Shown: piece after piece, positions 1-38,557 of the stretch | Numbering within the stretch: the first letter of the stretch is position 1 | Layout: each line of letters opens with the position of its first letter | DNA from: Candidatus Gastranaerophilales bacterium | Lineage (GTDB): Bacteria; Cyanobacteriota; Vampirovibrionia; Gastranaerophilales; Gastranaerophilaceae | NCBI GenBank assembly: GCA_944325065.1 | Contig: CALUYS010000016.1 | Location: forward strand, 1-38,557 | Length of the DNA: 38,557 nucleotides | Reading direction: 5' to 3' | Made by a program: the position numbers and the translations under genes | Notes under the pieces: generated by a model | What the model saw: the letters and a program-made list of their open reading frames with translations, nothing else | Told to the model about the DNA's origin: nothing | Database searches by the model: none

Positions 1-719
1 TTATCAAAAGATAACCCGTCAATAATTTCTTTTGTATAAATATGCACAGGCTCAATTGAAATATCTCTAAACCCTGCAAGTTCTAAAATCTTTTTGTATT
101 CAGTTATAGGCATAGCTCCTGAAATACATCCTGCCCAAAGCTGAGCTTGTTTTTTTATATGTTCGGAAACTGGTTTTAGTGATACAACATCTGCTATTGC
201 AACTCTGCCACCTTCTTTTAGTACCCTATAAGCTTCATTATAAACTTTTTGCTTATTATCTGATAGATTGATAACACAATTTGAAATTATAGCATCCAGT
301 GTCCCATCTTCAAGCGGAATATCTTCAATGTACCCTTTTATGAATTCTACATTTTTAACACCCATTTTTTCTTTGTTTTTATTTGCAAGCTCAAGCATTT
401 CATCTGTCATATCAAGCCCATAAATTTTGCCTGACTCCCCTATATATTTAGATGCCATTAAAACATCAATGCCACCACCTGAACCTAAATCAAGAATAAT
501 CTCCCCTTCTTTTATTTGAGCAAACACAAGAGGATTTGCACATCCTAAAGATGCATCTATTGCTTCTTTTGGAATGTCATCAAGATTTTGTCCTGCATAA
601 TTTCTTTCAGCTCGTGAAATCTCTTGACAGCAAGAACATGTACTGTGTGTATTTTCTTGAACTTTTTTAGCAATATTACCGTAAAAATCTTTAACTTCTT
701 TTTTTATGTCAAAATCCAT
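1..719 (-). CDS. arsM: Arsenite S-adenosylmethionine methyltransferase, C-terminus cut by window edge
   Basis: Methylates trivalent arsenic using S-adenosylmethionine in the cytoplasm. The ATG is at 719-717, preceded by a strong AAGGAGG, and the frame stays open to base 1, so the 3' end is outside the window (239 codons seen). Seen: a SAM-binding motif I (LDLGSGGG, about residues 76-83), the acidic GLD loop (101-103), and cysteines C60 (LGCANP), C148 (SNCVINL) and C198 (WAGCISG) that match the three conserved ArsM cysteines. C148 and C198 are 50 residues apart, as in characterised ArsM proteins. An N-terminal CSCC cluster (28-31) could be a further arsenic-binding site. It is divergent from arsR, with which it shares the operator region, so arsenite induction through ArsR is likely. 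Confidence 0.93.
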   Translation of the reverse strand, partial: MDFDIKKEVKDFYGNIAKKVQENTHSTCSCCQEISRAERNYAGQNLDDIPKEAIDASLGCANPLVFAQIKEGEIILDLGSGGGIDVLMASKYIGESGKIYGLDMTDEMLELANKNKEKMGVKNVEFIKGYIEDIPLEDGTLDAIISNCVINLSDNKQKVYNEAYRVLKEGGRVAIADVVSLKPVSEHIKKQAQLWAGCISGAMPITEYKKILELAGFRDISIEPVHIYTKEIIDGLSFD

Positions 720-738
720 ATTTTAGCCTCCTTAAAAA

Positions 739-806
739 TTGACAAATAATATTAATATGCCATAATTGGAATATATAATGTTATAATATTCCATTTTTGG
801 AATATT
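739..806. promoter_or_regulatory. arsM-arsR divergent control region with two ArsR-like operators
   Basis: Two similar inverted repeats stand 31 bp apart. One at 785-806 has perfect arms AATATTCC / GGAATATT around 6 bases. The other at 754-775 has AATATgCC / GGAATATa, also around 6 bases. Towards arsR there is a TTGACA (739-744) with a CATAAT (761-766) 16 bases away, so the left operator would cover the -10. ArsR-family repressors bind such dyads and leave the DNA when they bind As(III). Operator identity is inferred from position and symmetry. Confidence 0.65.
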
Positions 807-831
807 GTCAATACCTGCTAGGAGAATTTTT

Positions 832-1116
832 ATGAAAAGTAATTTATATAAAAAAAAAGCTCAAATATTCAAAGCTCTATCCAATCCGGTGAGGCTTGAA
901 ATAATAGACTTTTTAGCAGATGGCGAAAAATGTGTCTGTGAAATTGTAGAAAAATTAAATTATGAACAACCTCACATATCTAAAAGTCTGATTAAGTTGA
1001 AAGAAACAGGGTTAATTAAAGACAGAAAAGAAGGTCTAAATGTCTATTATTCTCTAAAAATCTGCTGTATGGGAGAGTTTTTCAACTGTTTAAATAAAGT
1101 TCTTGAAATTGATTGA
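832..1116 (+). CDS. arsR: ArsR/SmtB family metalloregulatory repressor
   Basis: Winged-helix repressor of 94 residues. I place the start at ATG 832, behind AGGAGA at about 820, and not at the in-frame TTG 805, which lies in the operator. Seen: ALSNPVRLEII at the start of the helix-turn-helix domain, then the metal-site motif KCVCEIVEKL, whose CVC pair on the recognition-domain helix is the ArsR As(III) site, and the wing region KDRKEGLNVYYSL. Two further cysteines (CC) near the C-terminus could add ligands. Divergent from arsM, which it probably represses together with itself. It converges on murE with only 12 bp between the stops and no clear hairpin terminator. Confidence 0.93.
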   Translation: MKSNLYKKKAQIFKALSNPVRLEIIDFLADGEKCVCEIVEKLNYEQPHISKSLIKLKETGLIKDRKEGLNVYYSLKICCMGEFFNCLNKVLEID

Positions 1117-1128
1117 AAAAAGTTTTTG

Positions 1129-2646
1129 TTATTTTTTTATAAACAAACTCATTTTTGGGAAAACATTTTGGGCTATTTCCCTATCATCAAAGTGAATAGT
1201 TTTATCCTTTAATATTTGATACGTTTCATGTCCTTTGCCTGCGATAACAACTATATCATCTATTTTTGATATTTTAGGAATAAATTCAATCGCTTGCTTT
1301 CTATCGCTTTCAACAAATATGCGTTTATTATCCATAGTTTTTATACCCGTTAAAATATCAGAAATTATTACATCAGGGTTTTCACTTCGTGGGTTATCAG
1401 ATGTAATAACCACTATATCAGCAAGTTCATCTGCTATTTTACCCATTTTAGGGCGTTTTGTGGCATCACGATCACCACCACAGCCAAATAAACATATTAA
1501 TTTTTGTTTTTCATCTTTTTTTAAAGCTTTTGCAGCTTTTAAAACATTCTTTAATCCATCCGGTGTATGAGCATAATCAACAATAACAAGCGGATTTGTG
1601 TTCACTATCTCAAATCGACCACGAACAGGAGATACTTTTTCAATACGCTCTTTTATCGTTATTAAATCAATACCTAAACTGATTGCACCTGATATTGCAC
1701 ATAATGAATTATATACATTAAATAAACCTGATAATTTTATTTTAAGATCAATTTCATTGTTTTCATCATTTTTCAAAAGACTTTTGTCAACTTTTAGTTT
1801 GTATTCAATATAATCATCATAAAATTCAATATCACATGCTTTAATTTTAGCTTTTTCATTTTCTATTCCATATGTAATAATATTTACACCTTCTTGGATA
1901 ACACTAATAAAATCTTTTGCATATTTATCATCCGCATTTATAACTGCATATTTTCCTTTTTTTAAGTTTTTAAACAGTTTTGCTTTTGATTCAAAATAAT
2001 TATGCATTGTAATATGATAGTCAAGATGGTCTTGAGTTAAGTTTGTAAACATAGCTAATTCAATATCTATTCCACCAATACGATTTTGCTCAATTGAATG
2101 TGATGATGCTTCAAATACGCAATATTTAGAACCATATAAACGTATCTGATTTAAAATACTTTGGAGCTCATTTGCTTGTGGTGTTGTATTATCTGTGGGA
2201 TGATAACAATCCTCAAAGTTTGTTTTATATCCTAAAGTACCAATTAAACCGCACTTTTCTCCATTTTGTTCTAAGATATATTCCAAAATATGACTAACTG
2301 TAGTTTTACCGTTTGTCCCAGTTACTCCTAAAACTTTTAATTGTTGTGAAGGATAATTATAAAATGCATTTGACACCTCAATCAATGCTTGCTGAGTATC
2401 TTTTACCACGACTTGAACAGATTTTATATTTTCTAAATAATGATCACAAATTATAACATTTGCACCTTTTTTATAAGCATCATATGCAAAATTATGACCA
2501 TCTTGGTTATTACCACGTATACAAACAAATATGTCACCAGGTCTAACTTTATTTGAATCAATTAAAATACCATTTATTGTTAAATTTGTATTTAAATTTC
2601 TAATTTCGATATAGTTTATTTTATTTAATAATTTTTTTAATTCCAT
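1129..2646 (-). CDS. murE: UDP-N-acetylmuramoyl-tripeptide synthetase (MurE, meso-DAP type)
   Basis: Cytoplasmic Mur ligase that adds the third stem-peptide residue in peptidoglycan synthesis; 505 residues, normal for the family. Seen: P-loop GVTGTNGKTT (107-116), the Mur-ligase HTDNTTP-like segment (PTDNTTP) in the middle domain, and DNPR at 417-420. In characterised MurE the DNPR motif marks specificity for meso-diaminopimelate over lysine, so the wall is predicted to be DAP-type. A C-terminal GKGHE follows. It lies 12 bp downstream of the FtsI-type transpeptidase gene and is very likely co-transcribed with it, a small part of the usual division/cell-wall order. Confidence 0.95.
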   Translation of the reverse strand: MELKKLLNKINYIEIRNLNTNLTINGILIDSNKVRPGDIFVCIRGNNQDGHNFAYDAYKKGANVIICDHYLENIKSVQVVVKDTQQALIEVSNAFYNYPSQQLKVLGVTGTNGKTTVSHILEYILEQNGEKCGLIGTLGYKTNFEDCYHPTDNTTPQANELQSILNQIRLYGSKYCVFEASSHSIEQNRIGGIDIELAMFTNLTQDHLDYHITMHNYFESKAKLFKNLKKGKYAVINADDKYAKDFISVIQEGVNIITYGIENEKAKIKACDIEFYDDYIEYKLKVDKSLLKNDENNEIDLKIKLSGLFNVYNSLCAISGAISLGIDLITIKERIEKVSPVRGRFEIVNTNPLVIVDYAHTPDGLKNVLKAAKALKKDEKQKLICLFGCGGDRDATKRPKMGKIADELADIVVITSDNPRSENPDVIISDILTGIKTMDNKRIFVESDRKQAIEFIPKISKIDDIVVIAGKGHETYQILKDKTIHFDDREIAQNVFPKMSLFIKK

Positions 2647-2658
2647 ATTACTTTATCC

Positions 2659-4392
2659 TTAATTTATTTTGTTATCCTTATTAATATTTTTATCAGGTGG
2701 TATATTCATAATCCTAGCAGTTTGTAGAGCTATTTCACGAAAAATTGGAGCAGCAACAGTTGAACCCCATATTGCTTCACCTTTTGGTGAATCAACAACT
2801 ACATATATTAACACCTTAGGATCATCAGCAGGTAAAAAACCAATAACGGATGTATAAAGTTGATTTGAATACCCTTTTTGTTTTTCTAAAGGTTTACGTG
2901 AAGTACCTGTTTTTGCAGCAACTGTATATTGTGGTAAATTTAATGGTCCTTTTGAATTGTTTATACTCTTTGTCAAAATCCTTTTCAAAGCTTTAGCTGT
3001 TTCAGGTTTTACAACTTCTTTGTGTTTTACCTTTTCCTCAAGTTCTTCATCTTTATATTTTATAACATGAGGTGTAACAGCAATACCATCATTTGCAATA
3101 GCTGAAACTGCATGCACCATTTGAATAGCTGTAACAGAAGCTCCATAACCATAACCCATTGAAGCATGCATTGCTGTATCCCAATTTGTATATTTTGGTA
3201 GTAACCCAACAGATTCACCAGGCAAATCAATCCCTGTTTTTGACCCAAAACCAAAACGTCTAAGTTGGTTATAATATTGTTGTTTGGGTATCATATGTGC
3301 TATTTTTACACTACCTACATTACTTGAATGTTCAAAATAATACACAAGGTCAATCATCCCTGGATTTGGATTTTTGTAATAATCATAGTTCTTTATCTCC
3401 CAAGAACCTATTTTAACTTTACCTGTATCGTGAATAAGCGAATTTTCATTTAAAATCCCTAATTCAATCGCTGTAGCTACGGTTAAAATTTTAAATGTTG
3501 ACCCTGGTGGGAATATATCAGTTAGACTCCAGTTTTTAAGCGATAATGCACTTGCTTGTTTATATTTATTGGGGTTGTATGTAGGGTTTACTGCATATGC
3601 AAGAATTTCTCCATTTTTTGGATTCATAACCATTGCAAACCCTCGTGCTGCTTGTTTTTCTTTTACTACTTTATTTAATTCTGTTTCACATACGTGTTGT
3701 ATAGCTGTATCTATAGTTAAAGTTACATTTTCTCCTGACACCGGTGTCGTTGTTGCAAGCGGGTCTGTGTTTAAATTATATATTATGTTACCGTTTGGTG
3801 TTTTTTCAAATTCTACTCGTTTTGGGGCTTTTTCAAGCTTATCTCCACAAGTATATTCAATACCTGAAGATACATCCGCTTCGGCATTATAATAACCTAA
3901 AACATGTGCAAGCATTTTACCTTGAGGATATATTCTATCATTTTGTTGCTCAACTGATATTTCTCGCAAACCCAATTTCCGAACACGAGTCGCTGTTTTT
4001 TTATCTAAATCTTTCTTTAATAGTATGACAGGTTGCTTTTTTTTTAAAAGATTCATTAATTTAGAATATGTTATATTAAGAACAGGAGACAATTTTGTTG
4101 CAAGCTCACTTAGTGCATGGTCATAATCCCTTGTTATTGCATATACTTTATATGTTGTCTTATCCGATGCAAGTTTTATACCGTTACGGTCTAATATTTG
4201 TCCTCGCATTACCAGACTTAAAGCACTTCTTTGTCTTTTTGCCTTTGCACGATAAGATTTTGTATCAAATATTTGACGATAAAATAAATATCCTGCTAGT
4301 AATAAAAAAAGAAAAAATACAAGAATCTGTGTTGCCATAAGTTTTTTATTAAACTTATTATACTTTGCTTTTGTATCTAAATCATTTCGCAT
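2659..4392 (-). CDS. ftsI: Class B penicillin-binding protein, FtsI/PBP2-type transpeptidase
   Basis: Membrane-anchored D,D-transpeptidase that cross-links septal or side-wall peptidoglycan; 577 residues. Domains in order: short cytoplasmic N-terminus, one membrane helix (about 20-38), a pedestal/dimerisation domain (about 55-200), and a transpeptidase domain with the active-site triad STFK (S298-K301), SSN (356-358) and KTG (494-496). All catalytic motifs are intact. Being directly upstream of murE favours the FtsI (division) role over elongation PBP2, but the sequence alone does not settle this. The Shine-Dalgarno is poor (an AAAGG lies about 25 bases away). The start ATG was kept because the membrane helix follows at the normal distance. 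Confidence 0.9.
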   Translation of the reverse strand: MRNDLDTKAKYNKFNKKLMATQILVFFLFLLLAGYLFYRQIFDTKSYRAKAKRQRSALSLVMRGQILDRNGIKLASDKTTYKVYAITRDYDHALSELATKLSPVLNITYSKLMNLLKKKQPVILLKKDLDKKTATRVRKLGLREISVEQQNDRIYPQGKMLAHVLGYYNAEADVSSGIEYTCGDKLEKAPKRVEFEKTPNGNIIYNLNTDPLATTTPVSGENVTLTIDTAIQHVCETELNKVVKEKQAARGFAMVMNPKNGEILAYAVNPTYNPNKYKQASALSLKNWSLTDIFPPGSTFKILTVATAIELGILNENSLIHDTGKVKIGSWEIKNYDYYKNPNPGMIDLVYYFEHSSNVGSVKIAHMIPKQQYYNQLRRFGFGSKTGIDLPGESVGLLPKYTNWDTAMHASMGYGYGASVTAIQMVHAVSAIANDGIAVTPHVIKYKDEELEEKVKHKEVVKPETAKALKRILTKSINNSKGPLNLPQYTVAAKTGTSRKPLEKQKGYSNQLYTSVIGFLPADDPKVLIYVVVDSPKGEAIWGSTVAAPIFREIALQTARIMNIPPDKNINKDNKIN

Positions 4393-4494
4393 TTTTATTT
4401 TGAGTTTTTTATAACCTTTCTTTTAAACACTGTAACATTAATCGGGTTTTATGTCTATTTTGTTAACTTTTTTTATAGTTATTATCTATTTATA

Positions 4495-4648
4495 GAATTG
4501 AAAAAGGAAATAAGGTGTGGTTTAATAAAAATATATCTAAGGGAAAAGATTCCAAGAACAGCGAATCCCTGAAACCTTTCTTAACTTCCCCTAGATTAAT
4601 ATCAAAATTAATCTAATTAAAAGTTCTAGTAGCTCTAGAACTTTTTTT
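4495..4648 (+). ncRNA. Candidate structured small RNA ending in an intrinsic terminator
   Basis: No open frame is credible here, but a folded transcript is. A 5' promoter is possible: TTGTTA (4460-4465), 17 bases, TATCTA (4483-4488). ATCTAAGGGAA (4535-4545) can pair with TTCCCCTAGAT (4586-4596), 10 of 11 positions. Inside it GATTC pairs with GAATC. AGATTAAT (4593-4600) can instead pair with ATTAATCT (4607-4614), which competes with the first stem. A strong terminator closes the unit. It does not match SRP RNA, tmRNA, RNase P RNA or a riboswitch that I recognise; a 6S-like RNA is possible but not shown. Confidence 0.5.
4620..4648 (+). terminator. Rho-independent terminator of the candidate RNA
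   Basis: Perfect 10-bp stem AAAGTTCTAG / CTAGAACTTT with a 5-base loop, running into seven T residues. Nothing upstream on this strand codes for protein, so it should end a non-coding transcript. Confidence 0.85.
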
Positions 4649-4940
4649 ATTAATTCAAGATGGATTTAAGTCGAAATATTCGGCTTAACACAATCCTTGC
4701 ATTTCGTTTCGCATTTTTAAGGCTACACTTCGGCGGATTATTTTGTATATTGCAGCTCATTTTTTTAAATGCACAACCAAATATTTGTTTTAGCTTTGTT
4801 ACAGGTTCGCTCGCATTTGCTCAACTCCGTGCTACCAAAAATCCGCTTGACTGTTCTTAACTATAATCTGTTGTTCAAGCATAGACTAAATCCCCAGAAA
4901 GCTTACCCAACTTTGATAAAAATTTTCAAAGCTTATTAAT
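4649..4940. other. Gene-free spacer, relatively GC-rich patch with small hairpins
   Basis: I see no convincing gene. The 66-codon frame on the plus strand has no Shine-Dalgarno and an improbable composition. Local hairpins exist: AAGTCGAA / TTCGGCTT near 4670-4688 and CTTTGA / TCAAAG near 4910-4930. A stray copy of the toxin promoter (4941-4969) would transcribe leftward into this patch, so a minus-strand RNA is possible. The patch looks like an eroded dispersed intergenic repeat. Confidence 0.4.
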
Positions 4941-4983
4941 ATTATAAAGAAAATATGTACTTTTGTAAAAATAATATACAATA

Positions 4984-5012
4984 TTGCAATCAGATGAATG
5001 ATAATGTATAAT
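4984..5012 (+). promoter_or_regulatory. Promoter for antisense RNA, unit 1
   Basis: TTGCAA (4984-4989), 17 bases, TATAAT (5007-5012). The start is expected near 5019, at the first base of the AGGGT stem. It points against the peptide gene. Confidence 0.75.
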
Positions 5013-5044
5013 AAAAATAGGGTGAGCGGTTTAACCACCCGCTC
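5013..5044 (-). terminator. Terminator of the peptide mRNA, unit 1
   Basis: Read on the minus strand, GAGCGG / CCGCTC forms a 6-bp GC-rich stem, followed by ACCCTA and a T-rich run. The same hairpin serves as the 5' domain of the opposing RNA. Confidence 0.6.
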
Positions 5045-5113
5045 TTTAAAAACCCTAATTTGTTAATTTAATTAGCGTTAGTAATATAAATAAAATTATT
5101 ATTAACGCTTTTT
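5019..5113 (+). ncRNA. Putative antisense antitoxin RNA, unit 1
   Basis: Predicted RNA of about 95 nt. 5' domain: AGGGT (5019-5023) pairs with ACCCT (5052-5056) around a GAGCGG / CCGCTC stem. 3' domain: a 13-bp stem (5074-5086 with 5097-5109, one G-U pair) followed by five T residues, which is a good intrinsic terminator. The RNA is complementary to the 3' untranslated part and the last two thirds of the peptide gene, the usual arrangement of an RNA antitoxin overlapping the 3' end of a type I toxin mRNA. Ends are predicted, not mapped. Confidence 0.65.
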
Positions 5114-5132
5114 CGCTAATAGTTATTAACAT
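5055..5132 (-). CDS. 25-residue hydrophobic peptide, putative type I toxin, copy 1
   Basis: ATG at 5132-5130, TAG at 5057-5055. The peptide is MLITISEKAL followed by IIILFILLTLIKLTN: a short polar start, one membrane-spanning run of Ile/Leu, and a basic/polar tail. It is preceded by AAGGAGGTGAT (5150-5140), 11 bases fully complementary to the usual 16S rRNA 3' end, 7 bases before the ATG. Its own promoter and terminator frame it. Size, hydrophobicity, very strong ribosome site, long structured leader (about 95 nt) and a convergent antisense promoter are the hallmarks of type I toxins (Fst, TxpA, Ldr types), but I recognise no specific family. Membrane depolarisation is inference only. Confidence 0.72.
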   Translation of the reverse strand: MLITISEKALIIILFILLTLIKLTN

Positions 5133-5234
5133 TTCCGACATCACCTCCTTTTTGTTGTTATGACTTGTGCCGAATTTACAGTTCGTCTCACACAACTTTA
5201 AGAAGTTTGTCAAAGGGTTTACCCTATTAAATTT

Positions 5235-5263
5235 ATTATAAAGAAAATATGTACTTTTGTAAA
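5235..5263 (-). promoter_or_regulatory. Promoter of the peptide mRNA, unit 1
   Basis: On the minus strand: TTTACA (5263-5258), 17 bases, TATAAT (5240-5235). The start is expected near 5228, giving a leader of about 95 nt with a GGGT / ACCC hairpin at its 5' end and a CGAA / TTCG hairpin before the ribosome site. Confidence 0.75.
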
Positions 5264-5275
5264 GTTAAATACGAC

Positions 5276-5303
5276 TTGAAAAAAAGTTTAAATAATGTAT
5301 AAT
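5276..5303 (+). promoter_or_regulatory. Promoter for antisense RNA, unit 2
   Basis: TTGAAA (5276-5281), 16 bases, TATAAT (5298-5303); start expected near 5310. The -35 differs from unit 1 while the -10 and the transcribed 5' end are the same. Confidence 0.72.
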
Positions 5304-5335
5304 AAAAATAGGGTGAGCGGTTTAACCACCCGCTC
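5304..5335 (-). terminator. Terminator of the peptide mRNA, unit 2
   Basis: GAGCGG (5315-5320) / CCGCTC (5330-5335) stem, followed on the minus strand by ACCCTA and a T-rich run, as in unit 1. Confidence 0.6.
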
Positions 5336-5405
5336 TTTAAAAACCCTAAATGTTTTTTTGTTTAAGCACTATTATTATTAATAATATTAATATTAGTGCT
5401 TTTAT
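5310..5405 (+). ncRNA. Putative antisense antitoxin RNA, unit 2
   Basis: Same plan as unit 1: AGGGT / ACCCT closing stem, GAGCGG / CCGCTC inner stem, then a terminator with AAGCACTA (5364-5371) pairing TAGTGCTT (5394-5401). In unit 1 the corresponding arms are AGCGTTA / TAACGCT, so both sides of the stem have changed together. The T run is shorter (four), so termination may be weaker. Confidence 0.6.
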
Positions 5406-5423
5406 ATTAATACAAATCAACAT
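5346..5423 (-). CDS. 25-residue hydrophobic peptide, putative type I toxin, copy 2
   Basis: ATG at 5423-5421, TAG at 5348-5346. The peptide is MLICINIKAL followed by ILILLIIIVLKQKNI. It shares length and the pattern MLIxIxxKALIxIL with copy 1, then diverges to a KQKN tail. The AAGGAGGTGAT site (5441-5431) and the 7-base spacing are identical. Ala-Leu at the start of the hydrophobic run is kept with different codons (GCG TTA against GCA CTA), while the opposite arm of the antisense terminator changes residues to keep pairing. This is what a frame under both peptide and RNA-structure constraint would look like. Confidence 0.72.
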   Translation of the reverse strand: MLICINIKALILILLIIIVLKQKNI

Positions 5424-5525
5424 TTCCGACATCACCTCCTTTTCGTTGTTATGACTTGTGCCGAATTTACAGTTCGTCCCACACAACTTTAAGAAGTTTG
5501 TCAAAGGGTTTACCTTATTAAATTT

Positions 5526-5554
5526 ATTATAAAGAAAATATGTATAAAAGTAAA
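5526..5554 (-). promoter_or_regulatory. Promoter of the peptide mRNA, unit 2, overlapping the DUF3326 start
   Basis: On the minus strand: TTTACT (5554-5549), 17 bases, TATAAT (5531-5526). The -35 lies inside the first codons of the DUF3326 gene on the opposite strand. Confidence 0.65.
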
Positions 5555-6550
5555 AAAAAAGACATAATAAGTTTTATAGTTCCAACTGGTATCGGTGCAA
5601 AAATAGGTGGGTTTGCTGGTGATGCTTCAAGTTATGCTAGAAAGTTTGCACAACATTTTAATGTGATTGTCAACCCTAATGTTGTCAATGCTGCTTTATT
5701 TTCAGGCATTACAAAAAATATGATTTATTGTGAAGGGTATTTTTTAGATGAGTTTTTTGCTAATAATATAAATCTAAAAAAAACACATAATCATAAAATA
5801 GGTGTTATTTTTGATAAAGCTATTAATAATGATATTTTAAATATTCATATAAATACAATAAATGCTATAAAAACGGTTTATGATTATGATATTTTACCAT
5901 ATATTATTACAAATAAAGAAGTTGGGGTAAAATTCTATAAAGATGAAAATGGCGGTTCTTTTGGTGATGTTTTAAACCCGAAAACATTAATTGATACCGG
6001 AGCCAAACTTAAATTACTCGGTGCAACTGAAATATGTGTTGTATGTAATTTTAATGATGATGAACTTGATGAAGATAGTGACTATATCCAAGGGCAAGGT
6101 GTCGATATAGTTGGTGGTGTTGAGGCTATTATATCGCATTATATGTCAAAAGAACTTAAAATAATGACAGTTCACGCACCTGCTTTTTCAAATATTGAAA
6201 TAGAAAAACGTATAATACATCCAAAATCAGCATCAGAATATATTACTTTAACTTACCTTCCCTGTTTATTTTTCGGGCTGCAACAAGCATATAAACCGAT
6301 TTATAATATTAATGATTCAAATTCAATAAATGTAAAAGATGTGAAAGCTTTAATATTGCCTTATAATGCTTTAGGGTCTAAACTTGTTTTAAATGCTTTA
6401 AATAATAATGTAAAGGTTATTGCAATAAAAGAAAACACAAGTTGTATAAATGCAACTGCCAAAGATTTGGGATTGGAAAATTATATTATAGAAATACCAT
6501 CATATAAAGAATGTTTGGATTATCTTTTATCTAGGAACAATGGTTGCTGA
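5540..6550 (+). CDS. DUF3326 family protein
   Basis: 336 residues. I recognise the family from PTGIGAKIGGFAGDA near the start, NPNVVNAA, EGYFLDEF, a central QGQGVDIVGGVEAIISH, and HAPAFS before a LPCLFFGL segment. The family is found mainly in cyanobacteria and has no established biochemical role. No signal peptide or membrane helix is evident, so it is probably cytoplasmic. The start ATG lies within the last boundary copy of the tandem repeat and has only a weak purine-rich site (AAAGAAA). No other methionine comes before the conserved PTGIG block, so this start or a non-ATG one nearby is required. It converges with the VWA gene, overlapping by 24 bp. Confidence 0.8.
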   Translation: MYKSKKKDIISFIVPTGIGAKIGGFAGDASSYARKFAQHFNVIVNPNVVNAALFSGITKNMIYCEGYFLDEFFANNINLKKTHNHKIGVIFDKAINNDILNIHINTINAIKTVYDYDILPYIITNKEVGVKFYKDENGGSFGDVLNPKTLIDTGAKLKLLGATEICVVCNFNDDELDEDSDYIQGQGVDIVGGVEAIISHYMSKELKIMTVHAPAFSNIEIEKRIIHPKSASEYITLTYLPCLFFGLQQAYKPIYNINDSNSINVKDVKALILPYNALGSKLVLNALNNNVKVIAIKENTSCINATAKDLGLENYIIEIPSYKECLDYLLSRNNGC

Positions 6551-7258
6551 GACTTCTTTTTTTATTTTAAAAGATTTTTCAAGGCTATTAAGAAGTTGTG
6601 CGTGTGTATTTGCCCTATAAAACTTACCTTTTGTAACTAAAGCTGTACAACGAAGTTCATCATTGGCTTTTTTATCGTTTAAATCGAAAGCAATTACATC
6701 AATAAAAATATCATCACGTGTTTGTATAAGTTTCATAGCGTATTCACAAGGGTTTTCATCACAATTTTCACCACCATCAGTTAAGAGAATAATACGTTTT
6801 TTACTTTTTGGATAATTTATAAAATCACTATTTACAGCTTGTTTTAAGGAATATGTAATAGGCGTCCAACCTGTCGCCTTTGTTGAATATAAACTTGCTA
6901 TAATATTTTGTTGTGCATTTTGTTTTGGAGAAACGAGTAATTCAGAAGCCGTGCAGCTTGTTATTGGGTTAAAACTATTTTTATGTCCGTAAACTCGAAG
7001 ACCTATATTAATATCATTTGGAAGACGCGATAAAATGTTTGAAATACTTTTTAAAGCAAGTTCTATTTTTGTTGTACCTTGTATTGTCTCATTCATACTA
7101 TTTGAAAAATCAACAATAAATAATATTAATTCTTTTGCACTACTTATACTATTACTTTGAGTATAATTATTAGGATTAAAAACTTTATACGATTGTGCAT
7201 AAACAATAGTTGATAAAAAGAATATAAAAACTATTAAAATGTAATGCTTTATTTTCAT
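6527..7258 (-). CDS. Secreted von Willebrand factor A domain protein
   Basis: 243 residues: a cleavable signal peptide (1-21, cut after VYA) and a single VWA domain. The metal-ion-dependent adhesion site is complete: DFSNS (D50, S52, S54), T132 in GWTPITYS, and D161 in LLTDGGENC. It should act outside the inner membrane, binding a protein ligand through a divalent cation. Three cysteines (about 102, 166, 171) could form disulfides. Similar stand-alone secreted VWA proteins have no fixed role. It overlaps the DUF3326 gene end to end, and the upstream 225 bp to rpmI are AT-rich. Confidence 0.75.
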   Translation of the reverse strand: MKIKHYILIVFIFFLSTIVYAQSYKVFNPNNYTQSNSISSAKELILFIVDFSNSMNETIQGTTKIELALKSISNILSRLPNDINIGLRVYGHKNSFNPITSCTASELLVSPKQNAQQNIIASLYSTKATGWTPITYSLKQAVNSDFINYPKSKKRIILLTDGGENCDENPCEYAMKLIQTRDDIFIDVIAFDLNDKKANDELRCTALVTKGKFYRANTHAQLLNSLEKSFKIKKEVSATIVPR

Positions 7259-7370
7259 ATAAAAAATATTGCATACAAGAAAAATTTTTTATATTGCCCA
7301 TACAAACTAATTTAAATATTATATTTAAAAAAATATATAGATAGAAATATTTACAAATATAAGTAAAAAG

Positions 7371-7399
7371 TTGCAAAAAAAAAATATTTAATGTAATAT
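7371..7399 (+). promoter_or_regulatory. Probable promoter of rpmI-rplT
   Basis: TTGCAA (7371-7376), 17 bases, TAATAT (7394-7399). It would give a leader of about 78 nt before rpmI. I could not identify an L20-binding mimic by eye. Confidence 0.45.
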
Positions 7400-7483
7400 C
7401 TAAAAATAAATGAAGCTCTTTTGCCTAATTTACAATATAAAGTAACGTGGCTAAAATTATGAAAAAAAGGAGAAAGAAAACAA

Positions 7484-7696
7484 ATGAAAAGTAAAATGAA
7501 AACACATCGTGCTGCTGCAAAAAGGTACAAAGTTACAGCAGGTGGTAAAGTTACAAGACGTAAAGCCGGTAAAAAACACTTACTTGCTCACAAAAGTCCT
7601 GCACGTAAAAATAGATTATCCTCAATGGTTGAAATTTCTTCAACACATTTAGAGTTGGTATCAAAAGAATTACCGTATATGAAGTATTCAAGATAG
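7484..7696 (+). CDS. rpmI: 50S ribosomal protein L35
   Basis: 70-residue basic protein of the large ribosomal subunit. Seen: the family N-terminus MKSKMKTHRAAAKRYKVT, then GGKVTRRKAGKKHLL and the K(S/T)PARKNRL segment. GGAG lies 11 bases before the ATG. It is followed after 23 bp by rplT. The usual upstream partner infC is absent here, so the canonical infC-rpmI-rplT order has been broken. Confidence 0.97.
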   Translation: MKSKMKTHRAAAKRYKVTAGGKVTRRKAGKKHLLAHKSPARKNRLSSMVEISSTHLELVSKELPYMKYSR

Positions 7697-7719
7697 AAAA
7701 TCAAGGAGGATAATTAAAA

Positions 7720-8070
7720 ATGAGAGTAAAACGTGGTAATGTTCTAAGAAAAAGACATAAAAAAATACTAAAATTAGCTAAAGGTTTCAAAGGTGCTCGT
7801 TCACGTATATTTAAAGTTGCTAATTGTGCTGTTATGAAAGCATTAAAATATCAATATCGTGACCGTCGTGTTTTAAAACGTAATATGCGTCGTTTATGGA
7901 TCGTTCGTATTAATGCAGCTTGTCGTTTATATGACTTAAGTTATTCTAAATTTATGAATCTTCTTAAAAAAGCTAATATTCATATTAACCGCAAAATGCT
8001 TGCAGAAATGGCTGTTAATGAACCTGATGCTTTCCAAATTATTGTAGAAAACGCTAAAACCGCCGCTTAA
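7720..8070 (+). CDS. rplT: 50S ribosomal protein L20
   Basis: 116 residues, standard length; binds 23S rRNA early in 50S assembly and represses its own operon in studied bacteria. Seen: [54 protein letters not shown], and a conserved C-terminal segment [23 protein letters not shown] precedes the start. It is the last gene of the two-gene operon and is followed by a strong terminator. Confidence 0.97.
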
Positions 8071-8095
8071 ATAATATTAATTTATATAATTTTGT

Positions 8096-8134
8096 AAAAA
8101 AAGCAAGAAAAAATATATTTTTACTTGCTTTTTT
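8096..8134 (+). terminator. Intrinsic terminator after rplT
   Basis: Long stem AAAAAAGCAAG / CTTGCTTTTTT with an A/T-rich inner part, ending in a T run. Because the 5' side is A-rich, it could also stop transcription from the other strand. Confidence 0.85.
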
Positions 8135-8176
8135 GTGCTATTATTTTTTTATAAAATATTAATTATGGGTTTTTTT

Positions 8177-9904
8177 ATGAATAAAAAAATAAATGGTTTT
8201 ACTTTAATTGAAATTATTTTAGTAATGGTTTTTATAGCTTTCTTATGGGTTTGTGTTGTTAAAATTATAAACAAAAATATGGAAAACAAGGTAAAAGTTT
8301 ATATGTATAATATTTATAACGAATTACAACACGCATCAAAAGCTGTAAATAAAAAACTTATTAATAACAATAAAAATGAAAGTATAAAAGATATATTGCT
8401 TAAAACAAATGCTATAAATTATTGTGATGCATTTGCTTCTAATATAAATACTTATAATTATATTGATTGTGTCCAAGGAACAACACAAATTATGATATCA
8501 AAAGATGTTAAACCTAATATTATAAATACCTATAATTGTACAAGAACTTATAATTATAATGTTAATTCAAGTGGTGTTTTAAATGAAATATATATTCCAT
8601 CTACATCCGAATATATAAATGATATTTCACCATATTCTTATAACTATAAAAATCTTATAAATGATAATGCAAAAATTGGTAATAAATATTATTCGTGTAC
8701 AAAAACAACAGAAGAAATCCCAAAATATGAAGAAAATGAAGCTACTGAGTTTAATTTAAACCAAAAAATAATAAGCCAAGCATTTGTTTCATCAAATAAT
8801 GTAAGTTTTTATTTTATAACAACTGAAAGTTTAGTTGATAATGGTTATAGTGAAAAAAATATATATAACTATACTGCAAATGTATATCAAGATGCAATAT
8901 GTGATGTAGCACCTACAGGTTCATTTTCTAAGTCTTCTTATAAAAATCTTTTTATTTACGAACCGTATCGAATTTTTGGTGGATATGGTGTAAGTTATAA
9001 TATTTCAAGTTTCTTAGGTAAATTAAATCAAATCCGTTTTGGTAGTGCAAGTGCAAGTGATATAGGGATATTTACAACTCAAAGAAATGTAAAAACTTGT
9101 GGTGAGCCTTGGAGTACTATCAAAAGTAAAATCCCAAATTTATACAATTCTGATAGATGTAAAACTTTTTTTAATCTATATAATTCTTATGGTAATAAAC
9201 AATGTTGTATATATGGATATACAAATAAAGGAGTTAAAAAATCTTGTAAACGAGGTTGGACAGGAAAAACTTGGGGAACTGTTTGTGAAAATCCCTATTG
9301 TTATGAAAGAATATGCCAAAGTAAAATTCCTTGTGTTCAAATGCCTTCAACTAATAATGACCCAAATGCTAAAGATCCAACAAATTTTTATAATAAATGG
9401 AGTAATTATTTTAAAAATTATAACAATAATAATATATTTTATAAAAGTGGTGTAAATTTATCAAATGTAAATGAAGGAACATTTACAACAAAAAAAGATA
9501 CAAGTGGAACTTCAAGCTTAACATATCCTAACCACTTTATATATGTAGCGATTGATAATGCTTTTAAATATGGAACTTATGGAAAAGATGTCTTTGCTTT
9601 TGAACATTTTAATACAAAAATAATACCGGTTGGAATCCTTGCTTATGATACAAATAGTCCTTTAAAATTTAATGTCATAACACGTGATACTAATACTAAA
9701 AAAATTAAACGTCTTAATAATGAACCGGTTAATTTTTGTGATGCTATGAAATATACAGGTGAAAATTTTTCAAAATACTGTGAATGTAAAGATGATAGTG
9801 GAAATATAGTAACTCAATATAAAGATAATATAAAAACAGATTGCTTGAATGGTTTTGGTTGTGTTCTCCGTCCAATATACCCAAACATTACTCGTTTTAA
9901 ATAA
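8177..9904 (+). CDS. Prepilin-type N-terminal domain protein with large Cys-rich ectodomain
   Basis: 575 residues from ATG 8177. The leader MNKKING is followed by FTLIEIILVMV, a classic type IV prepilin / pseudopilin signal: cleavage would fall after Gly7, with Phe at +1 and Glu at +5. I prefer this start because longer in-frame starts (GTG 8135, ATG 8165) would make an unusually long leader. The rest is a very large, Tyr/Asn/Ser-rich ectodomain, with more than 20 cysteines in its C-terminal half, including pairs (CC, CxC), suggesting disulfides or a bound metal. Normal pseudopilins are 120-200 residues. It may be a tip adhesin-like minor pilin or a lineage-specific surface protein; no pilus assembly genes are in the window. 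Confidence 0.75.
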   Translation: MNKKINGFTLIEIILVMVFIAFLWVCVVKIINKNMENKVKVYMYNIYNELQHASKAVNKKLINNNKNESIKDILLKTNAINYCDAFASNINTYNYIDCVQGTTQIMISKDVKPNIINTYNCTRTYNYNVNSSGVLNEIYIPSTSEYINDISPYSYNYKNLINDNAKIGNKYYSCTKTTEEIPKYEENEATEFNLNQKIISQAFVSSNNVSFYFITTESLVDNGYSEKNIYNYTANVYQDAICDVAPTGSFSKSSYKNLFIYEPYRIFGGYGVSYNISSFLGKLNQIRFGSASASDIGIFTTQRNVKTCGEPWSTIKSKIPNLYNSDRCKTFFNLYNSYGNKQCCIYGYTNKGVKKSCKRGWTGKTWGTVCENPYCYERICQSKIPCVQMPSTNNDPNAKDPTNFYNKWSNYFKNYNNNNIFYKSGVNLSNVNEGTFTTKKDTSGTSSLTYPNHFIYVAIDNAFKYGTYGKDVFAFEHFNTKIIPVGILAYDTNSPLKFNVITRDTNTKKIKRLNNEPVNFCDAMKYTGENFSKYCECKDDSGNIVTQYKDNIKTDCLNGFGCVLRPIYPNITRFK

Positions 9905-9940
9905 TTAAAGGCGACTATATACAATTTTACATAAACTTAT

Positions 9941-10039
9941 CGTCATTGTGAGAAAATCTTTGATTTTCGGGGCAATCCAATTATCTTATTTATGTTGAGT
10001 ATAGTTTTCACGGTTGCTACGCTAAAGCTCGTAGTGACG
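9941..10039. repeat. Dispersed palindromic intergenic element (CGTCATTG...TAGTGACG type)
   Basis: The ends CGTCATTG (9941) and TAGTGACG (to 10039) are near-inverted, and an internal GGCAATCC / GGTTGC pair is also inverted. The pattern matches the widely distributed short intergenic repeat that begins CGTCATTGCGAG and contains GCAATCC. Such elements are non-autonomous and fold into a long hairpin when transcribed. Only this copy lies in the window. Confidence 0.65.
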
Positions 10040-10163
10040 AATGTTTCATATTTAGGGTAAACTCGTATATAAATCCCTAATTAAATATATAAAATTGAAA
10101 ATTATTAATATAGCATTAATACTTTAATGTAAAACTATAATAATCATACATTAAGATGATTTT

Positions 10164-10193
10164 TTTTACGTATATTTAAACAATAAGTTATAA
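10164..10193 (+). promoter_or_regulatory. Probable promoter of the TPR gene
   Basis: TTTACG (10164-10169), 18 bases, TATAAT (10188-10193). The leader would be about 60 nt and ends in GAGGG (10249-10253), 9 bases before the TTG start. Confidence 0.5.
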
Positions 10194-10262
10194 TATCCGT
10201 CAACATAAATAATTGATATTATAACCAAATTCGGGAATTAAAATTTTTGAGGGAAAAAAGTT

Positions 10263-11957
10263 TTGTATAACGGTATTTACCCAGTAAACATACACTATAG
10301 TTATAAAACTGACCAAAACAAAAAAAAGGTTCAAAGCAAGGAAGAGGAAAACCAAAATCAAAACGGTAACCTCTCAAATGGCAATGCCCAGCTTACACAA
10401 GATGAGCTTCAACATCGTTATCACCAAAACACAATTAATAACTATCAAAACGCTCAAAATTTTAACCTAAATTCATATCAAAATAATCCATATAATCTTG
10501 TAAACAATAATAATAAACATTTAAAAAAAGTTATAAATATACATCAAATTGTTACGGATTTTAGAAAAACTCAAATAGCTATAAACGCACCAAATGAAAT
10601 AGTAAATGAAGTTAATAAATTTTTAGCAAAAGTAGATTATGAATCTAATTCTCAAAATCCAAACAAAAACTATATACAATCCAATTTAAAGGAAGCATCA
10701 AAACTTCTTGATAATTATATATCCAAAACATTAAACAAAGACTCTCACGTTGTTGAGGGTTGGTTAAATGCTCTTTTTTTACAGGATATTGATTATAAGA
10801 ATAATCCAAATGATATCAATGAAACATTCAAACTCAAATTCCCAAAAGGGTCAAAAGTTGATGAAAAAATATCTCAAAATTTAGATATTCTATATCCTAA
10901 TACACAATCATCTATTATAGAACAAAATGAAATAAATTTAAATAAAATTGAAGAAAAAACAACAAATGATATAAACTCTTTTGATAATAATATAAACTAT
11001 AACAATAATATTATAAATTTAGACAATAGAACTAATTTTATTGATAATCAAGAAATAACTAATAATAAAAAAGATTCTATTAAAGAAACAAATATTGTTG
11101 TAAACTTACCAAAACTTGAAAATGAAGAATTTAAAAATAATAATGTTACTTATACTTCAAGTCCTCATAATATACAAAAAAATTATATCCCGAAAGACAC
11201 TAAATTAAAAAGTTTGTTTACACAAGCTAAAATACTTGGCAATGCAAAAGATTATCAAAATGCTTTAAACTTTTATGAAGATGCATTAAATTATGCACAG
11301 GAAATAAAAGATAATCAAATTAAACCCATAATATATTATGAAGTAGCAAAAGTATACGATAAAACGGATAATACAAATTTAGCTATTGAATATTATGCAA
11401 ATGCAATAAATTTATCAAATGATAATAACAATATAAAAGCATTATCTCATATGGCATTAGGTAAAATATACGATGATTCATCTTTAATTGATACATCATT
11501 AAATCACTATATAGCAGCTTGTTCATATGGTGGAGAAATAGATAATATAAAACTCCAAAGTTTTGCTTTATACGATATTGGCAAAATATATGCTTCTAGA
11601 TATAACAAAGATACTGCTTTTGATTTTATTGAAACGGCAAAAAATATAGCTTGTGATACAAAAGACAGTAAAACTATTGGTAAAATATTTTCAAAATCAG
11701 CTAAAACCTATAAACATTTTAACGAAAATCTTCAAGCATTGAAAGATTTAAAAGTTTCAACAATAGAATATGATAAAACAACAAATAATTCGAAAAATCT
11801 AGTCGAAAATTATATTATGGCAGCTTCAATATTAATAGATTTAAATAATACAAAAAAAGCAAAATCGCTATTAAATAAAGCAATGAATATAGCAAATGAG
11901 GCAAAATTAAGTCAATATTTGCCTCAAATAAACAATTTAAATAAGTTTATTATCTAA
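10263..11957 (+). CDS. Asn-rich protein with C-terminal TPR repeats
   Basis: 564 residues, starting at TTG 10263 behind GAGGG. The N-terminal half (to about 310) is low-complexity and very rich in Asn, Gln and Lys, with an embedded folded-looking segment (about 85-190). The C-terminal half holds about six tetratricopeptide-like repeats (from about 315): LFTQAKILGNAKDYQNAL, YEVAKVYDKTDNTNLAIEYY, MALGKIYDDSSLIDTSLNHY and further copies. TPR solenoids bind partner proteins. No signal peptide or membrane segment is seen, so it is probably a cytoplasmic scaffold. I recognise no orthologue. It converges with the small secreted protein gene, 2 bp apart. Confidence 0.75.
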   Translation: MYNGIYPVNIHYSYKTDQNKKKVQSKEEENQNQNGNLSNGNAQLTQDELQHRYHQNTINNYQNAQNFNLNSYQNNPYNLVNNNNKHLKKVINIHQIVTDFRKTQIAINAPNEIVNEVNKFLAKVDYESNSQNPNKNYIQSNLKEASKLLDNYISKTLNKDSHVVEGWLNALFLQDIDYKNNPNDINETFKLKFPKGSKVDEKISQNLDILYPNTQSSIIEQNEINLNKIEEKTTNDINSFDNNINYNNNIINLDNRTNFIDNQEITNNKKDSIKETNIVVNLPKLENEEFKNNNVTYTSSPHNIQKNYIPKDTKLKSLFTQAKILGNAKDYQNALNFYEDALNYAQEIKDNQIKPIIYYEVAKVYDKTDNTNLAIEYYANAINLSNDNNNIKALSHMALGKIYDDSSLIDTSLNHYIAACSYGGEIDNIKLQSFALYDIGKIYASRYNKDTAFDFIETAKNIACDTKDSKTIGKIFSKSAKTYKHFNENLQALKDLKVSTIEYDKTTNNSKNLVENYIMAASILIDLNNTKKAKSLLNKAMNIANEAKLSQYLPQINNLNKFII

Positions 11958-11959
11958 TT

Positions 11960-12253
11960 TTAATAACTATCACGCCAATTGCTATAAAACTTAATATCAC
12001 GAATGCCAAATTCTAAACCATCAGTTCCAGGATTAAGATATTTATAGAATTTAATATAATTTTTTTCATTTTCAGGCTCAATAGGTTCGGCAAATAAATT
12101 TGTAGCCTTTAATTGTATTAAACGTATTGTCTCATCTGAATATCTAAGATTCTTTAAAACTGTAGTCGAAGTCATATCACTTGGCGTCATATATGCTTCT
12201 GACGCATTAATTCCTAAAAGCATTATAAAAAATATAAAAATAATTTTTTTCAT
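11960..12253 (-). CDS. Small secreted protein of unknown function
   Basis: 97 residues from ATG 12253; GGGAG lies 10 bases upstream. An in-frame TTG at 12268 is less likely, because it overlaps that ribosome site. A signal peptide MKKIIFIFFIMLLGINASEA is followed by a mature part of about 77 residues rich in charged and aromatic residues, with a PGTDGLEFGIRDIKFYSNW block. No cysteines remain after cleavage. It is last in the leftward cluster, after the metallo-hydrolase. I do not recognise the family. Confidence 0.65.
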   Translation of the reverse strand: MKKIIFIFFIMLLGINASEAYMTPSDMTSTTVLKNLRYSDETIRLIQLKATNLFAEPIEPENEKNYIKFYKYLNPGTDGLEFGIRDIKFYSNWRDSY

Positions 12254-12368
12254 CTTAATAACTCCCAACTTTTATAATAATATTTTAATGTATCTTTTAT
12301 TTTATTGCAAATTAATTTTTTTTAATTAAACTATAAACTTCATATACTATTTTTATTATAAAAATTTT

Positions 12369-13058
12369 TTATATTTTTTCAATATCAATTTCCTGATTTA
12401 CTTTCATAACAATACATTTTTGATTATTTATTTTTTCTATTTTTTCTTTAAACTCAAATACATTAGCTTTTATGGAATTAAAAGTGTTATAATGTATTGG
12501 TATTATAGTTTTAGCATTCAACATTTTAGAAGCAATAATAGCATCCTCAATACCCATAGTATAAAATCCTCCAATAGGACATAAAACTATATCAGGCTTA
12601 TAGATATCACCATAAAATTTTAAATCTGAATGTAAACTTGTATCACCTAAATGTAATATCTTTTTACCATTAATATCAAACAGTATTGAACTTGCACAAC
12701 CGCCATAAGAACCATCAGGACAAGATGATGAATGTTGGGCTTTTAAAAATAAAGCTGAACCAAATTCAAATTTTATTTCACCACCCAAATTTACACCAAC
12801 TGCATTTGCATTCATCTTTATACAATAATTTGCAAGCTCAAATATACAATATATAGGTGCTTTTGTATTTTTAGATATTTCTATTGCACAACCTAAATGA
12901 TCACCATGAGCATGGGTTACAAAAATATGTGTTAACAAATGATTTTTATAATTAAAATCTGCAAGCGGATTATTTTTTATAAACGGATCTATAATTAAGC
13001 CATACTTATTTTTGATGTTTATATAAAACCCACTATGTGATAAATACTTAAGAAAAAT
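12369..13058 (-). CDS. Metallo-beta-lactamase-fold hydrolase (UPF0173/YtkL-like) with apparent AUU start
   Basis: The HTHAHGDHLG-type zinc motif (THAHGDH), PIHYNTF and the late D residues show an intact metallo-hydrolase of the UPF0173 type. A start at TTG 12938 would remove the conserved N-terminal strand. Reading on upstream in frame gives FLKYLSHSGFYINI, then IIDPFIKNNPLA, both typical of the family start (YLGHSGF..., IDPF...NP). The frame opens right after the TAA of the upstream gene, where GGAGG (13070-13066) sits. The only suitably spaced initiators are ATT at 13058 (7 bases) or ATT at 13061 (4 bases). I therefore annotate 229 residues starting at AUU 13058. The cellular substrate is unknown. 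Confidence 0.75.
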   Translation of the reverse strand: MFLKYLSHSGFYINIKNKYGLIIDPFIKNNPLADFNYKNHLLTHIFVTHAHGDHLGCAIEISKNTKAPIYCIFELANYCIKMNANAVGVNLGGEIKFEFGSALFLKAQHSSSCPDGSYGGCASSILFDINGKKILHLGDTSLHSDLKFYGDIYKPDIVLCPIGGFYTMGIEDAIIASKMLNAKTIIPIHYNTFNSIKANVFEFKEKIEKINNQKCIVMKVNQEIDIEKI

Positions 13059-13070
13059 AATAAACCCTCC

Positions 13071-15353
13071 TTATATTAAATCTAATGTTTTTTTATAACA
13101 AGGTATAACAAATTTACTGTCATCACTATCTTTATTAGCAAAATCTAAATAACGATTTAAAGAACTTTCTTTTGCCTCTTTATAGTCTTTTTCATTAATA
13201 ATTCTTTTATAAACGTTATTTAATTCGCCTGAATAATTACCTAAAAACTGTGCATATTTTATAATATTATCCTTATCATCACCAGAACCATAAGCTTTTG
13301 TTTTTGCATCTGTACCTGATGGACGAATTTCAATAAATTTGTCAGTAAATTCTAAATATGTTCCATCACCTACAAATTTTATATCCTTTAAATTTGAAAA
13401 ATCAAGTTTTGAACCAAGCGAATTAAAAATCGTTATAACATCATTTATTGTTATTTTTTTATCAATTTTAGCTAATGCTAAAGTTAAAAAGAATAAGTCA
13501 TTTGACGTTCTTTTTGCTTCGCCTGCTTTTTTAGCCTCTTTTAATTTATTTATATCAGGTTCAGATTCATTATAATATGAAATATCTTCACGTACATCAT
13601 ATTTTGCTATAATTTTATTAGTATCAAATAAATGTAATAAAGCCTGTGATAACGTTAAACCTTTACTATTAAGTTTTGCAACAAGAGAACTTGCAACTAT
13701 AATAGCTTCAGTTGCTGATTTTTCTCTCATCGCTATTGCTATTCGTCCAGCTTTTGAAGTTATTAAATCATTTGAACCTATTATCATACCACCTGATTCT
13801 TCACCACCAAATATCAATCGTGGATTAACTCCAAGATTTATATCTTTACCAAAAACATCAGTAACAACAACTGGTTTTGTAGGATCTTCACTTATTTGTT
13901 TTTCAACCTTTTTCATAACGTTAGCTATTTCTTTAAAACCAACAGGAACATTGACAACTTTTATTTTATTATTATGAGCCCACTCATCCCAACTCATTGC
14001 AGACGCTGTTGTTTTTATTATAAAGCGAGGATGTTCATAAAACTTTCCTGATTTTTTCAATTGGCTATACCAAAAATCCATTATAAGTAAAAATGATTGA
14101 TTTGCTGTTAATACAGTTAAAACACGACCTTTATCAAGATTTATATAATCTATACCGGCTTCTTTTATTATATCTATATTTTTTTCATCTTCAATTTGAC
14201 AAACTGTTAATCTATCATGGTCAGGATCAGTTATTAAAACAGCTGTACCTATCGGATAGTCTTTTAATTTTTCTTTATAGTTTAATGTATCTATAACCGG
14301 AAAATATAGCTCTCCACTTAATTTAGTTGATAAAACTGTTGCATCTACAGAATAATCATAAAAAACTTTATTTCCTTTCGGATCGTGATCATATTTACCT
14401 ATACCATGAAAAAAAGGATCCTCTTCTATATTAAACCACTCAAAACTTTCACAAATTCCAAGTTTTGATAAAAGTTTGGATAATGTACGATAAGCACTCC
14501 CTCCAACATTTTCTATGACTGTTTTATATTTTGCATTCTTTATAAGTTCAATATTCTCATCATTCGCAACACCTGTTTTTAAATATTCATAATATAAGTC
14601 AATACCATCATTTATCTTTTCCATTATATTTTCATCAATATATTCACTATAATTTGCCGAAATTTTAATATCATAACTTCCATTTTTATCTGCATATTCA
14701 AAAATTTGTTTTATTTTATTAACAAACTCCAACGACTCTTCTGGCAAATATTGACTTCCCTGAGAGTTTAAATCTTTCGTTGCATTTTTTACACTTATAC
14801 CATGACTTGAAGTTATATACTCACCTCCCAATAAATCAAGTTTAAATGCTAAAAATGAAGCTAACCAAATTGGTATTGTTTTTCTATCTTTAGCTATTAA
14901 TGTTCTTATTTCTTGGGCTGCTTGTATTCTTGCAATAAGTTCTTGCATTTTTGAACTATTATATCGAACTTCTCGACCAACTATTTTATATATTTCTTTA
15001 TTTGGATATTTTTCTTTCGCAACCAATGCCTTTGCAATTGTTGCTAACATTATCCCTATCATATTTATTGGGAATCTTGTATCTTCAGGATATAAAATGT
15101 TTTGTGGACCTCTTATACCAGCTGTTGAAACTTTTGCTTCTTTTTCATAATTTATCAACCATTCATTTAAATTCAAACCCTCAGGATTTTTTTCTGCATC
15201 ATAAGGATACAAATATTCTCTCTTTAGTTTAAATATAAATTCGTCTTTATTTTCTAAATTAATTAATTTCCTTTCTTTTATATACTGTGGCGTTGATTTT
15301 TCAACTTGATTATTTAATTCATTTTCTAACTCTTTTATTTTATATTCTTGCAT
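13071..15353 (-). CDS. Phosphoglucomutase/phosphomannomutase-family protein, divergent active site
   Basis: 760-residue alpha-D-phosphohexomutase, longer than usual (450-580). Four motifs are recognisable. The phosphoserine loop is TSSHGIS (181-187) in place of TASHNP, with S183 still present. The Mg loop is DPDHDR (376-381), keeping DxDxDR. The sugar loop is GGEESGG (515-521), and the phosphate-binding loop RPSGT (676-680). It should interconvert hexose 1- and 6-phosphates, but the changed phosphoserine loop leaves the exact substrate open. Extra length lies between the first and second motifs and at the C-terminus. AAAGG precedes the start. It follows the prenyl synthase by 39 bp and abuts the hydrolase gene, so one operon is likely. 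Confidence 0.8.
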   Translation of the reverse strand: MQEYKIKELENELNNQVEKSTPQYIKERKLINLENKDEFIFKLKREYLYPYDAEKNPEGLNLNEWLINYEKEAKVSTAGIRGPQNILYPEDTRFPINMIGIMLATIAKALVAKEKYPNKEIYKIVGREVRYNSSKMQELIARIQAAQEIRTLIAKDRKTIPIWLASFLAFKLDLLGGEYITSSHGISVKNATKDLNSQGSQYLPEESLEFVNKIKQIFEYADKNGSYDIKISANYSEYIDENIMEKINDGIDLYYEYLKTGVANDENIELIKNAKYKTVIENVGGSAYRTLSKLLSKLGICESFEWFNIEEDPFFHGIGKYDHDPKGNKVFYDYSVDATVLSTKLSGELYFPVIDTLNYKEKLKDYPIGTAVLITDPDHDRLTVCQIEDEKNIDIIKEAGIDYINLDKGRVLTVLTANQSFLLIMDFWYSQLKKSGKFYEHPRFIIKTTASAMSWDEWAHNNKIKVVNVPVGFKEIANVMKKVEKQISEDPTKPVVVTDVFGKDINLGVNPRLIFGGEESGGMIIGSNDLITSKAGRIAIAMREKSATEAIIVASSLVAKLNSKGLTLSQALLHLFDTNKIIAKYDVREDISYYNESEPDINKLKEAKKAGEAKRTSNDLFFLTLALAKIDKKITINDVITIFNSLGSKLDFSNLKDIKFVGDGTYLEFTDKFIEIRPSGTDAKTKAYGSGDDKDNIIKYAQFLGNYSGELNNVYKRIINEKDYKEAKESSLNRYLDFANKDSDDSKFVIPCYKKTLDLI

Positions 15354-15392
15354 TTTTTTATTTTTCCTTTTATTTTTTTATAATCGTTATAA

Positions 15393-16334
15393 TCATAACA
15401 TAAACATATCCATTATTGTAAATAAATCTTCTTTATAAGAACTATTTGATATTTCTTTCAATTCTTTTTTTGCTTTTTTAATATATTTTTGAATAAGTTT
15501 CTTACTTTTATTAGTGTATTTTTCCCTTTTTATTATTCCTATATATTCTTTTTCTTGTTTTTTTAATAAATTAGGATAATCATAACTTGCATATATAACG
15601 TTTGAATTATATATACCATTTTTTATATCACTTAATTTCGGTTTTTTATTATTTTCATTTATTATATTGTTTAAATCATCTTTAATCTGAAATGCAATGC
15701 CAAAATATCTCGCAAACTTCATTAGTCGAATAGTTTTACTATAATTTTTTATATACAAACAACAAAATGCATAAACTTGTGCTTCATATAATAATGATGT
15801 TTTTCTTATACACTTTTGGATATATTCTTTTATACTTATTATTTTATATTTTGATTCGTATTGCTTTATTTCACCAATACACATATGTTTTATTGCACGA
15901 TTATAATACTTATTTATTCGTGAGTAATTTAAATTTAACATTTCAGTAACTGCAATTGTTAACATATAATCACCAAGTAGACAAGCTATTTTGTTATCAT
16001 ATTTTTTGTTAAAAGTGTATATCCCTCGCCTCAGTTCACAATCATCTACCACATCATCATGAAGTAAAGAAGCATTATGAATTAATTCTGTAATTATACA
16101 AATATTTATTATATTATCATCTATTTTTATTTTATTTGTTAAACTTATTAAATATAAAACAAGGCTTCTTATATTTTTTGATTTGTTTATAAATTCAAAA
16201 ACATCATTATTAAAGTTAGAACTTAATTGATAGAATAATTTATTAATTTTAGTATAAAATGTGTCTTGATATATACTATATTTTTGTTTTATTTGTTCAT
16301 ATTTATTAATATTATTCAACAAATGTAGCACCAT
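15393..16334 (-). CDS. Polyprenyl diphosphate synthase family protein
   Basis: Trans-isoprenyl diphosphate synthase, 313 residues from ATG 16334 (an upstream in-frame TTG at 16349 is less likely). It elongates allylic diphosphates with isopentenyl diphosphate for quinone or wall-lipid carriers. Seen: the first Asp-rich motif LLHDDVVDDCELRRG (two Asp pairs at 93-94 and 97-98) and the second FQIKDDLNN (DD at 219-220). The second motif normally reads DDxxD, but here the last acid is Asn (223), which may weaken Mg binding. The protein is Lys/Asn/Tyr-rich and AT-drifted. It overlaps the 3' end of thrB by 23 bp, indicating translational coupling. Confidence 0.8.
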   Translation of the reverse strand: MVLHLLNNINKYEQIKQKYSIYQDTFYTKINKLFYQLSSNFNNDVFEFINKSKNIRSLVLYLISLTNKIKIDDNIINICIITELIHNASLLHDDVVDDCELRRGIYTFNKKYDNKIACLLGDYMLTIAVTEMLNLNYSRINKYYNRAIKHMCIGEIKQYESKYKIISIKEYIQKCIRKTSLLYEAQVYAFCCLYIKNYSKTIRLMKFARYFGIAFQIKDDLNNIINENNKKPKLSDIKNGIYNSNVIYASYDYPNLLKKQEKEYIGIIKREKYTNKSKKLIQKYIKKAKKELKEISNSSYKEDLFTIMDMFML

Positions 16335-17241
16335 TCTTTTCAATATCAAACGTAAACATTTGCGATTTAATATTTAAATCACTCCATATTTGTTTAACAT
16401 TTTCATGCACTTCACTTATCGCATCAATATTAGACACAACAGCAATAGAAGGTCCTGCACCAGATAACATTGTTCCATAAACATCATTATTATTTTTAAA
16501 CTTTTCACGTATTTTATCCAGTCCAACAACAAGTTTTTGACGATACGGTTCGTGTAATTTATCTTTTAATGCTTTTTTTAAAAGTTCACTATCTTCTTTT
16601 TCACAAGCTTTTAATAGCAAACCTAAATGGCTTAAATTATAAGTTATATCTTTCATTTTATAGCATTCTGGTAATATAGACCTAGAAATATCAGTAGCTA
16701 ATTCAAAATCTGGAACACAAATATTTATCTTCCAATCTTTTGACCAGTTTAGTTTTTGATATAAAATATTTCCATCGTCTTCAACAGCACTTAAGCAAAA
16801 TCCACCTACATAAGCTGGAACTATATTATCAGCATGCCCTTCAACTTCTCTTGCTATTGTTAAAATAGCTGCTTCATCTGCTGGATTACCTAGCAGTCGA
16901 TTAGCTGCCATAATACCGCCTATTATTACTGATGCACTACTTCCCAACCCTCGTGTTAGTGGTATATTTGTATCTATTGTTATCTTTAATTCGCTTGGTG
17001 ACATACCTATGGAATTATATAATAGTTCAATGGATTTATATACAATATTATTTTCATCCGTTGGTATAAACAAAACTCCATCGTCATTATTTTTATTTAC
17101 TATTTGTATACTAACTCCAGACCCAGGCATAACAGTTTCTTCCACTGTTATTTCGTTATATATAGGCAGTGCCATTCCTAAACAATCAAATCCAGGTCCA
17201 AAATTCGCCGTTGTTGCTGGTACTTTTACTTTTACTTTCAT
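16312..17241 (-). CDS. thrB: Homoserine kinase
   Basis: 309-residue GHMP-family kinase that phosphorylates L-homoserine on the way to threonine. Seen: the N-terminal PATTANFGPGFDCLGMAL typical of ThrB, the ATP loop PLTRGLGSSASVIIGG (94-109), and a C-terminal LSGAGPSIAVV motif. All are intact. The other threonine genes are not nearby. The start ATG has no evident Shine-Dalgarno and sits directly behind the partial third copy of a 121-bp tandem repeat, so its leader is made of repeat DNA. Confidence 0.93.
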   Translation of the reverse strand: MKVKVKVPATTANFGPGFDCLGMALPIYNEITVEETVMPGSGVSIQIVNKNNDDGVLFIPTDENNIVYKSIELLYNSIGMSPSELKITIDTNIPLTRGLGSSASVIIGGIMAANRLLGNPADEAAILTIAREVEGHADNIVPAYVGGFCLSAVEDDGNILYQKLNWSKDWKINICVPDFELATDISRSILPECYKMKDITYNLSHLGLLLKACEKEDSELLKKALKDKLHEPYRQKLVVGLDKIREKFKNNNDVYGTMLSGAGPSIAVVSNIDAISEVHENVKQIWSDLNIKSQMFTFDIEKNGATFVE

Positions 17242-17244
17242 TTT

Positions 17245-17528
17245 TTTTATAACGGGTTAACACCCTTCATCCTTTCTTATTCTTTCCATAACGTAGATTG
17301 ATTTTATAATTTTCTTTAATCAAGTCCATTTTATATTTTTTTTCTTATAATTATTCGCCTTAGTTTTTTATAACGGGTTAACACCCTTTATTCTTTCTTA
17401 TTCTTTCCATAACGTGGATTGATTTTATAATTTTCTTTAATCAAGTCCATTTTATACTTTTTTTCTTATAATTATTCGCCTTAGTTTTTTATAACGGGTT
17501 AACACCCTTCATCCTTTCTTATTCTTTT
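17245..17528. repeat. 121-bp tandem repeat, 2.3 copies, between dnaN and thrB
   Basis: The block ATAACGGGTTAACACCC recurs at about 17249, 17370 and 17491, a period of 121 bp. Copies 1 and 2 differ at only a few bases. The array fills the gap from just after dnaN to the thrB start. On the minus strand each full unit contains a GGGTGTTAACCC dyad and a 20-codon frame beginning MDLIKENYKIN (17267-17329 and 17388-17450) without a good ribosome site. It could form a repeated leader structure for thrB. Coding by the short frames is unlikely but not excluded. Confidence 0.9.
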
Positions 17529-17539
17529 AAACTATCGAT

Positions 17540-18676
17540 TTACTCTTTGTTAATATCTTCTTTTAACTGTACAGGCATAATCAAACATACATAATTTTCT
17601 TCATTAATTGGTGTAAACATAGTAGCTGATAAACTTCCATTTAAACCTATCTGTATATTTTCGCTATCCATGTTCTTTACTGACTCTATTATATACTTAT
17701 AATTAAATGCAATGTCAAGATCACCATCTTGATATTGTACATCTATTTCATCACTAGATTTTCCTTCTTCTGGCGTTTGTGCAAGCATTTTTATTTTATT
17801 ATAAATAAAACTAAACTCAATAATACTTGTTCTATCACTCACCATTGTTGAAACACGATCTAATGCATTTAAAAACTCTTCTCTATTTACTATCACGTTC
17901 TTTGGAAAACTCTTTGGAATTAACTGATTATATGGTGGAAAATCACCGTCTAGCAGTTGGCTCTCTAGCACAAAATTTTCTGTTTTAAACAACACTTTTA
18001 CTTTAGATATTATTATTGTCACTTTTTTATCTTCTGTAAGTTGACAAACACGTGAAAATTCGTTCAAAGCTTTTGACGGAATTATTATTGTTAATTCTTG
18101 CTCTATTTCTTTTTCACTTATTGGTTGTATTATACGTGCAAGTCGATTTCCATCTGTTGCTGCCATTTCGATATTATCTTTTCGAACCTTTATTATAACT
18201 CCACTTATTACATTACGGCTCTCTGGTGAGGCACAAGCAAAAACTGTATGGGTTATCCCTTTTATAAATGGTTCTGTTTCTATTTCAATCTCTTTCACCT
18301 CATACAAATCTCTAAATACTTTAGGAAAATCTCCAGATTCCATACTTATAACTTCATATTTCGTACTGCCACAACTTATTTCCATTATTTGTGTTGAGGT
18401 ATTAAGCTCAAAAAGTATTGGCTTTTCAGGTAGTTTATTTACTATTTCTATAAGTTTTTTCGCTCCCATTGTTGTAGATCCAGACTCTTCAACACTTGCA
18501 ACTTGAGTTGTTTCTATTGACATATCCATATCTGTTGAGGTGAGCTTTATTCTATTATCTTCAGATGCTTCTATTAAGATATTTGATAATATTGGATTTA
18601 TGCCTCGCAGCGATGCTATTTTTTCAACTACTTTTAACCGATTTAACAAATAACTTTTATCTATTGTAAATTTCAT
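17540..18676 (-). CDS. dnaN: DNA polymerase III beta subunit (sliding clamp)
   Basis: 378 residues, standard length. It forms a ring dimer that tethers the replicative polymerase to DNA. Seen: the N-terminal MKFTIDKSYLLNRL, three topologically equal domains, the ATDGNRLAR segment of the second domain, and a C-terminal LIMPVQL that corresponds to the VMPMRL motif near the ligand-binding groove. AAAGG lies 13 bases before the ATG. It reads away from the candidate origin (18719-19070), consistent with cyanobacterial gene order, where oriC adjoins dnaN rather than dnaA. Confidence 0.96.
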   Translation of the reverse strand: MKFTIDKSYLLNRLKVVEKIASLRGINPILSNILIEASEDNRIKLTSTDMDMSIETTQVASVEESGSTTMGAKKLIEIVNKLPEKPILFELNTSTQIMEISCGSTKYEVISMESGDFPKVFRDLYEVKEIEIETEPFIKGITHTVFACASPESRNVISGVIIKVRKDNIEMAATDGNRLARIIQPISEKEIEQELTIIIPSKALNEFSRVCQLTEDKKVTIIISKVKVLFKTENFVLESQLLDGDFPPYNQLIPKSFPKNVIVNREEFLNALDRVSTMVSDRTSIIEFSFIYNKIKMLAQTPEEGKSSDEIDVQYQDGDLDIAFNYKYIIESVKNMDSENIQIGLNGSLSATMFTPINEENYVCLIMPVQLKEDINKE

Positions 18677-18718
18677 TTTATTTTATACCTTTCTAACAGT
18701 TAATATTTGTATGATTTT

Positions 18719-18829
18719 GTTTATACTTATATTATCATAAATATATATTTTATTTGTTTTTTACTATTTGTATTTTTTGTTATTATTAATTTTATATAAT
18801 ATATATAATATTAATAGTAGTAGTAATAC
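18719..18829. other. Candidate DNA unwinding element and DnaA-trio track
   Basis: 18719-18811 is almost only A and T. It is followed by TAA TAG TAG TAG TAA TAC (18812-18829), which directly abuts the first box TGTAGAAAC at 18831. In the basal unwinding system described for Bacillus subtilis, repeated trinucleotides (5'-TAG-3' on the strand carrying the complement of the DnaA box) lie next to a box and guide DnaA onto single strands. The strand and order seen here agree with that model. Confidence 0.65.
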
Positions 18830-18830
18830 A

Positions 18831-19070
18831 TGTAGAAACTGTAGAAAACTTTTTTAAACCGTTGCACTGCAATAATTTTAACTATTTTTATATTGTAGAA
18901 AACAATGTAGAAATTATGTAGAAAAAATATAAAAAGTGTAGAAAATTTTATTAAGTGTTTTATTTTTTTTCAAAATTTTCTACATTTTACTTTCTTTTTC
19001 TACAAGTTTTGAACATAGTTTTCTACAATTTTTTTATAGTTTTCTACATATTTTACTTACTTTTTCTACA
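18831..19070. other. Candidate chromosomal origin (oriC): eleven TTTTCTACA-type boxes
   Basis: Boxes reading TGTAGAAA(A/C/T) start at 18831, 18840, 18894, 18906, 18917 and 18937. Boxes reading TTTTCTACA start at 18976, 18996, 19019, 19040 and 19062. The two groups face each other across an AT-rich centre near 18950-18975. The 9-mer is one base from TTTTCCACA, the DnaA box used by cyanobacteria. Clustering, symmetry and the neighbour dnaN support an origin. A plasmid-like iteron array or a regulator's binding region is an alternative. Confidence 0.75.
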
Positions 19071-19349
19071 GGTTATTATTTTTTTTGCTTTTTTATAGTT
19101 ATCGTAATATTCACAAAAATTATATAAAGCATTTAATAACACCCGCCCTGAGTCACTTTTTGCTATAAAAAAAAAGCAACCACGTTCATTAGTTGCTAAT
19201 AAAATCTCCCTATGTAAAATTTTGTCAATATTACTCACACAAGGCGATTCTAATCTAAGTCGTAGCCATTGCGTTAATGTAAGTATACTAGGTTTACAAT
19301 GTTTTGAGTTATTGGCTTTTAAATATTTTGCAAATTCCGCAATGAGCAT
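19053..19349 (-). CDS. Hypothetical protein beside the candidate origin
   Basis: 98 residues from ATG 19349 (104 if the in-frame TTG 19367 is used); no Shine-Dalgarno is visible for either. The middle has a protein-like composition (LTLTQWLRLRLES, HREILLATNERGCFFFIAKS, LLNALYNFCEYYDNYKKAKK). It has no signal peptide or motif that I recognise. Its last codons are formed by the rightmost origin box (19062-19070), which is unusual for a conserved gene. It could be a genuine small gene or chance. Confidence 0.4.
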   Translation of the reverse strand: MLIAEFAKYLKANNSKHCKPSILTLTQWLRLRLESPCVSNIDKILHREILLATNERGCFFFIAKSDSGRVLLNALYNFCEYYDNYKKAKKIITCRKSK

Positions 19350-19550
19350 AATTATAATTATACGCAAATAATAACAAAAGACAAGTTAATCCTCTTTTTA
19401 TTATAAAATAATATATTTTTTATTAAATACTGACTACTGTTATTAGAGATTTTATAGTAAAACATTATGGTAAAAAATAATTTATGAAAAAAAAATAATA
19501 ATACTTTATAAATTAAAATAATACTCTTGTATATATAAAGAAATGTTACT

Positions 19551-19892
19551 CTATCCATTTATTTTCTTATTGTATTTCTTTATTGACTCTAAAAAATTTA
19601 AAAATAACTCTAACTCGGCATTATTAGAAGAATAGACTTCTTTTATAATCTTTTCCCTATTTAAATTTTTATTTTCTTCAAATTGAAACCCAAATTCTGA
19701 TAGCGGTACATTTAAAACCTCTATCAATTTAAAAAATGTTTCAAGACTAGGCATAAAAACACCTCTTTCCAATTTTCCATAGTGCTTTTCTGCAATTCCT
19801 ATTTTTTCAGATAGTTCTTCTTGGGTTAATTTAGCCTTTTTTCTATATTCTTTAAACTTTTTACCTAAAAATTCCTTATCGTAAAATATCAT
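19551..19892 (-). CDS. XRE-family helix-turn-helix regulator
   Basis: 113 residues. The Cro/C1-type helix-turn-helix covers about 10-65: FKEYRKKAKLTQEELSEKIG, then AEKHYGKLERG and PSLETFFKLIEVLNVPLSEF. A short Lys/Glu-rich C-terminal tail could mediate dimerisation. A GCGAGGT lies 10 bases before the ATG. Divergent from the secreted coiled-coil gene at 20043; it may control the shared 150-bp gap. Typical of phage or mobile-element regulators, in line with the decaying surroundings. Confidence 0.85.
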   Translation of the reverse strand: MIFYDKEFLGKKFKEYRKKAKLTQEELSEKIGIAEKHYGKLERGVFMPSLETFFKLIEVLNVPLSEFGFQFEENKNLNREKIIKEVYSSNNAELELFLNFLESIKKYNKKING

Positions 19893-19972
19893 AGGGTTGT
19901 ACCTCGCTATTTTTCTTAAAATAGAATATCTATGACTAGTTTTTAACTATATTTTTATTACTTAATATATAT

Positions 19973-19992
19973 AAGGTATATTTATATCCCTT
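19973..19992. promoter_or_regulatory. Possible operator between the XRE gene and the secreted-protein gene
   Basis: Imperfect dyad AAGGtATAT / ATATcCCTT, centred in the divergent gap. Binding by the adjacent XRE protein is a guess from position. Confidence 0.25.
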
Positions 19993-20042
19993 TTTGTGTT
20001 AATATCCTGTTGAGGTAGTTAAAAAATAATGAGGTATTCAAA

Positions 20043-20687
20043 ATGATAAGGAAATACTTAATTTTACTTATGCTATGCCTATTTGCAACATCTGTTAATG
20101 CTGATACAAGCAATACTGTAAAGCCAGAAAAGTACACCAAGCGTGATTATATTCAAATGTTAAAAGACTATACAATAGAATGTAATAAAAAACTTGATAG
20201 CATTGATAATGAGTACTATCCTAAAATAAGAGAAATAAGAAGTTCCTTGCAAAAAATGGATGAGCAAAAACATTCAATTTATATGAAATATAGTTTGTGC
20301 GAAGAAAATGCTTCGTGGAAAGAATTGGCTAATGGACCTTGTGGGCATTTATTAAATAAAACAACATATCTTAGAACACAAAGTGGGTTTATTGTTGCAG
20401 ATGATACATATGCAGTTAATAAATGTTTGGCAAAATTACCATCAAATCAAAAAGCAGGAGTATATTGCAAAAATGAAAAAATTGCTTGGCAAAAATTTGA
20501 AAATAATTATAAGGCACTTGAAAAACAATTAAATTCTTTAGAAACAGAACGTAAAAATAAAAATAAAAAACTTATAGATGAAGCTACTGAATATGCTCAA
20601 GAACTTAAAAACCAATGTATAAAAACTTATCCTATGAGAAATTATTGGCTAGATTATTGCAAAGATTTGTCTATTACAACCAAATAA
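20043..20687 (+). CDS. Secreted coiled-coil protein of unknown function
   Basis: 214 residues. Signal peptide 1-20 (cleavage after VNA), then a Lys/Glu-rich, largely helical mature part with two long heptad-like stretches (about 45-85 and 145-195). Six mature cysteines (about 48, 82, 100, 127, 140, 192, with a late pair around 192-206) could form disulfides. GAGGT precedes the ATG by 8 bases. I recognise no family. It sits between two phage-like regulatory or DNA-binding genes, so it may be accessory cargo. Confidence 0.65.
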   Translation: MIRKYLILLMLCLFATSVNADTSNTVKPEKYTKRDYIQMLKDYTIECNKKLDSIDNEYYPKIREIRSSLQKMDEQKHSIYMKYSLCEENASWKELANGPCGHLLNKTTYLRTQSGFIVADDTYAVNKCLAKLPSNQKAGVYCKNEKIAWQKFENNYKALEKQLNSLETERKNKNKKLIDEATEYAQELKNQCIKTYPMRNYWLDYCKDLSITTK

Positions 20688-20723
20688 GATAGTATAATTT
20701 GTTATAATTAAAGGTGGGTTGAA

Positions 20724-22149
20724 ATGAATATTATAAAAAAATTAAAGACAATATTTGATAGTTTTATTGATAAAAGTGAGTCCTTAACTATGGCTCAAAC
20801 AAAAGAAAATAAAAATACTTTTGATAAAAATGGTCATTGCATAAGATGTAATAAACTAAGCTCATTAGATGAATTTGGGTATTGTTCCGACTGTGCTGCA
20901 ATAAAAAAAGCTATCGAAACGATAACTAGTATAGAACATCGAATAGCAAAAGACACGGATTACCTATATCAAACAGTGAAAGAAGCTAACACGTATAATT
21001 ATTCCAAACTTGATATAGAAAATGCGGAATTGATTAGTAATCTTAATGGTGTAGAAAAAAAGTTTTTAGAATATATGGAAGCTAAACCTGCTAATAGTTT
21101 TGAACTAGCTGGCTACTGGATATATGAACATTTTATAGATTGCAATTACTTAATATCAAAACTAATTAAGAACGGGTATCTCGAAATAAGTGAATATAAA
21201 AGTTTATCTATAATGACAACAGATGAGCTCAAAAACATACTAAAAAAAGCAAATCTTAAAATAGTAGGAACTAAAAAAGAATTAATACAAAGAATAGAAG
21301 AAAATTTAAATGAAGATGAAATCAAATCAATGTCTGAAAATAAAGAAAAGTTTTTTGTGCTTACAGCAAAAGGAAAAAATATTTTACAAGGAGAAAAAAC
21401 TGTAATAGCAAAAGATATTGATTTTGAGAAAAACTGTTATAATTTAATTTTGAATAATCGTTTAGACGAAGCGTATAAACTAGTATGCGAGTATGAAAAT
21501 AGCAAACTCACTCCTAGAGGTATAAATTGCGACTGGAACAATACAAAAAAGACATTTCATTTATATATTGATACAGAGTTACCGTTTAAACTACCAAAAT
21601 GTTTAGAAAAATATGAAAAAGAGGTAAAAGCAACAGCAATATATACACAAATGATGGGTGCAGGGGAAAAGAAAGCTAAAAGTTTTTTTGTTAATCACTA
21701 TAAAATTGATTTTGACAAAGAAATACTGGACAAAGTATTTCACGCACTTTGTTTTGTTGCAATGGGAGTAGAATTACCAGAAGATTTCAACATTGAGAAT
21801 ATAGAAGAAAAAATAGAAGCTGACAAAAACTTGCCTAAAAGTTATTTTGAAAACTTATCTACTGAAAAATTTATAGAGCAATTAAAAAAAAGAGTTACAA
21901 AATGCAGGCTATGATTTGCAAAAATTGCAATATGATGAACTCAAGGATGGTACTTGTAATTTTATGTATGAAGATATGCAAATTGGAAGAATAAAATTTG
22001 GTAAAAAAAGCTCAAGTATGCAGATTATGTCGCTTGATTTTGTTGACTGGTTAAAAAATGAAACAATGGAAACATATTTAGATAATATCCCAAAATGGAT
22101 TAAATATTTAAAAGAAATAAAGGCTGAAAGAGAAAAATATGGAATATAA
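20724..22149 (+). pseudogene. SAP-domain protein gene, split by a frameshift in an A8 run
   Basis: The first frame (20724-21914, 396 codons) carries a zinc ribbon (CIRC 39-42, CSDC 54-57), helical segments, and a SAP DNA-binding domain (about 161-195: TTDELKNILKKANLKIVGTK). It ends RVTKCRL right after TTAAAAAAAAGAG (21882-21894). Skipping one A gives QLKKELQNAGYDLQKLQYDEL and joins smoothly to the second frame, which runs to 22149. A +1 shift, or transcript slippage in the A8 run, would restore one protein of about 475 residues. Family members are phage- or mobile-element-associated. The next gene, a nuclease remnant, is also broken, which favours decay over programmed shifting. Confidence 0.7.
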
Positions 22150-22382
22150 TAATATAACAAGGATAATTGAAGCTAAAAAGACTGGTGAAAAAAAATTATA
22201 TTTCTACAATTCATCAGGAGAGAAAGTTACAACAGAAAACTTTGTAAAAGATTACTATGAAAAATCAGGTTATAGTGTTATGCGAGCGGAATGAACAATT
22301 AAGAGAAGCACAAATAAATTGGATTAAGTTCTTATTAAATAAGAATACTTTAACATATATTGTTAGAGTGAAAGAAATCTAA
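22139..22382 (+). pseudogene. Remnant of a VRR-NUC-type nuclease
   Basis: A 51-codon frame starts at ATG 22139, overlapping the previous stop, and runs through KLYFYNSSGEKVTTENF and YEKSGYSVMRAE to a stop at 22292-22294. Another frame continues NEQLREAQINWIKFLLNKN and ends YIVRVKEI at 22382. The second part matches the end of VRR-NUC domains, where a GD.L.E.Q..WL.FL pattern follows the catalytic E.K. The middle of the domain, with the catalytic acids, is missing, so an internal deletion plus frameshift is inferred. No active nuclease is expected. Confidence 0.6.
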
Positions 22383-22501
22383 CGAATTTGTCTAGCAATA
22401 ATATCAGCTACAATTTGCTGTGCTTCTGTTTTAGCTTCAAGTGTTGGTGATAAACTCATTGTCTTTTCAATGGGTTTTTCACCTATTGTATTTTTTATAA
22501 A
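22379..22501 (-). pseudogene. C-terminal fragment of an unidentified gene
   Basis: An open stretch of about 40 codons without a proper start ends KTMSLSPTLEAKTEAQQIVADIIARQIR-stop (written in two parts: KTMSLSPTLEAKTEAQQ and IVADIIARQIR). It reads like the tail of a longer protein. Its stop overlaps that of the nuclease remnant. Identity unknown. Confidence 0.35.
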
Positions 22502-22734
22502 CTAAACTAACTCTAATAATATATAAAATATATTATTATTTATTTATCTAAAAAAAATATAATGATTAAATAGTAATAATAATACCTCATACTTAAGTTG
22601 ATTACAAACAATATTAATTGCTTTTAAAAAATACAATACAACTTCATTATGTTTTATTATATACTTTATTAAAATATTGGATAATATATTATCTAAATAT
22701 TGATTTTTACTAAATTTGGTATAATATATTATCT
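22502..22734. other. AT-rich gap before hipB
   Basis: No gene seen. Very AT-rich. The last 55 bases contain the hipB control region. Confidence 0.5.
22680..22734 (+). promoter_or_regulatory. hipBA promoter with two palindromic operators
   Basis: The self-complementary GATAATATATTATC (22680-22693) recurs as the core ATAATATATTAT (22721-22732), 40 bp apart. The second copy contains TATAAT (22720-22725), so the operator covers the -10. Transcription would start within a few bases of the ATG at 22735, and there is no Shine-Dalgarno, so the mRNA is probably leaderless. Auto-repression by the HipB-HipA complex at such dyads is established for the family. Confidence 0.65.
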
Positions 22735-23013
22735 ATGAATAATTTTTTATTTAACCTTAAAACTCCTAATGATATAGTGCGTGAATTGGCTGAGAAAATT
22801 AAGCAGCATAGAAAAAAGCTTAAAATTTCTCAGGCACAACTTGCTTCTAAATCAGGTGTTAGTCTTGGTTCTATTAAAAGGTTTGAATCCAAGTATGAAA
22901 TTTCATTGAATTCTTTTATAAAAATTCTAATTGCTCTTAATTTAGAGCAGGATTTAGAAAATTTGTTCACACAAAAAAGCTACAACTCAATTGATGAGGT
23001 TATAAATGGATAA
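22735..23013 (+). CDS. hipB: HipB-like XRE antitoxin
   Basis: 92 residues. Helix-turn-helix domain at about 15-75: RELAEKIKQHRKKLKISQAQ, ASKSGVSLGSIKRFE, then a helix ending in LNLEQDLENLF. It binds DNA and neutralises HipA. The stop overlaps the hipA start by 8 bp, so translation is coupled. It starts directly at the promoter without a ribosome site (see control region). Confidence 0.88.
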   Translation: MNNFLFNLKTPNDIVRELAEKIKQHRKKLKISQAQLASKSGVSLGSIKRFESKYEISLNSFIKILIALNLEQDLENLFTQKSYNSIDEVING

Positions 23014-24112
23014 CTATAAATATTTAAAAGTTTTTTATAATTATATTTTAGTTGGTACTCTTGCAAAAACCCCTAATAGAGTTGTAGCTTTTGAATATGA
23101 TTCAGATTGGTTGAATAAAGGGTTTAGCATTTCACCTTTTAGTTTACCGCTCATCAAGAAAGTTTTTATTCCAAAATATGATCCATTTGGTGGTTTATTT
23201 GGAGTTTTTAACGACAGTTTGCCTGATGGTTGGGGACGATTGTTAGTTGACAGATTGTTTTTGAAAAATAAAATTAACCCTGCTCAAATAGATAACCTCA
23301 ATAGACTTGCTGTTGTACAAGAAAGTGGTATGGGGGCTTTAACTTATAAACCAAAACATAGATTTGAATCAGAAAATAACATTTCTGATCATGATATTCT
23401 TGCTCAAGAGTGTTCAAAGATATTAGAAACGCAAAATTCAGAAAATTTGGATGAACTTTTTTTCTTAGGTGGCTCATCGGGTGGTGCAAGACCAAAAATT
23501 TTGACATCTATTGATAATGAGGATTGGATTATTAAATTTCCGTCATCACCTGATCCTAAAAATATAGGAGAAAAAGAATATCAATATTCCTTATGTGCAA
23601 AATATTGCGGAATAAATATGACTGAGACAAGACTTTTTCCATCTAAAATTTGTTCAGGATATTTTGGAATAAAAAGGTTTGACCGTAAAAATGGTAAAAA
23701 AGTTTATATGGTATCAGTTAGTGGACTGTTAGAGACGAGTCACAGGCTTCCTAATCTTGATTATAACACATTGATGAAATTAACACTTGAACTAACAAGA
23801 AATTATCAGGATATTGAACAATTATTCAGACTAATGTGCTTTAATGTGTTTGCAAACAATCGAGATGACCATTCAAAGAATTTTTCTTTCCTTTATGATG
23901 ATACAAAAAACGAATGGCACTTATCTCCAGCCTATGATTTGACTTACAGTTTTTCATTTAATGGAGAACACGCAACCACAATTAATGGCGAGGGTAAAAA
24001 TCCGACCATAGATGATATCCTAGCAGTGGCAAAAAATATAGGACTCAAGGAAAAATTTGCAAAAGATATTGCATTAGATATTCAAGAAAAATGCTCAAAA
24101 CTATTTAATTAA
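23006..24112 (+). CDS. hipA: HipA-like Ser/Thr kinase toxin
   Basis: 368 residues, shorter than Escherichia coli HipA (440). HipA kinases phosphorylate aminoacyl-tRNA synthetases or related targets and cause dormancy. Seen: N-terminal subdomain (about 5-110, with GVFNDSLPDGWGR), the Gly/Ser-rich loop LGGSSGGARPK (154-164), in which a serine is autophosphorylated in HipA, lysine in WIIKFPS (about 177), the catalytic NNRDDHSKN (284-292; D287 as base), and the metal-binding AYDL (D311). All motifs are intact, so the module looks active, in contrast to the broken genes on both sides. Confidence 0.9.
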   Translation: MDNYKYLKVFYNYILVGTLAKTPNRVVAFEYDSDWLNKGFSISPFSLPLIKKVFIPKYDPFGGLFGVFNDSLPDGWGRLLVDRLFLKNKINPAQIDNLNRLAVVQESGMGALTYKPKHRFESENNISDHDILAQECSKILETQNSENLDELFFLGGSSGGARPKILTSIDNEDWIIKFPSSPDPKNIGEKEYQYSLCAKYCGINMTETRLFPSKICSGYFGIKRFDRKNGKKVYMVSVSGLLETSHRLPNLDYNTLMKLTLELTRNYQDIEQLFRLMCFNVFANNRDDHSKNFSFLYDDTKNEWHLSPAYDLTYSFSFNGEHATTINGEGKNPTIDDILAVAKNIGLKEKFAKDIALDIQEKCSKLFN

Positions 24113-24196
24113 TCTTATCTTTTTGTTTTTTTTAATCTTTAAATAGAAGTTTATTTATATTAATCTTTAATACCTCATATATCGTATAATTTTTCT

Positions 24197-24606
24197 CTAA
24201 AGACTTTTTTCTGCCAACATAAAATTTATAAGACGATTTTTTGAATATGAATAAATTTCACTAGCATTGAGAATCATCTTTTTGGTTTCATAATTAGTAG
24301 AATTATACCAAAGATTTTCATCAATCAAAAAATAAAAACATCTTATTTTACCATCATCATATATATTTTTTATATCTTTTATTAGTTTTGTAGTTTGTAT
24401 TGTTATAATATAGTCATTTACACTCTGTTTTACTTCTTTACTATATTTTAAAAAATAGTTCCATTATTATTTTCATATACAACTTGAGATTCTTCTAGTA
24501 ATATTAAACAATACATGTCAATACAATAAAAAATATTACTAACCCAAATACTAATTGCTTTGTAGAAACTATAGTATATTTTAACAAGGTATTCTTTTTT
24601 CTATTT
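24197..24606 (-). pseudogene. Frameshifted gene of unknown function
   Basis: On the minus strand, KKEYLVKIYYSFYKAISIWV and LEESQVVYENNNGTIF run to a stop, while the next frame continues FLKYSKEVKQSVNDYIITIQ, CFYFLIDENLWYNS and ends NFMLAEKSL at 24197. The break is in a T run (ACTATTTTTTAAAA). No start codon is left at the 5' end. The encoded protein was at least 130 residues; I do not recognise it. Confidence 0.5.
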
Positions 24607-24638
24607 ATTCACTTATTTTATCAGACATATTATATGTC

Positions 24639-24831
24639 CTAATATAAATTTATATTTAATGCACGAGATAACTTAAAAATTACAGTTAAAGTTACATCTC
24701 GTTTACCATTTTCAATCATTCCAATATGAGACCTTGAGATGGAGGATAAAAAAAATAGCTCTTCCTGAGACAATCTTTTTTCGGAATAACTTCAACTTTC
24801 TTCTAATTTCTTTTTGAAAAGTCTTGCACAT
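24639..24831 (-). pseudogene. Frameshifted XRE-family regulator
   Basis: ATG 24831 begins MCKTFQKEIRRKLKLFRKK. After an A6 run the frame changes and continues RLSQEELFFLSSISRSHIG, then MIENGKRDVTLTVIFKLS to a stop at 24639. Together these form a normal Cro/C1 helix-turn-helix (LSQEEL, SRSHIGMIENGKR). One base has been gained or lost, so the gene is dead unless frameshifting occurs. Confidence 0.65.
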
Positions 24832-24909
24832 AATTTTATTTTTTTATATACTACTAAGAGCGTTTGCCACTATTAGAGTCAAAAAACGTTAAAATAATTA
24901 TATATTCAG

Positions 24910-25100
24910 ATGAATGATGATTTAAAAATTTTTTTATAGTTGGCAAAGAAATTAACAATAATTTTAACTATCTTTTTGGAAAACTTGATAAAAATATAAA
25001 CAAAAAAATCCTGATAATTTATAACTATTTAAAAGCGATAAATGACCTTTCACTTGATTTAAAAAGTGATATAAATGAATCTTATAAACCTCAAGATTAA
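24910..25100 (+). pseudogene. Broken small gene of unknown function
   Basis: ATG 24910 reads MNDDLKIFL then stop. Removing or adding one base in the T7 run joins IVGKEINNNFNYLFGKLD and LKAINDLSLDLKSDINESY, ending at 25100. About 60 residues, mostly helical in appearance. No family recognised. Confidence 0.4.
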
Positions 25101-25144
25101 TATAAACTATAACAAATTCGACCATTGGGTGGATGTTTGAAATC

Positions 25145-25159
25145 ATACAAATGTTGTAT
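25145..25159. promoter_or_regulatory. Perfect dyad upstream of the flagellar operon
   Basis: ATACAA, 3 bases, TTGTAT. It lies 45 bp before the first flagellar-locus start, close to a TATAAA at 25168-25173. No sigma-28 consensus (TAAA...GCCGATAA) is seen, so this may be a class I/II-type promoter controlled by a dyad-binding factor. Confidence 0.35.
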
Positions 25160-25203
25160 TTTAATAGTATAAATTAAAGTGAGGGGTAGGTAGGTAAAAG
25201 GTT

Positions 25204-25887
25204 TTGAGTATAAACGGATTGGATACAATATTAAATAGAATGCAAGATATTGAACGTCAGTTTGATGTGTTAAGTAGTGCTTTTAATAATATAGTAGGTG
25301 AAAACGATGCGTTTAATGTTTCTAATGTGCGAGAAGTTGAAAATAAACAGGATTTTCAACAAATATTGAATGCAAAAGAACTTATCGAGGAAGCTCAAAA
25401 TAGTAGTTTAAACAATGATGAGAGTTATATAAACCTAAACGGATATAGTGGGATAACAAACAATAATCGTTCAAATACCCTCACAAGCAAAACTCGGATT
25501 AACGAGTTAATTGATGAATATTCGCAAAAATATGGTCTTGATAGTGATTTTGTAAAAGCAGTAGTTAAACAAGAATCAGGATTTAACGAAAAAGCAACAT
25601 CAAAATGTGGTGCAATGGGTTTGATGCAGCTTATGCCTGGAACCGCAAAGGCATTAAATGTAGCTGACCCTTATAATGCACGTGATAATATTGAAGGTGG
25701 TGTTAAATATTTAAAAGGACTAATGGATAGGTTTGATGGCGATATGAAATTGGCACTTGCAGCATATAATGCAGGACCGAATGCAGTTAAGAAGTATAAT
25801 GGTATCCCACCATATAATGAAACACAAAACTATGTAAAAAACATAATGTCAATGTATCAAAGGATTCAGTCGGGAGGTGAATTATGA
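25204..25887 (+). CDS. Lytic transglycosylase (SLT domain), first gene of the flagellar operon
   Basis: 227 residues starting at TTG 25204, after AGGGG and AAAAGG purine blocks. The N-terminal part (about 1-95) is helical and Asn-rich, without a signal peptide. The C-terminal SLT domain (about 98-220) has the catalytic Glu in VKQESGF (E124), GLMQLMP (139-145) and AYNAGP (187-192). It cleaves glycan strands with anhydro-sugar formation. The ATGA overlap with flgF and the absence of a muramidase domain in FlgJ suggest that it opens the wall for the flagellar rod. Export without a signal peptide could go through the flagellar secretion system. Confidence 0.88.
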   Translation: MSINGLDTILNRMQDIERQFDVLSSAFNNIVGENDAFNVSNVREVENKQDFQQILNAKELIEEAQNSSLNNDESYINLNGYSGITNNNRSNTLTSKTRINELIDEYSQKYGLDSDFVKAVVKQESGFNEKATSKCGAMGLMQLMPGTAKALNVADPYNARDNIEGGVKYLKGLMDRFDGDMKLALAAYNAGPNAVKKYNGIPPYNETQNYVKNIMSMYQRIQSGGEL

Positions 25888-26699
25888 TATCAAAAGGCAT
25901 GGAAATAGCGTCAAAGGGTATGAATGCGTTAATTGATTTTAACGATACTATTGCAAATAATATAGCAAATGTTAACACTTCAGGATTTAAACGAGCAGGG
26001 TTAACGTTTAAGAATATATATGATAGTGCAGTTGAGAAGGTTAATTTAACAAAAAACCCTAAATATGCAGAACATAAACATTTAGGTTATATTTCCATGG
26101 GGTCAAAGGTAAACACGCTTACAAATGAGTTCTCACAAGGTGCATTGAATAGAACTGGCAATCCTCTTGATATAGCTATTGAGGGTGATGGTTTTTTTAA
26201 AACTATGAGTCCTGATGGTAAAATCACTTATACTAGAAATGGAGCATTCAATATTAATAATAAAGATATGCTTGTTGATGAAGAGGGTAATTATGTATTG
26301 GATGTTTTAAATAAACCTATAAAAATAGATTTGAAACAAGGAAATTTGCGGACTCGTGGTGATATCATTATTGGTGAAGATGGGCAGATTGAATTGAATA
26401 TGGATAATACAAGGTTGCAACTTCAAAAGCTAGCGATTGTAGATTTTCAAAATAAAGAAGATTTAAAATCTGTTGGGCATTCACGTTATGTGCCAAGTGA
26501 TATTGGGGTTAATCCTGAGTTAAAATCAGAAAAATTTACGATTCAACAAGGAGCAATTGAAACATCAAACAGTAATATTATTCGTGAAATGGTTAATATG
26601 ATAAATGTTTCACGCAATTATGAAAGTTTATCCAAATTTATGAAAACGGAATCTGATAATTTAAGTCGTGTTATAAATTTGGCACGGGTTAATTTGTAA
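25884..26699 (+). CDS. flgF: Flagellar proximal rod protein FlgF-like
   Basis: 271 residues of the FlgE/F/G basal-body rod family. Seen: N-terminal NNIANVNTSGFKR heptad region, GDGFFKT in the middle, and a C-terminal helix ending NVSRNYESLSKFMKTESDNL. It is exported through the flagellar type III apparatus and joins the axial rod. FlgF rather than FlgG because it precedes a clearer FlgG and shows more divergence; a duplicated flgG is the alternative. Start overlaps the transglycosylase stop (ATGA). Confidence 0.88.
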   Translation: MISKGMEIASKGMNALIDFNDTIANNIANVNTSGFKRAGLTFKNIYDSAVEKVNLTKNPKYAEHKHLGYISMGSKVNTLTNEFSQGALNRTGNPLDIAIEGDGFFKTMSPDGKITYTRNGAFNINNKDMLVDEEGNYVLDVLNKPIKIDLKQGNLRTRGDIIIGEDGQIELNMDNTRLQLQKLAIVDFQNKEDLKSVGHSRYVPSDIGVNPELKSEKFTIQQGAIETSNSNIIREMVNMINVSRNYESLSKFMKTESDNLSRVINLARVNL

Positions 26700-26869
26700 A
26701 AAAGTAATTTAAAAAAGGGGAAAGAATGCAAGGAGGTAAAAGAATTTCAAATGGAAACACCAAATACTTCGTGTCATCCTGAAAAAGTAAAAAAGAAAGA
26801 AAACAAAGGAATAATAAAAGTAAATAACAAATGCGAATTAAAACTATAAATAATATAAATATATTTAAA

Positions 26870-27161
26870 GCCCTTCGGGCGGAGTTACTTTTTGTGGACA
26901 AAGTAACCAAAACCGCAACCCGATTTGTCCCTCACATTCTCACTAAACTCAACTCGAGCCTGAGTAAATCGCATTGGTCGATGTCTAATGCTCAAACAAA
27001 CTTGGCTTTGACGTTGTCGCATTAGCGGATTTCCGGACGGGCGAAGTCCCGGTGAGCGAGTAACCGAAGCCGACAGCCCGAAGGGCAACAGGCGAAGTTT
27101 TTCGAGCTTGAAGGAAACCCAAGACAGTGATAATTGTTCGTGGCTGCGTATGGGTTGCAAT
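26870..27161 (-). repeat. Dispersed intergenic repeat, copy A (inverted relative to copy B)
   Basis: Right end (minus strand) ATTGCAACCCATACGCAGCC; left end two hairpins, GCCC TTC GGGC (26870-26880) and GTTACTTT / AAAGTAAC (26884-26907). Both ends and the segment TAGTGAGAATGTGAG recur in copy B at 29711-29892 in the opposite orientation. The middle is about 110 bp longer here and much more GC-rich than the surroundings. Confidence 0.8.
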
Positions 27162-27252
27162 TATTGAATTTATCACAAAATATTAATAAAGGAAGGGAAA
27201 GAAAAATTGATAAAAAGGAAAAATAACAAAGAATTGAACTATTCCATAGGGT

Positions 27253-27277
27253 TGCAAGGGGGCGAAGCCCCCTTGCA
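27253..27277. repeat. Perfect 11-bp GC-rich stem-loop
   Basis: TGCAAGGGGGC, loop GAA, GCCCCCTTGCA. The GCGAAGC tip is a known exceptionally stable mini-hairpin. No T run follows on either side, so it is not a classic terminator. It may protect or separate parts of the flagellar mRNA. Confidence 0.85.
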
Positions 27278-27434
27278 CTAACCAAGGTTGGAGAAATAAA
27301 TGGTTGTTGGGAAAAAGCAAAAACTACACCTAGTTTCGCCCCAACCAACGTGAAATTAATAACAAACTGATAAGATGTTCACATAAATTCACCATGATGA
27401 AAGAAAAAATAAAATGAAAGGTTCAAAATAAAAA

Positions 27435-28220
27435 ATGTTAAGGTCACTAACAACAGCAGCAACAGGTATGATAGCACAGCAAAACAATTTGGATATTGTT
27501 GCAAATAACGTAGCGAATGTAAATACAACGGGTTTCAAAAAAGTTCGTGCGGAGTTTCAGGATTTGTTATCAACAGCACAAAAAACTCCTGGAGCAATGC
27601 TTACACAGGGTACTTATCAACCTGTTGGCGTCGAAATAGGTTTGGGAGTGAAAACAGCTGCCACAACAAGAATATTTACCCCAGGAGTTATTCAAAGTAC
27701 AGGGAATCAAACTGATGTGGCTATTGAAGGTGAGGGTTTTTTTCAAATAGTGAGAACAGATGGCACAATTGCATATACACGTGATGGTTCATTTAAGATA
27801 GATGCTCAAGGCCAGTTTTGTACAGCAGACGGACTTCTTATACAACCACAAATAACAATCCCTCAAAATTATAATGAAATAACTATAACGCCAGATGGTA
27901 ATGTATGTGTAAAACAAGGAAACGAAAATGAACAAACAATAGTTGGTCAAATACAGCTTGTTAAGTTTCAAAATCCTTCAGGGCTTTTGTCAATAGGTCA
28001 TAACCTTTTTGTTGAAACCCCTGCATCAGGAACTCCAATTGCTGGAACTCCTGGGGAAGATGGGTTAGGTTCTTTGCAGCAAACTTATTTGGAAGGTTCA
28101 AATGTGCAAATTGTTGAAGAACTAATCAATTTGATTAAGGCTGAACGTGCTTTTGAGTCAAATTCTAAGGTCATTACAGCTTCAAGTGATATACTTCAAC
28201 AAACTAATCAAATTGTTTAA
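27435..28220 (+). CDS. flgG: Flagellar distal rod protein FlgG
   Basis: 261 residues, exactly the usual length. Seen: MLRSLTTAATGMIAQQNNLD start, VANNVANVNTTGFKK, GEGFFQI, and the C-terminal YLEGSNVQIVEELINLIKAERAFESNSK, all diagnostic for FlgG. It builds the distal rod that crosses the periplasm. AAAGG lies about 13 bases before the ATG. It is followed after 28 bp by flgA. Confidence 0.95.
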   Translation: MLRSLTTAATGMIAQQNNLDIVANNVANVNTTGFKKVRAEFQDLLSTAQKTPGAMLTQGTYQPVGVEIGLGVKTAATTRIFTPGVIQSTGNQTDVAIEGEGFFQIVRTDGTIAYTRDGSFKIDAQGQFCTADGLLIQPQITIPQNYNEITITPDGNVCVKQGNENEQTIVGQIQLVKFQNPSGLLSIGHNLFVETPASGTPIAGTPGEDGLGSLQQTYLEGSNVQIVEELINLIKAERAFESNSKVITASSDILQQTNQIV

Positions 28221-28248
28221 TTTAAATTAAATATTTAGGATAAGATTT

Positions 28249-28986
28249 ATGGGGAAAGGGTTTATAAAAAAGTTAAATATACTAAATCTAATATTTTTAA
28301 TGATGTTAAGTTTTGCTTTGTCTTCAAATATCTTATTTGCAAACACATTAACCGTTGATGATATTGAAAAACAAATTATAATGACTGTTACAAACGAACT
28401 AAAATTAAAAGGTTATGAAGATGTAAATGTAAGTGTGTTAAATATGCCAATATTGTCATTATATAGTAAAAATGGTGTATATAAAGTAGTTGTATCAAAA
28501 GGTAATAACGGTTTAAATCAAAGAGAATTTAGGCAGGTTAGGATATTAAAAAACGGAATGCCTGTTAAAACTTTTGGTGTACCACTTGAGATTAAAGCTT
28601 ATAAATATGTGCTTTGTGCGAATGATACAATAACAAAAGAAAGCCCTATAAGTTATAATAATGTATATGTAAAACGTGTAAATGTAAGCAAATTTCAAGA
28701 TAATGTGCTTGATAAAAAGAGTTTAAACGGTGAAATAATAGCGAATAAAATGTTTCGACGAGATGAAATTATTGATAAACGTTTTGTAAAGTATAAGCCC
28801 GATATTTCAAAAAATGATAAAATAGAAGTAATTTTCAAAAATTCAAACGGACTATTTATATCTGTTGATGCAATAGCTTTAACGAACGGAAATATAGGTG
28901 ATTTAGTTAATGTAAAAAATAGCGTATATAATAAAATTTATACAGGAAAAGTGGTAAGTAAAAATAGAGTACAAATTGAGATTTAG
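28249..28986 (+). CDS. flgA: Flagellar P-ring assembly chaperone FlgA
   Basis: 245 residues. A signal peptide (1-31, cleavage near LFA) leads to the periplasm. The C-terminal half (about 115-245) has the SAF/FlgA pattern: KRDEIIDKRFVK, then VDAIALTNGNIGDLVNVKNS and KIYTGKVVSKNRVQI. It helps FlgI polymerise into the P ring. It lies between flgG and flgH, close to its client flgI. The flgH start lies 5 bp after its stop. Confidence 0.9.
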   Translation: MGKGFIKKLNILNLIFLMMLSFALSSNILFANTLTVDDIEKQIIMTVTNELKLKGYEDVNVSVLNMPILSLYSKNGVYKVVVSKGNNGLNQREFRQVRILKNGMPVKTFGVPLEIKAYKYVLCANDTITKESPISYNNVYVKRVNVSKFQDNVLDKKSLNGEIIANKMFRRDEIIDKRFVKYKPDISKNDKIEVIFKNSNGLFISVDAIALTNGNIGDLVNVKNSVYNKIYTGKVVSKNRVQIEI

Positions 28987-28990
28987 TGAG

Positions 28991-29635
28991 ATGAAAAGAA
29001 TAAATAGAAAACAAAACTTTATATCAGGAATAATTTTAACAATTTTAGTGATAAATATAGGAATAATGGCAAAAAGTGAGTCTTTATATTATATGCAAGC
29101 GAGTCAAACAGGAGGATATTCTGAGCCAAAATCTTTATATGGTTCAGTTCGTGCAAGATCTTTGGGTGACTTGCTTACAATTGCTTTAGATGAAAGTGTT
29201 ACATCAAATGATAGTTTACAATTTTCATCATCTCGTGATTCAACTACTGTAGATAATTTTACAAATTTAATAAATCGACTTTTGCCTGGTAAGATATTTA
29301 ATAATAATATAAACAATTATGGTGGGTCAAATGAAGTTTCAAGTAATACTTCTACATCGAGGGCTCTAAACTTTAAGAATAATGTAGCTGTTCAGGTTGT
29401 TCAAGTTATGCCAAATGGCAATCTTGTTGTGCAGGGTAAAAAAACAATAATGAGTGCAAACGAGCGTATGGATTTGCTTGTAAGTGGGATAGTTGATCCG
29501 CGTTGGATAAGCAATGCTGGTGTTGTGAGTTCAAAAAATGTAGCTAATTTGCAATTTGCAATGTCATCACAGGGTTCAACTTCTCGTGGTGGCAACGAGG
29601 GTATAATAAACCGTGCAATACGTTATTTGTTCTAA
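28991..29635 (+). CDS. flgH: Flagellar L-ring protein FlgH, without a lipobox cysteine
   Basis: 214 residues from ATG 28991 (GTGAG just upstream); an in-frame start at 28976 lies inside flgA and is less likely. The body is typical FlgH: SLYGSVRARSLGDLLTIALDE, the NNVAVQVVQVMPNGNLVVQGKK barrel segment (two parts: NNVAVQVVQV, MPNGNLVVQGKK), and SGIVDPRWIS with a late N-terminal-to-C-terminal GIINRAIRYLF end. It forms the outer-membrane bushing. Classical FlgH is a lipoprotein. Here the signal sequence ILVINIGIMAKSES has no cysteine, so lipidation is not possible as read. Confidence 0.92.
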   Translation: MKRINRKQNFISGIILTILVINIGIMAKSESLYYMQASQTGGYSEPKSLYGSVRARSLGDLLTIALDESVTSNDSLQFSSSRDSTTVDNFTNLINRLLPGKIFNNNINNYGGSNEVSSNTSTSRALNFKNNVAVQVVQVMPNGNLVVQGKKTIMSANERMDLLVSGIVDPRWISNAGVVSSKNVANLQFAMSSQGSTSRGGNEGIINRAIRYLF

Positions 29636-29940
29636 GTCAGATTGTATAAAAAAAGAAAAAAGGAACGATGAAAATAAAAGGAGATATAAAAATTTCAAAT
29701 GAAAACAACAGATGCAACCCATATGCAGCCGCGAACAATTATCACTTGGCAAAACATTGTCAAAGGGTCGACTGTTTGAGTGCGAAGCACGAGTTTAGGC
29801 TGTTTGGGTTGAGCCTAGTGAGAATGTGAGCGGCAAATCGGGTTGTGGTTTTGTGCAACTTTTGACACCAAAAGTTGCCCCGTCCGGAGGACATTAAAAT
29901 TAAATATATTTTTTAACAAGCTTTGTAGGATAAAGATAGA
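29636..29940. other. Gap between flgH and flgI with repeat copy B
   Basis: No gene. Largely occupied by the dispersed repeat (29711-29892). Confidence 0.6.
29711..29892 (+). repeat. Dispersed intergenic repeat, copy B
   Basis: Begins GATGCAACCCATATGCAGCC and ends in two hairpins: GCAACTTTT / AAAAGTTGC (29855-29878) and GTCC GGA GGAC (29882-29892). Compared with copy A, the first stem changed from GTTACTTT / AAAGTAAC and the second from GCCC / GGGC, with both arms altered together. Similar GC-richer elements with such hairpins are scattered in many genomes, with unknown function. Confidence 0.8.
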
Positions 29941-31065
29941 ATGAAAACTAAAATACAAAAACTAATAAGTATAACATTAATAGCAATTAGTATACTATTA
30001 ATAAATCAAACTAATACACTTGTTGAAAGTGCGACAGTTCGTATAAAGGATGTTGCACACGTTCAGGGGGTGCGAGATAATCAATTAGTAGGTTATGGTG
30101 TAGTTGTAGGGCTTCAAGGAACAGGTGATAATTCTCGTTCAACTCAAATAACAAACCAGTTAATGTTGCAGAATTTAGGAACAGTAATTGAACAATCAAA
30201 TTATATTCAAAAAGGTTCTTCAGCAGCAGTAATGGTTACAGCAACAGTTGGTCCTTTTGCAAAAAACGGTGATAAAATTGACTTAACTGTTTCAACAATG
30301 GCGGATGCAAAAAGCTTGGAGGGAGGTGTTCTTGTAATGACTCAACTTCGTGCTCCGAATGGTGAAGTTATAGCAACAGGTCAAGGACCAGTTTCAGTAG
30401 GTGGTACATCTGCACAAGCAAACGGTACAAGCAAACGCACATCAATCACTACAACAGGTCGTGTGCCAAATGGTGGGATTGTTGAACGTGAAATATACAC
30501 TCAAATTGGTGATGACACAAGTGTCACTTTGACTTTAAATAAAACAGATTATACCTTAACTGCACGTATTGCTCAAACAGTTAGTGATCTTATTGCACCT
30601 GCAAGAGCAGTTGATGGGAGTAGTATAAAAATAACCGTACCTCCAAAGTTTCAAAATAATCGTGTCGGTTTTTTGTCAATTATTGAAAACTTGCGTGTTG
30701 ATCCATCAGTTGAACGTGCAAAAGTTGTTGTTAATGAACGTACTGGAACAATAGTTATTGGTAATGAGGTAAAATTAATGCCAGCTGCGGTTGCTCATGG
30801 TGGAATAACTGTTTCAATATCAACATTAAATGAAGTAATCCAGCCAAATCCCTTTACAATGGGTGGAAGTGCTGTTGGGGTCTCAAATTCTGAAATAGAT
30901 ATTGAAGAACAAGGTGGAAATCTTGTTGAAATAAAAGCAAATTCAACATTAAACGACCTTGTTAAAGCTTTAAATACAATTGGAGTAAAACCAATAGACT
31001 TGATATCAATACTCCAAGCGTTGAAAGAAGCAGGGTCATTAAAAGCAGATATTGAGATAATATAA
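29941..31065 (+). CDS. flgI: Flagellar P-ring protein FlgI
   Basis: 374 residues, usual length. Signal peptide (1-31, cleavage near VESA), then RIKDVAHVQGVRDNQLVGYG, GLQGTGDNS, SSAAVMVTATVGPFAKNGD and a conserved C-terminal LVKALNTIGVKPIDLISILQ. It polymerises around the rod in the periplasm. With FlgH it proves a two-membrane envelope. Separated from flgH by the repeat-bearing gap. Confidence 0.96.
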   Translation: MKTKIQKLISITLIAISILLINQTNTLVESATVRIKDVAHVQGVRDNQLVGYGVVVGLQGTGDNSRSTQITNQLMLQNLGTVIEQSNYIQKGSSAAVMVTATVGPFAKNGDKIDLTVSTMADAKSLEGGVLVMTQLRAPNGEVIATGQGPVSVGGTSAQANGTSKRTSITTTGRVPNGGIVEREIYTQIGDDTSVTLTLNKTDYTLTARIAQTVSDLIAPARAVDGSSIKITVPPKFQNNRVGFLSIIENLRVDPSVERAKVVVNERTGTIVIGNEVKLMPAAVAHGGITVSISTLNEVIQPNPFTMGGSAVGVSNSEIDIEEQGGNLVEIKANSTLNDLVKALNTIGVKPIDLISILQALKEAGSLKADIEII

Positions 31066-31105
31066 ATTTAACAATAAGTCCATATTGGCAATTAAAGGAA
31101 TAAAT

Positions 31106-31465
31106 ATGACCAATATTACAACACAAATATCGCTAACAAATCATTCCGTGAGCATGGAAAATGCTGCGGTTGATGAAATATCAAAACTCAAATCACAAAA
31201 AGAACAACTTAAAAAAGTAAGCCAAGAATTTGAAAGTTTATTTATTTCAAAAATGTTGGAAGTTTTAGATAAAACTGTTGAACGTGATGAAGGTTCTTTT
31301 GCTTTGGGTGGTGGTGATTATTTAAAGAATTTTAAATCATACTTCCACATGGAACTAGGTCGTGAAATGGCAGCAAATGACAGGACAAGTTTTGGATTTG
31401 CTAAACAAATTTATCAACAAATGGAAAAATATGTGCAAGATGATAAAAATGGAGAAGTTATTTAG
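31106..31465 (+). CDS. flgJ: FlgJ-type rod-binding protein, no muramidase domain
   Basis: 119 residues from ATG 31106 (AAAGGA 5 bases upstream); an in-frame TTG at 31085 is weaker. It contains the rod-binding domain only: VSQEFESLFISKMLEVLDKT and MELGREMAANDRTSFGFAKQIYQQM. In many bacteria a C-terminal glucosaminidase is fused here; it is missing, and the lytic transglycosylase at 25204 is the likely replacement. Lies 40 bp after flgI. Confidence 0.88.
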   Translation: MTNITTQISLTNHSVSMENAAVDEISKLKSQKEQLKKVSQEFESLFISKMLEVLDKTVERDEGSFALGGGDYLKNFKSYFHMELGREMAANDRTSFGFAKQIYQQMEKYVQDDKNGEVI

Positions 31466-31485
31466 AAATAATAGGGATAAAAAAT

Positions 31486-31770
31486 ATGGGTATTCAATCG
31501 GTTCAAAATAATCAAGGTGTAAACCTTTTACAGTATATAAGTGCAAAAAATGCATTTCAAAATATAAATACTAATAAAAAAGATTATAATAGTGAAATAA
31601 ATCAAAATAAAGAAGTTCAAAATACTTTTGATGATAAAAATATGGTTTCAAAAATTAATACACAGGAGGTTAAAAACTATGCTTCTCAAATGAATGAAAA
31701 TTTAACTGATGATGATATTAAATACGGTCTTGTATATGGAAGAAGTGTAATTGCTGATTATATTGCTTAA
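31486..31770 (+). CDS. Small FlgM-like protein (putative anti-sigma-28 factor)
   Basis: 94 residues, Asn/Gln/Lys-rich and apparently disordered up to about 60. The C-terminus reads VKNYASQMNENLTDDDIKYG, then LVYGRSVIADYIA. FlgM ends with a helix pattern of I..AI..G.Y......IAD.L, and the spacing here is loosely alike. Its place between flgJ and flgN is the normal one for flgM. Identification rests mainly on position. No fliA is in the window. Confidence 0.45.
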   Translation: MGIQSVQNNQGVNLLQYISAKNAFQNINTNKKDYNSEINQNKEVQNTFDDKNMVSKINTQEVKNYASQMNENLTDDDIKYGLVYGRSVIADYIA

Positions 31771-31791
31771 AAAATTAAAAGAGAAACTATT

Positions 31792-32292
31792 ATGTTACAA
31801 AAACTTGATGAAATAAGTATTATTATAAAAAAACAAATAGATATTTATAAAAATATTAAAGATTTGTATAACGATAAACGCAATATACTTATTGCGGGGG
31901 ATTTAACTTTGCTTGAAAAAACGGATAATGAAATTATAATAAAAGCAAGTGAGGTAAATAAATACGAAATTAAACGTCAAATAATATGTAATGAGTTGGA
32001 AATAAATCAAAATGGCGGCAATTTAAGTGAAATAATTAACTATGCAGTAAATAATAGTTATGATGCACAAAATTTTATAAATATGAAAGAAACAATAAAT
32101 AGTTTGGTTGATGAAATAAAAGAGCTTGATAAAATAAACCGTGCATTGATTTCAAAAACAAGTGAAATTATAGGAAATACAATAAAAATAATAACAAATA
32201 ATGCATATATAAATACCTGTGAATATAGTAATACAGGCAAAAAGATAGACAACAAAGGTCTTGAATTATCATCAATAATAGAAGAAGGGTAA
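31792..32292 (+). CDS. flgN: FlgN-like chaperone for hook-filament junction proteins
   Basis: 166 residues, almost entirely helical/coiled-coil and without signal peptide. The family pattern is weak but present: LDEISIIIKKQIDIYKNIKD, then KRNILIAGDLTLLEKTDNE (the resembling L..GDL..L......E..L core) and a C-terminal coil. FlgN holds FlgK and FlgL before export. Location directly before flgK supports this strongly. Confidence 0.75.
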   Translation: MLQKLDEISIIIKKQIDIYKNIKDLYNDKRNILIAGDLTLLEKTDNEIIIKASEVNKYEIKRQIICNELEINQNGGNLSEIINYAVNNSYDAQNFINMKETINSLVDEIKELDKINRALISKTSEIIGNTIKIITNNAYINTCEYSNTGKKIDNKGLELSSIIEEG

Positions 32293-32311
32293 ACAGGAAG
32301 AAGATGTATTT

Positions 32312-32406
32312 ACTTCAACGCTTAAAGCGGGGGGAATGCATAAAAGAAGGAAAAAGGATGATTGGACTTCAACGCTTGAAGCGGGGGAATGCATAAAAGA
32401 AGGAAA
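32312..32406. repeat. Two direct repeats between flgN and flgK
   Basis: ACTTCAACGCTT(A/G)AAGCG followed by GGGGGAATGCATAAAAGAAGGAA occurs at 32312-32353 and 32366-32406 (sequence given in two parts). The CTTCAA / TTGAAG and CGCTT / AAGCG pairs can form small hairpins. The second copy ends in the flgK ribosome site (AGAAGGAAA), so a duplicated leader is likely. Confidence 0.85.
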
Positions 32407-32412
32407 TAAAAA

Positions 32413-33954
32413 ATGTCATTATCAGCAAGTATGAATATAGGATTGGGTGCGTTAAACGTAAACCAGGCAGCTATAAACGTTGTATCAAATAATATCGCAA
32501 ATATGAATACAGAAGGATATTCAAAACAACGTGTAGAGTTAGAAAATCTTAAAGGTTATAGTGCAATAGCAAATTCAGCAGGTAAAAGCAATTATATAGG
32601 CAATGGTGTTACAATAGCTAAAATTTCCACATATCGTGATATATATATGGATAGGAATTTTAGAAGTGAAAATACTCAATATAAGTTAAATGAAACTTTA
32701 TATGAATATGCAAGTAACATTGAAACGATAATGAATGAATATGAAGATGGCGGGATAAAAAATGCTTTAGAAAAATTTTATGATGCTGCCCAAAGTCTAG
32801 CATCTGATCCTTCAAATAGTGTATATAGAACTAATTTTGCAACGCAAGCACAAAATGTTGGTAATGTTTTTAATAAGTTACATTCAAGTTTAAGCGAAAA
32901 AAGAACGGAAATAGTAGGCGATGTAAATGACCCTGGGAGTTTAGATTCATCAATGGTAGGAATTTCAGTCGAGGAAGTTAATGAAAAATTACAATCGTTA
33001 GCTGATTTAAACTATAAAATAATAATAGCTGAAGCAAAAGGCAACGGGTCAGCCTCTTTACGTGATGAAAGAAGTCGTCTGCTTGATGAAATATCAAGTC
33101 AAATTCCAGTTACTGTAACAGAAAATTCAAATGGAACAGTTAATCTTTATATGAATGATATGCGTTTGGTTAAAGGTGCAAAACTTGAATGTACACTTGA
33201 AGCCGAAGTTGGTGATGAGGCGACTCCTGCTATTATTAATGTCCTTGATGAAGAAGGAAATATAAAATTTGCTAATGTAAACGATAAAATTAATAGCGGA
33301 CAACTAGGTGCATATTTGGAAATGGGGTCAAGTGAACCTAATACATTGTCATATTCTAATGTAATTTCCCAGTTAAATCAGCTTGCAAGTGGTTTTGCAA
33401 ATGATTTAAATGCAATACAAAAATATTCAAATGGTGATATACAGGCTATGAAAATAGAAGTTGATCCAGCATCAGGCGAGTTAAAATTAGCTCAAGCAAC
33501 GGAAGATTTATTTGTATCAAGTGATGGTAACCCAATTGACGCTTCAAATATTAAAATCAACGATGTCATTTTGTCAAATCCCAATGAAATAGCCGCTGCA
33601 CGTGTTGATATAACTAATTATGACGAGTTTGAAGTCGGCAATAGTGACAACATAAAACTTATGATAGAAGCACGTGATACAAATAATCAAGATTTAAATA
33701 ATACAAGTGTTGATAAATTCTTAACATCTATTGTTTCAAATATAGGGACAAAAACTGCAAATATTAAATCAGATTATGAAATAAGTCAAAGTACAAAAAT
33801 GGTGGTTGAAAATGAACGTCAAAATAAAATAGGTGTAAATTTGGATGAAGAATTAATAGATTTGGTTAAATATCAAACAGGATATCAAGCAGCATCAAGA
33901 ATTTTTAACGTTACGTCTGAACTTATGATGACGTTAGTTAATTTAGGAAAGTAA
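32413..33954 (+). CDS. flgK: Flagellar hook-associated protein 1
   Basis: 513 residues. N-terminal ALNVNQAAINVVSNNIANMN and EGYSKQRVELE, a central variable part, and a C-terminal LIDLVKYQTGYQAASRIFNV helix. It forms the first hook-filament junction zone and is exported through the flagellar apparatus with FlgN help. AAGGAAA precedes the ATG. FlgL follows after 25 bp. Confidence 0.95.
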   Translation: MSLSASMNIGLGALNVNQAAINVVSNNIANMNTEGYSKQRVELENLKGYSAIANSAGKSNYIGNGVTIAKISTYRDIYMDRNFRSENTQYKLNETLYEYASNIETIMNEYEDGGIKNALEKFYDAAQSLASDPSNSVYRTNFATQAQNVGNVFNKLHSSLSEKRTEIVGDVNDPGSLDSSMVGISVEEVNEKLQSLADLNYKIIIAEAKGNGSASLRDERSRLLDEISSQIPVTVTENSNGTVNLYMNDMRLVKGAKLECTLEAEVGDEATPAIINVLDEEGNIKFANVNDKINSGQLGAYLEMGSSEPNTLSYSNVISQLNQLASGFANDLNAIQKYSNGDIQAMKIEVDPASGELKLAQATEDLFVSSDGNPIDASNIKINDVILSNPNEIAAARVDITNYDEFEVGNSDNIKLMIEARDTNNQDLNNTSVDKFLTSIVSNIGTKTANIKSDYEISQSTKMVVENERQNKIGVNLDEELIDLVKYQTGYQAASRIFNVTSELMMTLVNLGK

Positions 33955-33979
33955 GTTAAAAAAGGAGTTGTTTTTTAAT

Positions 33980-34906
33980 ATGTTGACAAGAGTTACAAAT
34001 ATAGGACAAAATAACAATACTTTAAATCGTCTTACTTTATCTCAAAATAAATTTCTTGAAGTTCAAAACAAGTTAATGAGTGGTTATTCAGTAACAAAAC
34101 CTTCAGATGACTCTTTAAATACTGGAAAAATACTAAGTTTAAGTCGTGAATTAAATGATATTGTGACATACCAAAGAAATATATCAACATCACAGGGTGA
34201 AATTGATACATCTGAAAGTGTGTTAGCTGAATTAGGTGATAAATTACTTCGTGGAAAAGACTTAGCTATTCTAGCTTCCAATGAAATAAATAGTGAAGAA
34301 AGTTTAATTGCTATAAAAAACGAAGTTAGTGAGCTATTGGAAACTGTTAAAAACTTTTCCAATACAAAATATAATGGTAATTATATATTTTCAGGTTTAA
34401 ATACACAAACGTTAACCTACACTACGGATGACGATGGGAATATAACATATCAAGGTACAAATACAGGAAACTATAAAAGAGAAGTTAAAATATCAGATAC
34501 AGCATCTGTAACAATAAATGTAGATGGAAAATCTATATTTGGCAGTTATGATGCAATAACGAACACAGGTAATGGTGCTTTAGGCACTTTGGGAAAATTT
34601 GTAGCATATTTAGAAGAAGACCCGCCAAATACAGATGGTGTGCGTGAGTTAATCGATGAGTTTGAAAATAATGCAAATGAAGCAACAAAAGCTCGTACTT
34701 TTTTAGGCACACAAGCTCAATTATTGGAAGTTCAAACAACTAATTTTACCAATAATGAAATTTCACTATCAGAACAAAAATCTAACTTAACCGAAGTTGA
34801 CTTGGTCTCAGCAATATCGGATTTAATCGCACAACAATATGCATTGCAAGCTTCAATGCAGGCAGCTTCAAGCATACAAATGCCTTCACTTTTAAATTAT
34901 ATGTAA
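33980..34906 (+). CDS. flgL: Flagellar hook-associated protein 3
   Basis: 308 residues from ATG 33980 with AAAGGAG 12 bases upstream; a TTG at 33968 would lie directly on that ribosome site. Flagellin-like ends: NRLTLSQNKFLEVQNKLMSG, then KPSDDSLNTGKILSL; C-terminus NLTEVDLVSAISDLIAQQYA and LQASMQAASSIQMPSLL. It links FlgK to the filament. Last gene of the flagellar run; no flagellin or fliD gene follows in the window. Confidence 0.94.
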   Translation: MLTRVTNIGQNNNTLNRLTLSQNKFLEVQNKLMSGYSVTKPSDDSLNTGKILSLSRELNDIVTYQRNISTSQGEIDTSESVLAELGDKLLRGKDLAILASNEINSEESLIAIKNEVSELLETVKNFSNTKYNGNYIFSGLNTQTLTYTTDDDGNITYQGTNTGNYKREVKISDTASVTINVDGKSIFGSYDAITNTGNGALGTLGKFVAYLEEDPPNTDGVRELIDEFENNANEATKARTFLGTQAQLLEVQTTNFTNNEISLSEQKSNLTEVDLVSAISDLIAQQYALQASMQAASSIQMPSLLNYM

Positions 34907-34967
34907 AAAAGCATTTATCATATAGTTTCGATGTTTTTTTTAATGCTTGTGGCACGTTAAGTTTTCA

Positions 34968-35483
34968 TTAAGATAGGCTTTGATTATCTTTCTTATAATT
35001 TTTCCAAGTAGCAATATTTGAAATTGTGGAAGCCGCAAGTGCAACGCCTGAAAGGCAGGCGGCAATTATGCCGCCTTTGCGGTCAAATTTTTTCTTACCA
35101 AATGCATTATCCAATCCTCCAATCAAAGACATTAATGCTAGAGCTGATTGACTTATTTGTTTAAATATTAAATAATTTTTTGCTTTTTTATCATTTGTAT
35201 TTCCAAAAATATCATCTATAGTTTCAGACGAACGCAAAGAGCCAATTAGGATAATTATTGCAGTACAAAAACAAAGTAATAATTTATTTGATTTTTTATA
35301 TTCTTCAATAAACTTTTTTTCTCCATCCATTGCAAGAGAAGTACCACCTATCAAAGATGTAATATATATTGGTGCACATATAGGTTCCAATGGTGTTTTA
35401 AGTGAAAAATCATTTTTCTTATTTTGAGATTTGTTTAAAACTGCATTGTTATTTTGTCTAAAACTTATTTGTGATATTGTCAT
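34968..35483 (-). CDS. Membrane protein with N-terminal ISF motif, unknown function
   Basis: 171 residues. N-terminus MTISQISFRQNNNAVLNKSQ is a short basic/Asn stretch with the ISF signature also present in the neighbours. Hydrophobic segments lie at about 38-52, 70-83, 110-122 and 138-157, so two to four membrane passages are possible. No catalytic motif. AAGGC lies 10 bases before the start. It follows the 284-residue gene by 17 bp, so co-transcription is likely. Confidence 0.6.
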   Translation of the reverse strand: MTISQISFRQNNNAVLNKSQNKKNDFSLKTPLEPICAPIYITSLIGGTSLAMDGEKKFIEEYKKSNKLLLCFCTAIIILIGSLRSSETIDDIFGNTNDKKAKNYLIFKQISQSALALMSLIGGLDNAFGKKKFDRKGGIIAACLSGVALAASTISNIATWKNYKKDNQSLS

Positions 35484-35500
35484 TTTGTTTGCCTTAAAAA

Positions 35501-36355
35501 TTAATAGTTTTTACTTAGATACTTACAAGCATCAATAACAGCTTCACCAATTTTTTTCGCTGAACGGGTATTTAATCCTGCTTTAATAAAAGGTGCTATT
35601 TGTACAACTGTTTGTGAAAGTTCTCCTAAAGTTGAAGTAAAGGATTCTTCAACGGCTTTCTTTTTAATATACTCAGATAAACCTCGTGATGCTTCAATTG
35701 TACTATCAGTTATAAAATTGTTTATTTGTTCTGTATCTTCCAATCCCAAAGTTCTTGTCATTATATATCTATCTTCTGGCTTTAATTCGTATATATCAGC
35801 AATTTCTTCAACCATAAGTTTCCGTTGTTTTGGAGCTAAAGATAAATCAGCCAAAGAAGCAAATGGAACTAAAGAAAATGCTCCTCCTGTAGTTGCAGAT
35901 GCAACAGTATAAGTATTAACAACAATTCTTGCTTCTTGTTCTTTTGGTGAAATTATCTCGCCTTTATCTTCTTTAATATATTCTTCAAGTATTGATAAAT
36001 TATAACCAATTTCATATCCTAAACTTTTACTAACACGTCTAATAATTTTTTCATATTTACTTAATTTTTTTTCTTTTTGCTTTTCTTCTTCAGAGTCAAG
36101 CTCATTAAGATAATGTAAACTAGCTTCTGATGGAATACAAACAGGTGTAAGAACAGCATTATGTAAAGCCATTCTATCTATATATTTTTTAAATATATCC
36201 CAAGGTCCTCCAAAACTAAGTTTATCTTTTTGTGAAGCATGTTGATTATTCATCTTCATACCAAAACTTTGTTGTCGTTTCATGCCTATTTTATTTTTAG
36301 AAACTATATTTGTTTGTTTGTTTGTTAGCCCTAAATTAATACCATTGATTCTCAT
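35501..36355 (-). CDS. SFGG-motif protein with DUF697-like C-terminal half
   Basis: 284 residues. The N-terminal 60 are basic and linker-like, with SFGMKMNN and LSFGGPWDIF. The C-terminal half resembles DUF697/YcjF-type segments: VVNTYTVASATTGGAFSLVP, then PKQRKLMVEEIADIYEL and an Ala/Ser-rich helix with SLADLSL. Such domains associate with membranes. AGGAGG precedes the ATG. Function unknown; the SFGG-type N-terminus is shared with the 477-residue protein at 37103. Confidence 0.6.
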   Translation of the reverse strand: MRINGINLGLTNKQTNIVSKNKIGMKRQQSFGMKMNNQHASQKDKLSFGGPWDIFKKYIDRMALHNAVLTPVCIPSEASLHYLNELDSEEEKQKEKKLSKYEKIIRRVSKSLGYEIGYNLSILEEYIKEDKGEIISPKEQEARIVVNTYTVASATTGGAFSLVPFASLADLSLAPKQRKLMVEEIADIYELKPEDRYIMTRTLGLEDTEQINNFITDSTIEASRGLSEYIKKKAVEESFTSTLGELSQTVVQIAPFIKAGLNTRSAKKIGEAVIDACKYLSKNY

Positions 36356-36559
36356 GCTCTTTTTCCTCCTATTTTAATTAAAACATGACCATTTACACTT
36401 ATATAAAATACCTAAAAAAATAATTTGCTAGTTTGAAGAAAAATGTTAATGAACGTTTATAAAAAATCATTTTTGCTCGTCATACAATTTCTTTAAATAT
36501 TCACCAGTGGAAGAGTTTTTGTTTGCATTAATTAAAATCCCATATTCCACACTATGTTT
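36356..36559. other. Gap with an in-frame extension of the upstream gene
   Basis: After the TAA of the 179-residue gene (36562-36560), the same frame goes on for 30 codons, KHSVEYGILINANKNSS then TGEYLKKLYDEQK, and ends with TGA at 36469-36467. This looks like protein sequence. The rest is AT-rich with nothing recognised. Confidence 0.4.
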
Positions 36560-37099
36560 TTAACCATCCTTATTTTTATTCTCCTTTTTAAATTTTTCCT
36601 TTATTAATTTATCTATTCTTTTACCTGTAAATATATAACATGTATCATCAATTGACATAGTAAGTCCACCTAAACAAAATAAATATAAAAAAACATTATT
36701 AAAAGTGTCACTTTTTTGGGGGAAAATTTTCCAGTTTTTCTTTTTTAATATTATTGTAATTGGAATTGTACACAATCCCATTAAAATACCAAAAAATGGA
36801 ATATGATGATTTTCAAAAAGCCCTGGATTAATTTTTCCCGTTGCTCTTGCCCAAATTGTGTCTTGTTTCAATTGGTGAACAACCATTGGATTATTTCGCC
36901 AATTAGGATATGCAAGATTAAACCCTTCTGCTTCATACTTAAGAAAGTCTGGAGCAGATGCCGGGTCATTATAAATTTTATAAGCATAATCATTATCTTG
37001 TTTGTGTCTTATATGTTCTCTGTATTGTTTTCTTTTTGCAGCTTTGTAATTTTCATCCGAACTGTGGAAAGAAAGATAATGAAAACTATTTATTTTCAT
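36560..37099 (-). CDS. Two-helix membrane protein of unknown function
   Basis: 179 residues. The start MKINSFHYLSFHSSDE carries the lineage's SF-type motif. A basic region (about 20-36), a Trp/Asn-rich part around 65-90, then two hydrophobic segments (about 103-117 and 135-150) and a Lys-rich tail (KEKFKKENKNKDG). Starts 3 bp after the 477-residue gene stops, so translation is probably coupled. It may have lost a C-terminal extension through a stop codon (see the following gap). Confidence 0.6.
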   Translation of the reverse strand: MKINSFHYLSFHSSDENYKAAKRKQYREHIRHKQDNDYAYKIYNDPASAPDFLKYEAEGFNLAYPNWRNNPMVVHQLKQDTIWARATGKINPGLFENHHIPFFGILMGLCTIPITIILKKKNWKIFPQKSDTFNNVFLYLFCLGGLTMSIDDTCYIFTGKRIDKLIKEKFKKENKNKDG

Positions 37100-37102
37100 T
37101 AT

Positions 37103-38536
37103 TTAAAATCCCATCCCTCTTACAATATTTTTAATTTCAGGTACAAGATTTTCATATATTTTTCCTAATTCCTTTGCAGAATTTTCATTTAGGACAACCC
37201 TGCCATATTCTATAATCCCACGTCTACCTAATTCTATTTTAATAAGACTATTTATTCGATTATCACGTATAAGCGTTTTCATTATTGGTTTAATTTCATC
37301 TCGTATTAAATCATCTTGTGATTTTCTTGACACCCCTACCACATCTTTTGTAATAAGTGAAAATAAAGAACCTTTTATTATATTTTCTAAAGTTTTATCA
37401 TCCATATTTCCCTTAGATTCAATAGCATGTTGAGCGACTTGCGGTATTACAATTTCAAGTCCTCTTGCCGCATAATTTGTTGCATCAGATTGAATAATTT
37501 CATTTGCTTCTTTTATAAAAAAGCCGACTCCTTTGGGCATATTTCGTACCATATCAGCTCCCAAAGTTTTTGCTGCAGTTTCTTTTAAATCGAAAGCGTG
37601 ATGTTCTAAATCTAAAACACTTTCAAAACCATGCATTAACATTTGTGATGCTATTCCAGAGGCTACCTGAAGTAATTTATCTTCAACATTCATTTTGCCA
37701 TTTTCATAATCTTTAACAAATGCCCATCCCATAGACTCACAAAGTGTTGCAGATAAAGCACCGTTACCGGCACGAACAGCACCTGAAACAGCAACATTAC
37801 CGGCTCCGGCCGTTGTCATTGCGGCAGCTATATGTGCACCAAAACCGCACACATTCCATATTCCTTGTAATATGTTCATTCCGACAGTTGCCCCAGAAGC
37901 AAAATGTTTCCCAGCATGTATCATTCCGGCAACAGGATCGGCATCAAGTGTATCAATCAATCCTGCAAACATGCCCATTTCTGCAGTAATCAAGAAAGGT
38001 AAATCTGCTTTTGCCATACATAATTCTCCCATGACCGCAGAAATTCCTGCACAAATTAAAGCTGTTGTGTGTATGATTTTATGACAATCACTTTTTTGTG
38101 AACTTGTTATATGCTTTTTACCGCCAAAAGATACTTCATTCTTATTTTTAACATTAGTTTTATTTTCCGCTTCATCAACACTTAGAACTTCATCTATTTG
38201 CTCAATTGTTTCTTTTATATTTTCAACACTTGTTCCATTTTTTTCATAACTATTCTTTAAACCACTATTTATAAATTTTAACTCATCAACATAAGCCGAT
38301 TTTATAAGTTTTAATAAGCCTATTCCTCTATCGTGTTCATTTAATTTTGATGAATTTTTTATAAAATCATATATTTTTTTAGAATGTTCCAGCCTTATTT
38401 TATTAGCATTTGCAACATCAGTAAACTTTACAGGATAAAACTTAGAATCTAAGACAAGGGGATTTGTAGAAGTTCCAAAATTTTGATTAGTTTTTTGTTT
38501 TTTTAATTTAGTTTTTTGCCCATTAAATTTGCCCAT
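37103..38536 (-). CDS. SFGG-motif protein with Ala/Gly-rich hydrophobic core
   Basis: 477 residues if it starts at ATG 38536; the frame is closed by TAA 38551, so no longer start exists. N-terminal 130 residues are Lys/Asn-rich and helical, followed by EVSFGGKKH. Then a glycine/alanine-rich region (about 148-275) with several possible membrane helices: TTALICAGISAVMGELCM, GMFAGLIDTLDA, HIAAAMTTAGAGNVAVSGAV and GWAFVKDYENGK, reminiscent of DUF697-like proteins. The C-terminal 180 residues are helical and soluble-looking. No signal peptide, no visible ribosome site. Function unknown. Confidence 0.6.
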   Translation of the reverse strand: MGKFNGQKTKLKKQKTNQNFGTSTNPLVLDSKFYPVKFTDVANANKIRLEHSKKIYDFIKNSSKLNEHDRGIGLLKLIKSAYVDELKFINSGLKNSYEKNGTSVENIKETIEQIDEVLSVDEAENKTNVKNKNEVSFGGKKHITSSQKSDCHKIIHTTALICAGISAVMGELCMAKADLPFLITAEMGMFAGLIDTLDADPVAGMIHAGKHFASGATVGMNILQGIWNVCGFGAHIAAAMTTAGAGNVAVSGAVRAGNGALSATLCESMGWAFVKDYENGKMNVEDKLLQVASGIASQMLMHGFESVLDLEHHAFDLKETAAKTLGADMVRNMPKGVGFFIKEANEIIQSDATNYAARGLEIVIPQVAQHAIESKGNMDDKTLENIIKGSLFSLITKDVVGVSRKSQDDLIRDEIKPIMKTLIRDNRINSLIKIELGRRGIIEYGRVVLNENSAKELGKIYENLVPEIKNIVRGMGF

Positions 38537-38557
38537 TAAATTTGTCCATTAAATTTG
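38519..38557. repeat. Three 13-bp tandem repeats at the window edge
   Basis: On the minus strand CAAATTTAATGGR is repeated three times, each containing an ATG in successive frames. The last copy supplies the start of the 477-residue gene. Slippage here could change which ATG is in frame. Confidence 0.75.

Follow-up and report, generated by a model that had tools for sequence, protein, structure and literature searches.

The bsrG/SR4 and bsrE/SR5 systems of Bacillus subtilis encode peptides of 38 and 30 amino acids, and published accounts place their Shine-Dalgarno sequence (SD) in a stem (PMC7430163, PMC6562991). Such occlusion of the SD in the primary transcript has been described as characteristic of type I systems (PMC6733600). 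As summarized in the cited part of a 2025 report on msoT1/msoA1 of Microcystis (PMC12390103), type I systems had until then been listed for Proteobacteria, Firmicutes and Tenericutes only, and the proteins similar to msoT1 all came from Cyanobacteria in the classical sense. In the literature searched, we found no type I system described for the gut lineage Gastranaerophilales.

Here we analyze a locus in a 38,557-nucleotide stretch of DNA from this lineage (the whole stretch is referred to as the window), which has the architecture of txpA/RatA and bsrG/SR4, i.e., convergent genes overlapping at their 3' ends. The locus probably comprises two type I toxin-antitoxin-like modules in tandem, in which the terminator of the antisense RNA lies in the codons of the peptide, with transcription and toxicity presumed from sequence features.

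Tandem units and the family to which they belong

Two complete head-to-tail units, A and B, occupy positions 4941-5554 on the minus strand of the window, with promoter-to-promoter spacings of 294 and 291 bp and 86% identity across 272 nt (Table 1). An earlier, sequence-only reading had proposed units of these lengths, each with a 25-codon open reading frame (ORF), an SD, opposed promoters and a hairpin embedded in the ORF, and every one of these elements was recovered. In both ORFs, the SD stops 7 nt ahead of the ATG.

Table 1. Positions of the features of units A and B in the window.
Feature	Position	Strand	Remark
Peptide ORF A	5055..5132	-	25 codons, MLITISEKALIIILFILLTLIKLTN; frame conserved across family
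Peptide ORF B	5346..5423	-	25 codons, MLICINIKALILILLIIIVLKQKNI; frame conserved across family
SD of A, AAGGAGGTGAT	5140..5150	-	predicted to be sequestered by leader
SD of B, AAGGAGGTGAT	5431..5441	-	predicted to be sequestered by leader
Promoter of peptide mRNA A, TTTACA-17-TATAAT, conserved spacer TACATATTTTC	5235..5263	-	sigma-70-like
Promoter of peptide mRNA B, TTTACT-17-TATAAT	5526..5554	-	sigma-70-like
Putative mRNA A, 216 nt	5013..5228	-	predicted 5'-3' closed fold, z -5.4
Putative mRNA B, 216 nt	5304..5519	-	predicted fold as mRNA A
5' element of A, AAUAGGGUAAACCCU	5214..5228	-	local hairpin, or long-range pairing with 3' AGGGUUU and ACCCU
Anti-SD segment of leader A, UUUGACAAACUUCUU	5200..5214	-	predicted fold
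Terminator hairpin of mRNA A, outer AGGGU/ACCCU pairs	5019..5055	-	
Terminator hairpin of mRNA B	5310..5346	-	
Antisense promoter A, TTGCAA-17-TATAAT	4984..5012	+	position conserved in family
Antisense promoter B, TTGAAA-16-TATAAT	5276..5303	+	position conserved in family
Putative antisense RNA A, ~96 nt	5019..5114	+	
Putative antisense RNA B, ~97 nt	5310..5406	+	
Intrinsic terminator of antisense A, inside ORF A	5074..5113	+	covariation, codon bias
Intrinsic terminator of antisense B, inside ORF B	5365..5404	+	covariation
Orphan third module promoter, no unit behind	4941..4969	-	

The sense promoter is far less constant than the antisense promoter, being weak or variable in many relatives. 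The genome contains 10 instances of the module promoter pattern TTTAC-N5-TAYATATTTT-N3-TATAAT vs. 0 for a reversed control, mostly at units or remnants (e.g., window 4941-4969 on the minus strand, G000:C5:24055, C10:21544 and C10:46609). Conservation therefore extends from the hexamers into the spacer, which may bind a regulator.

A covariance model built from 21 homologues scored the units of the window, both of which are in its training set, at E 7e-24 and 2e-22. It matched 169 of the 383 genomes of the order and 34 of the 52 genera, often in multiple or tandem copies; up to seven candidates were scored in each genome, and copy numbers are therefore lower bounds. Tandem arrays, spaced by ~260-410 bp, number at least 17 in 12 genomes. 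The similarity of the two units and these independent relatives go well beyond what chance would produce. By DNA similarity, the genome of the window holds three further family copies, and 19 of 116 related genomes gave matches, the weakest of them short. A pattern scan using one genome per species yielded 67 stretches, and those confirmed by the model stem from records titled Gastranaerophilales (or genus Scatousia), Melainabacteria, cyanobacterium or plain bacterium. A wider taxonomic spread was rejected, as the covariance model does not confirm any of the 12 pattern matches from records titled as other taxa (Bacillaceae, Bacteroides and Omnitrophota among them), and in a phylum-wide sample no match fell outside the order among the genomes listed. 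A mobile or phage element was likewise rejected, with no viral contig confirmed at E < 0.05 (pattern scan plus model) and no match to phage or plasmid DNA. Units L011, L030 and L035 of the same-genus genome G001 sit inside long, GC-richer intergenic repeat families (CCCTCACCCCCGCCCTCTCCC...), and these repeats are perhaps the vehicle that spreads copies.

In the window, the locus lies between a PBP/Mur-ligase pair and a DUF3326 gene, a divergent gene whose start codon (5540, plus strand) coincides with part of the unit B promoter. DUF3326 has a different neighbour in G001, with no unit there, and the homology to that locus stops at ~5536. For the family as a whole, 87 flanking ORFs fall into 67 clusters, and in 31 of 45 cases the unit is followed by a gene on the opposite strand. 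A short ORF accompanied by hairpins and a terminator could in principle be a leader peptide or an attenuator of a downstream gene. However, because the flanking genes vary and most units have the following gene oriented towards them, and because the unit has its own 3' terminator and no conserved downstream gene, we consider this highly improbable, and attenuation of a neighbouring gene was rejected for lack of common neighbours.

The peptide gene and the antisense gene

The peptides of the family are hydrophobic, Ile/Leu-rich and ~22-25 residues long, with the consensus x-F-S-[IV]-[ST]-E-K-[AE]-L-x-[IL]-I-L-L-I-[IL]-[IL]-[ATV]-L-K (118 placed of 134 members). Between the arms of the antisense terminator stem, the entropies at codon positions 1/2/3 are 1.16/0.25/1.25 bits in the 118 members, and in-frame stops number 0, a count that is biased because ORF placement required a hydrophobic core; the passing of 118 of the 134 model matches is unaffected by this bias. 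A nearest-neighbour pN/pS of 0.245 indicates purifying selection on the frame. By these measures, the 25-codon ORF is a real coding sequence. The sequence-only reading had named two findings that would count against it, i.e., a lack of homologous copies with a conserved frame and substitutions that ignore the frame; such copies are present in relatives, and both pN/pS and the codon-position entropies follow the frame.

Pfam has models for the toxin families TxpA/BsrG, Ibs, Ldr, Fst, TisB and Hok, none of which was matched by eight member peptides compared with Pfam and NCBIfam to E 10, in a search whose HMMER filters discard many weak matches. In Pfam, NCBIfam, PADLOC, PHROGs and Rfam, the module is assigned to no family, and the suggestion of an undescribed family in this lineage is supported by these libraries as well as by the literature searched.

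On the opposite strand, 130 of 134 members carry the antisense promoter at exactly the same position; its hexamers are TTGAAA in 95 members and TATAAT in 109. Its score is 11 of 12 in 99 members, and 11 was never reached by shuffles; the -10 hexamer is within the covariance model used to find the members, while the -35 hexamer is outside it. The putative antisense RNA would end within codons 6-8 of the ORF, short of the SD and the ATG. Given its conserved promoter and covarying terminator, the antisense gene is real in sequence terms, and it is presumably transcribed.

No Rfam family of type I antitoxin RNAs gave a covariance-model match in the window at gathering score. Weak matches to Yfr11, a cyanobacterial small RNA, were found on the plus strand (4988-5116, 30.3 bits; 5274-5406, 21.8 bits), the best of them with E 0.011 and ~30 bits vs. 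a gathering score of 44. If the antisense strand were the real product, acting in trans as a small RNA, and the ORF were incidental, this similarity and the fact that the plus-strand promoter is the best conserved of the locus would be accounted for. The pN/pS of the ORF, the conservation of SD, start and frame, and the number of codons between the stem arms, which is fixed in nearly all 118 placed members, would not be, and we therefore regard a trans-acting RNA as very unlikely.

A predicted antisense terminator in the peptide codons

The sequence-only reading placed the hairpin of the opposing RNA inside the peptide gene, and this was confirmed in A and B, with covariation across the family. 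The stem of the terminator pairs the K-A-L codons with the [A/V/T]-L codons nine codons on. For example, in antisense A the stem consists of the A-L ... T-L codons, and the U-tract of the E-K codons GAA AAA. The three terminator helices are 96% paired in an alignment of 116 sequences, with 420 double changes vs. 108 in shuffles, and 95% paired in an alignment of 67 sequences (247 vs. 71), although these structure alignments were fitted to the model and their pairing percentages are therefore inflated. Pairing collapses when the alignment is slid by one column.

The codon test and the tree test are independent of the model. Each variable stem pair joins a synonymous to a non-synonymous position, and therefore the K-A-L codons predict the Ala/Val/Thr residue: GCA.CTN goes with Val in 36 of 42 members, GCG.CTN with Ala in 56 of 61, and GCG.TTN with Thr in 14 of 15. 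On a tree built without the tested codons, the ratios of concordant to discordant independent pairs are 8.4:0 (p 0.008), 4.9:0 and 6:0 (p 0.03), together 19.3:0. Codon choice is also biased, in that the E-K codons always have A in the third position (GAA for 96 of 96 Glu, AAA for 104 of 104 Lys), compared with genome-wide usage of ~15% GAG and ~14% AAG, Leu is encoded by CTA in 83% vs. 3.8% of Leu codons genome-wide, and Ala by GCG in 71% vs. 14%. Some sequences were collected via a pattern containing GAAAAAGC, and the codon results are the same once those are excluded.

AT-rich intergenic DNA in tandem copies might also be a repeat element, or carry chance AT-rich hairpins without function. 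We attach almost no weight to this explanation in view of the coding constraint, the compensatory changes at codon level on independent branches, and the fixed antisense promoter, three results that refute it barring an artefact common to all.

Since the terminator is formed by the codons of the peptide, it would dictate part of the peptide sequence. From the sequences compared, changes in the peptide appear to be dictated by the RNA stop signal, with the choice of terminator codons fixing amino acids. We lean towards the view that toxin coding and antitoxin terminator are one dual-coded element, in which the stem and U-tract of the RNA fix the best conserved peptide residues, E-K-A-L ... [A/V/T]-L, and the mRNA is closed by exchange of its two terminal hairpins; toxin residues would then change as compensatory mutations of the opposite-strand hairpin. 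The module is a clean case of antisense dual coding, where a synonymous choice in one codon predicts a non-synonymous residue nine codons off, and the "conserved" residues of such peptides may mirror the RNA of the opposite strand instead of peptide function. The covarying codons allow a direct test of the constraint that the antisense terminator places on the toxin.

Predicted closure of the mRNA, proposed silencing, and comparison with described systems

The putative 216-nt mRNA A has a predicted fold of -58.7 kcal/mol (z -5.4, 200 shuffles), and the mean z over 100 family members is -6.4. In folds of single sequences against shuffles, on which the case for SD hiding rests, the SD is unpaired at 0.28 vs. 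0.38 with shuffled leaders and lower in 79 of 100 members (Wilcoxon p 9e-11), a moderate effect on average. RNAalifold gave no consensus structure on the leader alignment, and therefore we do not claim covariation for the leader. A 5' GGG[UC]A..CC element, located ~50-70 nt ahead of the SD, has a complement in the 3' UTR in 76%, compared with 18% in shuffles, with paired variants AAGCCC/GGGCUU, AUACCC/GGGUAU and AAACCC/GGGUUU. The predicted fold joins 5' AGGG to the 3'-terminal CCCU and 5' CCCU to 3' AGGG, in a clamp that replaces two local hairpins. This complementarity is weaker in the W-type subfamily.

A second subfamily (contig C13; MVNEFLFLIV...KELFLILIIIIALKN) has an unrelated leader, with 11-base and 7-base 5'-3' complementarity and, again, a predicted closed fold. 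Its peptides are 33-34 amino acids long, and promoter, SD-hiding stem, 5'-3' clamp and embedded hairpin are as in the first family. The loci comprise a tandem, L268/L269 (G000:C13:35288-36028), L270 (C29, frameshifted), and L271 (C10) and L272 (C12), both decayed; a copy adjoins a first-family unit in C12 and in G001:C32. Two further observations concern first-family leaders. In the window, positions 63-75 of mRNA A (~5154-5166), a short distance from the perfect anti-16S SD, carry the stretch AAGTCATAACAAC, which is not seen in most relatives and resembles AAGTCGTAACAAGG, a conserved 16S rRNA stretch close to the 16S 3' end. The leaders of many members (e.g., L040, L024 and L042) contain a conserved small hairpin, GCRC-RRACTRTAAATYYG, with a stem that seems to vary as AAA/UUU, GA/UC and the like.

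Taken together, the frame, the antisense promoter and the terminator covariation come from sequence comparison and the closed fold from prediction, and from these we infer the following model of transcription, silencing, membrane action and toxicity. The minus-strand promoter would produce an mRNA of ~216 nt for an Ile/Leu-rich peptide of ~25 residues, which probably inserts in the membrane and may be toxic. The mRNA would be made closed, with a leader stem covering the SD, the 5' AGGGUAAACCCU pairing with two 3' segments, AGGGUUU and ACCCU, and the long-range clamp taking the place of two local hairpins. The convergent plus-strand promoter would give a ~96-nt antisense RNA that overlaps the 3' UTR as well as most of the hydrophobic stretch of the ORF, ending at an intrinsic terminator whose U-tract is formed by the E-K codons and whose stem by the A-L and [A/V/T]-L codons. 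This RNA would be expected to pair with any mRNA that has opened or been processed, and so to block the message or have it destroyed, probably through RNase III, a role we propose by likeness to the accounts of txpA and bsrG (PMC3531473, PMC7430163).

The sequence-only reading also held that the diverged pair is kept so that each antisense RNA silences its own copy, a claim for which we find no support. The first ~40 nt of antisense A and B are identical, and predicted cross-duplexes (-96 and -100 kcal/mol, vs. -154 and -155 for cognate duplexes) are still far stronger than the fold of either RNA on its own. Exclusive silencing is therefore unlikely, judging from these predictions.

Could the product be a non-toxic small membrane peptide, such as a regulator or signal, under cis-antisense control with the same RNA anatomy? 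Toxicity is not readable from sequence, no toxin family was matched by the peptides, and small membrane proteins that occur in several copies under antisense control would have the same appearance. On the other hand, the predicted double lock (leader anti-SD and 5'-3' closure, plus antisense) marks mRNAs that are dangerous to translate (PMC6733600), and copies are dispersed, tandem and non-syntenic. Further, decayed copies keep the RNA and lose the peptide, through a stop just ahead of K-A-L in C12 and a lost or damaged SD in C22 and C26. On balance, a non-toxic peptide seems improbable. The type I toxin-antitoxin-like interpretation, with a presumably toxic peptide, is supported by homologues in which frame, antisense promoter and embedded terminator are all retained. 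As judged from sequence, the characters of the class appear to be present, i.e., a short hydrophobic peptide gene under selection and an overlapping antisense gene with its own promoter and terminator, and the primary mRNA is predicted to be poorly translatable, with its SD occluded. The family adds a large multicopy group in uncultured gut bacteria, together with a covariance model able to find its members.

Among described systems, txpA/RatA is also convergent with a 3'-overlapping antisense RNA, and destruction by RNase III is the model there (PMC4147584, PMC3531473). However, RatA is stated in a review not to overlap the coding region and its toxin has 59 amino acids, whereas the putative antisense RNA of the module enters the ORF, and there is no profile match. 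Fst with RNA I-RNA II of pAD1 has converging RNAs with a 3' overlap as well (PMC4147584), but shares a bidirectional terminator outside the coding region, in contrast to the separate terminators of the module, of which the antisense one is inside the ORF; the peptide also differs. msoT1/msoA1 belongs to the same broad phylum and has a predicted antisense RNA over the 3' end of the CDS and the 3' UTR (PMC12390103). Its toxin is described as a 63-amino-acid protein with two predicted membrane helices, which sets it apart, by description only, from the 25-residue peptides of the module, and the cited part of the report analyzes no codon-embedded terminator (PMC12390103). In the literature searched, which covers few subscription journals, we did not find a terminator in the hydrophobic core with compensation at codon level.

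IsoA pairs near the translation start, unlike the module's putative antisense RNA, which covers the 3' half and not the start region, and its phylum and peptide are unrelated. The aapA/IsoA system of Helicobacter nevertheless shares 5'-3' closure of the mRNA, metastable hairpins that hide the SD, and RNA structure that constrains ORF codons (PMC6733600); the long-distance closure is found here as a predicted fold with compensating complementarity variants. Likewise, bsrG/SR4 and bsrE/SR5 share with the module convergent transcripts, a 3' pairing of ~100-120 nt, a small hydrophobic peptide and an SD in a stem, while their peptides have no profile match to those of the module. The cited sections on bsrG describe no 5'-3' clamp (PMC7430163, PMC6562991), as is predicted here, and by its published coordinates SR4 extends no further than the end of the bsrG ORF, whereas the module has its entire antisense terminator inside the hydrophobic core of the ORF, with which it covaries. 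By analogy, the combination resembles bsrG/SR4, with its convergent 3' antisense RNA, plus an mRNA closure like that of aapA.

Follow-up and report, generated by a model that had tools for sequence, protein, structure and literature searches.

Does the dense cluster of repeated 9-mers directly upstream of dnaN in Candidatus Gastranaerophilales bacterium, a non-photosynthetic relative of the cyanobacteria from the gut, mark the origin of its chromosome, and how is its box related to that of the cyanobacteria? We approached this question by computation, examining how the locus is built, whether it is unique in the genome, how far it is conserved, where GC skew switches in relatives and how the box correlates with a residue of DnaA. 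The DNA analysed, here called the window, is a whole contig of 38,557 nucleotides from the draft genome G000. In cyanobacteria, both the link between dnaN and oriC and the use of TTTTCCACA boxes are established (PMC4674748, PMC6323995). For an oriC of Gastranaerophilales or Melainabacteria, and for the word TTTTCTACA, nothing was found in the literature searched, which covered few subscription papers. We conclude with high confidence that the locus is the chromosomal oriC of this bacterium and carries a basal unwinding system (BUS), because the array is unique and dense, the BUS geometry is present, the arrangement is conserved in relatives and the strand skew of relatives switches at the same place.

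The gene bordering the candidate origin was identified as dnaN by a profile search in which it scored 285 bits against TIGR00663 (cut-off 138). From its start at 18676 dnaN is transcribed away from the candidate origin, which occupies positions 18690-19070 directly upstream. Eleven TTTTCTACA-type 9-mers lie at 18831-19070, nine of them exact and two with one mismatch, six on the reverse strand followed by five on the forward strand. The sequence-only reading had described these eleven as two opposed groups next to dnaN, with an AT-rich region and a trio track on the dnaN side in the strand and order of a BUS, and every one of these elements was found in the place it gave (Table 1); a twelfth box, TTTTGAACA at 19007-19015 on the forward strand, was absent from that reading and is in phase with the others. 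In their 5′ to 3′ orientation the two arrays point outward, with their T-rich ends facing one another. Judging from the start-to-start distances between successive boxes, which are 9, 54, 12, 11, 20, 39, 20, 11, 12, 21 and 22 bp (the last five within the right array), most steps within the arrays amount to about one or two helical turns.

Table 1. Features of the candidate origin and its two borders (window coordinates).
Feature	Position	Strand	Remarks
dnaN (sliding clamp)	17540-18676	-	TIGR00663 E 5.7e-85; three DNA_pol3_beta Pfam domains
AT-rich unwinding region (DUE), 112 bp	18700-18811		92% A+T; between trio and dnaN, as in relatives
DnaA-trio track TAATAGTAGTAGTAATAC	18812-18829	+	five trios 3′-AAT GAT GAT GAT AAT-5′ at 18812-18826
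Degenerate box GTTTCTACA adjoining trio	18831-18839	-	place of B. subtilis DnaA-box 7
Exact box TTTTCTACA, 13 bp from trio	18840-18848	-	place of B. subtilis DnaA-box 6
Box-free stretch	18849-18893		next same-strand box starts 54 bp from BUS box
Left array	18894-18945	-	TTTTCTACA 18894-18902, ATTTCTACA 18906-18914, TTTTCTACA 18917-18925, TTTTCTACA 18937-18945
Right array	18976-19070	+	TTTTCTACA 18976, 18996, 19019, 19040, 19062; TTTTGAACA 19007
Uncharacterised conserved-family ORF, 104 aa	19053-19367	-	origin border opposite dnaN

This concentration of boxes is peculiar to the locus. The density of NTTTCTACA reaches 11 in 250 bp; no other part of the window has more than one, and Markov shuffles never exceed two. 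Nine of the 53 exact copies of TTTTCTACA in the 1.86-Mb draft genome are found here, as are all exact same-strand pairs spaced 1-30 bp apart; pairs of the looser word TTTTNWACA occur elsewhere in the genome without any comparable array. The close exact-word pairs of three relatives (G001, G006 and G012) are likewise all just upstream of dnaN, as are all but one each in G036 and G038, and G030 and G045 have no exact-word pair 1-30 bp apart. An intact DnaA is encoded in the window's own genome (TIGR00362, 469.7 bits) by a gene that sits on another contig (G000:C1:89478-90824) and does not adjoin the origin. No box cluster was found in the 12 kb around it, and an origin at dnaA in this genome was rejected on that ground. 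Away from the origin, a small in-phase cluster at G000:C27:5537-5577 consists of TTTTAAACA, TTTTGAACA, TGTTGAACA and TTTTGAACA and could be a DnaA-titration or regulatory site. Genome-wide, the reversed word occurs 130 times to the 53 of TTTTCTACA (raw counts, uncontrolled for codon usage), and the box seems to be depleted outside the origin.

Reading outward from dnaN, the order of elements is the DUE, the TAA-TAG-TAG-TAG-TAA track, GTTTCTACA, an abutting TTTTCTACA, the gap and the arrays. The published rule for a BUS is a DnaA box followed by a spacer of at most 16 bp, 13 bp being the commonest, and at least three trios (PMC8287927); the locus has an exact box, a 13-bp spacer and five trios on the correct strand. 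The spacer itself contains the second, weaker box, co-oriented with the first, and it is the outer of the two (TTTTCTACA) rather than the inner (GTTTCTACA) that is nearer the consensus. The same tandem arrangement is formed by boxes 6 and 7 of B. subtilis (PMC10721633). The likeness to the B. subtilis BUS (PMC8287927, PMC10721633) extends to the co-orientation of the tandem boxes with the better match outside, the 13-bp spacer, the TAG and TAA trios on the same strand and the DUE beyond them, whereas the two boxes abut here, no clear GC-rich cluster precedes the trio, the box has other bases at positions 3 and 6, and dnaA is not adjacent.

The closest named dnaN, 81% identical to that of the window, comes from Candidatus Gastranaerophilales. 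We then compared 74 dnaN loci from related genomes, mostly of this group, and found the module, taken as a TTTTNNACA box and a run of three or more trios separated by 10-16 bp, in 50 of them; the controls gave 0/74 on the reverse complement, none on reversed sequence and 0.1% of shuffles. The other 24 loci and several relatives are without the strict module at dnaN. Clustered and phased 9-mers in opposed arrays have the look of iterons, and we therefore considered a plasmid- or phage-type origin integrated near dnaN. This explanation was rejected and has a negligible probability: dozens of relatives have the array at the same site next to their chromosomal dnaN, the box is one base away from the cyanobacterial DnaA box, and no replication initiator gene was recognised among the immediate neighbours scanned.

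Skew was read from sampled stretches along the long contigs of relatives. In the 852-kb contig of G045 the sign of GC skew changes exactly at dnaN, with all seven samples to the left between -0.09 and -0.18 and all 13 to the right between +0.03 and +0.15. A switch at dnaN was also seen in a 610 kb contig of G040, in the single-contig genome G057, where it falls between 1.735 and 1.740 Mb with dnaA 0.7 Mb away, and in G030 of the same family, in which both plain skew and GC3 skew by gene strand flip. The window allows only a local measure of skew: its cumulative minimum is near 19.5-20 kb, and GC3 skew fits an origin on the left of the locus and is ambiguous on the right. For G001, of the same genus, plain GC skew is flat or noisy, and a lean in the expected direction shows only in GC3 taken by gene strand. 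Of the checks put forward with the sequence-only reading, GC skew came out in its favour in four relatives, each read on long contigs, and in this genome is only locally consistent with it. The count of the box elsewhere in the chromosome also favours it, with nine of 53 exact copies and all close exact pairs at the locus and no comparable array elsewhere.

These results bear directly on whether the array is a start of replication at all. Many boxes upstream of a replication gene would also fit a site for DnaA titration or regulation, either datA- or DARS-like or serving dnaN autoregulation. Against such a site are a full unwinding module (box, 13-bp spacer, trios and DUE) conserved in order and place, a strand skew that switches at dnaN in four relatives, and the lack of a second comparable array in the genome; we rejected this explanation on these points and consider it very improbable.

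The link to dnaN is not without exceptions. In G002 and G007 a similar array lies approximately 5 kb upstream of dnaN, that of G007 with a 54-bp gap, and in G014 the array is at a contig end. Five loci (L083, L084, L077, L080 and L072, from G034, G025, G035, G020 and G003, respectively) belong to the clade with Asn or Thr at DnaA residue 433 described below, and have an ORF, named by eye as a comF-like phosphoribosyltransferase, between two box clusters, one of which is inside its coding sequence. This suggests an origin in two parts, some of its boxes lying inside a gene. Arrays some 5 kb away and a comF-like gene between clusters therefore indicate that insertions can part the origin from dnaN.

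On the border opposite dnaN, the 3′ end of the 104-aa ORF overlaps the last box of the right array. It is no chance reading frame: about 75 related loci carry homologues, most of which lie immediately upstream of the origin, and these could be aligned. The family is present as a single copy in all 34 sampled genomes of the same family and in none of 44 other genomes of the phylum, and its linkage to dnaN is missing in many same-family genomes. It gave no usable Pfam, NCBIfam or PDB match; an AlphaFold model (pLDDT 89.5) consists of helices and a beta hairpin, for which no convincing PDB fold was found (best Foldseek E 0.9, best VIA Z 3.8). Further genes in the window include an HTH antitoxin-like regulator (19551-19892, reverse strand) and, separate from it, a HipA-like kinase with HipA N and C domains (22735-24112, forward strand) and a small ORF just ahead, all within 5 kb of the origin, as well as a protein of 396 aa (20724-21914, forward strand), encoded 1.7 kb from the origin, that contains a SAP domain, a putative DNA-binding module. 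On the forward strand, 25204-34906 holds an apparent flagellar gene cluster, the translations of which were assessed by eye and look like rod, hook, ring and flagellin-like proteins. Gut members of Gastranaerophilales are often described as non-motile.

We also compared the locus with the oriC regions of Synechococcus elongatus PCC 7942, Anabaena PCC 7120 and Cyanothece ATCC 51142. They are alike in having dnaN on one side, opposed arrays, a 13-bp spacer and a gap of 53-54 bp, and in several loci a co-oriented box pair by the trio. The differences are that box position 6, C in cyanobacteria, is T here (T or A in the order as a whole), and that the DnaA residue aligning with E. coli D433 is Lys here and Asp in cyanobacteria. 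No TTTTCCACA was found in the 1500 bp upstream of dnaN, where the box is TTTTCTACA. Three proposals made from the sequence alone are upheld by these comparisons, namely that the box is one base from the cyanobacterial one (position 6, T for the C of TTTTCCACA), that it is the lineage's own, as seen from the module in 50 of 74 related loci and the consensus TTTTNWACA, and that linkage of origin and dnaN is shared with cyanobacteria, in which the same dnaN-side layout carries TTTTCCACA (PMC4674748, PMC6323995).

The strict module rule selected 7 of 30 cyanobacterial dnaN loci, and in all seven the spacer is 13 bp and a gap of 53-54 bp separates the BUS box from the following one in the same orientation. 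Within this order the same gap measures 43-45 bp in 37 of 50 loci and 54-55 bp in 7 of 50, and 64-65 bp in a few loci of a second locus set; it is 54 bp in both the window and G001. The gap therefore steps by approximately 11 bp, or one helical turn, and we infer from this a constraint on origin shape that is shared with cyanobacteria. No protein binding the box-free gap was identified.

The second part of the question concerns the changed base. E. coli D433, in the recognition helix, is cited as contacting the box and as being highly conserved across bacterial classes (PMC8235120). The same paper, a secondary source on this point, assigns D433 to box position 7, not 6, which makes an atomic reading of residue 433 and this base pair uncertain. 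All 26 examined DnaAs from outside the class (cyanobacteria and other outgroups of the phylum) have Asp at 433, and Lys was found in the window's own genome and 42 others of the 53 order members in our tree. We counted TTWTNNACA sites in the 900 bp upstream of dnaN. In K433 genomes 306 of the 324 sites have T or A at position 6, and in D433 genomes (cyanobacteria) 62 of the 70 have C, the sites within each set not being independent; the consensus across the order is TTTTNWACA. A clade nested among the K lineages has N433 in four of its five members and T in the fifth (G020), and TTTTGCACA boxes are found in three of the N433 genomes. G057, of the same class, combines Q433 with TTATCAACA, that is, CA. 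The recognition helix is otherwise cyanobacteria-like, although many members have also lost the counterpart of E. coli P423.

In a tree built from the AAA+ domain alone, leaving out domain IV, order members with N, R, T or Q at this residue nest among K rows. On this tree K433 looks like a single gain at the base of the order, and N, R, T and Q look to have arisen inside it. The contrast between K and D comes down essentially to one split in evolution, so that few independent events lie behind the correlation. A code of one residue for one base is not clean: at positions 5-6 K433 genomes use CT, GA, AT and AA, and at position 6 both C and A occur among N433 genomes. A lineage-wide shift of the box attributed to changes in DnaA domain IV is also known from epsilonproteobacteria, the boxes of which have the core TTCAC (PMC5043019); there the C at position 5 became T and position 6 is still C, whereas in the present order the change is at position 6 and position 5 is variable.

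The pairing of residue 433 with box position 6 is a correlation, in which K433 would be the reader of the changed position. We think it fairly probable, from the sequence comparisons, that the two are functionally coupled: D433K would have shifted position 6 from C to T or A in boxes throughout the origin, and later changes such as Lys to Asn would have shifted it again, with the cyanobacterial geometry (13-bp spacer, 43/54-bp gap) kept throughout. A competing explanation, which concerns this co-change and not the origin itself, is that C-to-T drift altered the box while DnaA went on reading it as before, K433 being a coincidental marker of the lineage. The AT-rich genomes and the near-single origin of K433, with few K versus D contrasts, are in keeping with drift; position 8 remains C while position 6 changes, three genomes of the K-to-N subclade carry TTTTGCACA boxes, and the conservation of D433 across bacterial classes, as reported in PMC8235120, also counts against it. 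On balance we regard drift as unlikely, though with a real share of the probability. If functional coupling is true, the order offers a natural series of initiator-origin specificity changes.

The proposed working of the origin is as follows. DnaA-ATP would bind the tandem boxes at 18831-18848, and a DnaA filament would extend from there onto the trio strand at 18812-18826, so that the AT-rich DUE opens towards dnaN and helicase is loaded there. The two opposed, helically phased arrays would load extra DnaA and may deliver it to the unwinding site by looping. Both BUS-type unwinding and looping are read from the layout of the locus. The box would have moved from the cyanobacterial TTTTCCACA to TTTTCTACA in step with the recognition-helix change from Asp433 to Lys.

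Origins linked to dnaN and BUS modules were already known; the changed box and recognition residue are new, as is the extension of dnaN linkage to this lineage, tied to a change in DnaA. A located origin and the consensus TTTTNWACA for a large gut lineage help both origin prediction and growth-rate estimates from metagenomes. That the geometry is kept, and that the gap changes in steps of a full helical turn, suggests a limit on the shape of the origin that is shared with cyanobacteria. DnaA and its box are usually thought to hold each other fixed. Here a lineage has changed both, with intermediates, which makes a change of initiator specificity testable by a swap of one residue and one base.
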